Source: Draconibacterium sediminis | Lineage (GTDB): Bacteria > Bacteroidota > Bacteroidia > Bacteroidales > Prolixibacteraceae | DNA: 64,000 nucleotides | NCBI RefSeq assembly: GCF_000949475.1 | Contig: NZ_JRHC01000001.1 | Location: forward strand, 2,418,001-2,482,000 | Direction: 5' to 3' | In this document: positions 1 to 64,000 of the stretch, piece by piece | Layout: each line of letters starts with the position of its first letter | How positions within the stretch are numbered: the stretch's first letter is position 1 | Translations under genes and position numbers: made by a program | Notes under the pieces: generated by a model | Database searches by the model: none | What the model was told of the DNA's origin: nothing | Seen by the model: only the letters and a program-made list of their open reading frames with translations

Positions 1-1596
1 GGCGTTTCCCAGTGTTAAGGTAATTTTGTAGCGGCCTTCAGGTACATCAACCTGGAAATAAAACGGTGCATCGGAACTTATCCAGTCATCGCTTGCTTTG
101 TTTGACCCATTCTCCTGACCTGTGTTTAAAGCAAGCTCACTAATAATTCCAAAACCATTCTCTTTTGAATACGATGTTGCAGGAGTTACAGCCTGATAGC
201 CGTCGGCTACTTTTCCGTTTCCAAAATCAAATCTCCATTCACTCTTTTTTTTTTCGGTATAAAACTGTAGCGAGCTGTCGTTAATTCTGATGTCGTGTGT
301 TTTTATCAGTTCTATCATTTCTGCTCCAGCCAGGATAACAGGGCCGTATCCGTGAGCGGCGAATACGTTTACCGGCCGGTAATAGTAAAATGCTGGATCA
401 AAACCCATGCCTGTTCCCACGCAAGTACCTTCTACCTGTCCTTTTTCGTTCACTTTTGTTGATACGGCATTCCAGGCCAGGCAGGCTACCGGACCATAAA
501 CTTTTGCATCAACATAACCACGGTTAATCGCCCGGGCAATTGCATAGGTATAAATGGCTGTAGCCGATGTTTCCAGGTACGTATCGTTCCGGTCGATCAG
601 CTGATGCCAGAATCCTGTTCCATCCTGGTAACTGACCAATCCCTTTATGTGGCGTTTTAACAGGTCGAGCACCTTATCTCTTTTGGGATAATCTTCAGGA
701 AGTACTTCAAGCAGTTCTACCAATGTCATTACTGCCCAGCCGTTTGCTCTTCCCCAGTAAAACTGCGGATGTTCTTCCATATCCATTATCCAGCCGTGCA
801 TGTACAGCCCCTTTTCGTAGTTGAACATACGATTTGAAAATTGTATTACCTGTTTCACGGCATCATCAAAATATTTAGTGTCGCCACTGTAGCTACCCAT
901 TTGAGCCAATGCCGGAACGCTCATAAACAGATCGTCGAGCCACAGGGAATTTGGTTGTGGACGATTGCGTGCCAGTGTATTGTCTTCAAAACGAAATTGT
1001 TTGTTGCTGATGTAATCGATGTAACTTTTTATTCTGCTGTCCAGATTTTGGGCTTTTCCGCTGTTGCTTGCTTTAATCATGGCTGCACAAATGGCTCCGC
1101 AATCGTCGAGTGCGTGAGGATGAACGGAGCGGTACAAGGCGTATTGTGCGCCTGGGTTTTGTTCTTCAAACTTTGTAAACGCATCCAGCGCTTTACCCAT
1201 AAAATTGAGCCTTTTGCTTGTATAAGCTGCGTACTTCGGATCTCCCGAAGTTTTACTCGCGAGCAGCATGCCGGCATAGGTAACTCCCCATTCATAACTG
1301 TTTAACCGAAAGTCGCCCGGCATAAAAATGGTATTTTCATCCACTTTTGAAAAATCATTAATTTCTTTCCCGGTATTTTTATCCTGGAGTTTGGCAGGGG
1401 TGCTTTCATTTAAATAGTTATAAATTTTGTCGATGGTTTTTATAATATCATCTGGATCTGGTTTTCCGTAAGGGGTGGGATAATCCGGTTGAAGCAGATG
1501 CAGCGGAGTAGTTACGTCGTTTACTTTTTGAGCCGATACTGTAAAGCCAAACAAGGTGCAAATGACAGTAAAAATGGTAATTAATTTCTTATTCAT
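1..1596 (-). CDS. GH105 unsaturated rhamnogalacturonyl hydrolase with extra C-terminal domain (3' end beyond window)
   Basis: The reading frame stays open to the left edge, so the C-terminus is missing; 532 codons are visible. The start at 1596 is followed by a classic signal peptide (MNKKLITIFTVICTLFG, ending VSA-Q), so the protein is exported. GH105 hallmarks are a WLDDLF segment near residue 218 (family acid Asp), YWGRANGW near 283 and DGTGFWHQL near 320. GH105 enzymes remove the 4,5-unsaturated galacturonate that lyases leave on rhamnogalacturonan oligosaccharides. After the roughly 440-residue barrel comes WRFDFGNGKVADGYQAV, which resembles the N-terminal beta-sandwich found on rhamnogalacturonan acetylesterases. 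A GH105-CE12 fusion is therefore likely but cannot be confirmed here. It is the last visible gene of the seven-gene operon, 44 bp after the CE12 gene. Confidence 0.88.
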   Translation of the reverse strand, partial: MNKKLITIFTVICTLFGFTVSAQKVNDVTTPLHLLQPDYPTPYGKPDPDDIIKTIDKIYNYLNESTPAKLQDKNTGKEINDFSKVDENTIFMPGDFRLNSYEWGVTYAGMLLASKTSGDPKYAAYTSKRLNFMGKALDAFTKFEEQNPGAQYALYRSVHPHALDDCGAICAAMIKASNSGKAQNLDSRIKSYIDYISNKQFRFEDNTLARNRPQPNSLWLDDLFMSVPALAQMGSYSGDTKYFDDAVKQVIQFSNRMFNYEKGLYMHGWIMDMEEHPQFYWGRANGWAVMTLVELLEVLPEDYPKRDKVLDLLKRHIKGLVSYQDGTGFWHQLIDRNDTYLETSATAIYTYAIARAINRGYVDAKVYGPVACLAWNAVSTKVNEKGQVEGTCVGTGMGFDPAFYYYRPVNVFAAHGYGPVILAGAEMIELIKTHDIRINDSSLQFYTEKKKSEWRFDFGNGKVADGYQAVTPATSYSKENGFGIISELALNTGQENGSNKASDDWISSDAPFYFQVDVPEGRYKITLTLGNA

Positions 1597-1640
1597 ATCG
1601 TTTATGGTTTTTTAGAATCAGAGTTTAAATTCATTATAGT

Positions 1641-3149
1641 TTAATATAAATTCGTATAGCCTCTTAACTTACTCTCTCCTAAATTTTGTATCTCTTCGGT
1701 AAGCGTGAGGGCATTAAATCGGGCACCGTAAACATTTGTGTGAGTATGATCACCCGGAAAAAACTGCTTTACAATTTTTGGTCCCATAGCTTCATATTCA
1801 ACGGCAATAGCGTTGTTTAAATCAATAAAGAATGCTTTTTCTGCTTTGGCTGCCTCTTTTGCCCATTTGCCGTAATTGTCATCTACCCTTTCTACTTTTC
1901 CGTCAGGCCATTCATTTCGTGGAATTTGTGAAAGTACAATAACTGATACCCCCCTGGCTTTAGCGTCCTGAATGTATTTTTTTATGTACCAGCCATAGGT
2001 ATGAACGATTTCTTTCGAACCATCATCACGGGTCACTTCCATCGTCTCATCGCCCGTTCCGGGTAGTGATCCCCTGTATTTGGGTTTGTCGAGGTTGCCG
2101 CCGTCGTTGTGTCCAAACTGGATGATTAAGAAATCGCCGGAATTTAACTGTGTCCGCACCTCATCCCAGAGGCCTTCGTAATGAAAACTTCTGCTACTTC
2201 GGCCTCCACGTGCTTTGTTTAAGATAAGAAGGCGTGTAGTATCCATATAATTATAGAGTTCGCGGCCCCAGCCAACGATCTCATCGTTTCCATCGGCAAC
2301 GGTTGAGTCTCCGATTATAAATACCTTTTTCTTTACCGGAAAATTTATTTTTGGATTCTTCAGCAAATAATCTTTTAGGTAACATTCATCCGATTTTTTT
2401 AGTTCCTCAACAATCAGGGTGGCCGCAAGCACTGCACCTTTTGCCGAAGTATGCGTATGATCTCTTTTAAAGAAATAATGACCGGTGACCGCATCTTCGC
2501 CCAATTTCTCCATGGCAATTGCCATTTTTTCATTCAGGTTGATAAACTCAACTTCTTCTGAATTAGCCACTTCTTTGGCCCATAATCCATATTTCGTATC
2601 ATTTCGCGGAACCTGGCCATTTTCCCAGTCATTTCGCGGAATAGGCGACATAACAACAGGTATTGCTCCTTTTGCTTTGGCTTCGGCAATGTACTGCCTG
2701 ATGTACCATCCGTAGGTATGAACAATTTCATGAGCACCGGTTAGCATATTATCAATCTCTTCCGTGGCGTCGCTAATTCCATAAATGGTCCCGCGTGCTC
2801 TAAAATCGTCGTTTATCGGGCCATCATCGTTATGACCAAACTGCATAAACAAATAATCGCCGGGTTGTATTTTTCTGAGTACTTCATCCCATAAGCCTTT
2901 ACTTCGGAAAGTACGACTACTGGTACCTCCCAGCGCGTGGTTCTCTATGTTTACTCTGCTTGTATCGAAAAACTGAACCAGAGGATCGCCCCAGCCCCAA
3001 AGTCCGCCGGCCCCGTCACCGCGTCCGTTTTTTACAGTTGAATCGCCTATGATATATATGGTTGGTTTCCGGTCCGAATTTTCTTTTTCAATTTCTTTAC
3101 ATCCTGCAAAAAAACAAAGAACCAGGATAAAATTAAGAACTCGTATCAT
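1641..3149 (-). CDS. Tandem-domain CE12-type rhamnogalacturonan acetylesterase (SGNH/GDSL), lipoprotein
   Basis: Two complete SGNH hydrolase domains lie in one 502-residue chain. Each has block I GDSTV (Ser near residues 37 and 279), a block III FGHND motif, and the catalytic Asp/His block (DHTHTS near 229, DHTHTN near 465). CE12 enzymes remove acetyl groups from galacturonate in pectin, so this one would expose RG-I backbone to the GH28, GH106 and GH105 encoded beside it. The N-terminus reads VLCFFAGC, a lipobox with Cys17, so the protein is probably lipid-anchored. Single-domain family members are about 230-260 residues, so this is an internal duplication; both copies keep all catalytic blocks. 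It starts 40 bp after the GH2 gene. Confidence 0.88.
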   Translation of the reverse strand: MIRVLNFILVLCFFAGCKEIEKENSDRKPTIYIIGDSTVKNGRGDGAGGLWGWGDPLVQFFDTSRVNIENHALGGTSSRTFRSKGLWDEVLRKIQPGDYLFMQFGHNDDGPINDDFRARGTIYGISDATEEIDNMLTGAHEIVHTYGWYIRQYIAEAKAKGAIPVVMSPIPRNDWENGQVPRNDTKYGLWAKEVANSEEVEFINLNEKMAIAMEKLGEDAVTGHYFFKRDHTHTSAKGAVLAATLIVEELKKSDECYLKDYLLKNPKINFPVKKKVFIIGDSTVADGNDEIVGWGRELYNYMDTTRLLILNKARGGRSSRSFHYEGLWDEVRTQLNSGDFLIIQFGHNDGGNLDKPKYRGSLPGTGDETMEVTRDDGSKEIVHTYGWYIKKYIQDAKARGVSVIVLSQIPRNEWPDGKVERVDDNYGKWAKEAAKAEKAFFIDLNNAIAVEYEAMGPKIVKQFFPGDHTHTNVYGARFNALTLTEEIQNLGESKLRGYTNLY

Positions 3150-3189
3150 ATTGAATGTTTTATTAATCCCTGTGAGTAGTTTTTTATTG

Positions 3190-6099
3190 TTAGTTGCGTA
3201 AACCGAAATAGAAATATAAGGTACGTTTTTTAGGTTTGTCCATCTTATTCAGTTCTCCGGCAGGTCCCAGATTCCAGGTATCGTTGCTGATTCCCATGGC
3301 TAGTTTGGTGCCGAGTGGAGGAATGCCGTCGAGGAAAGAAATATCGCCTTTTGGCAACACCGGGTAATTCCGTGGCCCGGAAATTCCATAAAAATCAAAG
3401 AGGCGCACATACAGGTCGTCTTCTTGTGCTACAACCGTAAATTTCCCATAAACGGTATTGAACTCCATCCACGAAACATCGGCATAGTAACCTTTAAACT
3501 GAGGGTATTGCCAGTTGTTATCGCCGGGAAGTACATTATTGTACAAACGCTGAAAAACATCGAGACGGCCGCCCTGTAAACGGTTTTTCCAAACATGCGC
3601 CGGTCCTTCGCCCAGCCATTTTGCACTGATGATATCCGATTCCGGAAAATCAAAACTGATACCGGTAAAATACTGCTCGCCTTTTACCTGGTATTCGTAA
3701 TCAAGCTGCAGCCAGCCACTGTTGTACATGGTCCACGACAGTTGTTTGATGTCGCCGTCATAACGCATGTTTAAACGGTAACTGTTTTCATTTTTGCTCT
3801 GTTCTATAGTAAGCAGTTTGGCATTTCCACTCACCAGTACCGGTCCGTTTGAAAAGGGTAGAGGCAGGCCAAAATCATTGGCAAGCTTCCGGATTGTACC
3901 GTCTTTTTTACTAAAAGTAACTGCAATTCCCGAGGCTTTTAGTGTGATCAGCGAATCGTTTTCATTCACCTCAACCGACGAACTGATATTGGTATCGCCT
4001 TCCTGACGTTCAATCGGTAAAATATTATCTTCCTCAATTCCTAGGGCTTTTAGTGCTTTTAATCGCTCTTCTTCGCTTTCATTCAGGTCTTTTTCAACCA
4101 GTTTAACCACTTGGTTGGCATTGCCGTCGGTTTTCCAGCTCCAGCAGTATATTTCGTTGTTCGATGGATCGAAAGCACGTAGGTACAATGCATCGTACTG
4201 CTTGTAATTGGCTGGCAAATCCAAATCCAGCTTGCCTTTCTGAACCGGAGCCACATCGGGGCTTTCTGCCGTTCCACTTTTTATTACTTTATGAAATACG
4301 CCACGTTGTTCGGGCAGACTAAAATCAACCAATTGCCATTCAAAACGCACCTTGTTCAGGTTGGTAAAATGGTAGCGGTTTTCCAATGGAATAGTACCGT
4401 CAAAACCTTCAGGAAGTTTTTCCATTTCAATTTTCACCGGGCTATAAATCTCGCGCATGGCATAAAAGCTGCCTTCCTTTTCACGATGCGGACCAACCAG
4501 CCCGTCGGGAGCATTTACACGATTGGCATCAATAACATTGTTCATGTCGGTACGCACCAGGCCTTCGTCGGCGAGCACCCATGAAAATCCACCTGCCGAT
4601 CGTTCCGAGTTCCAGAACAACTCCCAAAAATCGGCCAATGCTGTGGCACCGCCACCATCATCCTGCGCATGCAGAAACTCGGTAGGCATGTATATCAGGC
4701 CTTCTTCCAGTATCTTTTTCGAGCTGTAATAATTTTCGTAGTGGTTGCAGTCTATTCCGTTAAAATCGTTACCGGGGCGGTGATGCGCATGAATTACCGG
4801 CCGTTTCGACGGATCGTAAAAACCATAATCGTCGTCTAATTCTTTATTGGTGCCACCTTCGTTTCCGTTGCTCCAGAAAATGATGGAAGGATGATTCACA
4901 TCACGAATCACCATTTCTTTTACGAGCTTACTGCCTGATTTGGTATCGTAAGCATTTTGCCAGCCGGCCAGTTCATCCAACACATAAAGTCCTAATGAGT
5001 CGCAGTACTGAAGAAAAGTTTTATCCGGAGGGTAGTGTGCACAACGGACCGCATTCATGTTCATGGCTTTAAGTAGTTTCACATCGTCAAGATCGATTTT
5101 CGGATTGATACATCGTCCGGTTTCGGGCCAGAATACGTGGCGGTTTACCCCTTTCATTTTAATTTTGGTGCCGTTCAGGTAAATACCGTCTCCTTCTCGT
5201 ATTTCAATGGTACGGAAACCAAACTTTTCAGAGAGTTCGTAAATGGTTTCACTTTCATTTTTCAGACTTACTTTTACTGAATACAGATTTGGTGTTTCTG
5301 CTGTCCAAGTTGCGGGATTTTTGATTTTGCATGCCAATTCAACCAGCGAATCACCTGCTGAAATCCGTTGCCGGCATGTTTGTATCAGATCTCCTTTACT
5401 GTCGAGGATTTGAGCCTCTATCACCTGGTCGTCTTTCGCATCAATCGGGAAAGTTTCCATTGTAAACGATCCGTCGGCTTTCGCATTAATGGCTACCCTT
5501 TCGATGTAGCTTTGCGGAACTGCTTCCAGGTATACGGGGCGGAATATTCCACCAAATATCCAGTAATCAGCGTAACGTTCGGCGTGGTTCACCGATGCAT
5601 TCTCCGACCACTTGTCTACCTTAACTTCCAGCAGATTTTCTCCATCAGTCCTGAGCTTGTCGGTAATATCGTATTTAAACCGGTAAAACGATCCCTGATG
5701 AATGGGACCGGCCAATTCGCCGTTTATTTTCACTTCGGTGTCGGTCATCGAGCCTTCAAAAACAATAAAAACACGTTTGTTGTTCCAGTTTTCAGGCAGG
5801 TTGAACCGGTGTTTATACAAACCGCTTTCTTTGGCATAGTCGAATTTTTTTCCGTAAGTGCGATAGTCGCGGCCATAGTCGTACTCGCCAAAGCCCTGTT
5901 GCTCCCAGTGCGACGGAACTTCAATTTTTGTCCATGCACCGATTTTTCTGCCGGCAGTGCAGTAGAAATCCCATGCCACGGTGTTTTCACTATCAGTTCC
6001 CGAGAGGTATTTTATTTCTTTTTTGGCCGGATTTGCCCAACCGAAATTGATTAATAGAACAAAAAGTAATGTTGTTGTAGTTCTTAGAAATGAATTCAT
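3190..6099 (-). CDS. GH2 family beta-galactosidase-like glycosidase, secreted
   Basis: The 969-residue protein has a signal peptide (TTTLLFVLLINFGWA-NP). The GH2 layout is clear: an N-terminal jelly-roll sugar-binding domain (WEQQGFGEYDYGR region), an immunoglobulin-like domain, a TIM barrel starting at KMKGVNRHVFWP, then C-terminal beta-sandwich domains, which make it LacZ-sized. The acid/base Glu lies in SNGNEGG (about residue 413) and the nucleophile Glu in MPTEFLHA (about 474). Most GH2 enzymes of this architecture are exo-beta-galactosidases, but beta-glucuronidase, beta-mannosidase and alpha-arabinopyranosidase activities also occur. In this operon a role on galactan or galactose-substituted RG-I side chains is the natural guess. 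It follows GH28 by 10 bp, so the two are certainly co-transcribed. Confidence 0.87.
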   Translation of the reverse strand: MNSFLRTTTTLLFVLLINFGWANPAKKEIKYLSGTDSENTVAWDFYCTAGRKIGAWTKIEVPSHWEQQGFGEYDYGRDYRTYGKKFDYAKESGLYKHRFNLPENWNNKRVFIVFEGSMTDTEVKINGELAGPIHQGSFYRFKYDITDKLRTDGENLLEVKVDKWSENASVNHAERYADYWIFGGIFRPVYLEAVPQSYIERVAINAKADGSFTMETFPIDAKDDQVIEAQILDSKGDLIQTCRQRISAGDSLVELACKIKNPATWTAETPNLYSVKVSLKNESETIYELSEKFGFRTIEIREGDGIYLNGTKIKMKGVNRHVFWPETGRCINPKIDLDDVKLLKAMNMNAVRCAHYPPDKTFLQYCDSLGLYVLDELAGWQNAYDTKSGSKLVKEMVIRDVNHPSIIFWSNGNEGGTNKELDDDYGFYDPSKRPVIHAHHRPGNDFNGIDCNHYENYYSSKKILEEGLIYMPTEFLHAQDDGGGATALADFWELFWNSERSAGGFSWVLADEGLVRTDMNNVIDANRVNAPDGLVGPHREKEGSFYAMREIYSPVKIEMEKLPEGFDGTIPLENRYHFTNLNKVRFEWQLVDFSLPEQRGVFHKVIKSGTAESPDVAPVQKGKLDLDLPANYKQYDALYLRAFDPSNNEIYCWSWKTDGNANQVVKLVEKDLNESEEERLKALKALGIEEDNILPIERQEGDTNISSSVEVNENDSLITLKASGIAVTFSKKDGTIRKLANDFGLPLPFSNGPVLVSGNAKLLTIEQSKNENSYRLNMRYDGDIKQLSWTMYNSGWLQLDYEYQVKGEQYFTGISFDFPESDIISAKWLGEGPAHVWKNRLQGGRLDVFQRLYNNVLPGDNNWQYPQFKGYYADVSWMEFNTVYGKFTVVAQEDDLYVRLFDFYGISGPRNYPVLPKGDISFLDGIPPLGTKLAMGISNDTWNLGPAGELNKMDKPKKRTLYFYFGLRN

Positions 6100-6109
6100 A
6101 ATTAGCGTT

Positions 6110-8014
6110 TTAATCTATTTGGATGGAAAAGTTCTTTCCTTTCTTTTCAATAATTGCCTGGCGTGTATTTTCCTGGTACGACCAGTTGTCGGCGCCGTAA
6201 ATACTGTTCGGTTTGGATGCCCGGTTAACAAGAATGGTGTAATCATGGTCTTTCTGACCTTTCACCTGAATCATATTTCCATTTTGGCTGGTAACTATCT
6301 CTACTTCCGAGTAATAAAATCCATCGCCAAGCGGTTCGTAAAAATGTAGAGTGGCATCTTCCTGTTTCAGAATATACAGCTTGAATTGCCCGGAATACAA
6401 AGTGCTGTCTCCATTAACCAGCGCTTTTTCTTCGGTTGGATTAATCGGGATAATTACAGCATCAGCATTGCGGTTGATTGCCTGAAACTGTTCTTCCAGC
6501 GTGAGTTTGGATTCTTCCTGAACTGTTTGTGAATTGGTTTTTATTAATTCGGGTTGCTCAATATTATTGCACTCCGTTAGCGCGATGGGCTCGCCGCTAG
6601 CCGTTTTTAATACAACGTCTTTCATGGTCCAGTTGCTGGCGTAAGTGAGCTGACCACTTTCCTCTGCTTCAACCGAAACATTTTCCCAGCTAATGTGGTG
6701 AATGTGACGTTCGGGGTAAGCATTGGCATAAAATGCACGTTTCGCTTTTTCCACTTTAATATTGCTGAGTTTGATGTTTCTAAACTCCGGAATTCCTTTT
6801 TCTTCGGGAACAACACGCTGGCTCAGTACCCGCCAACGGTCTTTAATTTCTTCTTCAGGAATATCGTCGGGAATCGTGCAGTAGCTGTACTCGGGGTACC
6901 AGTTTAATTCAAAATGAAAAGGATTAGCCACATTTTCCATTTCGATATCATGAAAATGAATGTTTTCGATAAGTCCGCCGCGTACTTTTGCCGATTTAAA
7001 ACGGATTCCGATATTGGTACCAATGGCTTTTAAACCATATACTTCGATGTTACGCATGCCGCCCGAGGTTTCGCTTCCCAAAGTTATTAAACCATGACCG
7101 GCGCGCGTGATGCAGTTACGGTAAACGATATTTTCTGCAGGGCGGTTAACCCGCAATCCATCGGCATCTTTACCGGCTTTTATACAAAGGTTATCGTCGT
7201 TGCAATCAATATCGCAATTCTCTACCAACACATCTTTTGAGGAGTCGGTATCAATGCCATCAGAACTTGGTCCGTGGCCGCCAATGTTGTTTCTGACCAC
7301 CAGCCCGTCGACATGCACGCGGGTACTGTAAGTAAGCGAAACGGTCCAGAATCCGGCACGTTTTACGGTAAAATCCTTCAACAGCACATCCTCCGATTTC
7401 CAGATAACAACAGGGCGCACGCGCTCGCAATCGTAATCAACTGCCCAGCGAATACCCTTGTCTTTGTACTCGCCCCACATGCCACCACTGTATTTCGGAT
7501 CGCCCCAGAATTTGTCCCACCAGTATTTTCCGTTTCCATCAATCACCCCTTTTCCGGTAATACGCACATTTTTTTCGTCGTAAACATTAATCAGTGCAGC
7601 CGGCCATTCCATTTCAATTCCGGCAATGCGCGTCCACTTTCGTGGGTAATAATCGTTGTTCTGAATGGCCTGAATTACAACGCCCTCTCCGATATGAAGT
7701 TCCACATTCGACTTTACAAAAAGTGCTCCCGACAAATAGGTTCCAGCCGGAAAAATCACTTTTGCTCCTCCCGATTCTGCTGCAGCATCAATGGTTTGCT
7801 GAATGGCTTCTGTTGTTAGTGTTTTTCCGTCTGCTATCGCACCAAAATCGACAACATTAAAAGTTTTGTCAGGAATTACAACGAAGTTGTCGTTGTAAAA
7901 GATGCTTTCAAGACGATTAACCAACTCGCTTTTAGTGCTTTTTTCTGCTTTTTGATTACACGAGAAGGCAGCAATTGTAATCAGTATGGCAGCAATTTTC
8001 TTCATCATATTCAT
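6110..8014 (-). CDS. GH28 pectinase (polygalacturonase / rhamnogalacturonan hydrolase-like), lipoprotein
   Basis: The 634-residue right-handed beta-helix protein carries the GH28 active-site series: SSDGIDTDSS (the NTD-type motif, about residue 253), CNDDNLCIKAG with the paired Asp residues (about 273), GHGLITLGSE (about 305) and RFKSA (the RxK motif, about 335). GH28 enzymes hydrolyse alpha-galacturonic linkages in homogalacturonan or RG-I. The first motif Asn is replaced by Ser. The N-terminus (IAAFSCNQ) is a lipobox. About 130 residues after the helix (from about 500) form an extra C-terminal part with no motif I recognise. It is spaced 10 bp from genes on both sides. Exo versus endo action and backbone type cannot be told from sequence alone. 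Confidence 0.87.
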   Translation of the reverse strand: MNMMKKIAAILITIAAFSCNQKAEKSTKSELVNRLESIFYNDNFVVIPDKTFNVVDFGAIADGKTLTTEAIQQTIDAAAESGGAKVIFPAGTYLSGALFVKSNVELHIGEGVVIQAIQNNDYYPRKWTRIAGIEMEWPAALINVYDEKNVRITGKGVIDGNGKYWWDKFWGDPKYSGGMWGEYKDKGIRWAVDYDCERVRPVVIWKSEDVLLKDFTVKRAGFWTVSLTYSTRVHVDGLVVRNNIGGHGPSSDGIDTDSSKDVLVENCDIDCNDDNLCIKAGKDADGLRVNRPAENIVYRNCITRAGHGLITLGSETSGGMRNIEVYGLKAIGTNIGIRFKSAKVRGGLIENIHFHDIEMENVANPFHFELNWYPEYSYCTIPDDIPEEEIKDRWRVLSQRVVPEEKGIPEFRNIKLSNIKVEKAKRAFYANAYPERHIHHISWENVSVEAEESGQLTYASNWTMKDVVLKTASGEPIALTECNNIEQPELIKTNSQTVQEESKLTLEEQFQAINRNADAVIIPINPTEEKALVNGDSTLYSGQFKLYILKQEDATLHFYEPLGDGFYYSEVEIVTSQNGNMIQVKGQKDHDYTILVNRASKPNSIYGADNWSYQENTRQAIIEKKGKNFSIQID

Positions 8015-8024
8015 ATTTTTTCCA

Positions 8025-10163
8025 TTAAAATACGGGCGAAATATTTTCCCATTTTACATCCCATTTCCCATCTTTCGGAAATCCCGGGTTCTCCTCGGTA
8101 CAACCGTCCCATCCGGCACACATCATACCTATGGTAGTCAACAAACCTCCGTTTCCTGGCAGGTAAATTCTTAACCTGTCATCCTGGAAATTGTGACCGT
8201 TTTTCAGGTAAGTATTTTTTTGTACGTCTTTTAGTAAAAACTCCAGTGCCATTTCGGGTTCTCCTAATCGCGTGGCGCACATAGCTGCCATTGGATAGTC
8301 CCAGCCCCAGGTTCTGTCCCAGGTCCATTTTTTTGCCACTACATGCATGGTATTGCGCATAATCTCCGGATCAACTTTATCCCATTGGGGGAGAATGCCA
8401 TAAGTGCCAAGTACCATAGGATGGTCTCTCATCAGTTCCGGATTGGTATAGGAATCAGTTGCTCCCTGAATTCCCAGATAAACATCTTCATTTTTATCGG
8501 GAGCAGCCAAATTTAATCGCACATTTTCCCATTTTTCCTCTTTTGGTTCACCAAGGCGTTCTTTCCATGTTTGTGCAGTTGTTAATCCCCAATACCAGTA
8601 GGCCAGTTCGAAAGGAGGATTGGTGGTTGTTTCGCGCGGCCAGTGTTCTTGCGCCGGAATTAGGGGCGGTGCCAGGTCGTAGCGATTTTGTTCAGCGTTC
8701 CAGACCGGGAAATCAGCCATAAATTCAGCAGTTTCGAAAACCAGTTTTTTGTATTTATTCAAAATCTCTTCCGATGGATTTCGGCGATACATTTGTTCTG
8801 CAAACCAAATAATATGTGGTTGTTGCCAGATCAGATACGAACCAACCGATGAAGGGCTGTTTTCATGATTGGGACCCAGCATTTTCTGCCACCGTATGCC
8901 TTCGTATCCTTGGTCGGTAGCTGTTTGTTTTGCTTTGGTGTACATCTCGTAGTAGAAGTCAAGTTGCTTTTCCACGAGTTGTTGGCGTTGCCACTGTGTA
9001 AAATGGGCAATGTGCCACCAATGCATTTCCAGATGGTACTTGCCAAACCAGCTGTTGAAGGTTAAGCCGGTTTCCTGTGGAGGGAGCGATCCCGAACTTT
9101 GCACCTTTGTAAGGTACTGCGAAAGTACAGTCCGGCGTTCGAGCTCTTTGGCACGCGGATCAGTGCAGCCCGAAAAATCAACAACACCTCCGTTTTCCCA
9201 AAAAGCTTTCCAGCTTTGTATGTTATTGGCTTTTGTTTCTTCAAAAGAAATTGGCTCACTTTTATTTGGTTCAGAAGCGAACAGGCAATTAAATTCCAGT
9301 GTTCCACCACTTTTGGGTTGAAGCGTAAATTTATGCTGAGCCTGCTTTTTAAACCTTGCATCGCCTTGCCAGTTTACGCTTACTTTATAATTGTCATCAT
9401 CCAGTTTACGGTTGAAGATCACCGAGTTTTCTCCTGCCGGTAACATTTCAGTTTGATGTTTGCCGGGCGATTGAAAATCATATCCGGGGTGGACGTGAAT
9501 GGGCACTGCATAAGGAAATTTCCACTGAACAGCCAGTTGTCCCGTTGCAATTAACGGCGACTCAATTTTTGCCGAAACCTGATCCTGATTCTGATGACAA
9601 TAAACTTCCACTTTTACAGGTTGACCTTCAAAATCAAAACTGCTGGTAATTTTTCCTGTCCACATATCCAGACTATGAATAGGATTTTTTATATCCTTTA
9701 TGGTGGCGTTTTCTCCGCTTTCTTTGGTGAGCACAAATCCGATTATTCCAAGATGCAAACGGTGCGGATTTTCTCTAAAATAATTGCAGGCAGCTTGTTT
9801 CCTGGCATCATCAGAAATTTGATGACGATAAGGGACTTGCCGTCCCTCGACCTCAAAGTATTTCAGGGTTTCCGACCATTCATAACCTTCGGTGTTAGGT
9901 GTTGTATGCCACCCCCAGTTGGATTGGGTGCCCAAAGGAACACCATCGTGATAGTCATGGAAGAACGTTTGAAGTCCGGTAATATCGGTGGTAAAGGCAA
10001 ACTCCCCATTGCCAACGGTAAGGGATTCCAAGGGATCAAAACTTTCTATAAGCACATTATTGCGGGTTACCAGTGCTTTCCGGTCGATGACGTCATTTTT
10101 GTTTTGAACGCTACAGGAAATAAACAGGGCGACCAAAAAAACGCAGATTGATAGTTGTTTCAT
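8025..10163 (-). CDS. Putative (alpha/alpha)6-barrel glycosidase, GH65/GH95-like, lipoprotein
   Basis: The 712-residue protein has a lipobox (ALFISCS). An N-terminal beta-rich domain opens with LTVGNGEFAFTTDITG, close to the GNG motif that opens the N-terminal domain of GH65 and GH95 enzymes. The second half is rich in Trp and helical repeats (HWWHIAHFTQWQRQQ, LIWQQPHIIWFAEQ), typical of a six-hairpin barrel. QKMLGPNHENSP (about residue 415-425) resembles the GH65 segment around its general acid (GPDEYH), so that Glu is a candidate catalytic residue; this is inference. I cannot assign a CAZy family or substrate. Its place between GH106 and GH28, with 10 and 19 bp gaps, says it acts on RG-I or a side-chain sugar. 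Confidence 0.72.
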   Translation of the reverse strand: MKQLSICVFLVALFISCSVQNKNDVIDRKALVTRNNVLIESFDPLESLTVGNGEFAFTTDITGLQTFFHDYHDGVPLGTQSNWGWHTTPNTEGYEWSETLKYFEVEGRQVPYRHQISDDARKQAACNYFRENPHRLHLGIIGFVLTKESGENATIKDIKNPIHSLDMWTGKITSSFDFEGQPVKVEVYCHQNQDQVSAKIESPLIATGQLAVQWKFPYAVPIHVHPGYDFQSPGKHQTEMLPAGENSVIFNRKLDDDNYKVSVNWQGDARFKKQAQHKFTLQPKSGGTLEFNCLFASEPNKSEPISFEETKANNIQSWKAFWENGGVVDFSGCTDPRAKELERRTVLSQYLTKVQSSGSLPPQETGLTFNSWFGKYHLEMHWWHIAHFTQWQRQQLVEKQLDFYYEMYTKAKQTATDQGYEGIRWQKMLGPNHENSPSSVGSYLIWQQPHIIWFAEQMYRRNPSEEILNKYKKLVFETAEFMADFPVWNAEQNRYDLAPPLIPAQEHWPRETTTNPPFELAYWYWGLTTAQTWKERLGEPKEEKWENVRLNLAAPDKNEDVYLGIQGATDSYTNPELMRDHPMVLGTYGILPQWDKVDPEIMRNTMHVVAKKWTWDRTWGWDYPMAAMCATRLGEPEMALEFLLKDVQKNTYLKNGHNFQDDRLRIYLPGNGGLLTTIGMMCAGWDGCTEENPGFPKDGKWDVKWENISPVF

Positions 10164-10182
10164 CGTTAGTGGTTTAATGATG

Positions 10183-13008
10183 TTATTTTTGCGTTAGTTT
10201 CGAAATCGTTACTGGGCCTAATAATCCCGACGGCAGTGGTTCCCAGTGCGCTGCTGTAAAATTCCCGTCTGCACCGCGGTTTTCTCTCTCGTGAGCCGCA
10301 AAATTAATGTTATAGAATTTCTTGTAGTTCACCTTGTTTTTATCCATGTCGATAATTCGGTTGGCCATCAGGTTGGTTACTTTTAGCTCAAGTATATTTT
10401 GCTCCTGTAACGCTTCTTTTTGCAGAACAATTTGAAAAACCGGCCCAATCAGTGTTCCTGTTTTTTTCCCGTTCAGCCACACTTCTGCCGATTCGTGTAC
10501 TTCGCCTAAATCAAGCAAATAATCATTATCGTTGTTTTCAGCAATCTCAAAACTGGTTTTATAGCTGGCAGTACCGGAGAATTTTTGCAGCTCATCTGAT
10601 TGTTTGGTCCAAGATTTTAGTTCATCAGTTTTATAAGGTGCGGGTATAGTCGGGCCTCCTTTTTCAAAGGTGACTTCCCACCCGCCATTCAGCTCTGTTT
10701 TTAGGGCACTTTGTTCCCAAAGTGGATAAGCCTCAGCTTTTACTTTTGTGGAATACCATTGCAGAATGATGGTTTCACCGGGTTTTAATTGTAGGTAAAC
10801 CTGTGTTTGTCCATCACTATTTTTTTGCGTGCGTGCTTTACCAAATGTTTTATCCATCGCATTAAATAAAACCGCTTCCTTGCCTGATTTTTGAAGTGTG
10901 ACCCATTGGTTCACCGCTTTTTCTGACCAGTTTGAAATAAAATAGCAGGTACCGTCCTTACGTTCAACCCGGTTATACCAAAGTCCTTGCTGAGTCAATT
11001 CTTCGCTGTAAATACCGGCGGCATTTAATAGGTTTGGCACGTTTTTGCCCACAAGAATTTTACCACTTCCGCTTGCAGCCGATTGGTAATTCTCTTCAGG
11101 AGTAAACTTTAAATCATCAATCAATTTTTGTGCCTCCGCCTGTCGGATTTCAAACTTGTTTAAACCCGGATTTTTTGAGGGAATTTCATTTTCGAAAATT
11201 ATAATAGCGCCATTTTCTGCCAGATTAAAAAGGTGTTTTAATGTTTCTAAAGGAATCGTACTACAGTCGGGAATTACAATGGTTTTGTAGGAGGCTCCGG
11301 CAGCTTGGATTTTTCCGTTGGCGTAGCTTAATTTCCGGATTTGTTTGTCGGATATGTAATCGAATGAATACCCTTGGGTAAGAAGTTTATTGCTGATTTC
11401 AGCAGTAAGTTCTTCACTGTGGCCACCAAAATGAGGGAGTACATTTCTGTCTCTTTCTGTCCACGCATCGTAAATGGGAAAATACAAAAGGATGTCGTTA
11501 TCCGGTGTTGCATTTTGCATAAACGATTGGCAGTTGGTAATGTATTCGTTCACCACTTTTAAATCGTTCCACCAGGTGTTTGTTGGCGCAAAGTGAACAG
11601 CTGCGTAAAACATCCATCCGGGCCATTTTTCGCCCAAAGGCGAGTAAGGAGTGCCATGATAAACGATGTGATTAACACCATTACGCAGGTAGTTGTCGGC
11701 ATTTTGTTTTACATCGGCCAGAGTGCTTAAAAAGTGCTCGTTAAGCCAGGTTGCAGCCTCGCAGGCAATTAATGGTTTGCCCGAAGTATGTCCGGCAGAA
11801 GTTGCCATTTTTATGCGCATCGGATCGGTGCCTTCGGTTTCCGGAATGTGGCTTGCTTCGTACAAATCGAGAATGGCAGCCGGCGAACCATGGGCCTGGT
11901 TACGGATGATGGTGTTGTATGATTCGGCCCAATCTGCCCAAACGATGGTGAACTTTTCCAACAGTAAATCGGAAATTGTTTCGCGGAAATCGCACAAAAC
12001 ACGCTGGTTGGTTTCTTCGTCCATATCGCCAAAAAGCGCAGGAAGTTTTGTTTTTAAGTCGTAGCCTCTGCGTTTTTCAAACTCTTCAAAAAAGAGGGGA
12101 GTCCAGTTGGCATCGCCAGAGGCGTCGTCCACTTCGTATGAATCGTTAAAAAATGCCCGAAGCCCCGTCAAATCGATGTCTTTGACATTTTTATCAAAAT
12201 CGGACAGAAATATTTTTGTTGCTTCTTCCGAAAAATGGTCGATCACATTTCCTTCACCACCGGTTCCGGCACGTTCTACCATTTTGCCGTGCCAGCCCTG
12301 AAATACAGCATATAAATCCCAGTTTCCTTCGGGAGCTGTCCAATCAAGAATCCCGTTTGCGTTAACGAAATTAGTAAAATCAATAGTTTCTCCCTGCGCA
12401 CTAAAAGCCATCAATGTTTGGAGTGGCAGCGGTTTTTCGAAGCGTACCTGGTCGAGCGCTAATTCCTGTAAATTGGTATTGCCGCTAATTGGGAATTTTA
12501 CTTCCGAGATATCAACTCTCTTGTTTACGGCACGCACCAAAGAAGGCTGGATAAACTCAATTTTTTCCTTAAGTTGTTCACCTGATTTTAAGTGGTACTT
12601 TTTGTATTGAACGTTTTTGCAGGCTTGTTCCGCATCAATCCACGGACCTCCAAACGGCCAGCCCGATGCATTGGCCAGATCGACACCCAACCCCAGTCGT
12701 TTCGATTCTTTTAAAGTATGCTCAAACATTTCCATCCATTCTGCTGATTGAAATGAAATGGATTTATCTTCATCACCTTTAACATCGTAAATGGGCGTAA
12801 TTTCAACACCTCCAAAACCGGCGTTGGCCAGTTCTTCGAGATTAGCCGTTAAGTTCGCTTTGTCGACGGCACTGCCGTGCCACCACCAGCGTGTCCAGGG
12901 TTTGGTTTCGTTGGTTTGATCAGGCCACTCCGGGGTGGTTGTTTTTTCGCATGAAGTAAATACGAAAATGGTAAAGATTAACAGGTATAAGTTTTTAGCT
13001 TGTCTCAT
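10183..13008 (-). CDS. GH106 alpha-L-rhamnosidase, lipoprotein
   Basis: The 941-residue protein has a lipobox (FVFTSCEK). The N-terminus after the anchor (PWTRWWWHGSAVDKANL, then NAGFGGVEITPIYDVKG) is the family signature of GH106, whose characterised members remove alpha-L-rhamnose from rhamnogalacturonans. The central barrel carries the FNDSYEVDDASGDANWTP segment, and a C-terminal galactose-binding-like beta-sandwich is visible at AEVWLNGKKTGTLIGP. The enzyme would trim rhamnose from RG-I oligosaccharides, alternating with GH105 or GH28 removal of galacturonate. It lies 24 bp after GH42. The acid and base residues are conserved glutamates in the family, but I have not fixed their positions. 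Confidence 0.88.
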   Translation of the reverse strand: MRQAKNLYLLIFTIFVFTSCEKTTTPEWPDQTNETKPWTRWWWHGSAVDKANLTANLEELANAGFGGVEITPIYDVKGDEDKSISFQSAEWMEMFEHTLKESKRLGLGVDLANASGWPFGGPWIDAEQACKNVQYKKYHLKSGEQLKEKIEFIQPSLVRAVNKRVDISEVKFPISGNTNLQELALDQVRFEKPLPLQTLMAFSAQGETIDFTNFVNANGILDWTAPEGNWDLYAVFQGWHGKMVERAGTGGEGNVIDHFSEEATKIFLSDFDKNVKDIDLTGLRAFFNDSYEVDDASGDANWTPLFFEEFEKRRGYDLKTKLPALFGDMDEETNQRVLCDFRETISDLLLEKFTIVWADWAESYNTIIRNQAHGSPAAILDLYEASHIPETEGTDPMRIKMATSAGHTSGKPLIACEAATWLNEHFLSTLADVKQNADNYLRNGVNHIVYHGTPYSPLGEKWPGWMFYAAVHFAPTNTWWNDLKVVNEYITNCQSFMQNATPDNDILLYFPIYDAWTERDRNVLPHFGGHSEELTAEISNKLLTQGYSFDYISDKQIRKLSYANGKIQAAGASYKTIVIPDCSTIPLETLKHLFNLAENGAIIIFENEIPSKNPGLNKFEIRQAEAQKLIDDLKFTPEENYQSAASGSGKILVGKNVPNLLNAAGIYSEELTQQGLWYNRVERKDGTCYFISNWSEKAVNQWVTLQKSGKEAVLFNAMDKTFGKARTQKNSDGQTQVYLQLKPGETIILQWYSTKVKAEAYPLWEQSALKTELNGGWEVTFEKGGPTIPAPYKTDELKSWTKQSDELQKFSGTASYKTSFEIAENNDNDYLLDLGEVHESAEVWLNGKKTGTLIGPVFQIVLQKEALQEQNILELKVTNLMANRIIDMDKNKVNYKKFYNINFAAHERENRGADGNFTAAHWEPLPSGLLGPVTISKLTQK

Positions 13009-13032
13009 CAGTTGAAGTATTTTCCGGTTGAT

Positions 13033-15135
13033 TTATTTAGTTTTCCAAACCAGTACGCCTGCTGTCGGAATTGATTTGTCTCCGATCAGAATTTCGGTAC
13101 CGGCAGGTAAATCCATGTTATAGGTAATGTTAGAATAGTTTACGGCAATTCCGTAACCATCGCGGTACTCCACCATAACACCTTTTGGGTAATCTTTTAC
13201 ATCGATATTGAGGCGGTCATAAAGTTTATCCAGAACTGCACGTTCCAGTTGGCCATCGTGACTGTCGGCTCCAACATAAGTAACTGTTCCTTTGCCCAAC
13301 TTATTAAACGTTACAGCTGTTTTTCCGGTATAATAATCACCGCTAAAAGTTCCCCAGGTTTCGGTGCCGGTATTGGTTTTCAAGATATCCCCCCATGTTG
13401 TCCATGCGTATTTTTTATTGTCCATTATAACTGTGTCGGGTGCAAAAGGACGGAGCAAATCGTAGAACTCAATTTCGCCACCGATTAGTTCATAGAGCGG
13501 CTCGGCATGTTTTGCCTGCCACAGATGTCCGAATTCATTCTGATGCCCTGTGCGAACCGACATTACCAGATTGCCGCCGTTTTTTACATATTCAGTTAGC
13601 TTGTCAACCAGTTCTATACTCATTTGCTGATAAGCCGGAGCAACAAGTACCGGATATTGTGAGAAGTCCATAGAGTCGCGGACAAAATCAACCGGCGCAC
13701 CAAATGCTTTTAATGCTTTATAGTACTTCAGCACATGGCCTTCGGTATCCCATGTCGAATTTTGTTTGTTGTTGTTTATGGCAACTGTATTGTCCGGATC
13801 ATACAAAATAGCTGTCTTCCGGTTTAAATAGTCTTTCGGGATTTGCCCCTCAGAAGGATTGTTACGAAGCACTTCTATTTCGTCGATAAATTTTTCGTAT
13901 TCTAAGCCGCCCGGTGTAGGTGTTACGCCATCGGGGCCAACAATGCCGTAATGATACTGCTCGTAGCCGTAAATGGGGGCACGAAAACGGTAGGTACAGG
14001 TAAATTTGCTACCTCCGGCAAATACATGCCACAACCACAGCCGCACTGCTCCGGGCAATGGCTGCGAGTTGATCGAACCCCAGTTTACCTGTCCGGGTTG
14101 CAGCTCCATTACACCATAAATCGGCGTTAGCGGTCTAAAGTAATCGTTGGCCATGGCAATGCGCGAGTATTCGCCCACGCGGTAACCTTTTGGGCCAATT
14201 CCGGTATGTTCGCCATAAACCATGTAACGGGTGTAGGTAATAAAATCCAATTCCTTGCTGGCGCCGGCATAACGCGCATCATAATAGGGGATGTAATTGG
14301 TGGTAATCCACTGATCGGGATTTGCATATTGTCGAATTACTTTTGCCTGGTCATCCAGAAAACTTGATGTTTCGTAATCGCAAAAACGGCTGTGATCCAA
14401 ACGTTGGTACAGGTTCATTCCCCATTGCGAGTGTTTCGGAATATTTATCTGGTCGAACCGGGTGTAAGTACCGCTCCAGAAATTGGTTCCCCATGCTTCA
14501 TTCAACGCTTCAATGTTACCGTATTTTTCTTTTAACCATGCTCTGAAACGTTTTTGGGCATCTTCGCCATAATCCACATTGGCAGCAGGTTCGTTATCCA
14601 ATTGCCAACCAAATATCCGGTCGTCGTTTCCGTAATGTTTGGCCAGTTCCTCAATCATTTTCAGTGAATAACTGCGGTAATATTCGTTGGAAAAGGAGGC
14701 GTGCTGGCGCGATCCGTGATCCATTTTTGTTCCGTTTTCGTGCTGTTTCAGAATATCGGGGTGTTTGCGTACCAGCCAAACAGGCGGGGTAGCGGTTGAG
14801 GTGCACATTACCACTTTTAGCTTGTATTTGTCGGCCAGTGCCACTGCACGGTCGAGCCACGCAAAATCGTACACGCCTTCTTCCGGCTCCAGTTGCGCCC
14901 ACGCAAACTCGGCAAAGTGGGTAAATTCAAAACCCATTTCGGCCATCTTTTTAATATCTCGTTCCCACTGACTTTCGTCCCAGTGTTCGGGGTAATAATA
15001 GGCTCCAACCGATGTTAATTCTTCGGGCGGGAAATAAATGCCCTCATTTTGTGCGAAACCGTTGACTAAAATAAAATGACTAAGAATAAAATAAACCAGA
15101 ATGAATTTGGAGTTGAAAATTGAGTTGGTACCCAT
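13033..15135 (-). CDS. GH42 beta-galactosidase, secreted; first gene of the RG-I operon
   Basis: The 700-residue protein has a long signal peptide (KFILVYFILSHFILVNGFA). The family opening GAYYYPEHWDESQWERDI is present. The acid/base Glu lies in WQLDNEPA (about residue 181) and the nucleophile in YGVMELQPGQVNW (about 344), followed by the trimerisation and beta-sandwich domains of GH42. These enzymes release galactose from short beta-galactosides, including galactan-derived oligosaccharides. It is the first gene of the minus-strand operon, with 450 bp separating it from divergent kdgF, so the operon promoter is most likely upstream of 15135. Confidence 0.88.
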   Translation of the reverse strand: MGTNSIFNSKFILVYFILSHFILVNGFAQNEGIYFPPEELTSVGAYYYPEHWDESQWERDIKKMAEMGFEFTHFAEFAWAQLEPEEGVYDFAWLDRAVALADKYKLKVVMCTSTATPPVWLVRKHPDILKQHENGTKMDHGSRQHASFSNEYYRSYSLKMIEELAKHYGNDDRIFGWQLDNEPAANVDYGEDAQKRFRAWLKEKYGNIEALNEAWGTNFWSGTYTRFDQINIPKHSQWGMNLYQRLDHSRFCDYETSSFLDDQAKVIRQYANPDQWITTNYIPYYDARYAGASKELDFITYTRYMVYGEHTGIGPKGYRVGEYSRIAMANDYFRPLTPIYGVMELQPGQVNWGSINSQPLPGAVRLWLWHVFAGGSKFTCTYRFRAPIYGYEQYHYGIVGPDGVTPTPGGLEYEKFIDEIEVLRNNPSEGQIPKDYLNRKTAILYDPDNTVAINNNKQNSTWDTEGHVLKYYKALKAFGAPVDFVRDSMDFSQYPVLVAPAYQQMSIELVDKLTEYVKNGGNLVMSVRTGHQNEFGHLWQAKHAEPLYELIGGEIEFYDLLRPFAPDTVIMDNKKYAWTTWGDILKTNTGTETWGTFSGDYYTGKTAVTFNKLGKGTVTYVGADSHDGQLERAVLDKLYDRLNIDVKDYPKGVMVEYRDGYGIAVNYSNITYNMDLPAGTEILIGDKSIPTAGVLVWKTK

Positions 15136-15585
15136 AATTGAAATTTAAGTTTAGATTATCATGTTTTTATATGACGTAAAGAATTCCGAAGATATCTAAT
15201 TAAGAGGAATTTATTAAGTAATAAATGCCCGAAAATCACAATTTTTTCTCCCTTTTTAACATGTATTTTTTTTCGTTTTTATTTTCTCGAATTTCGACAA
15301 GTTATTTTGAAAAATTTGAAAATGAATATCCAGAGTTTTCTGTAAATGGGGGAGTTCTGAATATTGTTGGGAATGAAGTTCAGAGTAAATCAAGGGGAAA
15401 ATTGAATGCGTAAAAAATTTGAAGTTAAATTAAGGCTTTGATTCACTTATTCTCAAAAGGAACTTTGATTTACTGTATTTTTAGCGACCCATTTTCCTGT
15501 AAAGTTGAAGATCTCAATACTTTTAAGGTTGTTGAAAATCTTTTAGTTTTGTAGTATCAACCGTATAAAATTTAACCGATAAGTT
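15136..15585. other. AT-rich divergent promoter region, GH42 operon / kdgF
   Basis: This 450-bp stretch has no supportable gene; a 62-codon frame at 15225-15413 shows no protein-like composition and no start context. It separates two divergently transcribed pectin genes, so it should hold both promoters and the site for the hybrid regulator encoded at 16-20 kb. I could not pick out a convincing direct-repeat operator by eye. Confidence 0.6.
15544..15551 (+). promoter_or_regulatory. Candidate -7 box of kdgF (TAGTTTTG)
   Basis: TAGTTTTG fits the Bacteroidota consensus TAnnTTTG and sits 35 bp before the kdgF start, a normal leader length. No clear TTG -33 element lies at the usual spacing, so support is moderate. 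Confidence 0.35.
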
Positions 15586-15915
15586 ATGGCAAGCGAGAAA
15601 GTATTTAAAAACAGCAAACGCTGGGAAGATCTTGGCGATGGCGTGGCGCGTCAGATTATGGGCTGGGACAACCAGATTATGATGGTAAAAGTAAAATTTG
15701 AAAAAGGTGCCGTTGGTGCCGAACATTCGCATTTTCATACACAAACTACTTATTGTGTTAGCGGCAAGTTTGAATTTACCATGGACGGCGAAAAAGTAAT
15801 CGTTGAGCCCGGCGACGGTTTGTATATAGAGCCGAATATGTTACACGGAGCACTTTGTTTGGAGCCCGGAATTCTGATCGATGTTTTTAGCCCGGTTCGG
15901 GAAGACTTTTTGTAA
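15586..15915 (+). CDS. kdgF: KdgF-type cupin, uronate linearisation
   Basis: This single-domain cupin of 109 residues is the usual KdgF length. KdgF converts 4,5-unsaturated monouronates, released from pectin or alginate, to the linear ketone. The metal-binding motif is EHSHFHTQ (His47, His49, Gln53), with a second-motif His87 in MLHGAL. The C-terminus FSPVREDFL closely matches the conserved end of KdgF proteins. There is no signal peptide, so it is cytoplasmic. Its substrate is what the GH105 encoded in the divergent operon would release, a strong contextual match. The downstream isomerase, dehydrogenase and KDG kinase are not in this window. An octanucleotide array begins directly after its stop codon. 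Confidence 0.88.
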   Translation: MASEKVFKNSKRWEDLGDGVARQIMGWDNQIMMVKVKFEKGAVGAEHSHFHTQTTYCVSGKFEFTMDGEKVIVEPGDGLYIEPNMLHGALCLEPGILIDVFSPVREDFL

Positions 15916-15955
15916 GGACTGAAGGGCTGAAGGACTGAAGGATTGATGGATTGAA
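15916..15955. repeat. Octanucleotide tandem repeat, 5 x GGACTGAA
   Basis: Five back-to-back 8-bp units start at the base after the kdgF stop codon: GGACTGAA, GGGCTGAA, GGACTGAA, GGATTGAT, GGATTGAA. They are non-coding and would lie in the kdgF 3' untranslated region. Confidence 0.9.
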
Positions 15956-15965
15956 TGCGCGGTAA

Positions 15966-16003
15966 CTTTGTGAAACTCTGTGCCTCCTTTGTGCAACTCT
16001 GTG
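15966..16003. repeat. Four CTYTGTG heptamers at 10-11 bp spacing
   Basis: CTTTGTG, CTCTGTG, CTTTGTG and CTCTGTG start at 15966, 15976, 15987 and 15997, one per helical turn. A further direct repeat, AACTTGCAA twice (16042-16050 and 16053-16061), follows. The whole stretch between kdgF and the sensor gene stop is a mosaic of unrelated microrepeats. Confidence 0.8.
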
Positions 16004-16118
16004 GTTAATTCTTTTTTCAAAAACTGAAAACTGCGACTGAGAACTTGCAAGAAACTTGCAACAGATCTCTCCTCGTCCCTCGTCGAGATGACAGGAGTGT
16101 TTGAGCTAATGCCTTTCA

Positions 16119-19100
16119 CTAAGAGAATTTGTCTTTTACATCATCTGACAGATCGTTTGTGGTCTTCCGGTTTTTTTCGATGTATTCTGATGGCAGCATT
16201 TCGTATTCTTTCGAAAAATATTTCGAGAAATACCGCGGGTTGTTAAAGCCTACCTGGTACGCCACTTCTGATACCGAAAGCTGACTTGTTTCGAGCAGAT
16301 GAGCAGCTCGTTTTAAACGAATAACGCGGATAAATTCAATGGGCGTTCGGTCGGTTAAAGCCAGCAGTTTTTTGTAAAGACTAACGCGGCTCATCCCCAT
16401 TTCTGTACCAAAATCTTCAACGGTAAACGACGCTTCTGATATATTCGCCTCAACAATTTTTAGGGCTTTTTTTATAAACTTTTCATCCTCCGAGTCAACC
16501 TCCATCTTTTCAGGGCTGATTCCGATCATCGACTGGTACGACCGGCGCAGCTGCTCGCGCGAGCGCAATAGATTTTCAATACGCGATTCCAAAACTTTAA
16601 AGTCGAAAGGTTTGGTAAGGTAGGCATCGGCACCCGACTCGTAACCTTCAACAACCGGTGCGGTATCGGTTTTTGCCGTTAGCAGGATTACCGGAATATG
16701 TTTGGTTTTTCTGTTCGATTTTATTTTAGTACACAGTTCAACACCGTTCATTTCGGGCATCATCACATCGCTGATCACAATATCGGGCAATTGTTTTTCA
16801 AAGTTCGCCCAGGCTTCTGCTCCGTTTTCTGCCTCAATAATATTGTAGGTATCCTTAAAATTCTCTTTTAAATAGAAACGCAGGTCGGAGCTGTCTTCAA
16901 CAATCGCCAGCGTTTTTTTCTCCCGGTCGATAGCCGGAGCTTTATCGGTTTTTGTTAATGTGGGCTGTTTGTAGGTTTTACGTTCTGCTACTTCAAGCTC
17001 TTTGTTGGCAGCTATTTCTTCTTCAGTAAACAACTCCACAGGAATTTCCACCGTGAATATACTTCCTTCGTTCAGCTGGCTGTCAACATTAACATCGCCT
17101 CCCAGCAGGGTAACGTATTCTTTCACCATCGACAAACCAATTCCGGAGCCCTGATTTATTTCTGTTCCCGTATTATCGGTTTGGTAAAAGCGGTTAAAAA
17201 TCTGCATCTGTTGTTCGGGTGTAATACCAATTCCCGTATCCGATACTTTTACTGTTAAAACAGGTTTTTCGGCTGATGAATCCAGGTTGATATCCAGGCT
17301 TATTTTACCTCCGCTGTTGGTAAATTTGCAGGCATTACTTAGCAGGTTAGTAAATATTTTATCGGTTTTGTCTTTATCAAAATAAGTGTACAGGCTTTTG
17401 TGACTGCTTGAAAAGTGGAACGAGATATTTTTACTTTCCATCAGGTCTTCAAACGAGGATGAAATCTCGTGAATAAAACCGATCATCTCGCCCCAGTTTT
17501 TATTTACTTTAATTTTTTGGAGCTCCATTTTTCTGAAATCAAGCAACTGGTTTACCATTGCCATCAATCGGCGGGCGTTTCGCTGAATAAGAATAAGGTG
17601 TTTTTTATCGTCGTCGTTTTTACTGTTTTCAATTAATTTATCGATAGGGGCGATTATCAGCGAAAGTGGTGTGCGAAATTCGTGACTGATATTCGTGAAA
17701 AATTTGGTTTTCAATGTGTCGACCTGGTGAATACGTTCGGCTTCGCGGTGTTCCTGTTCGGCCTCAAATTTCAGTCGCTGGCGTTCGGCCAAAATCCTCC
17801 AGGTTATAAATAACAAGCCGGCGATAACCAAAATATAAAGTATATAGGCGTAGCCGGTTTCCCAAAATGGCGGAAGAATTTTGATGCTTAGAGGCGGATT
17901 CATTTCGCGCCAGTTGGAGTTATCGTTACTTACCCTGATGCGCAGTTGGTAATCACCTGAATTCAGATTGGTAAATGTAAGCTCGTGCATGCCGCGATTC
18001 ACTTCCATCCATTCGTTGTTAAAGCCACTTAGCTGGTATTGAAAATTGTTTTTCTCGGGATGAAAATAGCCGATTGCCGCAAATTCAACCGAGAACACAT
18101 TCTCTTTGTGTGTTAAGGTAATTTGATTGCGGTAGGTAATCGATTTATCCAGAATAATCCTTTTTCGGAAAGGTTCGTTAACTTTTATATTTTGATTGAA
18201 TACCTTAAAGTTCGTTAGCACGATTTTATCGTTGGGCGTTTGAACCACAATATCTTCGGGTTTAAATAAATTGAACCCGTTGGCACCGCCGAAAATCAAC
18301 TCTCCGGAGCGTGTTCGGTAAGCTGCTTTTTGGTTAAATTCGTTTCCCTGCAGGCCATCCTGCAAGCCAAAGTTTTCGATATCAACATCGATGTTCGCAA
18401 TGGGCAGTTGATGCGAATAATTTTTTACGCTGATTTTTGATATTCCTTTTAAGGTGGCAATCCATATGTTTCCGTTTTCGTCTTCCTGAATGGTTTTTAT
18501 GTTGGAATTGGCCAGCCCGTCGGCTTCTGTTAAAACCTTAAAAGTGCCTTGTGTTTTATTTAAGATGTTTAAACCCTGCGTTGTTGCCGCCCAAATTAAG
18601 CCCCGTACATCTTCGTGTATGTCGTTTACATTGCTGTCGCTTAATTTTCCGGGTGTTTTCGGATCGGCATCGTAATGCGTAAAACGTTTGGTATTCAGGT
18701 TTAATACATCAAGCCCAGCGGAAGTTCCCAGCCAGAGGTTTTGCCCGCTGTCTTCCATTATCGACATGATAAAATTGGAGCCGACCGAATTTATATCGTT
18801 TGCTGTGTAATGAATAAACTGTTCCTCCGAGCGGTCGAAAAGATTCAACCCGCCATTTAATGTCCCGACCCAAAGGTTTTGTTTCGAATCTTCAAAAATC
18901 GACCAAACGCGGTTGTCCGACAGGGAACCTGGATTATCCGGATCGTGCAGGTAATGTTTAAATGTTGTTCCGTTAAAACGGTTTAACCCGCCCTGGTAGG
19001 TTCCGGCCCAAAACGTTCCTTTACTGTCGATATGCAGCGCAACAATTACGTTGGCACTGATGGAGTTGGGATCATCAGCATCGTGCAAATAACTTTTAAA

Positions 19101-20333
19101 GGTGTTTTTGCTGCGGTTAAAATAAATCAATCCACCACCATTAGTGCCAATCCACAGATTTCCCCGATTGTCTTCAACAAAGCAGTTAACATCGTTGTAC
19201 GGTAAGCTGTTCGGCGCCTCGGCCGAGTACCTGTAGTGGTTAAAAGGAATAAGATTTTTGTGGAAGTAGCTAATGCCTTTTTTATAGGTTCCGGCCCAAA
19301 TAATATTTTCATTATCGCGATACAGGCAAGTTATACTGTTTTGCGCAATTCCGAACGGATTCTCACTATTGTTTTGTAGAACGCTTATGGTTTTTTTCTG
19401 CTTGTTTAGGATGTTAATCCCACCGTGATCAGTGCCTATCCATATGGCTCCGTTATCGTCTTCAATAACCGACGAAACCAAATTGGCGGAGAGTTTAAAT
19501 AGAGATGACGACTGTGTGTATCTGCTTATTTTTTTCGATTGATGATCAAAAAAGAATACGCCATAAGGTATACCGGGCGAATACATCCAGATGTCGTTGT
19601 CGGAATCGATAAAAAGCTGGAAGTTATTAGCTTCATCCATCACTTCATCGCCCAGAAAAAATGTCTGCTCGGTTTGTTTGGTTTCCGGATTGATTTGAAG
19701 AAGCTCGCCGGCTTTTGATACCACCCAAATCATGTGGTTGCCATCTTCTGCAATATCGCTTAAGGAATTATCGTAATTGGGTCTGTCAGCTTTTGATACA
19801 AACTGTATCGAATCAACTGTTTGGTTTGCAGGATTGAACTTGTACAAACCGTAGTTGGCGTTCAGCAGCCAGGTGTTGTTTTTACTGTCGGTAAAAAACG
19901 ATTGCAGTCCGGCGATTGGAATGCCTGTGTTCCGGTAATTTTCTCCCGGTGTTGAAAAGCGTTCGAGTACGGGATCGTAAATAGTAAATTCGGCATAGGA
20001 ACGAATCCATAAACGGCCGTCAATGTCTTCAAACAAATATTCAATTCCGTTAAATGGTATCGAGGTACTGTCGTTAAAATCGTGCAGAAATGTTTTAAAT
20101 CCTGTGCCATCATAGCGGTTTAAACCCTGCGCTGTTCCGAACCACATAAAACCTTGCCGGTCTTTTAATATTGCTCTTATTTCGTTGTTCGATAAGCCGT
20201 TGTTAATGTTAAGGTGCATAAACTTATAAGGCTCGTTCCCGGGAATGGAAGTAGCCTGTGTGCTTAGTGCTGGCACAATTACAAGATTAACAATGAATAT
20301 AAACGGTAAGAGTTTATGCAGTAAAGACTTCAT
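16119..20333 (-). CDS. Hybrid two-component system sensor/regulator (HTCS)
   Basis: This 1404-residue one-protein phosphorelay spans the inner membrane. From the N-terminus it has a signal peptide after MKSLLHKL, then about a dozen propeller strands of the WxGT type (FMWFGTAQGLNRYDG, IWIGTDHGG, LWIGTNGGGL and so on). A Y_Y_Y sandwich (YQLSGFNNEWMEV) and a membrane segment (YILYILVIAGLLFITW) follow. Next come a histidine kinase with His about 883 in ISHEFRTPLS and an ATPase domain, a receiver with Asp about 1189 in VISDVMMPEM, and an AraC-type DNA-binding domain. I chose the ATG at 20333 over a frame extending to 20441 because the signal peptide follows it directly. HTCS proteins sense glycan fragments in the periplasm and switch on neighbouring polysaccharide-utilisation genes; the RG-I operon is the obvious target. 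Confidence 0.93.
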   Translation of the reverse strand: MKSLLHKLLPFIFIVNLVIVPALSTQATSIPGNEPYKFMHLNINNGLSNNEIRAILKDRQGFMWFGTAQGLNRYDGTGFKTFLHDFNDSTSIPFNGIEYLFEDIDGRLWIRSYAEFTIYDPVLERFSTPGENYRNTGIPIAGLQSFFTDSKNNTWLLNANYGLYKFNPANQTVDSIQFVSKADRPNYDNSLSDIAEDGNHMIWVVSKAGELLQINPETKQTEQTFFLGDEVMDEANNFQLFIDSDNDIWMYSPGIPYGVFFFDHQSKKISRYTQSSSLFKLSANLVSSVIEDDNGAIWIGTDHGGINILNKQKKTISVLQNNSENPFGIAQNSITCLYRDNENIIWAGTYKKGISYFHKNLIPFNHYRYSAEAPNSLPYNDVNCFVEDNRGNLWIGTNGGGLIYFNRSKNTFKSYLHDADDPNSISANVIVALHIDSKGTFWAGTYQGGLNRFNGTTFKHYLHDPDNPGSLSDNRVWSIFEDSKQNLWVGTLNGGLNLFDRSEEQFIHYTANDINSVGSNFIMSIMEDSGQNLWLGTSAGLDVLNLNTKRFTHYDADPKTPGKLSDSNVNDIHEDVRGLIWAATTQGLNILNKTQGTFKVLTEADGLANSNIKTIQEDENGNIWIATLKGISKISVKNYSHQLPIANIDVDIENFGLQDGLQGNEFNQKAAYRTRSGELIFGGANGFNLFKPEDIVVQTPNDKIVLTNFKVFNQNIKVNEPFRKRIILDKSITYRNQITLTHKENVFSVEFAAIGYFHPEKNNFQYQLSGFNNEWMEVNRGMHELTFTNLNSGDYQLRIRVSNDNSNWREMNPPLSIKILPPFWETGYAYILYILVIAGLLFITWRILAERQRLKFEAEQEHREAERIHQVDTLKTKFFTNISHEFRTPLSLIIAPIDKLIENSKNDDDKKHLILIQRNARRLMAMVNQLLDFRKMELQKIKVNKNWGEMIGFIHEISSSFEDLMESKNISFHFSSSHKSLYTYFDKDKTDKIFTNLLSNACKFTNSGGKISLDINLDSSAEKPVLTVKVSDTGIGITPEQQMQIFNRFYQTDNTGTEINQGSGIGLSMVKEYVTLLGGDVNVDSQLNEGSIFTVEIPVELFTEEEIAANKELEVAERKTYKQPTLTKTDKAPAIDREKKTLAIVEDSSDLRFYLKENFKDTYNIIEAENGAEAWANFEKQLPDIVISDVMMPEMNGVELCTKIKSNRKTKHIPVILLTAKTDTAPVVEGYESGADAYLTKPFDFKVLESRIENLLRSREQLRRSYQSMIGISPEKMEVDSEDEKFIKKALKIVEANISEASFTVEDFGTEMGMSRVSLYKKLLALTDRTPIEFIRVIRLKRAAHLLETSQLSVSEVAYQVGFNNPRYFSKYFSKEYEMLPSEYIEKNRKTTNDLSDDVKDKFS

Positions 20334-20495
20334 TTCAGGTTTCAATCGTTCATTTAAAAAGTCCGGTTTTCGACTTTTGCTAAAGTAAGCATAAAAATAA
20401 AAACGGGAAACAGAATGGAATTTCTGTTCCCCGTAATTCAAATCAACTAAATCTGTTTGTTCATTACCTGAATTCTTTAAAAGATTAACTCAGGT

Positions 20496-23333
20496 TTACA
20501 ATTCAACGGTAATTTTTTCTCCCTGGTAGTTTACTGTTTTAGCATCGTTTGCTTTTCCAAGCATAGCCACCGGTTGTTCGCGCGAAACTTTTATAATTCG
20601 GAATTCGCGGTTTTTAACCATTTCCGGATATTCGCCGTTTCGAGCGCCAATAACAAGGCTGTTGTCACTTTCGGAATACGAAAATTCGATGGTACTGAAT
20701 TCGCCACCTTCGTAAGCGTAAGTTGTTCCTTCGTCTTCGTATAATTTAAACGAAGCATCTTTTCCGGTGTACACGTAAATATCAATCGGTGCACCTTTTT
20801 TCTCGTCGGTGTACTGAATCTCTGGTCCAACAGGAATGATAGAACCTTCGCGAACAAATAGCGGCATTCTTTCGTAAGGTGCTTCCACACTTAACTTTTG
20901 GCCACCGGCAAGGAATTCACCTGTGTACAAATTATACCAGCCTCCGTTGTTGGGGAAATATACATCGCGTTTTGTGGCTTCGTATTCGTATACCGGGCAA
21001 ACCAGCAACGACTGGCCAAACATAAACTGGTCGCCAATATTCAGCACGCGGCGGTCGTCAGAAAAATCCATCGCCAAACCACGCATAATGGTATAATCGT
21101 CATGATAAACTGCACCGGTTAAACTGTAAATGTATGGCATTAAACGGTAGCGCAGTTTGTTGTAGTACAACATCGATTTGTACGCCGGATGATTTACCGG
21201 AGCAATGTTGTAAATCTCGCGGTACGGATACTGCCCGTGAACCCTGAACAGCGGAGCAAATGCTCCGAACTGGTACCAGCGGGTATTTAATTCGCGCCAT
21301 TCTTTCATGGCTTCACTGCCTTCGGTGGCACGCTCAAATTTCTTTTGCACACAGAAACCGCCAATGTCCATTGTCCAGTAGGGGAGTCCCGACATCGAGA
21401 AGTTGATACCTGCCGAAATCTGAGCTTTCATATCTTCCCAGGTGGTGCCAATATCGCCACTCCAGGTAGTTGTTCCGTAACGTTGCATGCCTGCAAACCC
21501 CGATCGGGTAAGAATAAACACGCGGTCTTTAGGATTTTCTTCGCGCTGACCTTCGTAAATGCCTTTGGCATTCATCAGTGCAAAAGCATTAAAATATTGT
21601 GTTGATGATCCCAAAGCCGTCGGATTCATCAGCTCTTTTCTATAGTCTATGCTTGCATTTGAAAGGATGTCCGGCTCGGTAGCATCCAACCACCACGAGT
21701 CGATTCCCATTGAGTATAAGTGCTCGTTAATCTGTTCCCAGAAAAGTTTTCGGGCACCTTCGCTGTAGGCATCGTAGAACGAACCAATGTACCCCGGGTA
21801 AATCCAGTCGCGAATACTGTCGTTAATGGCTTGCTTATACATCCAGCCATTTTTGTCGAATTCGTTGTAATGCTCGGTTCCCAGATAAAATTTAGGCCAC
21901 ACCGAAATCAATATTCTGGCGTTGTTATCGTGCACCATGTCGATCATTCCTTTGGCATCAGGGAAACGAGCTTTATCAAATTCCTGGCTTCCCCATTTGT
22001 CAACTTCCCAGTACGACCAGTCCTGCACAATATTATCGATAGGAATTTCTCTTTCTCTGAATTCCTTCAAAGTGCTTTCCAGTTCTTCCTGTGTTTTGTA
22101 GCGCTCGCGACTTTGCCAGAAACCCATTGCCCATTTTGGCATCACCTGGGCTTTTCCGGTAAGTGTGCGGTAGCGGCTGATCACATCGTCCATACTGTTT
22201 CCTTTCATAAAGAAATAGTCGATCTGGTCGCCCATTTCCGAGTAGAACGAAATATCGTTCTGCACATCAGGCTCAACCGGCGATAGCGCCTTCAATCCGA
22301 TGTATGAAACACCACCATCAGGAATCCAGTCGAGTTTTACATGGTACTTTTCACCGGCTTTCATGTCGTATTGGAATTTAGCCACGGATGGGTTCCATGC
22401 CGTACGCCATTTGTCGGCCATCAGTTCGCCATTTACCCAAATTTTGGTGTATCCTGCATAATACAACAGAAAACGAAAAATGCCACTTTCCGTCGGCTCA
22501 ATATCGCCTTCCCAAACAATGCGGGCGTGGTTAAAATCAAAACCTTCAGGAAAATTTTCGATCGTTTCCAGATTTTCGTAATCAATCGTCGATTCCGTGC
22601 GGATTGTATACACATGGTCGTTCTCGTTATTGTCGATGTAGGTAGCTGTTAAACCGCCTTCGTTTCCTTCAGCATCGTAAAGTTTAAACTGATCGATCTG
22701 TCCATAAGGGCGAGGATCGCCAAAACGCGAAAGCGAGTAGTTGTCCCAAAGCAGTCCGTAGTTGTTTGTTGAAACAATAAAGGGTACCGACACTTTTGTG
22801 TTATACTGGAAGAGCTCCTCGTTTTTTCCTTTGTAGTTCATTTCATCGGCCTGGTGCTGGCCAAGTCCGTACAAAGCTTCATCGTCTGACGATTCGAAAA
22901 CCTGACGCGTAGACCAGGCGCTAACGCCATCAACTTCAATTGGCCCGAACGATTTTCCACCATCTTCCTTTTCCTGAAGAATTGGATTGCCATTCTCATC
23001 CATAAACAGAACTTCCCCGGTTAAGGTAGAAACTTCAACTTTGGTTTTTGCTGTTGAGATGATCAGATTTTCGCCGTCTTCTTCTACCTGAAACGAAACC
23101 GCTTCTTCCAGAGGAACGGTTATCAGACTTTCTTTTGTACTGAAAGATTTGGTTGCGCTTGCCGAAACTTTAATGATCTCGTCGTGTACAGGCGTAATTT
23201 TAATGGCCTGCGCCTGTTGCTCGCCGGCTTTCTGGGGGTAAACAATTACGGCATCCTGGGTTTTTTCCCAATTCTTTTGCGAACAGGAAACAGCCAAAAT
23301 ACCAATTAACAGAAATAAAAATACTTGCTTCAT
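20496..23333 (-). CDS. GH31 alpha-glycosidase with PA14 insert (alpha-xylosidase-like), lipoprotein
   Basis: The 945-residue lipoprotein (ILAVSCSQ) is GH31: MGFWQSRERYKTQEELES leads into the barrel, the nucleophile Asp lies in WWLDATEPD (about residue 549) and the acid/base Asp in TTWSGDIG (about 626). A PA14 domain is inserted at about residues 251-351 (GIFRFLLYYAGYTKIWVNGE). PA14-bearing GH31 enzymes known from saprophytes are alpha-xylosidases acting on xyloglucan oligosaccharides, so that activity is favoured over alpha-glucosidase, by inference. It lies 162 bp upstream of the HTCS gene on the same strand, so co-transcription is possible but not shown. Confidence 0.87.
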   Translation of the reverse strand: MKQVFLFLLIGILAVSCSQKNWEKTQDAVIVYPQKAGEQQAQAIKITPVHDEIIKVSASATKSFSTKESLITVPLEEAVSFQVEEDGENLIISTAKTKVEVSTLTGEVLFMDENGNPILQEKEDGGKSFGPIEVDGVSAWSTRQVFESSDDEALYGLGQHQADEMNYKGKNEELFQYNTKVSVPFIVSTNNYGLLWDNYSLSRFGDPRPYGQIDQFKLYDAEGNEGGLTATYIDNNENDHVYTIRTESTIDYENLETIENFPEGFDFNHARIVWEGDIEPTESGIFRFLLYYAGYTKIWVNGELMADKWRTAWNPSVAKFQYDMKAGEKYHVKLDWIPDGGVSYIGLKALSPVEPDVQNDISFYSEMGDQIDYFFMKGNSMDDVISRYRTLTGKAQVMPKWAMGFWQSRERYKTQEELESTLKEFREREIPIDNIVQDWSYWEVDKWGSQEFDKARFPDAKGMIDMVHDNNARILISVWPKFYLGTEHYNEFDKNGWMYKQAINDSIRDWIYPGYIGSFYDAYSEGARKLFWEQINEHLYSMGIDSWWLDATEPDILSNASIDYRKELMNPTALGSSTQYFNAFALMNAKGIYEGQREENPKDRVFILTRSGFAGMQRYGTTTWSGDIGTTWEDMKAQISAGINFSMSGLPYWTMDIGGFCVQKKFERATEGSEAMKEWRELNTRWYQFGAFAPLFRVHGQYPYREIYNIAPVNHPAYKSMLYYNKLRYRLMPYIYSLTGAVYHDDYTIMRGLAMDFSDDRRVLNIGDQFMFGQSLLVCPVYEYEATKRDVYFPNNGGWYNLYTGEFLAGGQKLSVEAPYERMPLFVREGSIIPVGPEIQYTDEKKGAPIDIYVYTGKDASFKLYEDEGTTYAYEGGEFSTIEFSYSESDNSLVIGARNGEYPEMVKNREFRIIKVSREQPVAMLGKANDAKTVNYQGEKITVEL

Positions 23334-24176
23334 TTTGTATAGATAATTGTTTTGTATTCAAGTTATGGATTATTTGTGTGAAACACTTGCTATTACAGGC
23401 ATTTTCACGCTGAAGCCAGTTTTGTTTTTCGAGGATTTAAGCTGCGGGCAGGCCTGTGTAACCTGCCCGAACTTAAATCCATATAAAACATCTAACTAAC
23501 TAAATTATTGAACTTATGATTTTGTTCCATTAAAACGATTTTTGGTTGGGCAACTGTATTTTGTTGCTGGTGTAAAAATAGATTGAAGTGATGTATAATG
23601 ATTGAGATTTTGTTTCGCAAGAGGAGGTATTTTGATAAGAGTGTTGTATAAAATGTAAAAACTAGGTGTATAAAATGTTATCCGCTGCAAGCAGTTTCGT
23701 TCAACAAAGAGGGGACGTTTAAACGTAAATAGTTCTGCTTTACGCTTTTATTTATGGAAGAGGTTTGATTGAAATATCAAGTTTCAAATCTTGAATGTTT
23801 TGATGATTTCAGAAAAGTCGGATTTTTTTGAATACTTTTAATGTGTCATTTAAACGTATTGAGTAATGTGTAGTCAAAGGCAAATCTCAATTACGAAAAA
23901 GAATTGAGAACAAATATGAAAGTTAATTAATACCAAATTATGAAGAAAATAATGTTCCTGTTTGTCATAGGACTACCAAATCCCGGATTATTGTTCTTCG
24001 TACAGCAGGTATTTTGTGCACTCAGAAATATTACAGTGCTCAATGGGCTAATCGAATACACGTACACTCAAAATTTATCCAATGATCAGATTTTCGATAT
24101 TTCATTTAATAGATCTAATCGCTATTTTACTTAACCTGTAGCTGAAAATTAATAGAAAACCAATAAATAAACTTTT
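23334..24176. other. Long AT-rich intergenic region between divergent GH31 and CE1 genes
   Basis: No gene is supportable in 843 bp. A 64-codon frame at 23940-24134 starts like a signal peptide (MKKIMFLFVIGLP) but then loses protein character and has no recognisable continuation, so it is at best a decayed remnant. The region must hold the promoters of the two divergent genes. I saw no RNA gene or strong hairpin. Confidence 0.5.
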
Positions 24177-25382
24177 ATGAACAAAAAAAGACTCTTTCTT
24201 GCCATCGTTATTTTGGCTTGCTTTTCCATCTCCTATGCCCAGGAACTTTCAAATTTTATGGGGCGCGAACCTATCATTTCTCCCGAGATTAGCGAAACAG
24301 ATGTAACGTTCCGTTTTTTGGCTCCCAATGCCGATTCAGTAAAAATTACAGGAGGTTTTACGCCCACGGTTAAAATGAAAACCTCGTTTGGCGAAATGGA
24401 AGTGCCCGGTGCTCTCGATCTAAGCAAAGATGAAAAAGGATTGTGGTCGATAACTATACCACTACCTGAACCAGAGCTTTATACCTATAGTTTTATTGTT
24501 GACGGAACAAGTGTAAACGATCCGAACAATACTTTTGTGCAGCGCGATGGTACCCGGTACTTAAGTGTTCTGCTGGTTCCCGGCGAACTTACCGAGAATT
24601 ATTTCGAAGCAAACGAACGTGGAAACCTTCATCAGGTTTGGTACGATTCCCCAACAACCAATCTGAACCGGAGAATGTTTGTTTACACGCCTTATGCTTA
24701 CGAAACCAGTGAGAAAAGTTATCCGGTATTGTACTTGTTGCACGGCGCCGGTGGCGATGAGGACGCCTGGAGTTCGATGGGGCGTACCCGTCAGATCCTG
24801 GATAACCTGATTGAGAAGGGACTTGCCGAGCCTATGATTTGTGTAATGCCAAACGGAAATGCGAATCAAATGGCGGCTGTCACTACTCAGTTGCCTGTAA
24901 AAGCATATGATTACCGGGACCCGGCAAACAGAGATCTTTATGTAAAAAGTATTGTGAAAGATATTGTTCCTTACATTGAAAAAAATTACCGTGTGATTGC
25001 TGATCCTGCACATCGTGCTATTGCCGGTCTTTCAATGGGTGGCGGCCATACTATTTCCACTACATTAATGTATCCCGGATTTTTCGATTACATCTGCCCC
25101 TTAAGTATGGGAATCGGAATGAGATTCGGAAATGATAATTCCAATCAGGAGGAAGTTATGAAAAACTATGAAACGCAGTTTAAAGCGCTAAACAAGGAAG
25201 GTTACAAATTGTACTTTTTGGCTTGCGGCGATACTGATTTCCTTTTCGAATCAGCAAAAACACTGGATAAAATGCTTACCGATACCGGTTGCGAGCACAC
25301 GTTTTTTGTAACTTCGGGCGGACATACCTGGGCCAACTGGCGCATTTACCTGAATACTTTTGCGCCACTGCTGTTCAAATAA
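24177..25382 (+). CDS. Secreted CE1-type esterase with N-terminal CBM48/E-set domain
   Basis: The 401-residue protein has a signal peptide (FLAIVILACFSISYA-QE). Residues about 30-135 form a CBM48-like beta-sandwich (VTFRFLAPNADSVKITG, ending YTYSFIVDG). The rest is an esterase-D/feruloyl-esterase fold with LYLLHGAGGDEDAW forming the oxyanion region, the nucleophile Ser286 in GLSMGG, a likely Asp in ACGDTDFLF and the catalytic His in GGHTWANWR. Enzymes of this architecture deacetylate or deferuloylate xylan and related hemicelluloses. It is 24 bp upstream of the carboxylesterase gene, forming a two-gene esterase operon that ends at the 27124 terminator. The exact acyl group removed is unknown. 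Confidence 0.85.
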   Translation: MNKKRLFLAIVILACFSISYAQELSNFMGREPIISPEISETDVTFRFLAPNADSVKITGGFTPTVKMKTSFGEMEVPGALDLSKDEKGLWSITIPLPEPELYTYSFIVDGTSVNDPNNTFVQRDGTRYLSVLLVPGELTENYFEANERGNLHQVWYDSPTTNLNRRMFVYTPYAYETSEKSYPVLYLLHGAGGDEDAWSSMGRTRQILDNLIEKGLAEPMICVMPNGNANQMAAVTTQLPVKAYDYRDPANRDLYVKSIVKDIVPYIEKNYRVIADPAHRAIAGLSMGGGHTISTTLMYPGFFDYICPLSMGIGMRFGNDNSNQEEVMKNYETQFKALNKEGYKLYFLACGDTDFLFESAKTLDKMLTDTGCEHTFFVTSGGHTWANWRIYLNTFAPLLFK

Positions 25383-25406
25383 AATACTAACTAAAACCAT
25401 AAAATT

Positions 25407-27086
25407 ATGAAGACTAACAGACGAGACTTTTTTCAAACCATGGGAGCAGGAGCCGCCGGGTTTGGTCTGGCTACAGCACTTCCGCTTGCATCATGTGCAG
25501 CCCCTGCTGAATCGGCAGCTGCAAACGACGACGAGCAAATACTTTTTATTGGCGACGATATTGCCATTGCCGATACCGCTTACGGAAAAGTAAAAGGTTT
25601 TATTTTACGTGGAATAACACAGTTCAGAGGTATTCCTTACGGCGCAGATACGGGTGGTAAAAACCGTTTTATGCCGCCCCAGAAACCGGAACCGTGGAAC
25701 GATATTAAACCGGCAGTTTGGTGGGGAAATACAGCTCCACAGCTTATGGATGGCCGTTATGGCAATGCCTATTCATCGTTTGTTGACCACTGGAATTACG
25801 ACGATGTAAGCGAAGATTGTTTGAAGCTGAATGTTTGGACACCGGCTCTTGACACCAACAAACGCCCTGTTATGGTGTGGTTGCATGGCGGCGGTTACAC
25901 CAACGGAAATGGTATTGAGCAGGATGGATACATGGGTGAAAATCTTAGCCGAAAAGGCGATATTGTTTTTGTTTCGATTAACCACCGTCTGGGACCGATC
26001 GGTTTTTCTGACCTATCGGGAGTAGGTGGCGAAAAATATAAAGATTCAGGAAACGTTGGTGCACTCGATATGGTGGCTGCATTGGAATGGGTGAACCAGA
26101 ACATTGCCAATTTTGGTGGCGACCCGGGCAATGTTACCATTATGGGCCAATCGGGGGGTGGTGCCAAAGTGTGTACTCTGGCCGCCATGCCCGCAGCAAA
26201 AGGTTTGGTGCATAAAGCTGTTCCGCTAAGCGGTTCAACTACCGAGGGTATGAATCAGGGATATGCACAAAAGCTGGGAGAATACGTATTAAAAGAAGCC
26301 GGCTTACAAGCTTCGGAAATTGATAAACTGCAGGAAATCCCCTGGAAGGAATATATTCTTATTGCCAACAGAGCCAGTCAGAAAATGCGCGAAGAGGAAG
26401 GTGGAAGTGGGTTGATACGTATAGGATTTGCACCGGTAGCTGACGGAGTGAACATTCCAAAAGGAACATTTTATTCTGAAGCAAGTGGTGTTTCTTCCGA
26501 TGTACCAATGCTGATCTGTACAACTTTTCACGAGTGGGGAATGGCACGGACAATGCCCGAAATGGAAAAAATAACAGATGAGCAGGCCAAAGAAATGCTG
26601 AAGGACCGTGCCGGATTCAGAGGGGGCTTGGGCGACAAAGCACCGGAAGTATACGATGCATATGCAAAAGTATTTCCAGATGCCAAACCAATTGAAATTA
26701 TGACATTGGTAGCCAGTAATCGGAAAGGTGCGGTTGAAACAGCCACTGCCAAAAGCAAGCAGGGGGCACCGGTTTATATGGCCTGGTTCGGGTGGGAACC
26801 CCCGTTATTTGATAACCGAATGCGGGCCTTCCACTGTCTCGATATTTGTTTCTGGTTCTACAACACCGATTTGATGCTGACACACACAGGTGGCGGAGCC
26901 CGACCTCGTAAATTGTCGGAAAAGATGTCGGATGCATTACTCTCGTTTATGAAAAATGGTGATCCGAATTGCGAAAGTATGCCGGCCTGGCCAAAATTCA
27001 CAGCCGAAAATGGCGAAGTGATGATTTTGAATGATGTTTGCGTGGCCAAAAATGATCCGGATCGGGAGGTACGCGAAATGTTGTAA
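25407..27086 (+). CDS. Type-B carboxylesterase, probable Tat-exported lipoprotein
   Basis: The 559-residue alpha/beta hydrolase belongs to the carboxylesterase/cholinesterase family: FRGIPYGADTGGKNRF near the start, the SEDCLKLNVWTP motif, the oxyanion stretch VWLHGGGYTNG and nucleophile Ser249 in GQSGGG. The N-terminus reads NRRDFFQTMGAGAAG, a twin-arginine signal, and ends PLASC, a lipobox, so a folded lipoprotein exported by Tat is likely. The substrate is unknown; with the CE1 gene just upstream it may remove acyl groups from plant glycans. A strong intrinsic terminator follows 38 bp after the stop. Confidence 0.83.
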   Translation: MKTNRRDFFQTMGAGAAGFGLATALPLASCAAPAESAAANDDEQILFIGDDIAIADTAYGKVKGFILRGITQFRGIPYGADTGGKNRFMPPQKPEPWNDIKPAVWWGNTAPQLMDGRYGNAYSSFVDHWNYDDVSEDCLKLNVWTPALDTNKRPVMVWLHGGGYTNGNGIEQDGYMGENLSRKGDIVFVSINHRLGPIGFSDLSGVGGEKYKDSGNVGALDMVAALEWVNQNIANFGGDPGNVTIMGQSGGGAKVCTLAAMPAAKGLVHKAVPLSGSTTEGMNQGYAQKLGEYVLKEAGLQASEIDKLQEIPWKEYILIANRASQKMREEEGGSGLIRIGFAPVADGVNIPKGTFYSEASGVSSDVPMLICTTFHEWGMARTMPEMEKITDEQAKEMLKDRAGFRGGLGDKAPEVYDAYAKVFPDAKPIEIMTLVASNRKGAVETATAKSKQGAPVYMAWFGWEPPLFDNRMRAFHCLDICFWFYNTDLMLTHTGGGARPRKLSEKMSDALLSFMKNGDPNCESMPAWPKFTAENGEVMILNDVCVAKNDPDREVREML

Positions 27087-27123
27087 TCGAATAGTGAGTT
27101 TACCAAATATTCTATTTTTATTG

Positions 27124-27157
27124 ATACAGGGGAAATGTTTCCCCTGTATTTGTTTTT
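27124..27157 (+). terminator. Intrinsic terminator after esterase operon
   Basis: A perfect 12-bp stem (ATACAGGGGAAA / TTTCCCCTGTAT) with a 2-base apex is followed by TTGTTTTT. It lies 38 bp past the carboxylesterase stop. Confidence 0.9.
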
Positions 27158-27368
27158 ACAAATGACTAAGCAGTAGCATGCAACCGTTTATTATTCCCAT
27201 AAAATAAGTGCACAACAACCGCCGAAAGGCGTTTGGCTTTCTGCTGTTTTTGTCACAATAAGAAGAGTTGTGTGGAAATAGTAATTTGTATCTTTGAATG
27301 CATAAAATGAAACCAGGTATCACGGCCCATCGATTATTTGAAAATCGGGCCACTAAAATTTAAACCGA

Positions 27369-28661
27369 ATGAAGAAGTTAACACTACTTTTTACGCTATG
27401 CATTTTTCTCTTGGGTGTATCGAATGCCCAAACCAGTTCAATTATAAAATCACCAAAACTGGAGGAGATGCCACCCGAAAGTGTCGGTATTTCTGCCGAA
27501 CGTTTGGCGCGCATCGATAAAATGTGTGAAGAAGAAGTGGCTAAAGGTAATCTTCCGGGAATTGTGTCTTTGGTGGCACGCAACGGAAAAATTGTTCACT
27601 GGAAAGCGTACGGAGTTGCCAATGAAGCCGGTGATAAAATGAAACGTGATGCTATTTTTCGTATCGCTTCACAATCAAAAGCGATTACGTCAACAGCGGT
27701 GATGATGCTTTGGGAAGAAGGTAAATTTCAGTTGGATGACCCCATTTCGAAATACATCCCCGAGTTTAAAAATCAGCAGGTGCTTACCAATTTTAGGTAC
27801 AGCGATACCACCTGGACCGGAGTACCCGTAAAAAACGAAATCACCATTCGTCATTTGTTATCTCATACTTCGGGTATTGGTTACGGAGTAATTGATGGCG
27901 ATGAACGTTTTAAGATGCTTTACAAAAAAGCCGGTGTTACCGACCTGTTCACAACGGAAAATATTACCATTGAAGAAAGTGTAAAGAAGCTGGCAAAAAT
28001 GCCATTGCACCACGAACCGGGAGCACAGTTTACCTACAGTGAAGGTTTGGATGTGTTGGGATATTTTATCGAGATAGTTTCGGGAATGCCGTTTGATAAG
28101 TACCTGAAAACACATATTTTCGATCCGTTGGGAATGGAAGACACTTGGTTTTACCAACCCGAAAAAAATATCGATCGTGTGGTTGAAGTTCAAACTCAGG
28201 TTAATGGCGAATGGCAAAAGTACCCCGTAACTTTTTACGATACTGATTACCCGATAAAAGGTGCTAAAACATTTTTCTCAGGAGGAGCCGGTTTGTCGAG
28301 CACGGCAAAAGACTATGCCATTTTTCTGCAAATGTATCTGAACGGTGGACAATACAAGGGAGTTCGCCTGCTAAGTCGGAAAACGATTGATGTAATTTTA
28401 TCGAATCAAATTGGAGCTATTCGCGGAGAATCAGATACTAAATTCGGGCTGGCTTTTGACCTGGTAACCGAAAAAGGACAGAACAAAGGAGGTTTAGGAA
28501 GTGAGGGAACTTTCAACTGGGGCGGTTATTTTAATACTCAGTATTTTGCCGATCCTGAAGAGAACGTGATTGGTATTATCATGAAACAAACACAAGGTCC
28601 GGTTAACGACGTTACCGGTTGGAAATTTCGACAGCTGGTATTTCAAACCATCGATGATTAA
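27369..28661 (+). CDS. Class-C beta-lactamase-family serine hydrolase, secreted
   Basis: The 430-residue protein has a signal peptide (LTLLFTLCIFLLGVSNA-Q). The family SxxK motif is Ser101-Gln-Ser-Lys104 in FRIASQSKAITS. The second motif (YxN in beta-lactamases) appears as YSE in FTYSEGLDVLGY, as in esterase-like members. In Bacteroidota these are commonly exported esterases or D-peptide hydrolases; antibiotic hydrolysis should not be assumed. It sits alone between two terminators, so it is probably monocistronic. Confidence 0.83.
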   Translation: MKKLTLLFTLCIFLLGVSNAQTSSIIKSPKLEEMPPESVGISAERLARIDKMCEEEVAKGNLPGIVSLVARNGKIVHWKAYGVANEAGDKMKRDAIFRIASQSKAITSTAVMMLWEEGKFQLDDPISKYIPEFKNQQVLTNFRYSDTTWTGVPVKNEITIRHLLSHTSGIGYGVIDGDERFKMLYKKAGVTDLFTTENITIEESVKKLAKMPLHHEPGAQFTYSEGLDVLGYFIEIVSGMPFDKYLKTHIFDPLGMEDTWFYQPEKNIDRVVEVQTQVNGEWQKYPVTFYDTDYPIKGAKTFFSGGAGLSSTAKDYAIFLQMYLNGGQYKGVRLLSRKTIDVILSNQIGAIRGESDTKFGLAFDLVTEKGQNKGGLGSEGTFNWGGYFNTQYFADPEENVIGIIMKQTQGPVNDVTGWKFRQLVFQTIDD

Positions 28662-28682
28662 AGGTTCTGAAGTGAAAACATA

Positions 28683-28715
28683 AAAAAAAGACTCGCAATG
28701 TTGCGAGGCTTTTTT
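28683..28715. terminator. Bidirectional intrinsic terminator between serine hydrolase and dps
   Basis: CTCGCAA and TTGCGAG arms around a 2-base apex are flanked by an A-run on the left and a T-run on the right, so it can terminate both convergent transcripts. Confidence 0.88.
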
Positions 28716-28732
28716 GTTAATTCACTTTCGGG

Positions 28733-29179
28733 TTATGCCAGAAATGATTCCAGCATCCAGATTTCTTTTTCGGTATGTCCAATCCAGTCGCTCATCATAG
28801 CTGCCGTTCCTTCATCGTTATTTTCTCCGGCAACTTCCAAAATTTCGTTAAAGCTTTTCAGGAAATAACGTTGGCTTTCCAAAACACTTTCAACTGCAGG
28901 TTTAGCTTCCGAAACGTTGGCTACTACATCAAGTTTCGCGGTTTTTAAGTAGTCTTCGAAAGTGTGCAACGGCTGACCACCCAACATTAAAATACGTTCT
29001 GCAATTTCATCTACAACATCAGAAGCCTGGTTGTAATACTCTTCGAAACGGGCATGCAAGGCAAAGAACAATTGTCCTTTAATGTTCCAGTGTAATCCAC
29101 GAAGGTTTTGATAATGAATTTGATAATCTGCTAATAACTGATTCAATTTCTCTACTGTAATTTGATTTTTTGCTTTCAT
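28733..29179 (-). CDS. dps: Dps-family ferritin-like DNA-protection protein
   Basis: This 148-residue all-helical protein is the normal Dps size. The intersubunit ferroxidase site is visible as LRGLHWNIKG, then ALHARFEEYYNQASDVVDEIAERI with the expected His, Asp and Glu. Dps forms 12-subunit shells that oxidise ferrous iron with hydrogen peroxide and protect DNA. It is divergent from oxyR with 124 bp between the starts, and OxyR is the usual activator of dps. The stop is followed by a shared terminator with the convergent upstream gene. Confidence 0.95.
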   Translation of the reverse strand: MKAKNQITVEKLNQLLADYQIHYQNLRGLHWNIKGQLFFALHARFEEYYNQASDVVDEIAERILMLGGQPLHTFEDYLKTAKLDVVANVSEAKPAVESVLESQRYFLKSFNEILEVAGENNDEGTAAMMSDWIGHTEKEIWMLESFLA

Positions 29180-29250
29180 AATATGTAAATTTTAATTTAT
29201 TAAACTTTGTTGTTCCAATTCGTTGTTTTGTTTCTTTCAACACTTCAAAG

Positions 29251-29300
29251 ATACTATTAGTAGTATTTATTATATTTATAGCAGTATTAGTAATACTTAT
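29251..29300. promoter_or_regulatory. Candidate OxyR operator between dps and oxyR
   Basis: Two imperfect palindromes lie about three helical turns apart: ATACTA-N4-TAGTAT (29251-29266) and AGTATT-N3-AATACT (29283-29297). They are also a direct repeat, with 15 of 19 bases matching at a 30-bp period. A tetrameric LysR regulator binding an extended site would fit. No footprint data are available here. Confidence 0.5.
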
Positions 29301-29303
29301 GCT

Positions 29304-30245
29304 ATGAATATCGCACAACTGGAATATCTGAAAGAATTGTATGCATGTGGTTCGTTTTCTTTGGCCGCCGACCGGCTGGGAGTTACACAGCCCGCATTAA
29401 GTCTGCAAATACAGAAACTGGAAGAGGAACTGGAGTTCAAATTGATCGACCGAACCAAACGGCCATTTCAATTTACAGATGAAGGAAAGGTGTTTTACGA
29501 GAAGTCGCTGGAGATTTTAAAGCAGATCGAGGCGTTGAAACAAATCTCAATTAATATCAGTGAAGAAGTAAGTGGTAACCTGAAAGTCGGGATAATTCCA
29601 ACACTGGCTCCGTACCTGATTCCGCTTTTTATTCATCAATTGGGCAAAGACTTTCCGGCGTTGCAGTTGGAGATTTATGAGCTAAAAACGGAAGAGATCG
29701 TTGACGAAATTAAAATGGGTGATATCGATTGTGGTATAATTTCTACCCCAATTTCGGCAACAAATATTTCCATAACTCCACTTTTTTACGAACGTTTTTA
29801 TGCGTATTTGTCCGAAGATCATCGTTTGTTTGAGCAGGATTTCATCGATCTTAAATCGATTGAAGAAGGCGAAATATGGTATCTTGAAGAGGGGAACTGT
29901 TTTCAGAACCAGGTGAATTCCATTTGTCAGATCAATCCGCAAAAGAAAAACAAACAATCATTGGTTTATCACAGTAATTCTATCGAATCGTTACGGCGTA
30001 TTGTGGAGAACAAAAGCGGCCTGACTTTTATTCCCGAGTTGGCCACTATAAATATTCCGGCCGAGCAGGAAGAGCTGATAAAAGAAATTGTGCCAAATGA
30101 ACCCGTTCGCGAAATCAGTTTAATAACTGCCAAACGTTTTGCCAAAGAGCGACAGGTTAATGCTTTGCAGAAGGTTATCAAAAGTAACATTCCGGCGCGT
30201 ATGCTTCAACAACCTGAAGGGGGAATTATGGATACACTCATATGA
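29304..30245 (+). CDS. oxyR: OxyR-type LysR-family peroxide-responsive regulator
   Basis: The 313-residue regulator opens with a LysR winged helix (MNIAQLEYLKELYACGSF, then AADRLGVTQPALSLQI). I chose the ATG at 29304; a frame extending upstream to 29223 would put coding sequence over the operator and adds 27 unrelated residues. In the sensor domain, EEGNCFQNQ and NSICQINP place cysteines at residues 199 and 208, the same numbers and spacing as the redox pair of Escherichia coli OxyR. This strongly supports disulfide-based peroxide sensing. It is divergent from dps, its probable target. Confidence 0.93.
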   Translation: MNIAQLEYLKELYACGSFSLAADRLGVTQPALSLQIQKLEEELEFKLIDRTKRPFQFTDEGKVFYEKSLEILKQIEALKQISINISEEVSGNLKVGIIPTLAPYLIPLFIHQLGKDFPALQLEIYELKTEEIVDEIKMGDIDCGIISTPISATNISITPLFYERFYAYLSEDHRLFEQDFIDLKSIEEGEIWYLEEGNCFQNQVNSICQINPQKKNKQSLVYHSNSIESLRRIVENKSGLTFIPELATINIPAEQEELIKEIVPNEPVREISLITAKRFAKERQVNALQKVIKSNIPARMLQQPEGGIMDTLI

Positions 30246-30294
30246 TTCTTCGTGAAAATTTTGATTTCCACCTTCTCGCAGCATTGAAACACTA

Positions 30295-30582
30295 AAGCCA
30301 CAAAAATTTCTTGCTTGTTGCAGCAGTGCGGGAAGGTCGCCACACTATTTTTTTACTTGCCGCAGCCGTGCGACATGGTCGCCAACAAATTTTTTTGCCT
30401 GCCGCAGCCGTGCAACAAGCAAGCCACAAGTTTTTTTGCTTGCCGCAGCCGTGCAACTGGCAAGCCAATAAGTTTTTTGCCTGCCGCAGCCGTGCGACAA
30501 GCGAGCCAACAAGTTTTTTTGCTCGCCGCAGTTGTGCGACAAGCGAGCCAACAACTTTGCTGGCTAATTGCACGGCTGCAGG
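30295..30582. repeat. Structured tandem array, 41-42 bp unit, with terminal inverted copy
   Basis: This non-coding array fills the gap between convergent oxyR and focA. Full units start at 30317, 30359, 30401, 30442, 30483 and 30525 (period 42, 42, 41, 41, 42), with a partial unit before the first. Each has a GC-rich core (GCCGCAGCCGTGC), an arm such as GCAAGC or GCGAGC, a T6-T7 run and a matching arm GCTTGC or GCTCGC. After the last partial unit, 30568-30582 carries the core in inverted orientation (GCACGGCTGCAGG). The array is much richer in GC than its surroundings. Open frames of 93-104 codons on both strands are by-products of the near-3n period. No function is known to me. Confidence 0.92.
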
Positions 30583-30715
30583 AAGTCTGTAATCAGCGAG
30601 TTACAAAGGGTGGAAATTTGAGTGACTAGTAAAACCGTATTGTTCAGCAACTAATTCTGTAGATTCTGAAAATTAAAATACGTATTATAACGAGTGAATT
30701 ATGCATTGGCTTTTG

Positions 30716-31501
30716 CTATTTCTCTTTAGCGTAAGCATACCAGTATAAGGTACCTACAAAAAAGCCGCCTCCGACAATATTTCCAAGTGTTGCCGGAATC
30801 AGATTTTTTATCACAAATGTTGCCCAGCTAATATCAGCACCCTCGAAAATTGCCAGAGGAATAAAAAACATGTTGGCAATACTGTGCTCAAAACCCATAG
30901 TTACAAATGCCATAACGGGCCACCAGATGCCTAAAATCTTTCCGCTGGTGTGTTGTGCCGACATACCCATCCACAGCGCCAGACAAACCAGCCAGTTGGC
31001 ACCGATACCTTTTAAAAAGGTGGTGAAAAAAGGATTGGATGTTTTCCCGATAGCAATCTTTTCTACCATATTTATCCAGGGCTCGGCATTTACCAAATGG
31101 GTAAGGTGAACCAAAAAATAAGCTACGAACACAGCCCCAACAAAATTACCGAGATAAACCAACGACCAGTTGCGAAGCGGAGCTGTCCAGCGTTGTTTGC
31201 CTCCCAATACATTAGGCATAAAGTAGGCGTTGTTACCGGTAAAAAGTTCCGCTCCGGCCATTACAACAATCATCAGCCCAACGGGGAACATGGCTCCCAA
31301 AAGAAACTTCGGGATTCCCGGGTTTTCAGCACCAATACCGGGTACTCCACCGCCAACCAAAATGGCCAGCAAACCTCCAAAAGCGATATAGGCGCCGGCT
31401 AAAAATGCCAGTGTCAGTATTTTTTTTGCAGAGTAGCTGTCTTTTGCAATGGCCAGTTTCCCGGCTTCGTTAATAATTTCTTTTGGTGAATATAAACTCA
31501 T
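30716..31501 (-). CDS. focA: Formate/nitrite transporter family channel (formate channel)
   Basis: The 261-residue FNT-family channel has six membrane helices. Family marks are AGAELFTGNNAYF and the central GFEHSIANM with His about 206, which corresponds to the pore histidine of FocA. It moves formate across the inner membrane. It is last in a pflB-pflA-focA operon, the reverse order of the enterobacterial focA-pfl layout. A 49-bp heptamer array and an A-rich leader (on the mRNA) lie directly before its start. A nitrite channel (NirC) is the alternative, but the pfl neighbours argue for formate. Confidence 0.93.
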   Translation of the reverse strand: MSLYSPKEIINEAGKLAIAKDSYSAKKILTLAFLAGAYIAFGGLLAILVGGGVPGIGAENPGIPKFLLGAMFPVGLMIVVMAGAELFTGNNAYFMPNVLGGKQRWTAPLRNWSLVYLGNFVGAVFVAYFLVHLTHLVNAEPWINMVEKIAIGKTSNPFFTTFLKGIGANWLVCLALWMGMSAQHTSGKILGIWWPVMAFVTMGFEHSIANMFFIPLAIFEGADISWATFVIKNLIPATLGNIVGGGFFVGTLYWYAYAKEK

Positions 31502-31516
31502 TGTTTTTTCTTTTTT

Positions 31517-31565
31517 GATACTTGATGCTAGATACTTGATTCTAGATACTCGATACTCGAAGCTT
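31517..31565. repeat. Heptanucleotide tandem array, 7 x GATNCTN
   Basis: Seven contiguous 7-bp units run GATACTT, GATGCTA, GATACTT, GATTCTA, GATACTC, GATACTC, GAAGCTT. The array fills the space between the pflA stop (31567) and the pyrimidine stretch before the focA start. A second array of the same family is at 41557-41619. Confidence 0.92.
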
Positions 31566-31566
31566 G

Positions 31567-32316
31567 TTATTTCACAATTACATCCTTAAAATGCGGTTTT
31601 AGCATTTCAAAAGCCCGCTCGATCTGTTCGGGCGTGTTCTCTTCTACCTCCTTAAACTGGTAGTCCATTCCCAATGATTCCCATTTGTAAATGCCCAGCT
31701 TGTGATAGGGGAGTATTTCAAATTTTTCCAGGTATTTATTCCCGGAGAAAGTTTCAATCAACCAACTTAACGATTCATCGCTGTCGGTGTAATCAGGAAC
31801 CAGCACATAACGAAGCCAGTATGGTTTTTTACTTTGCTCGCGAAGCTGAATGTTCTCCAACAATCGACCTAGTCCTTTGGCACCTGTAATCGATTTGAAT
31901 CCCTCCTCTGTTGTGGCTTTAACATCAAACATTACCAGGTCAGCCAGTTCCGAAATCAGATGTTTGGCTTCCGGTGTTCGGATCAATCCGTTGGTATCAA
32001 TATTTGTATGGATACCTTCCGTCTTTAATGTTTCAAAAAAGGGAATAAGCGCCTTACTTTGTAACATAGGTTCTCCACCTGAAACGGTCACTCCGCCATC
32101 ATCGCCAAAGTAGGTTTTCATATTTATGGCACGTTTTATCAGGCTCTCGATTTCTGTTGATGCTCCGCCTTTTAAGGCAATGGTATCTGCATTCTGACAG
32201 TATTTACACTGCAGATTACAGCCCTGAAGGAACACTACCAGACGAATTCCGGGACCATCGTGTGTACCAAACGATTCGATGGAATGGACGATTAATTTAT
32301 TTTCAGTTGGAGACAT
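31567..32316 (-). CDS. pflA: Pyruvate formate-lyase activating enzyme (radical SAM)
   Basis: The 249-residue protein carries the radical-SAM cluster motif CNLQCKYC in LQGCNLQCKYCQNAD, preceded by GTHDGPGIRLVVFLQ, the classic PflA opening, and followed by VTVSGGEPMLQ (the GGE SAM-binding motif). It installs the glycyl radical on PflB. I place the start at ATG 32316, since the frame upstream begins only with GTG at 32328 in the flank of a hairpin. It is the second gene of the operon, with a terminator-like hairpin separating it from pflB. Confidence 0.95.
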   Translation of the reverse strand: MSPTENKLIVHSIESFGTHDGPGIRLVVFLQGCNLQCKYCQNADTIALKGGASTEIESLIKRAINMKTYFGDDGGVTVSGGEPMLQSKALIPFFETLKTEGIHTNIDTNGLIRTPEAKHLISELADLVMFDVKATTEEGFKSITGAKGLGRLLENIQLREQSKKPYWLRYVLVPDYTDSDESLSWLIETFSGNKYLEKFEILPYHKLGIYKWESLGMDYQFKEVEENTPEQIERAFEMLKPHFKDVIVK

Positions 32317-32328
32317 ACTATTTAACAC

Positions 32329-32362
32329 AAAAACATGCCAACCAGTTTATCCGGTCGGCATG
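32329..32362 (-). terminator. Intercistronic hairpin with U-tract between pflB and pflA
   Basis: Read on the minus strand, CATGCCGACC pairs with GGTTGGCATG (10 bp, one G-U) across a 9-base loop, followed by TTTTT. The pflA start lies 13 bp downstream. It looks like a partial terminator or processing site that would lower pflA and focA expression relative to pflB. Confidence 0.75.
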
Positions 32363-32385
32363 CTTGTGTAGTATTTAATGAATAA

Positions 32386-34614
32386 TTACATTGTTTCGTG
32401 GAACGAACGCGTAAGCACTTCCTGCTGCTGTTCGCGTGTTAATCGAACAAAGTTTACAGCGTAGCCCGATACCCGAATTGTTAACTGCGGGTGATCTTCC
32501 GGGTGCTCCATGGCATGAAGAAGCGTGTCGCGGTCGAGCACATTTACATTTAAGTGCTGTGCATTGCAACCAAAATATCCGTCGAGCGTGCGAACCAGGT
32601 TTTCAATACGCATTTCAGGTGTTGCTCCCAACGATTTTGGAACTACCGAAAGTGTATTTGAAATACCGTCTTTCGAATCTTTATAATCGATTTTGGCCAC
32701 CGAATTTAGCGACGCAATTACTCCGTGTGTATCGCGTCCGTGCATTGGGTTGGCTCCTGGTGCAAAGGCAACTCCTTTTGCACGTCCGTCGGGAGTAGCT
32801 CCGGTTTTCTTTCCGTAAACCACATTCGAAGTAATGGTTAATACCGACATGGTTGGCATGGCATTTTTGTACACCGGAAGTTTTTCCAACTCCAGGTTAA
32901 AATGCTCCACTACATCGCGTGCAATGTGGTCAACACGGTCGTCGTCGTTACCATATTTCGGGAAATCGCCTTCGATCTGAAAATCAACCGTCAGGCCGTT
33001 TTCATCGCGAATCGGTTTTACTTTGGCGTGTTTAATGGCCGAAAGCGAGTCGGCAACAATCGATAATCCTGCAATACCGTAAGCGATATTAATTTTCGGA
33101 TTCGTATCGATAAGCGCCATTTGAGCTTTTTCGTAGTAATATTTGTCGTGCATATAGTGGATGATGTTCATCGCTTCGTTGTATACACGCGCCACTTCTT
33201 TCATGGCTATTTTAAAGTTGTCGATTATTTTGGCGTAATCCAGGTATTCTTCTTCAATGAACGGAATTCCATCTACCATTTGTGTTCCTGTATTCTCGCA
33301 GCGTCCGCTGTTTATGGCCAAAAGAAGTGTTTTTGCCAGGTTGGTACGTGCGCCAAAGAACTGGATGTGTTTTCCCAATTCCTGCATCGATACACAACAT
33401 GCAATTCCGTAGTCGTCGCAGTTTGAGCTGGTACGCATCAAATCATCGTTTTCGTACTGAATTGATGAGGTTTCGATAGATACTTTGGCGCAATAATCTT
33501 TAAACCCTTTTGGCAGGTTTTTCGACCAAAGAATAGTAATATTTGGCTCAGGCGACGGACCCAGGTTGTAAAGTGTATTCAGGAAGCGGAACGATGTTTT
33601 AGTTACTTTGCTTCGTCCGTCGATCAGCAAACCACCAATACTTTCGGTTACCCAGGTTGGGTCGCCGGCAAAGATCTGGTCGTATGCTTCCATGCGCAGG
33701 TGGCGAACCATACGCAGTTTCATAACAAACTGGTCGATGTATTCCTGTGCTTCTGACTCGGTAATTTTTCCGTCTTGGATATCCTTTTCGATAAAAATAT
33801 CGAGGAAAGACGAAACACTACCCAAAGACATGGCGGCACCGTCTTGTTCTTTAACCGCAGCAAGGTAAGCCATGTAAGTCCACTGAACGGCTTCCTGTCC
33901 ATTTTGTGCCGGGCGCGAAAGATCTAAACCGTAAATTTTACCCATTTCTATCATGTCGCTCAAAGCGCGGAGTTGCTCCGAAACTTCTTCACGTAAACGA
34001 ATGGTAGCATCAGTCATCGGGCCGGTGATCTTTTGCAGGTCCTCTTTTTTCCCTTCAATCAAACGGTTGATGCCGTACAACGCAACACGGCGGTAGTCGC
34101 CAATAATTCGTCCGCGGGCATAATTATCGGGTAAACCTGTTAGGAAACCCAGCGAGCGGAATTTCCGGATCTCGTCGGTGTAAGCATCAAAAACGCCATC
34201 GTTGTGGGTTTTGGTGTACTTGCTGAAACTCTCGTGAATGATTGGGTTGGGTTCCAATCCGTGTTCTGATAAAGCTTTTTTAACCACGTTGTAACCTCCG
34301 TAAGGTTTCATGGCACGTTTCAGTAACTTGTCGGTTTGCAGGCCAACAATTACTTCGCTTTCTTTGTCGATATATCCGGCTTCGAAAGCCGTCAATCCCG
34401 AAACTACATTTACATCCACATCGCGTAAACCATTGTTCTGGCGCTCTTCTTTTAGGGCATCTTTACAAATGTCCCATAATTTGCTGGTCCGTGCTGTCGG
34501 GCCTTCCAGAAATTTGTGATCGCCGGTGTACGGGGTGATATTTAAAGTTACAAAATCTTTCACTTCAATGGCTTTGCACCATCGTCCTGTTTTGAAAGTG
34601 TTTTCTAAATCCAT
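32386..34614 (-). CDS. pflB: Formate acetyltransferase (pyruvate formate-lyase)
   Basis: This 742-residue cytoplasmic glycyl-radical enzyme converts pyruvate and CoA to acetyl-CoA and formate under anaerobic conditions. The catalytic Cys pair is at about residues 406-407 in GIACCVSMQ, and the radical Gly is about 716 in [10 protein letters not shown] near the C-terminus. Length matches true PFL rather than glycerol dehydratase or choline lyase relatives. It is the first gene of the pfl operon, divergent from a cation-efflux gene. A TACTTTTG box upstream may be its promoter. Confidence 0.96.
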
Positions 34615-34663
34615 AAACTTTTACCTTTTTCTAAAATAAACTCTTACTAAACCAATTTGTTCG

Positions 34664-34671
34664 CAAAAGTA
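34664..34671 (-). promoter_or_regulatory. Candidate -7 box of pflB (TACTTTTG on minus strand)
   Basis: It matches the TAnnTTTG consensus 50 bp before the pflB start. No obvious -33 TTG is at standard spacing. The palindromic TCCC-N8-GGGA just upstream could be regulatory. Confidence 0.35.
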
Positions 34672-34874
34672 CTGCTAAAAAACTTCTTGTAATATCCCTA
34701 TTAATGGGGATTTTGCTTTCTTGTTAATGTCTTAATCTTTACCTAAAATTCAGGTAATATTGCAACTGGTTTGAATCTTTTTTCTTTTGAACTGGACCAG
34801 GAAATATTCACCGAATGTTGGTTGAGGTTAAACTATAATCCCTCATATTTGTATTTATTGAAAACTGAATAGAA

Positions 34875-35798
34875 ATGGCAGATCATCATCACGATCATGG
34901 GCATCATCACCATCATCATCACGAAGTAAGTGGGAAAAAATTACTGTGGGTAACAGTTTTAAATCTTTCTATTACAGTGGTGCAGGTAATTGGTGGAATT
35001 ATCTCGAACAGTTTGTCGTTACTGTCTGATGCACTGCATAATCTGGGCGATTCTTCGGCTATTTTTATTGCTTTTCTGGCGGGTAAACGAAGCCGCAGAC
35101 CTTCGGATGAACAAAAGACTTTTGGTTATAAACGTGTTGAAATTCTGGCTGCGCTTTTTAACGGAGTGGTACTGATTGGAATTTGTTTGTACCTGTTTTT
35201 TGAAGCCTACGAACGTTTTGTAAATCCGGAACCCATAAAAGGAAAAATCATGTTTATTGTGGCCACATTTGGTTTGCTGGCCAACCTGATTTCGGTTTTT
35301 GTGCTGAATAAGGATAAAAACCACAACCTGAACGTACGGGCTGCATACCTGCATTTGCTGGGCGACACATTTTCGTCGGTGGCGGTAATTATTGGTGGTA
35401 TTGCCATTTGGAAATTCGAGGTTTTCTGGATCGACCCGCTGATTACCGTTTTGGTGGGTGTATACATTATTTATCATACCTGGGATGTGGTAAAAGAAAC
35501 AGTAGATATTTTAATGCAGTCGACGCCCACAAATATTGATCTGGCCAGGATAAAAGAGGAAGTTGAGAAGATTCCGGAAATCGATAACATTCATCATATT
35601 CATGTTTGGAGGCTCGATGATACACAGATTCATCTGGAGGCGCATATTAATATGGAAGGTAACATTAGTATGTTGGAGTTAATGGAAGTTCGCGCAAAAG
35701 CAGAGAAACTACTTCACGATAAATTTGGTATTGACCACATAACGCTTCAGGCCGGTTACGATTGTTGCGACAACAATGCTGAAATGCTTGCACATTAA
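34875..35798 (+). CDS. Cation diffusion facilitator, CzcD/ZitB-like zinc exporter
   Basis: The 307-residue inner-membrane protein has six helices and a cytoplasmic C-terminal domain. The first 16 residues are almost all His and Asp (HHHDHGHHHHHHH), a metal-binding tail. Transport-site HxxxD motifs are in LSDALHNLGDSS (helix 2) and YLHLLGDTFSS (helix 5), the signature of zinc-type CDF exporters driven by proton exchange. The C-terminal domain has further His residues (IDNIHHIHVWRLDD). It stands alone, divergent from pflB. Zn is most likely; Cd or Co cannot be excluded. Confidence 0.92.
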   Translation: MADHHHDHGHHHHHHHEVSGKKLLWVTVLNLSITVVQVIGGIISNSLSLLSDALHNLGDSSAIFIAFLAGKRSRRPSDEQKTFGYKRVEILAALFNGVVLIGICLYLFFEAYERFVNPEPIKGKIMFIVATFGLLANLISVFVLNKDKNHNLNVRAAYLHLLGDTFSSVAVIIGGIAIWKFEVFWIDPLITVLVGVYIIYHTWDVVKETVDILMQSTPTNIDLARIKEEVEKIPEIDNIHHIHVWRLDDTQIHLEAHINMEGNISMLELMEVRAKAEKLLHDKFGIDHITLQAGYDCCDNNAEMLAH

Positions 35799-35921
35799 GA
35801 CCAATTTGTCTGAATTCCCCTTTTTATGTGAGTTTTCTCCTGCCAAAATCATCATTTTACGCGATTGTCAGCCCGATAAAAAACACTGAATTTTACACTG
35901 GTAATTTTAAATGACTTGCGT

Positions 35922-36140
35922 ATGATTTTTTCATTTATATCATCACTAACGGTTAGCTCATCGCAAAACGAGCTGGTGTCGTCGGTTTTTATCGACTTTT
36001 CATTTTATCTCATCATCGCCGGATTGATCGGGTGGGTTTTATTCCGAAAAGAAAAAGGAAAATACATTAGCAAAGCCTTAATGACCTTAATGATTGTAGC
36101 TCCTTTGCTGTTTCTTATTTTGAAACTTGGAAAATTGTAG
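35922..36140 (+). CDS. Small two-helix membrane protein, unknown function
   Basis: This is a 72-residue protein if translation begins at ATG 35922; the in-frame codon 6 bp earlier is TTG. It has two hydrophobic stretches (FIDFSFYLIIAGLIGWVLF and LMTLMIVAPLLFLILKL) joined by a basic loop RKEKGKYISK, so both ends probably face the periplasm. I recognise no family. It ends 5 bp before the stop of the convergent LuxR-type regulator, leaving no room for a terminator between them. Confidence 0.55.
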   Translation: MIFSFISSLTVSSSQNELVSSVFIDFSFYLIIAGLIGWVLFRKEKGKYISKALMTLMIVAPLLFLILKLGKL

Positions 36141-36145
36141 GTCTT

Positions 36146-36742
36146 TTATTCGGTAAAACTGTCAATATCTATTAAACCGTTGGCCACTGCATAAATAACC
36201 AGCGCGGCTGTAGATTTTACGCCAATTTTACTACTGATGTTTTTGCGGTGCGAAATAACCGTGTGGATACTTATAAAAAGTTCTTCGGCAATTTCCTTGT
36301 TAGATTTTCCGCTGGCCAGCAGCTTTAACACATCAATTTCTCTTTCGCTTAAAGTATTGTCGATATCGTTGTTTACGGCAGGCGTTGCTTTAAAGTGTTT
36401 CGAGATAATTTGCGTAATGGTTTCGTGCCTGTCGGTAACAAAAATATTATCGGCAAAATTGTCGTAAAGTGTGCGGTCGTAATGATTGGAAATCAGACCC
36501 ACAACATTGGTTTTATTATATAGCGATAGCAGGTTGTTCAGGTTCTTTTTCGAGTTGTTTAGCGTAACCGGGTTTATGATAACAATCTTGAAAAGATTCG
36601 ATTGCCCAAATTTCAAAGCCTCTTCAAGCGTGTCGGCAAACGACAGCTCTACGCTGTCTTTCATTTGTTGCAGAATAGCAGCAATTCCTTCGCGAATAAT
36701 TACCGAAGGTTCGATGATTAATATTTTACAGCGCGTTTCCAA
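36146..36742 (-). CDS. NarL/LuxR-type regulator with degenerate receiver domain
   Basis: The 198-residue protein has a C-terminal LuxR helix-turn-helix (LSEREIDVLKLLASGKSNKE, then HTVISHRKNISSKIGV). The N-terminal half has receiver-like secondary structure, but the acidic pocket is IIEPS instead of DD and the phospho-acceptor position reads VIINPVTL, with Asn in place of Asp. Canonical phosphorylation is therefore unlikely and the protein may respond to a ligand or partner. It starts at the base after the stop of the hemerythrin gene, so the two are translationally linked. No kinase gene adjoins the pair. Confidence 0.85.
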   Translation of the reverse strand: METRCKILIIEPSVIIREGIAAILQQMKDSVELSFADTLEEALKFGQSNLFKIVIINPVTLNNSKKNLNNLLSLYNKTNVVGLISNHYDRTLYDNFADNIFVTDRHETITQIISKHFKATPAVNNDIDNTLSEREIDVLKLLASGKSNKEIAEELFISIHTVISHRKNISSKIGVKSTAALVIYAVANGLIDIDSFTE

Positions 36743-37441
36743 TTAGTTGAGGCCTTGTTTTTCAAATTGTTCCACCTGTGGAATTAAAATCTCATTTTCA
36801 ATTTTTGAATGCGTTTGCAGATCCGCATCCAAACCGAAAAGCGCAAATAATATTTTACGCCTCAGGTTATTGTCGGCCTTTTGTGGAAGATGCTCGATCA
36901 GTAGTTTTTTTACATCATCGAGTTTTTCCTGAATATCGTCGTGATGTTCGCGGTAATCGATCACCGAATAATTCTCGGCAGCGTTGGCGTCAATAAGGTT
37001 TAAAATGTAAGGAAAAACCGTGTTGTTTTCGTAATCAAAATGCTGATCAACTTCATGCTTATAATCATTAAAAAAACGCTCCACCAATTGCATTTCGGGC
37101 TTCTGACTGAATTCGCTCATCAGGTGAATGTTCTGAATAATCTCCGGGAAAACCTCATCTGAATAATAGGCATGTGATTTCATCAGGTAATTAACTACCT
37201 GTTTAATTTCAGGCGCACTAAAATTCAAATCCTGATGATACGAGCTGTCGATGTTAAGATTGGCCACCATTAAAAAAACTTTGGGGCTGATATTGTTTTC
37301 CAGGCAAATCTCCTCAACTGTTTTTTCCCGAACGCCTAACTTTATTCCAAACCGCTCCAATACAAGAATTAACTGTGGGTGGCTGAAAAGCAGTTTCGAC
37401 ATTTTTATGTTTTTCTGAATTTGTTCCTGCTTTGATCCCAT
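36743..37441 (-). CDS. Hemerythrin-domain protein, RIC/YtfE-like without the N-terminal cysteines
   Basis: The 232-residue cytoplasmic protein has hemerythrin-type iron ligands in order: KSHAYYSDE, HEVDQHFDYENNTVF, REHHDDI and THSKIENEIL. The N-terminal 70 residues (VLERFGIKLGVREKTVEEIC) look like the ScdA/YtfE N-domain, but the Cys-Cys that typifies iron-sulfur repair proteins is absent. A di-iron centre sensing or buffering oxygen or nitric oxide is the likely role, and it abuts a transcription factor gene, which suggests a sensing pair. The start is set at ATG 37441; an internal Met 13 codons on is possible. Confidence 0.82.
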   Translation of the reverse strand: MGSKQEQIQKNIKMSKLLFSHPQLILVLERFGIKLGVREKTVEEICLENNISPKVFLMVANLNIDSSYHQDLNFSAPEIKQVVNYLMKSHAYYSDEVFPEIIQNIHLMSEFSQKPEMQLVERFFNDYKHEVDQHFDYENNTVFPYILNLIDANAAENYSVIDYREHHDDIQEKLDDVKKLLIEHLPQKADNNLRRKILFALFGLDADLQTHSKIENEILIPQVEQFEKQGLN

Positions 37442-37550
37442 GCGAAATAATTTGAGGGCAAAATTACAAATTTTATTTAGACAAAATCAAAATAGTAGTT
37501 AAGAGATGTAATTTTTAATATAAATCGATAATTGCCTATGGTATACAATA

Positions 37551-38270
37551 TTACAGGAAATTATCCCTTACAAAATTGTTGAAGTTTTCTTTGTATTGTT
37601 CGCTTACCGGAATATAAACTTTACCAAAAACAATTCGGCTGCGTTCAATGGTGTCAATTTTTTCGAGGTTAACGATAAAAGAACGATGGACGCGCATAAA
37701 TTTCTCGCCGGGAAGTTTGGCCTCAAGTGCTTTTAGCGAACTTAACGACATGATCGGTTTTGGTTCATCCTTTAGAAATACCTTCACGTAATCTTTTAAA
37801 CCTTCAATGTAAATAATCTCGTTAAAGTTAATGCGGCGGATTTTATACTCTGATTTCAGGAACAGAAATTCGTGATTCGAATCCACTTCATCGTCTTTTT
37901 TATCGGCGCGTTCGTAAGCAATTTGTTTTTTTGCTTTTTCGGTAGCTTTGTAAAACTCTTCGTAGCTGAATGGTTTTAAAAGGTAATCGATGGCATCGAG
38001 TTTAAAACCCTGCAGCGCATATTTTTCATAAGCCGTTGTAAAAATAATTTTGGGTTTGTTGGTCAGAATTCGCGTAAACTCCAAACCATTTAAGTCGGGC
38101 ATTTCAATGTCCAGAAAAATAAGATCAACCTCGTTCTGATCCATAAATTCCATGGCATCTATCGGGTTGTCAAAAGCACCTGCTAATTCTAAACTCGGAG
38201 TTTTTTCAATGTAAGAAATTACCAGTTGAAGAGCAAGAGGTTCGTCGTCGATGGCAATGGTTCGTATCAT
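37551..38270 (-). CDS. LytTR-family response regulator
   Basis: The 239-residue protein has a receiver with acidic pair DDEP near residue 8, the phospho-acceptor Asp in LIFLDIEMPDLNG and the conserved Lys in YLLKPFSYEEF. A LytTR DNA-binding domain follows (YIEGLKDYVKVFL, FMRVHRSFIVNLEKI). It overlaps the upstream kinase gene by 4 bp (38267-38270), so it is the kinase's cognate regulator. LytTR proteins bind spaced direct repeats. The preceding efflux operon is a plausible target. Confidence 0.94.
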   Translation of the reverse strand: MIRTIAIDDEPLALQLVISYIEKTPSLELAGAFDNPIDAMEFMDQNEVDLIFLDIEMPDLNGLEFTRILTNKPKIIFTTAYEKYALQGFKLDAIDYLLKPFSYEEFYKATEKAKKQIAYERADKKDDEVDSNHEFLFLKSEYKIRRINFNEIIYIEGLKDYVKVFLKDEPKPIMSLSSLKALEAKLPGEKFMRVHRSFIVNLEKIDTIERSRIVFGKVYIPVSEQYKENFNNFVRDNFL

Positions 38271-39355
38271 TTGGCGGTATCAATTTCAAGTTGTACAATA
38301 AAGACTTCCGGTGTCGTTTCAATGTTTAAATCAAACTTCCCGGCGAACAACAGGTTGAGTCTCTTTTTTACATTTTCCAATCCGATTCCAGAGTGGTTTT
38401 CATCACGCTTCTCTTTTTTCTCTTTCGCAATGCTGTTTTCGCAGGTAAAGTATACTTTGTTCCCCTCGGTTTCCATTTTTACTTTAATAAACGATTTGTC
38501 GCGGTAACTAATTCCGTGTTTAAAAGCGTTTTCTATGAACGGAATAAAAAGGAGTGGCGGTATTTTCAGGTCGTTCTGTTTGCCGGGAAGATCGATGTGA
38601 ATGTCCACTTTTTGCGAAACACGTAGCTGCATTAAATCAATGTAATGATGCATAAATTCTACCTCTGCCGAAAGCATGGTTTCTCCGTGTTCCGACTCGT
38701 ATAAAAGGTAGCGCATCAGTTTCGAAAGTTTTAAGATGGCTGACTGTGCATCGTCGGTATTTATAGCTACCATCGAATAAATATTATTCAGCGTATTAAA
38801 AAAGAAATGCGGGCTTACCTGGTTTTTCAGAAATGCGAGCTCTGAATTCAGCTTCTCTTTCTCCAGTTCTTTCTGGCGTTTTTCGCTGGCCGTGTATTGT
38901 TCAATGGCTCGCAAACCAATCGAAAAACCTACAATAACAATCGATAGCAGGCTGTAGCCATAAATTTGCATTAATTTAAATGGAGGGCGCTGAAACCGTT
39001 GCTCGCTGCGTGCTTGTTCTTCAATTGACTCTGCTATTCGTCGGTCGCGATCCGGACTATGAAATATATGGTTGGAGTAATCGAGTATAAAATAAAAGCA
39101 AATAACCACAACAATTGCCAAAAGAAAGAACAATGCCTTTTTGTTATTCAGGTAAAACTTTGGAACCAACCAGAAATAATTGATGTAAAAAATGACTCCG
39201 ATAATAAAGGCATTTAAATAAAATCCCCAGGCAATAAAATTGTTGTTTCCTGAATAACGGCTTATTATAATTTGCGGTAAAATAATCAAGACCAGCCATA
39301 CCAGCAGATGCATTATGATTGGAAGACTGTGTCGTTTTGCCTGAAGTTTGTTCAT
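38267..39355 (-). CDS. LytS/YehU-type membrane histidine kinase
   Basis: The 362-residue kinase has four hydrophobic helices in the first 160 residues (LLVWLVLIILPQIIIS, FYLNAFIIGVIFYINYF, LFFLLAIVVVICFYFIL, YSLLSIVIVGFSIGL). The LytS-type phospho-acceptor motif follows in NQVSPHFFFNTLNNI, and a C-terminal ATPase domain has the GIGLENVKKRL box. There is no recognisable extracellular sensor domain. It forms an operon with the LytTR regulator. It is separated from the upstream efflux operon by 200 bp containing a terminator-like hairpin, so it may have its own promoter. Confidence 0.93.
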   Translation of the reverse strand: MNKLQAKRHSLPIIMHLLVWLVLIILPQIIISRYSGNNNFIAWGFYLNAFIIGVIFYINYFWLVPKFYLNNKKALFFLLAIVVVICFYFILDYSNHIFHSPDRDRRIAESIEEQARSEQRFQRPPFKLMQIYGYSLLSIVIVGFSIGLRAIEQYTASEKRQKELEKEKLNSELAFLKNQVSPHFFFNTLNNIYSMVAINTDDAQSAILKLSKLMRYLLYESEHGETMLSAEVEFMHHYIDLMQLRVSQKVDIHIDLPGKQNDLKIPPLLFIPFIENAFKHGISYRDKSFIKVKMETEGNKVYFTCENSIAKEKKEKRDENHSGIGLENVKKRLNLLFAGKFDLNIETTPEVFIVQLEIDTAK

Positions 39356-39511
39356 TCTTAGTGGTTTTTAACAAAGTTAAATCAATTGTTATATAAAATG
39401 CCGCGAAAGCAAATTTTATATTTACAATGGTTAATGCCGATATTACAACAAAGGAGTAAAGGAACGAAGTGAAATTTTGCGACATTTTGTTGTTTCATCG
39501 GTATTATAATT

Positions 39512-39550
39512 AAAACCAAAACCCACTAATCGTTTGTGAATTTTGGTTTT
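39512..39550 (-). terminator. Terminator-like hairpin after the efflux operon
   Basis: AAAACCAAAA and TTTTGGTTTT arms (10 bp, AT-rich) enclose an inner CAC/GTG pair and are followed on the minus strand by a T/A-rich tail. It starts 6 bp beyond the permease stop. Confidence 0.65.
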
Positions 39551-39555
39551 TATGT

Positions 39556-40776
39556 TTATTCATGTCGTACTGCATCAATCGGGTCGAGGTTGGCTGCTTT
39601 GCGTGCAGGGTACCATCCGAAAAATATACCGATTACGCTACAAACAAGGAACGATAATCCAACTGCCTGAGTGTCGACAACAAAAGGCATGTTTAATGCA
39701 AAGGACGCCAGGTAGGAGAGTGCGGTTCCGAATAGTATTCCGATAATACCTCCCAGTATACTTAGCATAACCGCTTCGAACAGGAATTGCATCATGATGT
39801 CAAATCCACGTCCGCCAACCGACATGCGCAGCCCGATTTCTTTGGTGCGTTCGGTAACCGACACAAACATGATGTTCATAATTCCGATACCGCCAACCAG
39901 CAACGATATTCCTGCTACGGCTCCTAAAAGCAAGGTGAGCATATCGGTAACTGTTGATACCATTTCCACCATTTCGGCTTGCGAACGTACCTGGAAATCA
40001 TCTTCGTCTCCTTCTTTTAATTTGTGCTGTTGGCGCAAAATCGTTTCAATTTCTCCGATGGCAGCATCCGACTGCTCTTCGCTTACTGCGGAGGCATAAA
40101 TCGATTGGATATGTGTAATCGCCAGCATTCGTCGCTGTACCGATGTGTATGGTGCAAGGATCATATCATCCTGATCCATTCCCATGCCGTTTTCGCCTTT
40201 CTCTTTCAAAACGCCAATTACTTTTAGCGGAATGCCTCCAAAGCGAATGGTTTGCCCGATCGGATCAACATTTTCATTAAAAACATTTTCGATGACAGTT
40301 TGTCCAACAATGCAGACTTTTGCCAGCGACTTTATTTCTTTATCGGTAAAAACACGGCCGTCTTCCAACTCATATTTTCGGATGTCGAGATAGGATACAT
40401 CAACGCCGTAAATGGTGGTTGGCCAGTTGTTGTTGCCGTTAACTGCCTGTCCGCTGGTGCTCACCTGTGGCGACACTTCGGTAATGTTCTTTGCTTCTTT
40501 TCGCAGTGCTTCAATGTCGTTTAGTGTCAGCGTTTTTGTATTTGAGTTTCCCATCATAACACCGCCACGACGTTGCTGACCAGGCATTACAAAGATCATG
40601 TTGGTTCCCATGTCCGACATTTCTTCGCGGATGCTTTGTTTTGATGATTCACCGATGGAAAGCATCGCGATTACCGAACCAACACCAATAATAATACCAA
40701 GCATGGTGAGTATAGCTCTGAACTTGTTTCTTTTCAGGGCAGTGGTTGCTATTTTTGTGAGATTTATATAGTTCAT
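39556..40776 (-). CDS. MacB-type ABC transporter permease
   Basis: The 406-residue inner-membrane protein has the MacB/FtsX plan: an N-terminal helix after FRAILTMLGIIIGVGSVIA, a large periplasmic domain (about residues 50-270), then three helices (LLLGAVAGISLLVGGIGIMN, AVMLSILGGIIGILFG, LSFLVCSVIGIFFGWYP). The ATPase is a separate gene here. MacB pumps drive export of peptides, macrolides or other periplasmic substrates through TolC by mechanotransmission. It is 12 bp after the ATPase gene and last in the tolC-adaptor-ATPase-permease operon. Confidence 0.92.
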   Translation of the reverse strand: MNYINLTKIATTALKRNKFRAILTMLGIIIGVGSVIAMLSIGESSKQSIREEMSDMGTNMIFVMPGQQRRGGVMMGNSNTKTLTLNDIEALRKEAKNITEVSPQVSTSGQAVNGNNNWPTTIYGVDVSYLDIRKYELEDGRVFTDKEIKSLAKVCIVGQTVIENVFNENVDPIGQTIRFGGIPLKVIGVLKEKGENGMGMDQDDMILAPYTSVQRRMLAITHIQSIYASAVSEEQSDAAIGEIETILRQQHKLKEGDEDDFQVRSQAEMVEMVSTVTDMLTLLLGAVAGISLLVGGIGIMNIMFVSVTERTKEIGLRMSVGGRGFDIMMQFLFEAVMLSILGGIIGILFGTALSYLASFALNMPFVVDTQAVGLSFLVCSVIGIFFGWYPARKAANLDPIDAVRHE

Positions 40777-40788
40777 TTCTCGTTGTTT

Positions 40789-41541
40789 TTAAGATTCATA
40801 ATCCTCTTCTACCGGAAGTGCTTCGATCAGTTGTGTTGCATTAAATCGATCGGTAACCAATGATTCCTTTTGTATTCTACCATCCCTAAAAACAATGTTG
40901 CGTTTCATAAAACGGGCAATATCCGGTTCGTGCGTTACAAATACAATGGTTTTTCCGTTGTCGTTCAACCGCTGGAACAATTCCATTATTTCGTAAGACG
41001 TGCGGGTGTCGAGGTTACCGGTTGCCTCGTCGGCAAGAATAACCACCGGGTCGTTCACCAGCGAGCGGGCAATGGCCACACGTTGCTGTTGTCCACCGGA
41101 TAACTGATTGGGCATGTGATCCATCCTGTCGGCCAATCCTACCTGTTCCAACGCGTGTTTGGCACGTTCCTTTCTTTCCTTTGTCCGTACTTTTGAATTA
41201 TAGAAAAGCGGCAATTCCACATTTTCCAGGGCCGTTGTGCGTGGCAGCAGGTTGTACGACTGAAATATAAACCCCAGTTTGTTGTTGCGTAATCCTGCCA
41301 GTTGGTTCTTATTCATTGTTCCCATGTTCACACCATCAAGCTGATATTCGCCATAACTTGGTTTGTCGAGGCAACCCAGGATGTTAAGCATGGTAGATTT
41401 GCCCGAGCCACTGGCTCCCATAATCGCGGCAAAGTCTCCTTCGTGAATTTCCATATCAACTCCGCGAAGTGCATGTACGGTCATCTCACCAACATGATAG
41501 TCTTTTCGCAGATCTGATACTTTTATTATTGCTTTACTCAT
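40789..41541 (-). CDS. MacB/LolD-type ABC transporter ATPase
   Basis: The 250-residue nucleotide-binding protein has Walker [10 protein letters not shown], signature [14 protein letters not shown], Walker [14 protein letters not shown] and switch His in [11 protein letters not shown]. It powers the permease encoded 12 bp downstream. Heptamer repeats fill the space between the upstream adaptor stop and the A-rich leader in front of its start. The last 20 residues form a short acidic C-terminal extension of unknown role. Confidence 0.95.
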
Positions 41542-41556
41542 TTTTTTCTTTTTTTT

Positions 41557-41619
41557 GATTCTGGATACTAGATGCTTGATACTCGTAACTCGTGTCTAGT
41601 GACTCGTTACTTGTTTCTA
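41557..41619. repeat. Heptanucleotide tandem array, 9 units of the GATNCTN family
   Basis: Nine contiguous 7-bp units run GATTCTG, GATACTA, GATGCTT, GATACTC, GTAACTC, GTGTCTA, GTGACTC, GTTACTT, GTTTCTA. The last overlaps the adaptor stop codon. Its place, between a stop and a T/C-rich stretch before the next start on the minus strand, is identical to that of the 31517 array. Confidence 0.9.
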
Positions 41620-42843
41620 TCTTCCTCCCGGAGGGCCTGGCATAAATGGATTGCCACCTGGTCGTGCTGCAGCTACATTTGCTCCTTTTTGTTCCATGCT
41701 GAGTATTACCTCTTGTCCGCTTTTTAATCCCGAGAGGATTTCAGCGTTAATGTCGTCGTTCAGTCCAATTTTTACCGGAACAGGATGAATGTTGGTTCCT
41801 TCTTTTACCCAAACCATTGTTGCTCCGGTAGCAGCTTGTGGTGGCATACTTCCCATTGCTGGAGGAGCTTGTCCTTCCGGCATTTCCGGTTTAGTTTGCT
41901 GGCTCATGTAGCTCATCAGTAATTTTTGGTCGGGATTAAAACGAAGCGCTTTACTTGGAACCACCAGAATATCGTTTTTCTCCAACACATAAATCTGAAT
42001 AGTGGCTGTCATTCCCGGCATCAGTTTGTAATCCGGGTTTGGCGCATCAATAATAATGGTATAGGTAACCACATTGTTTGTAACTGTTGGCTCCCAACGC
42101 AATTGAGTAACTTTTCCTTCAAACACGGTTTCCGGATAGGCATCCACTGTAAATTCAACACGTTGTCCTTCTTTAATATGGCCTATATCCGCTTCATCAA
42201 TGTCGGCCTCAACCTGCATTTGTGTAAGGTCGTTGGCAATGGTGAAAAGGGTAGGCGTGTTAAAACTCGCAGCAACAGTCTGGCCTTCTTCCACTTCTTT
42301 ATTCAAAACAACTCCATCAATAGGCGAGTAGATCAACGCATAATCCAGATTAATCTTGTTGCGTTTGTGTTGTGCCATAGCGTTGTTATAACTGGCTTTT
42401 GCTTTGTTTAAACTGTAAACCAGCTGGTCGAAATCAGTTTGCGAGATCAGTTGTTTATCGTTCAGCGGCGCCATACGGTTGTAGGTAGCCTGCTGGTAAT
42501 CGAGCTCGGCTTTAGCATTGTCTAAACTTGCCTGGCTTTGCTCCAGTTGTGCTGCCAGGTTAGTGGTGTCGATTTTTGCCAGCAACTGGCCTTTTTTTAC
42601 ATATGAGTTGTAATCGACATAGAGTTCATCTACAATTCCCGAAACCTGGGTCCCCACTTCAACTGTTGTAATGGCTTCCAATGTTCCGGTTGATTCCACA
42701 ATATTGCTAATGTTTCCTTGTTCTGCTTTTGCTGTTTGAATATCGATCTGATCTACGTCAACCTTTTTCGGTTTTAGAACCAATGCGGCCGATACCAGAA
42801 CGATAAGCAGTAATGCGATAATGATGATTGTTTTTTTCTTCAT
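41617..42843 (-). CDS. MacA-like periplasmic adaptor (HlyD/RND family)
   Basis: The 408-residue adaptor is anchored by an N-terminal helix (KTIIIIALLLIVLVSAALVL). A lipoyl half-motif GTQVSGIVDELYVDYNSYVKKG is followed by a coiled-coil hairpin (about residues 85-165), the second half-motif YSPIDGVVLNKEVEEGQTV, and beta-barrel and membrane-proximal domains. A Met/Pro-rich insert (MPEGQAPPAMGSMPPQA) and a Pro/Gly-rich tail are unusual and could bind metal or be simple linkers. I start at ATG 42843 because the longer frame to 42903 overlaps the tolC gene and adds 20 residues ahead of the membrane anchor. It follows tolC by 25 bp. Confidence 0.92.
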   Translation of the reverse strand: MKKKTIIIIALLLIVLVSAALVLKPKKVDVDQIDIQTAKAEQGNISNIVESTGTLEAITTVEVGTQVSGIVDELYVDYNSYVKKGQLLAKIDTTNLAAQLEQSQASLDNAKAELDYQQATYNRMAPLNDKQLISQTDFDQLVYSLNKAKASYNNAMAQHKRNKINLDYALIYSPIDGVVLNKEVEEGQTVAASFNTPTLFTIANDLTQMQVEADIDEADIGHIKEGQRVEFTVDAYPETVFEGKVTQLRWEPTVTNNVVTYTIIIDAPNPDYKLMPGMTATIQIYVLEKNDILVVPSKALRFNPDQKLLMSYMSQQTKPEMPEGQAPPAMGSMPPQAATGATMVWVKEGTNIHPVPVKIGLNDDINAEILSGLKSGQEVILSMEQKGANVAAARPGGNPFMPGPPGGR

Positions 42844-42868
42844 GATATTTTGTTTTAATTTTTTCGGT

Positions 42869-44203
42869 TTATAAAGTGATTGGATTGCCCTGATAGAAAT
42901 CAAGGATTTTGTAGCTGAATATCAGGTTGAATTTAGATTGCAACAACTGGCTTTCTGCGGTGATCAGGTTGTTACGCTCGAAAAGGAAATCAACCGAGTT
43001 GATCAATCCGTTATTGAATTTTTCCTGCGCCAGTTCGTACGATTCCAGGTACGACGAATAACTTTCCTTGTTAGCTTCAAATTCAATTTGTGCCGAAAGC
43101 ACATCAACACAAGCTTGTTCTATCTCTTTACGCAATTGGTTTTTGGTATCGATTTCCCTTAATTCTGCATTGCTGTAAGCAATTTTTGCCTGTGCTACGT
43201 TCGTTTTAATCTGCTTTTTCTGGAAAATGGGGATGGACACTGAAACGCCAACCGAAGGAGTGAACTGATCTCCCAATTGTCCGAAGTAATTGGATGCGTT
43301 GTAGCTCGAATAGCCAGTCGATAAACCTGCATCGGCACTGATGGTTGGATAAAAACCGGCAGCAGCAATTTTTTCATTCAAGGCAGCGCTTTCTTTTTGG
43401 TATCCGGCACTTTTGATTTGCGGTTTAATGGCCAGTGCCGTGGCATAAACCTCCGATGCTATCGGAGTAAGATTTTCATTGTTTAACTCCTCCAGGTTCG
43501 GACGAAGTACTTCAAAGTTATCGTCAAGAGGTAGCTCCATTAATTGCATCAGACTAACTTTCGAAATGGCATAGTTGCTTTTTGCGTTTGCCAGACTCAG
43601 TTTCTCGTTTGCCAGTTGCGATTTTACCTGCAGATAATCGGAACGCGAAATAACACCGGCCTGTAAACGTGCTTCCGACAGGTTGAGTTGCTCGGTGGTG
43701 GCATTCAGCTGGTTTTGTGCATTTTTTACATTCTCGTCTAGAAATACAACCTGCAAAAAAGCATTTAAAATGCTCAGCGAGATTGACTCTTTAATGGACT
43801 CCGAATCGTAAATTCCACTTTGCATATCCAGTTCGGCCTGTTTAATCAGGTTATTCAAACGTTTTGCATTATAAATGGTAATGTTTGAATTCACACCGTA
43901 GCTGGTGTTGTTATTGCCCGAAAAATCAGAATCACCGGTAAGCAAATCTTCTGATTTCGACCAACTAAAATTCTGGCGGGCAGAAGCACTTAACGATGGA
44001 AGTTTGTTGGCTTCTGCCTGATTTTTGTTGAGTTCGTTTGATGCATTGACCAAAATGCTCTGACGAACCGAAACGTTTTGCGTTAATGCGTAATCGATAC
44101 AATCGTTAAGGCTCCAGGTCTTGTTTGCTGTGTCGTTTTGTGCAAACAGCAAAGTCGGAAGACTAACTGCGATTAGGAAGAAGATTGTTTTTATTCTATT
44201 CAT
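42869..44203 (-). CDS. TolC-family outer-membrane efflux channel
   Basis: The 444-residue protein has a signal peptide (TIFFLIAVSLPTLLFA-QN). Two OEP repeats of long amphipathic helices, such as LRKEIEQACVDVLSAQIEFE and NAQNQLNATTEQLNLSEARL, make up the protein, as in TolC trimers. It supplies the outer-membrane duct for the MacA/MacB pump genes that follow. As the first gene of the operon, its upstream region (44204-44638) should carry the promoter, and a 33-bp element there is shared with a distant gene. Confidence 0.93.
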   Translation of the reverse strand: MNRIKTIFFLIAVSLPTLLFAQNDTANKTWSLNDCIDYALTQNVSVRQSILVNASNELNKNQAEANKLPSLSASARQNFSWSKSEDLLTGDSDFSGNNNTSYGVNSNITIYNAKRLNNLIKQAELDMQSGIYDSESIKESISLSILNAFLQVVFLDENVKNAQNQLNATTEQLNLSEARLQAGVISRSDYLQVKSQLANEKLSLANAKSNYAISKVSLMQLMELPLDDNFEVLRPNLEELNNENLTPIASEVYATALAIKPQIKSAGYQKESAALNEKIAAAGFYPTISADAGLSTGYSSYNASNYFGQLGDQFTPSVGVSVSIPIFQKKQIKTNVAQAKIAYSNAELREIDTKNQLRKEIEQACVDVLSAQIEFEANKESYSSYLESYELAQEKFNNGLINSVDFLFERNNLITAESQLLQSKFNLIFSYKILDFYQGNPITL

Positions 44204-44638
44204 AGCTTTTTATTATAATTTCCGGGAATAAAGCTACTGTGGACGCATCGCTTAAAAGAATAGAATAGAAGAACCGGACAATTTTATCGACGGATTGGGA
44301 AAGTTTACGTAAGGTGGTTTTTTCATGATCAAACGAACCGACCTTTCTTTTTCATCAACCGAAATCAAATTAGGGAATTTCTACATATTTTTATCATCTC
44401 GAGAAGGGTTACGGTCGAATTTATGATCCTTTTTATTGAAAAACTATCATTGTTAACTATCTAATATTTGTAATTTCGTTGCCATTAACAACGCGCAAAA
44501 GTTTACGATTTGCAGTGACTGACAATCAGTATTCGATGTTCAGCGCCGGATGAATCTAAAAAAATGTAGCATTTCCCGTAGTCCATTTACAACCTTTTTG
44601 CGTCATTACATTAGAAACAAATACTAAAACCAAAATAG
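44204..44638. other. Divergent promoter region, tolC operon / GH51
   Basis: No gene is visible in 435 bp. It contains the 33-bp shared element (44258-44290) and an inverted repeat CGTTG-N7-CAACG (44477-44493) roughly 145 bp before the GH51 start, which could be an operator. The rest is AT-rich without evident structure. Confidence 0.55.
44258..44290 (-). promoter_or_regulatory. 33-bp element upstream of tolC, shared with 60340-60372
   Basis: On the minus strand it reads TCGATAAAA, a 6-base variable stretch, then GGTTCTTCTATT and an end in TTC. It matches the element at 60340-60372 at 27 of 33 positions without gaps. It lies 55 bp before the tolC start. The CGGTTCTTC part loosely resembles LytTR/AlgR half-sites; this is inference. 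Confidence 0.55.
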
Positions 44639-46579
44639 ATGAAGTTTAGAGCGATTATTTTTTTGATGGCCATTTGTAGCCAGAGTTTATTTGCCCAAAA
44701 ACATTTTGAAGTAGATGTAAGTAAAACCGTAGCAGAAGTACAACCGGATATGTACGGTGTGTTTTTCGAGGACATAAATTTTGGCGCCGATGGTGGCCTT
44801 TATGCCGAGTTAATTAAAAACCGTTCATTCGAGTTCGACCAACCATTTGTGGGGTGGTTGCCATTCGGAAATGTGGACGTGAAGAATGATAATCCATGTT
44901 TCGACCGAAATCCCAATTACGTTCGTTTGAATGAAACTGGTTTGCGACGTGGTACTGGCCTTGAAAATGAAGGCTTCAGAGGAATTGGTTTTAAAAAGAA
45001 CGATTCGTATCGCTTTTCGTTTTATGCCCGCTCGTTGGATGGTGGTGAAAAGAAATTCGGAATAGAGTTGGTTAGTTCCGGTGAAGAAGTGATCGGAAGG
45101 GGAGAATTGCTTGTATCGGGCAATAACTGGGAGAAATATGAATGTATTATCAAATCGAATGCTACCGACGCAAAAGGAAAAGTACGTTTGTTTTTGAAAA
45201 CGGCCGGAGAAGTTGACCTGGATCATATTTCGATGTTCCCGACAGAAACATGGCTTAACCGCGAAAATGGTTTGCGTAAAGACCTTGTTGAAGCACTTTA
45301 TGAACTGAATCCCGGAGTATTTCGTTTTCCCGGCGGATGTATCATAGAGGGAAACACGCTGGAAACACGCTACCTGTGGAAAAACAGTGTTGGCCCGGTG
45401 GAAAACAGACCGTTGAATGAAAACCGCTGGAACTATACGTTTAAGCACCGCTTTTTTCCCGATTATTACCAAACTTATGGTTTAGGATTTTACGAGTACT
45501 TCTTATTGAGCGAAGATTTGGGAGCTGAGCCTCTGCCTGTGATCAGCTGTGGTTTGGCTTGTCAGTACGAAAGCGAAGAATGTGTGCATGTTGATGATTT
45601 GGAACCTTACATTGAAGATGCCGTTGACCTGATAGAGTTTGCCAACGGACCGGTTGACTCAGAATGGGGAAAAGTACGTGCAGAAATGGGACATCCTGAG
45701 CCTTTTAACCTGAAATACCTGGCCATTGGTAACGAGCAGTGGGGCGAAGGTTATGTAGAACGTTTGATCCCTTTTATGGAAGTGCTTCGTGAAAAATACC
45801 CGGAGATAAAAATTATTGGAACAGCAGGCCCTGCACCTGACGGAGAGAATTTTGATTTTCTGTGGCCTAAAATGACAGAACTGAAAGTTGACCTGGTGGA
45901 TGAGCACTATTACCGCAGCCCGGAATGGTTTTTAGCCAACGCCGAACGCTACGACAGTTACGACCGCAACGGACCGAAAGTATTTGCCGGAGAATTTGCT
46001 TCGCACCATAAAACCCGCGATAACAACCTGCGTGCTGCAATCTCGGAAGCCGCTTTTATGACCGGTTTAGAACGCAACGCCGATATCGTTCAACTGGCAA
46101 CTTACGCTCCTCTTTTTGCGCATTACGATGCCTGGCAATGGAAACCCGATATGATTTGGTTTGATAACCTGCAGGTGGTACGTACGCCCAACTATTACGT
46201 GCAGCAAATGTATGGGCACAACACCGGAACAAATGTGTTAAGTATTATTGCTGATGGGGCAAATATTACCGGACAGGATAGTCTGTACGCCAGTGCGGTA
46301 ATCGATGAAAACACCTCCGAAGTGATCGTGAAAGTGGTAAATGCTTCGGATGAAGTTCAGGATATTAACATTGATTTGAAAGGACTGAAAAAATCGATTG
46401 AAAAAGCTGAAGTGAAAATTACCTGTTTACACAGCAACCAACCGGAGGCAATTAATACCCGTGAAGCGCCAAATACTTTGGTGCCAACTCATTCATCGGT
46501 TTGGGCCAGCGAAAGTGGCTTTAAACTGAAAGCACTGGGTAATGCATTTTATGTGTGTCGTGTAAAAATTAAGAACTAG
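44639..46579 (+). CDS. GH51 alpha-L-arabinofuranosidase, secreted
   Basis: The 646-residue protein has a signal peptide (IIFLMAICSQSLFA-QK). The GH51 plan is a TIM barrel beginning near MYGVFFEDINFGADGG, with a carbohydrate-binding sandwich inserted at about residues 60-200, the acid/base Glu366 in LAIGNEQWGEGY, the nucleophile Glu422 in VDEHYYRSPEWF and a C-terminal beta-sandwich. It releases L-arabinose from arabinan or arabinoxylan side chains. It opens the arabinose region, 5.5 kb ahead of araR and the ara operon. Confidence 0.92.
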   Translation: MKFRAIIFLMAICSQSLFAQKHFEVDVSKTVAEVQPDMYGVFFEDINFGADGGLYAELIKNRSFEFDQPFVGWLPFGNVDVKNDNPCFDRNPNYVRLNETGLRRGTGLENEGFRGIGFKKNDSYRFSFYARSLDGGEKKFGIELVSSGEEVIGRGELLVSGNNWEKYECIIKSNATDAKGKVRLFLKTAGEVDLDHISMFPTETWLNRENGLRKDLVEALYELNPGVFRFPGGCIIEGNTLETRYLWKNSVGPVENRPLNENRWNYTFKHRFFPDYYQTYGLGFYEYFLLSEDLGAEPLPVISCGLACQYESEECVHVDDLEPYIEDAVDLIEFANGPVDSEWGKVRAEMGHPEPFNLKYLAIGNEQWGEGYVERLIPFMEVLREKYPEIKIIGTAGPAPDGENFDFLWPKMTELKVDLVDEHYYRSPEWFLANAERYDSYDRNGPKVFAGEFASHHKTRDNNLRAAISEAAFMTGLERNADIVQLATYAPLFAHYDAWQWKPDMIWFDNLQVVRTPNYYVQQMYGHNTGTNVLSIIADGANITGQDSLYASAVIDENTSEVIVKVVNASDEVQDINIDLKGLKKSIEKAEVKITCLHSNQPEAINTREAPNTLVPTHSSVWASESGFKLKALGNAFYVCRVKIKN

Positions 46580-46610
46580 AGGTTAAAAATAGACTTTTAT
46601 CTACAACTAA

Positions 46611-46688
46611 ATCCCCCTGTCGTCGCTTCGTTCCGATTGTCTCCGTCAACTGACGGAGGACAGGAGCGCCGAAGAAACAACAGGGGAT
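46611..46688. repeat. REP-like nested inverted repeat
   Basis: Outer arms ATCCCCCTGT (46611-46620) and ACAGGGGAT (46680-46688) pair with one bulge. CTTCG/CGAAG pair further in, and CTCCGTCA/TGACGGAG (46641-46648 and 46651-46658) form a perfect core stem flanked by TGTC/GACA. It has the form of dispersed palindromic elements. It sits between the GH51 stop and the next gene on the same strand. Confidence 0.75.
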
Positions 46689-46733
46689 GAAGTTTAAATG
46701 ATACAATCGCGAGTAAATAAGATTGTTAGTGCG

Positions 46734-49451
46734 ATGAGAAAAATATTATGTTCGTATTTTGTTGTTATCAATGTATTGCTTTTTTGCAGTAGTAGGCTGA
46801 TTGCTGTGGAGGTTTCTGATCCTGTAATAAACGATACAATTGATTATAATCAGACTGTTTTATGTTTTGAACTTCCTGATTTTAATCTTGAGTTAGTTCA
46901 ATCATCGCACACAGTAGCCGGGCTACATCCAATCTCCGAACCTGAATTTGATTTTACTCCGGGCGAATTACTGGCCAAAAGAAACAAGCCAGGTTTTTAT
47001 CACTTGGGTGATATTAATTTCCGCGTTAAAATGGAAGGAGCAAACGAATGGACATCTTTCTCATCTGCAGCTTCCCGCAAAAGTGTTACAACTCTGGAAC
47101 CGAAAAGCGAACATCAGTTAGCGGTTTCCGATCTTAGTGAAATTCTTGAAAACAGCCCGGTACAGGTACTTCGTTATTGGGAAAATCACGACGGACATCT
47201 TGCTTTGCGTTTCGAGATCAAAAACACTTCATCAAAAGCTGTTGAAATTGGTGCTTTGGGAATTCCTCTGATCTTCAACAATAACCACGACCGGAAAACA
47301 CTGGACGAGGCACACGCCGAAAATGTGTTTTACGATCCGTACATTGGTATGGATGCCGGATATTTACAGGTAATCCGTTTAAAAGGAAGTGGTCCCGTTT
47401 TGTTGGTTGTACCTTATGGCGAAACACCTTTTGAAGCATGGAATCCGCTGCTTGATGATCCAACCCGAAGAGGGATTACTTTTGAAGGTTTTCACGAGTG
47501 GATGCCGTTAACCTTAGCCTATGCTGAAAACGAATGGAAAGAAGCCACTCCCTGGAACACCCCTTCATCGAAAATACTAAAACCGGGAAAATCGGTTAGC
47601 TACGGTGTACAGTTTGTAATTACCGATGCGATTAAAAACATTGAACCTGCATTAATTGAAAACGACCGTCCGGTTGCATTTGGTGTGCCTGGTTACGTTG
47701 TTCCGCAAGATGTTAATGCCGATTTGTTTGTAAAGTACAGCCAAAAAGTAAGAAGCATGCAGGTTGAACCTGAAGGTGCGCTGGACCTGAAAAAACTGGA
47801 GACAACAGAAAATGGTTGGGTAAAATATGCTGTCGCTGCAAAAACATGGGGCAGAGCACGTTTAACTATCACGTATAAAGATGGTTTAACACAAACCATC
47901 AACTACAAAGTTATTAAACCTGAAGAGCAGGTGGTTGCCGACAACGGAAACTTCCTGATGACAAAACAATGGTTTGATGACGAAGAGGATCTTTTCGATC
48001 GTGGCCCGTCGGTTATTACTTACGACTACGAAGAGCAAAAACAGGTTACAGAAGATAGCCGTGCCTGGATTTGCGGCCTAAGCGACGAAGGTGGTGCCGG
48101 TGCCTGGTTAAATGCCATTATGAAACAACTGATCCAACCCGATAAAAAAGAGGTGGCAATGTTGGAAGACTTCGTGCAGAAAACGATCTGGGGCGGAATT
48201 CAATACAACGAAGGACATGAAAAATACGGTGTTCGTAAAAGTATGTTCTACTACGAATCTGATTCGATGCCTGCCGGAACTTACAGCAAAGATGTAAATT
48301 ACAACACCTGGGCTGCCTGGGATAAAAAACATGCCGAAACAGTTGAGCGTTCGTACAATTATCCGCACGTTGCTGCTGCACACTGGGTAATGTATCGTTT
48401 GGCCCGAAACTATGAAGGGCTGGTATCGCAACAAACCTGGGATTGGTATTTGTTAAACGCTTACAAAACATCGATGGCAATGATGGAATTGGCTCCGTAT
48501 TATGCCCAATTTGGCCAAATGGAAGGTAGTGTTTTCGTTCACATTCTTGATGATTTGAAAGCAGAAGGATTGTGGGAATACGCCCGTAAACTGGAAGGAA
48601 TGATGAAACGCCGTGCCGATCACTGGGCATCGTTAAACTATCCTTTCGGAAGTGAAATGCCTTGGGACTCAACAGGTCAGGAAGAAGTTTATATGTGGTC
48701 TCGCTATTTTGGTTACGGCGAAAAAGCCGAAACAACATTAAAAGCAATTTTGGCCTACATGCCAACAATTCCTCACTGGGCATACAACGGTAATGCTCGT
48801 CGTTACTGGGATTTTCTTTACGGCGGTAAACTGTCGCGTGTTGAGCGTCAGATTCACCACTACGGTTCGGCGCTGAATGCCATTCCTGTATTATACGAAT
48901 ACAAAGAGCATCCCGATGATTTATACCTGCTACGAGTTGGGTACGGTGGTTTAATGGGATCGATCTCAAATATTACAGAAGATGGTTTTGCCCCTGCAGC
49001 ATTTCACTCCTTCCCGTCAACATTGAAGAACGATGCCATTTCAGGCGACTACGGAACCGGCTATTACGGTTATGCAGTAAACACTTCAACTTACTTAATG
49101 CGTGACGACGAATTTGGCTGGTTGGCTTTTGGTGGCAATGTTACTGAAGATGGCGATGTGGTGAAAGTTGCTTTAACTACAGCGGCCAAGTCACGTGTTT
49201 ATGTAGCTCCGTTAAAAATGTGGTTATCGCTTGACGCCGGTAAATTTGAAGCCTTCTCGTATAACCGTTCAACTGGTAAAGTTATTCTTGAATTAGACGA
49301 AGTCAACGATTATACACCAAACGCTTATTTACGAATTAAATCATTCGAAGAGGAAGCAGCGACAAGTTCAGTTGCCGGTCTTGAGAAAAATGAGCGTGGA
49401 CAATACGTAATTTCACTTAAAAACGAAGTGGTAAAAGTTGAAGTGAATTAA
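46734..49451 (+). CDS. Large secreted protein, probable helical-barrel carbohydrate-active enzyme (DUF5695-like), unknown activity
   Basis: I start at ATG 46734, which is followed at once by a signal peptide (LCSYFVVINVLLFCSSRLIA); a Met 12 codons upstream is less convincing. The mature protein of about 880 residues has a beta-rich N-terminal half (about 30-410) and an aromatic-rich helical second half (HVAAAHWVMYRLARNYEG, DHWASLNYPFGSEMPWDSTG, RQIHHYGSALNAIPVLYEY), consistent with an (alpha/alpha)-barrel. It reminds me of large Bacteroidota proteins annotated DUF5695, but I cannot confirm this. It is flanked by GH51 and an S9 peptidase in the arabinose region, so a role in arabinan or a related glycan is likely. 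Confidence 0.65.
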   Translation: MRKILCSYFVVINVLLFCSSRLIAVEVSDPVINDTIDYNQTVLCFELPDFNLELVQSSHTVAGLHPISEPEFDFTPGELLAKRNKPGFYHLGDINFRVKMEGANEWTSFSSAASRKSVTTLEPKSEHQLAVSDLSEILENSPVQVLRYWENHDGHLALRFEIKNTSSKAVEIGALGIPLIFNNNHDRKTLDEAHAENVFYDPYIGMDAGYLQVIRLKGSGPVLLVVPYGETPFEAWNPLLDDPTRRGITFEGFHEWMPLTLAYAENEWKEATPWNTPSSKILKPGKSVSYGVQFVITDAIKNIEPALIENDRPVAFGVPGYVVPQDVNADLFVKYSQKVRSMQVEPEGALDLKKLETTENGWVKYAVAAKTWGRARLTITYKDGLTQTINYKVIKPEEQVVADNGNFLMTKQWFDDEEDLFDRGPSVITYDYEEQKQVTEDSRAWICGLSDEGGAGAWLNAIMKQLIQPDKKEVAMLEDFVQKTIWGGIQYNEGHEKYGVRKSMFYYESDSMPAGTYSKDVNYNTWAAWDKKHAETVERSYNYPHVAAAHWVMYRLARNYEGLVSQQTWDWYLLNAYKTSMAMMELAPYYAQFGQMEGSVFVHILDDLKAEGLWEYARKLEGMMKRRADHWASLNYPFGSEMPWDSTGQEEVYMWSRYFGYGEKAETTLKAILAYMPTIPHWAYNGNARRYWDFLYGGKLSRVERQIHHYGSALNAIPVLYEYKEHPDDLYLLRVGYGGLMGSISNITEDGFAPAAFHSFPSTLKNDAISGDYGTGYYGYAVNTSTYLMRDDEFGWLAFGGNVTEDGDVVKVALTTAAKSRVYVAPLKMWLSLDAGKFEAFSYNRSTGKVILELDEVNDYTPNAYLRIKSFEEEAATSSVAGLEKNERGQYVISLKNEVVKVEVN

Positions 49452-49482
49452 TCAATAAATCACCCGATTAGGAATAGTAAAG

Positions 49483-51723
49483 ATGAAGCACTCTTTATCC
49501 GTTTTATTAGTTGTTCTGTTTGCTTTTGCAGGCTCAGCACAAATCACTAAAAAAGACTATGCGCAAGCCGATTCAGTAATGAAACTGAGCGAGTTGGTTT
49601 ACAACCAGGTTACCGAAATTACGTGGATCGATTCATCAGCCGTATTCTGGTACCGTCTAAAAACACGCGATGGTATGAAGTATCAGCTGGTGGATGCGCA
49701 AAAAGGATCGAAAAAAATTGCTTTTGATACCGATAAACTGGTTACTGCATTGAATCAGCAGCTGGAGAAAGATATCTCTGCAAACGATCTGGTTTTGCGC
49801 GATCTGAAATTTGATGCAGATAAAAAGACTATTCATTTTAATTTCAAAAAGGCTTACTGGACTTGTGAACTAAAAAAATATGAGTTAAAGAAAGACTCGG
49901 TTGAAAAAGATCGCAAAAGGGATCGTTACTGGGGGGATTATTTCGATGAAAAAGGAAACGATCCGGTGCTATCACCTGATGGGAAATGGACAGCTTTTAT
50001 AAGGGAGGACAACGTTTTTATAAAAGACAACAAAACAAAAAAGGAGTTTCGCTTAAGTTGTGACGGAGCACCCGGCGATTTTTATTCATCGTCTTTTTCG
50101 TGGTCGCCCGATTCAAAAAAGCTGGCGGTAAATAAAATTCGCGATTCGGAAAAACGTGAGATCTTTTTTGTTGAATCGTCGCCAAAAGGACAGTTGCAGC
50201 CCATTTTGCATAAACGTGATTACCGAAAACCGGGCGATGCGATGCCAATAAAACATCCGGCATTATTTGATGTGGAAAGCAAAAAGCAGATCCCGGTAAA
50301 TACCGATGCTTTTAAACACCAGTTTAACCTTACCAACCCAAGATGGAAAGAGGATGCTTCAGCATTTACTTTTGAATTTAACCAGCGTGGTCACCAGGCC
50401 TACAAGGTGGTTGAAGTTGATGGCGAAAGCGGGGATGTTAATGTGCTGATCGACGAACAAAGCACGACATTTATCGATTACAGCGGAAAACGCTATCGTT
50501 ATGACCTGGAGGAAACAAATGAAATTATCTGGGCGTCGGAACGTGATGGTTGGAATCATTTGTATTTAATCGATTCCAAAACCAGAGCCGTGAAAAATCA
50601 GATCACAAAAGGAGAATGGGTAGTTCGGGATGTAATAAAAGTGGACGACAAAAGTCGTACAATATTCTTTTACGGATCGGGCAAAAACGCCAACGAAGAC
50701 CCATATTATTTGCATTGCTACAAGATAAATTTTGATGGTAGCAACTTAATTGATCTGACACCTGAAAAAATGAATCACGACTTGTCATTCTCAAAAGATA
50801 TGAGCTATTTCACCGACACCTATTCAACGGTTGAAACGCCACCATTTACTGTGGTGCGTAGTGTCGAAGACGGAAAAGTGCTTATTGAGTTGGAAAAGAC
50901 CGATATTACATCACTGCTTGAAAAAGGCTGGATAACGCCTGAGCCGTTTGTGGCCAAGGCCCGCGATGGCAAAACAGATATCTGGGGAAATATTTATCGC
51001 CCTACCAATTTCGACGAAAACAAAGCATATCCGATAATCGAATACATTTATGCCGGCCCGCACAGTTCCTTTGCACAGAAAAGTTTTAATGCGGTGCACT
51101 ACGCTTATTCAGGACTTGCTGAATTAGGTTTTATAATTGTGCAAATGGACGGAATGGGAACGTCAAACCGTTCGAAAGCTTTTCAGGATGTATGTTGGAA
51201 AAACCTGAAAGATGCCGGTTTCCCCGATCGTATTCTGTGGATAAAAGCTGCGGCAGAGAAATACAGTTATATGGATACCACCCGGGTTGGTTTGTTTGGC
51301 GGATCAGCCGGTGGACAAAGTACTTTGGCCGGATTGTTATTTCATCCTGAGTTTTACAAAGCAGGTGTTTCCTCGTGCGGATGCCATGATAACCGTATGG
51401 ACAAAATCTGGTGGAACGAACAATGGATGGGCTACCCGATCGGGCCGGAATATGCCGAATGTTCGAACGTGGAAAATGCCGATAAACTGCAGGGTGAACT
51501 GATGCTGATTGTTGGCGAAATGGATGATAATGTTGACCCGGCATCAACCATGCAGGTTGCCGATGCGCTGATAAAAGCAAAAAAAGATTTTGAACTGGTA
51601 GTGCTTCCCGGAGTAAATCATACACTTGGCGGAACGTATGGCGAACAAAAGCGCCGTGATTTTTTCGTTCGTAATTTTTTACAACAGGAAACGCCCGACT
51701 GGAATGCTGTAAAATCAAAATAA
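49483..51723 (+). CDS. S9-family prolyl oligopeptidase / dipeptidyl-peptidase IV-like protease, secreted
   Basis: The 746-residue protein has a signal peptide (LLVVLFAFAGSA-QI). The N-terminal half is a DPP-IV-type beta-propeller (SPDGKWTAFIREDNVF, FSWSPDSKKLAVNKIR). The C-terminal alpha/beta-hydrolase domain has nucleophile Ser608 in LFGGSAGGQST, the Asp in GEMDDNVDPAS and His713 in GVNHTLGG. It would cleave X-Pro dipeptides in the periplasm. It starts 31 bp after the preceding gene and ends with a strong terminator, so it closes the GH51-led transcript. Its link to glycan use may be glycoprotein substrates such as arabinogalactan proteins; this is inference. Confidence 0.88.
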   Translation: MKHSLSVLLVVLFAFAGSAQITKKDYAQADSVMKLSELVYNQVTEITWIDSSAVFWYRLKTRDGMKYQLVDAQKGSKKIAFDTDKLVTALNQQLEKDISANDLVLRDLKFDADKKTIHFNFKKAYWTCELKKYELKKDSVEKDRKRDRYWGDYFDEKGNDPVLSPDGKWTAFIREDNVFIKDNKTKKEFRLSCDGAPGDFYSSSFSWSPDSKKLAVNKIRDSEKREIFFVESSPKGQLQPILHKRDYRKPGDAMPIKHPALFDVESKKQIPVNTDAFKHQFNLTNPRWKEDASAFTFEFNQRGHQAYKVVEVDGESGDVNVLIDEQSTTFIDYSGKRYRYDLEETNEIIWASERDGWNHLYLIDSKTRAVKNQITKGEWVVRDVIKVDDKSRTIFFYGSGKNANEDPYYLHCYKINFDGSNLIDLTPEKMNHDLSFSKDMSYFTDTYSTVETPPFTVVRSVEDGKVLIELEKTDITSLLEKGWITPEPFVAKARDGKTDIWGNIYRPTNFDENKAYPIIEYIYAGPHSSFAQKSFNAVHYAYSGLAELGFIIVQMDGMGTSNRSKAFQDVCWKNLKDAGFPDRILWIKAAAEKYSYMDTTRVGLFGGSAGGQSTLAGLLFHPEFYKAGVSSCGCHDNRMDKIWWNEQWMGYPIGPEYAECSNVENADKLQGELMLIVGEMDDNVDPASTMQVADALIKAKKDFELVVLPGVNHTLGGTYGEQKRRDFFVRNFLQQETPDWNAVKSK

Positions 51724-51760
51724 ATACAAGAAGAAATAACAGTACATAGTACTCGTATCA

Positions 51761-51785
51761 AAGGAGCTTTTTAGCTCCTTTTTTT
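51761..51785 (+). terminator. Intrinsic terminator after the S9 peptidase gene
   Basis: AAGGAGC and GCTCCTT arms around a 6-base loop are followed by T5. It lies 38 bp past the stop. Confidence 0.9.
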
Positions 51786-51974
51786 AGTAGAATGAATTTA
51801 AATACCTACCTGGTGAAAAAACATGAACCGCATGGTTGTAGGATAAAATCGTAATTTGTGATTGGGTTGTAAAGTTCAGAAAATTAAATTGTTGAGCTGG
51901 TTATGGTCTTGGCGTGACAATGATTTTTATTTATGTTTTTCAGCATAAAAATACATTTTGTCAGATCTTAAATA

Positions 51975-52004
51975 ATAAAAGTTAAAAATACTTTTATAGA
52001 TTTG
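51975..52004 (+). promoter_or_regulatory. araR promoter with candidate operator palindrome
   Basis: TAGATTTG (51997-52004) matches the Bacteroidota -7 box. Directly upstream lies a perfect inverted repeat ATAAAAG-N9-CTTTTAT (51975-51997), placed where bound repressor would block RNA polymerase. A looser palindrome TTATG-N8-CATAA lies further up. AraR autoregulation is the natural hypothesis. Confidence 0.5.
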
Positions 52005-52020
52005 TTCCATCAATATTACT

Positions 52021-52701
52021 ATGAAACACTATACTAAACATCCGAAGCATTTTGTAGCAGTTGATTGCGTTATACTGGGGTACGACGAAGGGGAACTTTG
52101 TTTGTTGCTTTATCCGCGGGGTTTTGAGCCGTCAAAAGGAGCGTGGTCGCTTATGGGAGGATTTGTTCAGGATGGAGAATCATCTGACAATGCCGCCAAG
52201 CGCGTATTAAAACAAACCATAGGCCTTGAAGATATTTTTATGCAGCAGGTGGCTGCATTTGCCAATCCTGATCGTGATCCGGAAGCAAGGGTAATTAGTC
52301 TTGCCTATTATGCTTTGGTGCGAATGGACGAACACGATAAAGCCTGTGTCAGAGAGAATGGTGCACATTGGTGGCCCATATCGGAACTGCCTGAAATGAT
52401 CTTTGATCATGGCAAAATGGTGGAACAGGCACTGGTAAAACTGCAACAGGAAGCCGGCTATCGTTTAATAGGAAAAGAACTGCTGGCCGACAAGTTTACC
52501 TTACTTCAATTACGCAAATTATACGAAGCTATATTTCAGCGTGAATTCGATCCCGGAAACTTCAGAAAAAAAATATTATCACTTGATGTGTTGGAGCGCC
52601 TGAATGAAAAAGATTTATCAGAATCAAAAAAAGGTGCTTTTTATTATACCTGTAAAAACGAAGTTACCGAGCGGGGCCTTGACCGAATTGTAAAAGTTTA
52701 A
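52021..52701 (+). CDS. araR: AraR-type Nudix-fold transcriptional regulator of arabinose use
   Basis: The 226-residue protein has an N-terminal Nudix fold and a C-terminal winged helix (LLQLRKLYEAIFQREFDPGNFRK), the NrtR-related architecture of the AraR regulator described in Bacteroides. The Nudix box is degraded: the region GGFVQDGESSDNAAKR continues VLKQTIG, so the REVxEE glutamates needed for hydrolysis are lost. That fits a sugar-sensing, non-catalytic domain. It is the first gene before araA (45 bp gap), and family knowledge says L-arabinose relieves repression. An inverted repeat over its -7 box suggests autoregulation. Confidence 0.9.
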   Translation: MKHYTKHPKHFVAVDCVILGYDEGELCLLLYPRGFEPSKGAWSLMGGFVQDGESSDNAAKRVLKQTIGLEDIFMQQVAAFANPDRDPEARVISLAYYALVRMDEHDKACVRENGAHWWPISELPEMIFDHGKMVEQALVKLQQEAGYRLIGKELLADKFTLLQLRKLYEAIFQREFDPGNFRKKILSLDVLERLNEKDLSESKKGAFYYTCKNEVTERGLDRIVKV

Positions 52702-52746
52702 AAGCATATAAGAGTAATATATACATTTAAAATAAAATCTAATAAT

Positions 52747-54258
52747 ATGAGCAGTACATTAAAAGAAATGGAAGTATGGTTTGTAACAGGTAGCCAACAC
52801 CTGTACGGGCCTAAAACATTGGAGCAGGTTGCAGAGCATTCAAAAGAAATTGCTGCTGCTTTTGACTCATCTACAGAAATTCCGGTAAAAGTTGTAGTTA
52901 AACCTACAGGAACCGGATCAAAAGAAATACACCGGATTTGTAAAGATGCAAACAGCAATGATAACTGTATTGGTATCATTACCTGGATGCACACATTCTC
53001 GCCTGCAAAAATGTGGATTCACGGTTTACAGGAACTTCGTAAACCAATTCTTCATTTACACACACAGTACAACAAAGAAATTCCATGGAACGAAATCGAC
53101 ATGGACTTTATGAACCTGAACCAGAGTGCACATGGCGACCGCGAATTCGGTCATATTATGGCTCGTATGCGTATGAACCGCAAAGTGGTTGTCGGTCACT
53201 GGCAAGATCCTAAAACAGTTCAGAAAATTGCTGTTTGGACACGTGTTGCTGCTGCTTTTGCCGATTCTCGCGATATGCTGATCATCCGTTTTGGTGACCA
53301 AATGAACAACGTTGCTGTAACTGATGGCGACAAAGTTGAAGCGGAAAGAGTTTTCGGATACCACGTTGATTACAGCCCGATTGGTGATTTGGTAAAAGTT
53401 CAGGATAACGTTTCAGACGAAGAAGTTGCCGAGCTGGTAAAAGTTTACGAGCAGGAATATGATTTTGCCGACAACTGTAAAGAAGGTGGCGAATTCCGCG
53501 CGCAGGTTGTTCATGCTGCACGTATTGAAATCGGTTTACGTCGTTTCCTGGAAAAGAAAGGTGCAAAAGCATTTACTACAAACTTTGATGATTTGGAAGG
53601 TGTTGATCAGTTACCTGGTTTGGCATCGCAGCGTTTAATGGCCGAAGGTTACGGTTTTGGCGCAGAAGGCGACTGGAAAACAGCAGCTTTATGCCGTCAG
53701 ATGTGGTTCATGAGCCAGGAGCTTCCTGAGTATAAAGGATGTTCATTCCTTGAAGATTATACATTGAATTTTGATGGTGAGAAGAGCGCCATCCTGCAAG
53801 CTCACATGTTGGAAGTTTGCCCGCTAATTGCCGATCATAAACCAAAATTGGAAGTTCACCCGCTGGGAATTGGTGGTAAAAACGATCCTGCACGTTTGGT
53901 ATTTACAAGTAAAACAGGCCCTGGTGTTGCCGCAACTGTTGTTGATATGGGCGACCGTTTCCGTATGATCGTAAATACTGTGGACTGTATCGACTCAAAA
54001 GAACTGCCTAAACTTCCGGTTGCAAGTGCACTTTGGATTCCTCAACCTAATTTCGAAGTAGGCGCTGCTGCATGGATTTTTGCCGGTGGTACACACCACA
54101 CCAGCTTCTCGTACGACTTAACCGTTGAATACATGGAAGATTTTGCTGAAATGACAGGTGTAGAATTTGTATTGATCGATAAAGACACTACCATTTCGGA
54201 GTTCAAAAAAGAACTGCGTTGGAACGATCTTTATTATCATTTGGCCAAAGGATTATAA
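52747..54258 (+). CDS. araA: L-arabinose isomerase
   Basis: This cytoplasmic 503-residue enzyme converts L-arabinose to L-ribulose, the first step of the pathway. The opening VWFVTGSQHLYGPKTLEQVA is the family signature, and the length is that of classical AraA (about 500). The metal-binding region (ALCRQMWFMSQEL, GCSFLEDYTLNF) and the C-terminal catalytic segment (WIFAGGTHHTSFSYDLT) are intact. It is followed 34 bp later by the sodium symporter gene. A coordinated araR-araA-symporter-araD-araB-galM unit is clear from the spacing. Confidence 0.97.
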   Translation: MSSTLKEMEVWFVTGSQHLYGPKTLEQVAEHSKEIAAAFDSSTEIPVKVVVKPTGTGSKEIHRICKDANSNDNCIGIITWMHTFSPAKMWIHGLQELRKPILHLHTQYNKEIPWNEIDMDFMNLNQSAHGDREFGHIMARMRMNRKVVVGHWQDPKTVQKIAVWTRVAAAFADSRDMLIIRFGDQMNNVAVTDGDKVEAERVFGYHVDYSPIGDLVKVQDNVSDEEVAELVKVYEQEYDFADNCKEGGEFRAQVVHAARIEIGLRRFLEKKGAKAFTTNFDDLEGVDQLPGLASQRLMAEGYGFGAEGDWKTAALCRQMWFMSQELPEYKGCSFLEDYTLNFDGEKSAILQAHMLEVCPLIADHKPKLEVHPLGIGGKNDPARLVFTSKTGPGVAATVVDMGDRFRMIVNTVDCIDSKELPKLPVASALWIPQPNFEVGAAAWIFAGGTHHTSFSYDLTVEYMEDFAEMTGVEFVLIDKDTTISEFKKELRWNDLYYHLAKGL

Positions 54259-54292
54259 TTAGAAACTAAATCAAAAAAATAAATCAACTTTT

Positions 54293-55972
54293 ATGGAATT
54301 ACTAGATTGGATTGTAATTGGCCTGTTTGGTGTTGCACTTATCGGCATTATCGTTTGGGTTTTAAGTCAGAAAGAAGAAACTTCAGGCGACTATTTCCTG
54401 GCAGGACGTGATGCCTCGTGGATTGCGATTGGAGCTTCGATTTTTGCTTCGAATATTGGATCAGAACACCTTATCGGATTGGCCGGTGCCGGTGCCTCAA
54501 GTGGTATGGCAATGGCACACTGGGAAATTCAGGGATGGATGATTCTGATTCTCGGCTGGGTGTTTGTACCTTTCTATTCACGAAGTATGGTGCTTACCAT
54601 GCCCGAGTTTTTGGAACGCAGATATAATCCCGAGTCAAGAACAGTATTATCACTTATTTCTTTGGTAAGTTATGTACTTACAAAGGTTGCAGTAACTGTT
54701 TATGCCGGAGGATTGGTATTCCAGCAGGTTTTCGGTATCGAAACCATGTGGGGAATCGATTTCTTCTGGATTTCGGCCATCGGTCTGGTTTTGTTGACTG
54801 CTCTTTATACCATTTTCGGAGGAATGAAATCGGTGTTATATACCTCGGTACTTCAAACGCCGATTCTGCTTGGTGGATCGTTGGTAATTGTGGTGCTTGG
54901 TTTAAAAGCCGTTGGTGGCTGGGATCAGGTTCTGGAAATTGCTGGTGCTACTCAGGTTAACGAATACGGCGACAGTATGATCAACCTGATAAGGGACAAC
55001 CGCGATGCCGACTTCCCATGGCTGGGTGCTTTAATCGGCTCCAGTATTATTGGTTTTTGGTATTGGTGTACCGACCAGTTTATTGTACAACGAGTACTCT
55101 CGGGTAAAAACGAAACACATGCCCGCCGGGGTACAATTTTCGGTGCTTACCTGAAATTATTGCCGGTATTTCTTTTCCTTATTCCCGGTATGATTGCTTA
55201 TGCAATGAGTGCCAAAGGAAACGTTATGCTGAACGGCGAATTATATACCTTGCCAAGTGCCGATGCTGCTTTCCCGTCGTTGGTGGCCCAGTTGCTGCCT
55301 GCCGGTATTAAAGGTTTGGTGGTATGTGGTATTTTGGCTGCTTTGATGAGTTCGCTGGCTTCGCTGTTTAACTCTTCGGCAATGTTGTTTACCATCGACT
55401 TCTACAAACGATTCAAACCGGAAACTCCGGAGAAAAAGCTTGTTAAAATCGGTCAGGTTGCAACAGTGGTAATCGTAATTCTGGGTATACTTTGGATTCC
55501 GATTATGAGAAGTATCGGTAATGTGCTTTACGAATACTTACAAGACGTGCAATCTGTTCTGGCTCCTGGTATTGCCGCAGCATTCCTGTTGGGTATTACA
55601 TGGAAACGTGCTTCAGCCGAAGGTGGATTCTGGGGACTGATGTCAGGATTTATAATTGGTATTACCCGTTTGGGTGCCAAAGTGTATTACGAGAACGTAG
55701 AGGGGGCAGCCGACAACTTGTTTAAAAGCCTGTTCTTCGATATGAACTGGTTGTTCTTCTGTGGATGGATGTTGTTGGTATGTTTGGTAGTAGTTATTGT
55801 TGTAAGTTTGTTAACCAAAGCGCCAAGTGCCGAAAAAATTCAGGGCTTGGTATTCGGAACCAATACACCCGAACAAAAAGCTGCTACTCGCGCCAGCTGG
55901 AATGGCTGGGATGTATTCCATACCGCTGTTATCCTTGGATTGACAGTAGCATTTTACATCTACTTCTGGTAA
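54293..55972 (+). CDS. Sodium:solute symporter (SSS family), probable arabinose importer
   Basis: The 559-residue inner-membrane protein has about fourteen helices. SSS hallmarks are DYFLAGRDASWIAIGASIFA followed by SNIGSEHLIGLAGAGASSG in helices 1-2, and YWCTDQFIVQRVLSGKNE with downstream ARRGTIFGAYLKLLPVFLF, as in SGLT-type sugar carriers. It couples sodium entry to sugar uptake. Position between araA and araD, with gaps of 34 and 17 bp, makes L-arabinose the likely substrate, although related carriers also take galactose or glucose. Confidence 0.92.
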   Translation: MELLDWIVIGLFGVALIGIIVWVLSQKEETSGDYFLAGRDASWIAIGASIFASNIGSEHLIGLAGAGASSGMAMAHWEIQGWMILILGWVFVPFYSRSMVLTMPEFLERRYNPESRTVLSLISLVSYVLTKVAVTVYAGGLVFQQVFGIETMWGIDFFWISAIGLVLLTALYTIFGGMKSVLYTSVLQTPILLGGSLVIVVLGLKAVGGWDQVLEIAGATQVNEYGDSMINLIRDNRDADFPWLGALIGSSIIGFWYWCTDQFIVQRVLSGKNETHARRGTIFGAYLKLLPVFLFLIPGMIAYAMSAKGNVMLNGELYTLPSADAAFPSLVAQLLPAGIKGLVVCGILAALMSSLASLFNSSAMLFTIDFYKRFKPETPEKKLVKIGQVATVVIVILGILWIPIMRSIGNVLYEYLQDVQSVLAPGIAAAFLLGITWKRASAEGGFWGLMSGFIIGITRLGAKVYYENVEGAADNLFKSLFFDMNWLFFCGWMLLVCLVVVIVVSLLTKAPSAEKIQGLVFGTNTPEQKAATRASWNGWDVFHTAVILGLTVAFYIYFW

Positions 55973-55989
55973 ATAAAAAAGAATAAATT

Positions 55990-56673
55990 ATGCTTGAACA
56001 GTTAAAAGAAGAAGTTTTTAAGGCGAACCTGGAACTGGTTGAACTCGACCTGGTAATTTTTACCTGGGGAAATGTGAGTGCTATCGATCGCGAAAAAGGT
56101 TTGGTGGTAATTAAGCCAAGCGGAGTTTCGTACGAAGATATGAAAGCCAGCGATATGGTGGTGGTTGACATGGAAGGAAATGTGGTTGAGGGAAATCTGA
56201 AATCATCGAGCGATACCGCAACTCACCTGGTGCTATACAAAGCTTTTGAAGGAATATCGGGAGTTGTACACACGCACTCGGCATGGGCAACCAGCTGGGC
56301 ACAGGCCGGAAGAAGCATTCCTGCGTTGGGGACAACACATGCCGATTATTTTTACGGTGCAATTCCTTGTACCCGTAAATTGACAGAGGAGGAGGTAGCT
56401 TCAGCATACGAAGTGGAAACCGGAAACGTAATAGTAGAAACTTTTGAAGGACTTGATCCGGTTGCAATTCCGGGAGTTCTGGTAAATAACCACGGCCCGT
56501 TTTCGTGGGGAACAAGTGCCCACAATGCCGTTCATAACGCAAAAGTTATGGAAGAAGTGGCAAAAATGGCACACACTACTTTACAGTTAACTCCGGGAGC
56601 TGAGATCGATCAATTTTTATTAGATAAGCATTACCTGCGCAAGCATGGTAAAAATGCATACTACGGACAGTAA
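55990..56673 (+). CDS. araD: L-ribulose-5-phosphate 4-epimerase
   Basis: The 227-residue class II aldolase-fold enzyme converts L-ribulose 5-phosphate to D-xylulose 5-phosphate, feeding the pentose phosphate pathway. The zinc ligands are His94 and His96 in [13 protein letters not shown] and His168 in NNHGPFSW. The start [20 protein letters not shown] is the standard substrate-binding opening. Length matches AraD (about 230). The neighbours araA and araB separate it from fuculose aldolase relatives. Confidence 0.96.
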
Positions 56674-56763
56674 TTGTCCATCAGTTACAAAAATTACAAG
56701 GACGGAAAGTTGGTGGAGAAGTGAATTCTTCACCCGCTTTTGCTCCTTTTTAAATCAAAAGAA

Positions 56764-58431
56764 ATGGCAAAATATACAATTGGACTGGATTATGGTTCTG
56801 ATTCGGTTCGTTCACTAATCGTAAACGTAGAGACCGGCGAAGAGGTAGCAAGCGTTGTGTTTGAATACCCGCGTTGGAAAAAAGGAGAATATTGCGATGC
56901 GCCAAACAACCAGTTTCGTCAGCATCCGAAAGATTATTTAGAAGGATTGGAGTACACCATCGTAGAGGCGCTGAAACAAGCTCCTGAAGGTGTGGCCGAA
57001 AATGTTGTGGGTATTTCTGTTGACACCACCGGATCAACGCCGGTAGCGGTCGACGAAAAAGGTACACCACTGGCATTAACTCCGGGTTTTGAAGAAAATC
57101 CAAATGCGATGTTCGTACTTTGGAAAGACCATACTGCAGTAAAAGAGGCGGCAGAAATTAACGAATTGGCTAAAAAATCGGATATCGATTTCACTAAATA
57201 CGAAGGTGGAATTTATTCGTCAGAGTGGTTTTGGGCCAAGTTATTGCATGTAACACGCGAAGATGCAGGTGTTTACCGTGCAGCCTATTCGTGGGTGGAA
57301 CATTGCGACTGGATTCCGGCAGTTCTTACCGGAAATACAAATCCAAAAACATTAAAAAGAAGCCGCTGTGCTGCGGGGCATAAAGCCATGTGGCACGAAG
57401 CTTTTGGTGGTCTGCCATCAGAAGAATTCCTGACTCAGCTTGACCCGATGTTAAGCGGATTAAAAGACCGTTTGTTTAAAGAAACATATACCTGCGATGT
57501 ATCGGCAGGAACACTGAGCGAAGAGTGGGCGAAGAAATTAGGCTTATCAACCAATGTGGTAATTGGGGTAGGAGCTTTCGATGCTCACCTGGGTGCTGTT
57601 GGTGCTCAAATCGAGCCTTATCATTTGTCGAAAGTTATGGGTACATCAACCTGCGATATGTTGATCGCACCGCTTGAAGAAGTGGGTGATAAACTGGTAA
57701 GCGGTATTTGTGGTCAGGTTGACGGATCGATCGTTCCCGGAATGTTAGGTTTGGAAGCCGGTCAGTCGGCATTTGGTGATATTTACGCCTGGTTCCGCCG
57801 TCTGCTGGAATGGCCAATCCAAAACATTTTGGCTGACTCTGATTTGATCGATGAGGCTACAAAGAAAAAGCTGATCGATGAAACTTCTGGTAAGATTATC
57901 GCAAAATTGAGCCAGGAAGCTGAAAAAATTCCAATCGCTGAAAGTGGAATTGTAGCATTGGACTGGATGAATGGTCGTCGTACTCCGGATGCCAACCAGG
58001 CATTAAAAGGAGCAATTATCGGTTTGAACCTTGGATCGGATGCACCACGTATTTTCCGTGCACTGGTTGAAGCTACTGCTTTTGGTTCAAAGGCAATTAA
58101 CGACCGCTTTATTTCTGAAGGAATCCGCATCGATGGCGTGATTGCACTGGGTGGTGTAGCAAAAAAATCGAAACTGGTGATGCAAATTGTTGCCGATGTA
58201 CTGGATATGCCAATTAAAGTGGCTCGTTCGGAACAGGCTTGTGCATTGGGTACCGCAATGGCAGCAGCAGTTGTAGCCGGTGTTTACGAAAATCTTGGCG
58301 AAGCGCAGGCAAAAATGGGTGGCGGATTTGAAATGGAATACCATCCAATTCCTGAAAATGTGGAGAAATACAAAGCGCTTTACGAGAAATACAACAAACT
58401 GGGTAAGTTTATTGAATTTGATTTGAATTAA
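56764..58431 (+). CDS. araB: Ribulokinase (FGGY family)
   Basis: The 555-residue cytoplasmic kinase phosphorylates L-ribulose. The N-terminal phosphate-binding loop reads TIGLDYGSDSVRSLIVN, and the second domain carries GVIALGGVAKKSKLVMQI (adenosine-binding). I use ATG 56764; the frame extends upstream to a TTG at 56740, which has no protein support. It is 90 bp after araD and 20 bp before galM. Length equals bacterial AraB (about 550-566), and ribulokinase is favoured over xylulokinase (about 490) by length and context. Confidence 0.95.
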   Translation: MAKYTIGLDYGSDSVRSLIVNVETGEEVASVVFEYPRWKKGEYCDAPNNQFRQHPKDYLEGLEYTIVEALKQAPEGVAENVVGISVDTTGSTPVAVDEKGTPLALTPGFEENPNAMFVLWKDHTAVKEAAEINELAKKSDIDFTKYEGGIYSSEWFWAKLLHVTREDAGVYRAAYSWVEHCDWIPAVLTGNTNPKTLKRSRCAAGHKAMWHEAFGGLPSEEFLTQLDPMLSGLKDRLFKETYTCDVSAGTLSEEWAKKLGLSTNVVIGVGAFDAHLGAVGAQIEPYHLSKVMGTSTCDMLIAPLEEVGDKLVSGICGQVDGSIVPGMLGLEAGQSAFGDIYAWFRRLLEWPIQNILADSDLIDEATKKKLIDETSGKIIAKLSQEAEKIPIAESGIVALDWMNGRRTPDANQALKGAIIGLNLGSDAPRIFRALVEATAFGSKAINDRFISEGIRIDGVIALGGVAKKSKLVMQIVADVLDMPIKVARSEQACALGTAMAAAVVAGVYENLGEAQAKMGGGFEMEYHPIPENVEKYKALYEKYNKLGKFIEFDLN

Positions 58432-58451
58432 TAACCAAAAAAATAGAACCT

Positions 58452-59573
58452 ATGAAGTACTTAGGAATTATGGCTTTAGTTTTAATGGTTTTTGGCTGTG
58501 CGCAGAAAGAAGCCTCAGTGGGACTATCAAGCGAAGATTTTGCGTTTGATAACAATGGGAAAACCATTGAGCTTTACACCCTAAAAAACGATAACGGCCT
58601 TGTTTGTCAGTTGACCAACTTTGGCGCAAGGGTGGTTAGTTTGTATGCTCCCGACAAAAATGGCGAGCTGGCAGATGTAATTGTTGGTTACGGTTCGGGT
58701 AAAGATTTTGTTGAAAAACCGGAGAATTTTTACGGAGCAGTAATCGGGCGTTACGGTAACCGCATTGGCGGTGCTGCATTCTCGATTGACAGTGTTGAAT
58801 ACCAGTTGCAGAAAAACGATGGCGCGAATCATCTACATGGTGGAACCAATGGTTTTCACCGCCAGGTTTGGGATGCCGAACAGTTAAGCGACACGGAAGT
58901 TGTTTTTAGTCTCGTTTCCCCTGATATGGAATCCGCTTACCCGGGTACTGTAAGCGTAAAAGTGAAATACCAGTTAACAGCGGCAAACGAACTGAAAATT
59001 GAATATTTTGCCACTACTGATAAAAAAACGGTATTGAATCTTACCAACCACTCGTATTTCAACTTAAAAGACGGTGGAAGAACTTCTATCAACGATCATG
59101 TGATGTATCTGAATGCTGATTATTATACTCCTGTTGATGGTGGTTTAATCCCAACAGGCGAGTTGGCTGCCGTTGCCGGAACACCATTCGATTTTACTAC
59201 TCCCACAGCCATTGGCGAACGTGTTGAAGCTGATGATGAGCAGTTAAAAGTTGGAGGTGGATATGACCACAACTGGGTTTTAAATACAGAGAGCGACGTA
59301 AGCACATTGGCTGCAAAAGTAGTTGACCCGGAGTCGGGTAGAGTACTGGAAGTATACACCAACGAACCGGGTATTCAGTTTTACGGCGGTAACTTCATTA
59401 ATGGAAGAACTGCCGGAAAAGAAGATATTAAATATGATTTCAGAAGTGCATTTTGTTTAGAAACACAACACTTCCCTGATACTCCAAATAAGCCTGAATT
59501 TCCAAGTGTTATTGTAAATCCGGGTGATGAGTACTATTCGGTTTGTATCTACAAATTTGGTGTTGAAGAATAG
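58452..59573 (+). CDS. galM: Aldose 1-epimerase (mutarotase), lipoprotein
   Basis: The 373-residue protein has a lipobox (VLMVFGCAQKE), so it is exported and anchored rather than cytoplasmic. Catalytic features of the GalM fold are present: NRIGGAAFSID, HLHGGTNGFHRQVWD with its His, LTNHSYFNL with the second His, YDHNWVL, and the base Glu in FCLETQHFPD near the C-terminus. It interconverts sugar anomers, here presumably arabinose or galactose freed in the periplasm before uptake by the symporter. It is the last gene of the ara operon, ended by the 59655 terminator. Confidence 0.93.
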   Translation: MKYLGIMALVLMVFGCAQKEASVGLSSEDFAFDNNGKTIELYTLKNDNGLVCQLTNFGARVVSLYAPDKNGELADVIVGYGSGKDFVEKPENFYGAVIGRYGNRIGGAAFSIDSVEYQLQKNDGANHLHGGTNGFHRQVWDAEQLSDTEVVFSLVSPDMESAYPGTVSVKVKYQLTAANELKIEYFATTDKKTVLNLTNHSYFNLKDGGRTSINDHVMYLNADYYTPVDGGLIPTGELAAVAGTPFDFTTPTAIGERVEADDEQLKVGGGYDHNWVLNTESDVSTLAAKVVDPESGRVLEVYTNEPGIQFYGGNFINGRTAGKEDIKYDFRSAFCLETQHFPDTPNKPEFPSVIVNPGDEYYSVCIYKFGVEE

Positions 59574-59654
59574 AAAACGAAAGATTTTTTGTTTTAAGTT
59601 AATTAATAGTTAGTTAAAGGTTCTGATTTGTTTTAGCAGGCAGGAAGAACCTAA

Positions 59655-59690
59655 AAAAAGGAGGTTGATTTCAACCTCCTTTTTGTTTTT
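59655..59690 (+). terminator. Strong intrinsic terminator of the ara operon
   Basis: A perfect 14-bp stem (AAAAAGGAGGTTGA and its complement) with a 2-base apex is followed by GTTTTTT, 82 bp after the galM stop. The symmetry would let it work in both directions. Confidence 0.92.
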
Positions 59691-59701
59691 TCAGTGAGAC
59701 C

Positions 59702-59849
59702 CAGATTACAGGAGAGAAACGAACTGTAATCTGATAGTCGAACTAATCCCGATAGCATAGCGTACCGGGATAAATGAGTTAATACTCCGATGCTTGCATC
59801 GTTTTTAACTAAATTCCGTGTTCATACCTCGTTAGCTCACTGCGAGGTA
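59702..59849. repeat. Cluster of four inverted repeats
   Basis: In 148 bp there are CAGATTACAG/CTGTAATCTG (59702-59711, 59724-59733, perfect 10 bp), ATCCCG/CGGGAT (59746-59751, 59766-59771), CGATGC/GCATCG (59788-59793, 59796-59801, followed by T5 and nested in GTTAA/TTAAC) and TACCTCG/CGAGGTA (59825-59831, 59843-59849). The cluster lies between convergent galM and a small secreted-protein gene, just past the galM terminator. Confidence 0.85.
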
Positions 59850-59851
59850 GT

Positions 59852-60226
59852 TCATTTTACACGTTTTAATGTTATTCCATCACCCGGAGGTGGACCTTGA
59901 GGACCGCCTTCCGGCATTTCTACTTTCAATTTAATTACTTCACCGTCCAGTTTTCCGGTGTGTTTAATGGTGAAGTCCATCATTTTAGTTTCGAACGAGA
60001 TGGAGTTGCCATCAACTTTTCCATTGCTGATTTCCTGGTCACCCATCGGAGTAGCAACGGTTCCCGTAAGTTGATCACCGTTTACTTTAAAATCGAAAGT
60101 AATCACCATGTCGCCGTCTGGCCCCATCGATGCTTGCCATTTCCCGGTAATACCTTCGCTTGCTGTTGCGCTGAAGCCCAACAAAAAGATAAATACCATT
60201 ACTGAAGAAAATAAGATTCTTTTCAT
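59852..60226 (-). CDS. Small secreted beta-rich protein of unknown function
   Basis: The 124-residue protein has a signal peptide (ILFSSVMVFIFLLGFSATA-SE). The mature part is short beta strands joined by G/N turns (GKWQASMGPDGDMVITFDF, QLTGTVATPMGDQEISNG), the pattern of a small lipocalin-like or jelly-roll barrel, ending in a Pro/Gly-rich loop (EGGPQGPPPGDG). I recognise no characterised homologue; similar stretches occur as add-on domains in Bacteroidota extracytoplasmic proteins. It is monocistronic. Its upstream region holds a 33-bp element also found before the TolC-MacAB operon, hinting at shared control. Confidence 0.75.
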   Translation of the reverse strand: MKRILFSSVMVFIFLLGFSATASEGITGKWQASMGPDGDMVITFDFKVNGDQLTGTVATPMGDQEISNGKVDGNSISFETKMMDFTIKHTGKLDGEVIKLKVEMPEGGPQGPPPGDGITLKRVK

Positions 60227-60339
60227 TGTTTTTGAAATTTTAAGTTATTAATCGGTATGTAGTTGGTATCGTTAATTTTTACGATCTCCTACATTTTTAA
60301 TTATTGTCAACAAGTTATTTATGAATCCGCTATTGAAGG

Positions 60340-60372
60340 AACATAATAGAAGAACCCGGGATTTTTATCGAT
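60340..60372 (-). promoter_or_regulatory. 33-bp element upstream of the small secreted protein, shared with 44258-44290
   Basis: It is ungapped and identical at 27 of 33 positions to the tolC element, with conserved blocks TCGATAAAA and GGTTCTTCTATT on the minus strand. It lies 114 bp before the gene start and in the same orientation as its partner. Confidence 0.55.
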
Positions 60373-60428
60373 AGAAAAGGTATTTTTATAGAAACTGTTT
60401 TTATATGAAAACGAATTCAGGTTACTAT

Positions 60429-61322
60429 TCACTGATTGATTATTGCCTGAATTTCAGCCATGTCGTATTTCGGTGTTGCCCCTGCTTTCGATGCCACAAA
60501 AGCTCCTGTTGCGCAGGCGAAGGTAATCGCTTCTGCATGTGATTTCTTTTGCAGGAATGCCGCTACCAACCCGGCAAGGAAAGCATCGCCGGCACCAACT
60601 GTGTCTACCGCGTTAACCTTAAATCCCGGATGCTCGTAAAACTTGTTTTCATAATACATGACTGCTCCTTTGTCGCCACGGGTAACACAAAGCATCTCTA
60701 CCTTGTAATGCTGAACAAACCATTTTATCAGTTCTTCCTCTGTTTTGCCCTCAATTCCGTTCCAGCCGGCAAAAACACGTAGTTCATCATCGTTTAGTTT
60801 TACAATGTCGGATTTGGCCAACAGAAGTTCCAGCACATCTTGTTTGTCGTAAGGTTGGCGCAGGTTTACATCAATTAATTTTACAGCATTGTTATCGAGT
60901 AATTTTAAAAGTGTTTCGCGTGTAGTTTGCTTGCGTGCTGCCAGTGAACCATAAATGATCAAACCTGTGTTTTGTGCTTTTTTAGCTAATTCATCGCTAA
61001 GCTGAATATTGTCCCAGGCCACCGGTTCACATATTTCGTATGAGGCATTGTTGTGCTCGTCGAGGTGAACCAGAACTTCACTGGTAGGCAAGTTTTCATC
61101 GGTTTGAATCAATGAGGTATCTACCTCAGAATTTTGCAAAAAGCCAAGGAGTTGCTGCCCCGCATCGTCATTACCAACCGAGCTGGCAATTGCGGCATTA
61201 AGGCCAATTGCGTTGAGGTGTAAAGCAACATTCATGGGAGCGCCGCCGGGTTTAGCTCCCGATGGAAGCCGGTCCCACAAAACCTCTCCAAAACATAGTA
61301 TTTCTTTATTTGTGATATTCAT
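60429..61322 (-). CDS. PfkB-family carbohydrate kinase, probable fructokinase
   Basis: The 297-residue cytoplasmic sugar kinase opens with ILCFGEVLWDRLPSGAKPGG, where the GG pair is the sugar-binding PfkB start motif. It ends with the PfkB ATP/anion-hole signature AVDTVGAGDAFLAGL carrying the catalytic Asp. Fructokinase fits best by overall likeness; 2-keto-3-deoxygluconate kinase is a real alternative given the pectin genes nearby. No sugar transporter adjoins it. Confidence 0.85.
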   Translation of the reverse strand: MNITNKEILCFGEVLWDRLPSGAKPGGAPMNVALHLNAIGLNAAIASSVGNDDAGQQLLGFLQNSEVDTSLIQTDENLPTSEVLVHLDEHNNASYEICEPVAWDNIQLSDELAKKAQNTGLIIYGSLAARKQTTRETLLKLLDNNAVKLIDVNLRQPYDKQDVLELLLAKSDIVKLNDDELRVFAGWNGIEGKTEEELIKWFVQHYKVEMLCVTRGDKGAVMYYENKFYEHPGFKVNAVDTVGAGDAFLAGLVAAFLQKKSHAEAITFACATGAFVASKAGATPKYDMAEIQAIINQ

Positions 61323-61374
61323 TTTTATTAGTCTATATTTTGTACTTCTCTTCTTTCAGCTTGTATTAAGGGGC

Positions 61375-61390
61375 GACTGTAATAACAGTC
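61375..61390. promoter_or_regulatory. Candidate operator palindrome upstream of the sugar kinase
   Basis: GACTGT-N4-ACAGTC is a perfect 6-bp inverted repeat 53 bp before the kinase start, in a plausible operator position. A weaker CGGTA/TACCG hairpin (61407-61430), with a T-rich flank on the minus strand, may terminate the upstream hydrolase gene. Confidence 0.35.
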
Positions 61391-61448
61391 TTTAGTTTCC
61401 TTAAAACGGTACTTAAATTTAAAAATACCGGGGGCTTTGAATGCTTTA

Positions 61449-62318
61449 TTACTGCGTTATAAATTCCTGAATACTTTCATCTAATAAACGCTGGAATTCT
61501 CCTGGTTTTTCCCAAAAAACAAGATGACCAACACCAGCTATGATTTTAGCTTTAAACCCGGGGACATATTTTTTGAAGATCTCAACTTCGGTTGGTTCCA
61601 TATCCGAATTAATGGCATGAAGCGGAACCTGCAGTTGCTGAAGCGATTCGATACAGTTTTCATTCATCCATTTAATGTTTCCGTGAAGTGATTCCTGCCA
61701 TCCAACCTGAGATACATTTTCAGGGTAAAGACTGAGCACCCGTTCGAAATTAGCTTCCTGATTTGTCTTGTAGAATCCCATTGCAACCAGCTTTTCGTTG
61801 CTCATATTGTTTAAAAGATCCATCATCATGCTGTCAACTACCGGAATCATTTGCGGAGGTAATTTCCTTTCCGGATTCTGCATATTGTCAACAATTACCA
61901 CTCCTTTTACTTTTTCCGGAATTTGATTGGCCGTTTCAACAACAACGGCAGCTCCCATCGAAAATCCTACAAGCACAACCTCATCCAGTTTTAATTTGTC
62001 GATTACCGCAATTACATCGTTTGAAAATGCATTCATTGTCCATTCAGAACGGTTATTGCCCGATTCGCCGGAGCCGGCCAAATCAATGGCAACAGCCCTG
62101 TATTTTGCAGAGAACTGTTCCATTTGATCGTCCCAAATCGTTCGGGGATTTGTCCATCCATGAACGAAAATAATGGCGGGTTTTCCTTTTCCCTTACTGC
62201 TAAAAGCTATTGAAACGCCATCGTCTGATGTTGCGATTTTTGGTGTTTCATTCCCGCAACTGATTACCAGAAAAATTGCCGGAAGGAGAATGGTGAAAAT
62301 GAAGAATCTGTTTTTCAT
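61449..62318 (-). CDS. Alpha/beta hydrolase, lipoprotein
   Basis: The 289-residue protein has a lipobox (FLVISCGNE). The fold shows the oxyanion motif FVHGWTNPRTIWD, the nucleophile about Ser120 in VGFSMGAAV and the catalytic His in AGVGHLVFWE. It belongs to the broad esterase/haloperoxidase-like group; the substrate cannot be inferred. It is separate from the neighbouring minus-strand genes by 126 bp and about 300 bp. Confidence 0.82.
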   Translation of the reverse strand: MKNRFFIFTILLPAIFLVISCGNETPKIATSDDGVSIAFSSKGKGKPAIIFVHGWTNPRTIWDDQMEQFSAKYRAVAIDLAGSGESGNNRSEWTMNAFSNDVIAVIDKLKLDEVVLVGFSMGAAVVVETANQIPEKVKGVVIVDNMQNPERKLPPQMIPVVDSMMMDLLNNMSNEKLVAMGFYKTNQEANFERVLSLYPENVSQVGWQESLHGNIKWMNENCIESLQQLQVPLHAINSDMEPTEVEIFKKYVPGFKAKIIAGVGHLVFWEKPGEFQRLLDESIQEFITQ

Positions 62319-62510
62319 AGTTGTAGTTTAGTCAGAAACAATTGAGTATTGTGTCTAATTCGTTAGATTTCAATGGTAACAAGATAATAAATTCAGTTCA
62401 ATTTATAGTCTTTAAGAAATAAACCAACATCAGGGAATGAAGGAGAAATACTTTTGTTTGCTTCTAAATTGATGGGTCGATAATTTTGAAAATGCTGCGG
62501 GGGAGGAAAT

Positions 62511-62545
62511 AAAAAGAGGACTTGGCAGCCCTCTTTTTTTATTTT
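62511..62545 (-). terminator. Intrinsic terminator after the aldo/keto reductase gene
   Basis: AAAAAGAGG and CCTCTTTTT arms enclose about 10 bases. Read on the minus strand, the stem is followed by TTTTTATTT, 72 bp beyond the reductase stop. Confidence 0.85.
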
Positions 62546-62616
62546 TCTGAAGTATTATCTATTCTGCAACTACACTACTAAACACTATGTTGCGAAAGTA
62601 GCTTATCTAAAAAAGT

Positions 62617-63627
62617 TTACCTGCCGCTGCCCTGACGTTCGATCATCCAACCCGGGTATTCAGGAGCCAGCTTACTTACTTCGTTTAATTGGTCGAGTTC
62701 TTCGGCTTCCAGTTTTACATCTACGGAACTTAAGTTATCGGCAAGTTGTTCGGATTTATTGGCGCCAATAATTACCGACGTAACAGCAGGTTGATGCAAT
62801 AGCCACGACAAAGCGATTTGAGCCACAGTAACGCCTTTGTTGTCAGCAATTTTTCGTATAACATCCACAATGTCAAAAGCTTTTTCTTTGTTCACGGGCG
62901 GAAAGTCGAAATTTACCCGCCGGCCTTCTTTTGTTTCTGCATCGCGGCTGTATTTGCCACTTAATAATCCTCCTGCCAGCGGACTCCAAACCATCAGGCC
63001 CACTTTTTGGTCGAGAAGCAGCGGAACCAGTTCGCGTTCCAAATCGCGTCCGGCAATGGTGTAATAAGCTTGCAACGATACAAATTTGCTCAGGTGTTGC
63101 TGTGCCGAAATGCCCAGTGCTTTCATCAGTTGCCAGGCGGCCAGGTTGCTGCAGCCAATGTACCTTACTTTTCCGCTTTTAACCAGCGAATCGAGTGCTT
63201 CTAGCGTTTCTTCCAAAGGCGTGAGTCTGTCGAAGCCATGAATCTGGTAGAGGTCGATATAGTCCATGTTTAAACGCTTTAAACTTTCGTCGGCTTGTTG
63301 CAGAATATGTTTTTTACTCAGCCCCACTTCATTGGGGCCTTCGCCCATTTGTCCGCGTACTTTTGTGGCAATTACCAGGTTGTCGCGTTTTAGGCCGAGG
63401 TCGCGGATGGCCTGTCCGGTCATCTGTTCGCTCAGGCCCTCACTGTAAATATTAGCGGTATCAATAAAATTTATTCCGCCGTCAACCGATTGTTTTACTA
63501 AGTTGTTTACCTGGTCTTGTGGCAGTGTTCCAATAGCTGTCCACATGCCGCGGCCACCAAAAGTCATGGTGCCTAAACAAAGTTCTGACACGTATAATCC
63601 TGTGTTTCCTAATAAATTGTACTTCAT
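62617..63627 (-). CDS. Aldo/keto reductase
   Basis: The 336-residue cytoplasmic NADPH-dependent oxidoreductase shows YNLLGNTGLYVSELCLGTMTFG at its start, catalytic Asp and Tyr in FIDTANIYSEG, Lys in VIATKVRGQ and His in DLYQIHGFD, giving the complete DYKH tetrad. The C-terminal NADPH-binding stretch is SVIIGANKSEQLADN. I start at ATG 63627; the longer frame to 63660 adds 11 residues not seen in the family. It is most like the YajO/Tas-type group acting on aldehydes and sugars. It is probably a single-gene transcript. Confidence 0.93.
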   Translation of the reverse strand: MKYNLLGNTGLYVSELCLGTMTFGGRGMWTAIGTLPQDQVNNLVKQSVDGGINFIDTANIYSEGLSEQMTGQAIRDLGLKRDNLVIATKVRGQMGEGPNEVGLSKKHILQQADESLKRLNMDYIDLYQIHGFDRLTPLEETLEALDSLVKSGKVRYIGCSNLAAWQLMKALGISAQQHLSKFVSLQAYYTIAGRDLERELVPLLLDQKVGLMVWSPLAGGLLSGKYSRDAETKEGRRVNFDFPPVNKEKAFDIVDVIRKIADNKGVTVAQIALSWLLHQPAVTSVIIGANKSEQLADNLSSVDVKLEAEELDQLNEVSKLAPEYPGWMIERQGSGR

Positions 63628-64000
63628 GATATATGTTTTTTGTATTAGCAAAATTGTCATCCTCTATCGAAGGCTTTCATTTTTGTATGAGCATTAAATA
63701 AAGAGTGACAATGATAGCAGATTTCGACTTCATGATTTGTTGGTTTTAGTTCTACTGCAAACAGGCCTATGTCTGTTCTGATTCATCTTGCAATTTTCAC
63801 TGCTTTTTGAATTTAAATTCCGAAAACAAAGAATTGCATTTGCAAAGAATTTTTGAGTAATAAACTCTATACCTGTAATTTAATACTTTGCCTTCTTTTT
63901 TGCAAGGGATAGTGGGGAATCCTTTAAAATTGACTTTTCCACGGGGCGATGTTGAATAAAATCATCCTCGGGTTTAATGATGTAAAGTCTATTATTTGCT
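63628..64000. other. Intergenic right edge
   Basis: These 373 AT-rich bases show no gene, hairpin or repeat I can support. The region holds the reductase promoter and perhaps the start of a neighbour's leader. Confidence 0.4.

Follow-up and report, generated by a model that had tools for sequence, protein, structure and literature searches.

An array of imperfect dyads repeated every 41-42 bp occupies the gap between an oxyR-like and a focA-like gene in the window, the 64,000-nucleotide stretch of the Draconibacterium sediminis genome analysed here. Arrays of this period are strongly associated with genes for proteins of the DUF6261 family. They keep a rigid spacing and a dyad, carry private sequences that track the similarity of the proteins, and, for two array types, recur as orphans. 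We give about even chances to the reading that the window holds an orphan copy of a platform, phased on the helix, to which a DUF6261-family protein would bind.

As read from the sequence, the array spans approximately 30277-30610. A core scan finds six forward exact GCA-N4-TGC cores (30320, 30362, 30404, 30445, 30486, and 30528) at steps of 42, 42, 41, 41, and 42 bp, and a seventh at 30570, 42 bp past the last forward core, in an inverted unit. TRF reports rows spanning 30297-30558 with periods of 41, 42, and 83. The near-identical tandem units described in the earlier note are confirmed by the TRF rows and the exact cores, as are the step of about four helical turns (42 or 41 bp throughout) and the terminal inverted copy. 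The array extends a little past 30582, since the inverted unit is followed by a conserved tail to ~30610. Open reading frames cross it, yet the 41-bp steps disrupt the frame, and it is therefore read as non-coding. The features are as follows.

29223..30245, + strand: left neighbour, outside the element; listed ORF with an uncertain start codon, which we take to be an oxyR-like LysR-type regulator
30277..30299, + strand: left edge, with CGCAGCATT at 30277-30285 followed by a spacer (from the sequence)
30300..30558, + strand: six forward 41-42-bp units, each an imperfect 24-bp dyad with a T-run (TRF, core scan, unit profile)
30559..30582, - strand: inverted unit at the end of the array, with core GCACGGCTGC at 30570-30579 (27 arrays of the genus aligned)
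30583..30610, + strand: tail of the terminal module, AAGTCTGTAATCAGCGAGTTACAAAGGG in the window (alignment of 27 terminal modules)
30716..31501, - strand: right neighbour, outside the element; listed ORF, presumably a focA-like formate/nitrite transporter

The 27 terminal modules aligned across the genus (L035 being left out) display a mean column identity of 88% across 98 columns. The left-edge motif CGCAGCATT recurs in relatives, in the leader between the array and the DUF6261 gene (L022, L024, L025, L029). A 7/14/21-bp tandem repeat (TTGATAC) is also reported by TRF at 31515-31557, between the focA-like gene and the next one.

Arrays beside DUF6261 genes

DUF6261 (PF19775) was reached through the flanks of the arrays. 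The left-hand gene of the largest site class belongs to this family (E 6.9e-38), and the protein tested matches DUF6261 alone in Pfam, which lists the family as of unknown function. The reference gene with a window-type array is located at G000:C1:2192786-2193535, G000 being the genome of the window itself (6.0 Mb). In the genus scan, all full-length DUF6261 proteins at least 80% identical to the G000 copy (7/7) adjoin a window-type array. These seven loci represent six chromosomal contexts, left-hand ORF clusters being common only to the close relatives G036 and G002. G028 possesses two copies (69-75% identity) on short contigs with no array detected, and G012 harbors broken pieces of the subfamily (75-84% identical) whose closest listed array is some 150 kb away.

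Upstream of more distant DUF6261 genes, arrays recur with the same 41-42-bp period and unrelated sequence. These loci were scored by a lag statistic (best lag between 15 and 130, over 1500 bp, with a 210-bp window). In the class scan, the best lag is 41-43 upstream of 21/25 loci and downstream of 2/25, one of the latter (L261) lying on a short contig in which the upstream and downstream stretches overlap. Among loci first met in the phylum scan, the counts are 11/13 upstream and 0/13 downstream, excluding L291, which falls below the Pfam cut-off and has no array. The genus set, 30 loci out of a longer match list with two loci common to the class set, yields 22/30 upstream (21 with an identity of at least 0.43) and 2/30 downstream. 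Outside the genus, 23/29 upstream stretches compare with 2/29 downstream ones, and all nine DUF6261 genes of the window's own genome have an upstream best lag of 41 or 42 (identity 0.43-0.70). The identity cut-off of 0.43 was set after the class and phylum results were known and alters the genus count alone (21/30); at 0.45, L274 and L287 are lost, giving 20/25 for the class, 10/13 for the phylum, and 8/9 for the own genome. In an order-1 Markov null, a best lag of 41-43 arises in 11/300 sequences, and in 0/300 with an identity of at least 0.43.

The lag test misses L265, L269, L273 (best lag 83), L279, L285 (a 21/42 tie), and L286 in the class and phylum scans. Its misses in the genus are L196 and L214 (short contigs), L217 (internal stop), L201 (85, then 43), L204 (126, then 42), L210, L211, and L212. 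A best lag of 41-43 also occurs in 36/406 windows of 1500 bp, almost all of them taken from stretches selected around arrays; the high-identity cases are the known arrays, one array in L175, and one by the L256 DUF6261 gene. PF19775 occurs in 7/395 genomes of the class sample and 12/395 of the phylum sample, one of these 12 being below the family cut-off. It is also found in a Parabacteroides plasmid, with upstream palindromes near the 41-42 spacing (best lag 42, at a weak identity of 0.42), and in two fecal records filed as phage, with upstream best lags of 83 and 42 in one and 23 in the other.

In 33/36 loci, the start codon follows the end of the best-scoring stretch by 8-327 bp. The unit consensus of 36 arrays shows a dyad with 7.33 of 10 pairs versus 6.15 in shuffles (Stouffer z 10), and a second dyad half a period off with 5.42 versus 4.71 (Stouffer z 6); taken one by one, the arrays frequently have a dyad that does not surpass shuffles. 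We propose the class "DUF6261-associated phased array" for a 41-42-bp dyad period upstream of a PF19775 gene, or for a sequence copy of such an array. The window array is a sequence copy of the type found beside the G000 DUF6261 gene and its relatives.

The sequences of the arrays follow those of the proteins. Among 41 loci, compared at array identities of at least 0.45 only, similar arrays are found in 21/21 pairs of proteins at least 75% identical, in 6/33 pairs at 45-75%, 0/65 at 35-45%, 3/64 at 25-35%, and 1/637 below 25%. Judged by sequence, arrays are alike mainly where the DUF6261 proteins are alike, and each type of array is private. A second DUF6261 type (G034, L197; 60% identical) possesses its own array, whose TGCCGAA..TTCGGCA dyads recur every 42 bp. 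This L197-type array has orphan copies at two other places in G034 (L161, L162) and one in G013 (L139), so that orphans are not peculiar to the window type. A 41-bp phased array of CTCCAC-N4-GTGGAG dyads is also present at L175:16900-17160 (G000:C1, ~2208.4 kb), with no DUF6261 gene found beside it; stretches resembling it occur in L181 (G009) and L176 (G007).

Unit, dyad and spacing

The unit profile comprises 42 columns and is drawn from 185 units (169 distinct) of 50 arrays in 17 genomes, L144, L161, and L162 being left out of the alignment and L117, L125, and L151 having no unit hits. The consensus is GCTTGCYGCA-NNNN-TGCRRCAAGC followed by a T-run, with a nearly invariant GCA...TGC core. 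Only one register makes it a dyad, at 65% complementarity versus at most 35% in 12 others, and rows reach up to ten phased sites. Core-to-core distances in the 50 arrays (L117, L125, L144, L151, L161, and L162 left out) are 42 bp in 192 cases and 41 bp in 32, with none of 40, 43, or 44 bp, two of 39 bp, and one of 45 bp. Distances of 23 and 19 bp, 29 cases each and adding up to 42, mostly arise where something resembling a core falls between the last forward core and the inverted one. The scan tolerates one mismatch and takes in flanks, and the other distances (17-144 bp) are due to chance or to missed cores. Of the 2988 positions compared between neighbouring units in columns 8-36, 892 (30%) differ, and 89/104 adjacent pairs have no gap in these columns. 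At 10.5 bp per turn, 41-42 bp corresponds to about four helical turns, and phasing on the DNA helix would be expected to produce a fixed spacing of this size.

The pairing of the arms behaves differently from the spacing. The earlier note had taken apparently compensatory changes in the stems as a sign of selected pairing. The examples that it quoted are present in the sequence, but pairing, whether between adjacent units or within units, does not rise above shuffles, and the set of 169 distinct units lends no support to selection for it. Within units, the arms form 6.53 of 10 pairs versus 6.82 +- 0.07 in shuffles (157 units with complete arms); no unit has ten pairs, where 2.8 are expected, and four have nine, where 14.4 are expected. 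Columns 13-26 are even anti-complementary, pairing in 25% of units versus 42% expected. Over 13 within-unit registers, mean pairing never exceeds shuffles meaningfully (largest excess 0.008). The cross-unit pairs proposed in that note, evaluated in 98 distinct adjacent pairs, resemble shuffled columns, the top excess being at 35-8' (0.89 versus 0.87, z 2.6). Compensatory pairing was thus rejected in the cross-unit register and the 13 within-unit ones, and the absence of a compensatory excess can be stated safely. For an avoidance of perfect palindromes the data give no more than a hint, since these statistics take units as unrelated and leave their relatedness uncorrected. The conserved features are the dyad core and the rigid spacing, not the pairing of the arms. 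The array is a real element and apparently constrained, but not through the pairing originally invoked for it.

A putative platform for protein assembly

The AlphaFold2 model of DUF6261 is all helical (pLDDT 88.9, pTM 0.53), and a fold search of this model against the PDB returns no match at E <= 0.001. The protein has no recognised DNA-binding domain. In five proteins, NCBIfam gives no hits and PADLOC two weak ones (E 0.0015 and 0.021). An all-helical prediction without a fold match means that DUF6261 may bind DNA directly in a novel way, or via a partner.

The proposed platform would be a tandem row of imperfect dyads at 41-42 bp, four helical turns, a spacing that would place all dyads on one face of the helix. 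Most DUF6261 genes tested would carry such a platform upstream, private in sequence and identical in period, and gene-less copies would lie elsewhere in the chromosome, one of them in the oxyR-focA gap. The DUF6261 protein or its partner would bind the dyads cooperatively, giving rise to a multivalent filament or cluster, and the orphans would be remote binding sites, or might have spread as non-autonomous copies. The combination of phased dyads, one protein family, and private sequences fits a multivalent protein-DNA assembly, and suggests, in place of an RNA structure, a system of protein on DNA that has not been described before. A more elaborate picture, which we regard as possible but short of probable, is that of a helical, rod-like DUF6261 assembling on private four-turn dyad arrays; a genome would hold many such paralogues, every one matched to a private array sequence and some of them to orphans that seed assembly at distant loci. 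Such assemblies might bookmark or insulate chromosomal sites, or delimit regions that are variable and rich in defence genes.

Good arrays in genomes devoid of a full-length cognate gene count against the assembly model. Cores are intact in 67/81 cases without a full-length DUF6261 of the subfamily and in 82/104 of the comparison group, and array quality with and without the cognate gene does not differ. This equality implies that the protein is unneeded for upkeep over this time scale, or that a paralogue serves.

No published description of such arrays was found in the full-text literature searched, a collection mostly without subscription papers, and DUF6261 is named in it only in work on Streptococcus oralis. 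A fixed DNA period across unrelated sequences, together with one protein family, is a strong and easily tested hint of nucleoprotein assembly. If true, this reading would point to a function for DUF6261 and explain 42-bp intergenic arrays that otherwise resemble minisatellites.

Dispersal and alternative readings

Further copies of the window array occur beyond chance in its own genome and genus. The search for copies elsewhere in the genome, suggested in the earlier note, finds them dispersed at other gene ends, in five places besides the window. In the genus (Draconibacterium/Maribellus), a sequence model built on 98 columns of the terminal-module alignment (E <= 0.01) detects the family in 18/37 genomes, G006 being marginal. 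In a class sample of 295 genomes, the own genome is the sole strong match, followed by two others at E 0.005 and 0.009. Six loci emerge from a pattern scan of named genomes, two in Draconibacterium orientale, one in D. mangrovi, two in uncultured Draconibacterium, and one in Maribellus luteus. The terminal module (inverted unit and tail) is common, not universal: it is found in 36/56 fetched loci, counted with a 28-of-41 match and enough preceding sequence required, and several arrays end differently (e.g., L120, L147, L158-L160). Sites common to several species include DUF6261, rplQ-like, SLC13-like, fusA-like, oxyR-focA, and others, the gene names being in part presumed from the sequences.

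Such dispersal might also be that of a REP/BIME-like or MITE-like mobile element, in which the DUF6261 gene and its array would be autonomous and the orphans non-autonomous, spreading via DUF6261 itself or an IS200/RAYT-type transposase. This is possible, though unlikely. The sites are patchy, the array being present in 5/14 genomes at the rplQ-like site (760 bp downstream inspected) and in 2/11 at the focA site (690 bp inspected; a protein search with the focA-like neighbour matches 11/37 genomes of the genus). DUF6261 and its array occupy six contexts in seven genomes, and two arrays at different sites of one genome are 94% alike. Furthermore, the left edge TGTTACGCAGCATTTT of several arrays resembles by eye, imperfectly, the inverted right edge TGTAACTCRCTGATTA, and a clear Y1 transposase gene (L174:3334-3834) lies near one array. 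However, 30277-30612 is free of GTAG, CTAC, GTGG, CGTC, and GACG, with only CCAC, the complement of GTGG, present (30298, 30340, 30424). Pfam and NCBIfam place DUF6261 in no transposase family, and each array-bearing genome holds only 1-6 arrays. The focA (11 genomes) and rplQ-like (14) sites offered no closely related empty counterpart in which a target-site duplication could be demonstrated, their flanks being too diverged for a junction. RAYT-like proteins, presumed such from sequence motifs, are encoded near three arrays (L169:3177-3803, reversed coordinates; L171:5781-6413; L177:2809-3438), and the one scanned matches Pfam Y1_Tnp weakly (E 0.063). RAYT was rejected as mobiliser: the two genes read with their flanks adjoin GCGCGATTCAATCGCG- or GCGCGGTTTAACCGCG-type palindromes, a different repeat and possibly a separate REP family.

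REP/RAYT systems (REPtrons) combine a protein-coding gene with palindromic repeats on its flanks, repeats whose sequence tracks that of the gene and of which more copies lie elsewhere in the genome (PMC3733652, PMC2817692). The DUF6261 gene resembles them in having an array that tracks the protein sequence, further genomic copies, and imperfect palindromes. In contrast, the window array carries no GTAG/CGTC tag, DUF6261 has no Y1 transposase domain (PF01797), and its arrays are long, one-sided, head-to-tail, at a fixed 41-42 bp, and few per genome. Measured against a REP criterion of a 20-40-bp imperfect palindrome, usually in >100 copies per genome, the unit is a 24-bp imperfect dyad, and the own genome holds six arrays with a few dozen units, a count from which weak single copies could have escaped. 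REP/RAYT seems the closest system in logic, with a misfit in tag and transposase and a low copy number. BIMEs are alike in clustering palindromes with an inverted unit; here, however, units are mostly head-to-tail at a fixed spacing, with the inverted unit at the end rather than alternating. Plasmid centromeres and iteron arrays line up repeated binding sites along one side of the helix, next to the gene for the protein that binds them. By analogy, the DUF6261 arrays are phased repeated dyads, candidate binding sites, beside the gene of a candidate binding protein; unlike plasmid centromeres and iterons, they occupy many chromosomal loci with far orphans, and the protein tested shows DUF6261 as its only Pfam match. 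The window array is filed under none of the known families.

The arrays could also be simple autoregulatory operators of DUF6261 genes, with the orphans forming a small regulon. Their upstream position, in the best-scoring stretches given above, and the likeness of the dyads to dimer operators speak for this, but up to ten phased sites exceed the needs of an operator and the orientations of neighbouring ORFs are mixed, which leaves it distinctly improbable. Of 49 arrays, 16 lie between convergent, 14 between divergent, and 19 between co-directional ORFs. Arrays at convergent gene ends, as sought in the earlier note, exist in those 16 cases, while retained pairing, expected with them, is not above shuffles. 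The ORFs by which shared sites, the six contexts, and the neighbouring cargo were compared are longest-ORF picks rather than gene predictions, and some left "genes" (e.g., at the L131/L145/L148/L150/L164 sites) are probably not real.

A neutral minisatellite grown by slippage, which the earlier note had raised against its own reading, is very improbable. As in minisatellites and VNTRs, species differ in unit number at a given site, the window array having six units and its G009 counterpart three, a difference that unit loss by recombination would account for. Unlike them, the arrays keep their spacing and dyad as the sequence diverges, the spacing being rigid despite the 30% divergence, and they are tied to one protein family, the same period recurring beside DUF6261 genes whose arrays have no common sequence.

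A structured RNA or a bidirectional terminator with selected stems is barely credible: the unit is foldable and the quoted pair changes exist, but the 169-unit set has no excess pairing, no terminator-like site is found in 30000-30800 (0 versus 1.3 in shuffles), a GC stem directly followed by a U-run does not occur in the window array, only 16/49 arrays lie between convergent genes, Rfam gives no match in the window at gathering thresholds, RNAalifold predicts nine pairs in the 27 terminal modules with none changed on both sides, and an RNA offers no obvious reason for a 41-42-nt period across unrelated sequences.

Beside the assembly on phased dyads favoured here, the neighbourhoods of the arrays display features of their own. 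Some arrays border variable, defence-rich stretches. Genes for Type ISP and MmeI-like restriction enzymes, XhoI, SIR2-like, Schlafen/AlbA, and HsdR-N proteins lie to the right of the arrays L170, L171, L175, L184, and L185. The idea that arrays cause the adjacency of defence genes is suggestive at DUF6261 and DUF3945 sites, yet other repeats sit there too, and the link is therefore kept as a mere observation. In the close relatives G036 and G002, the genes that separate the array from a common downstream gene are different (L172:2700-6300, L173:2700-8000), and some of this cargo lies between inverted sequences resembling GTTACCTGC...GCAGGTAAC, as in a cassette. Other dispersed intergenic repeats, GGGCTAAAGCCC and CCCCGGCATTAATGCCGGGG, cluster with arrays in L186, L220, L235, L166, and others, as does a long GCCGGGCTTTCCGCTAAAGTTGCC...GGCAAGCTACCGCTGCAATCCCTGCC element.
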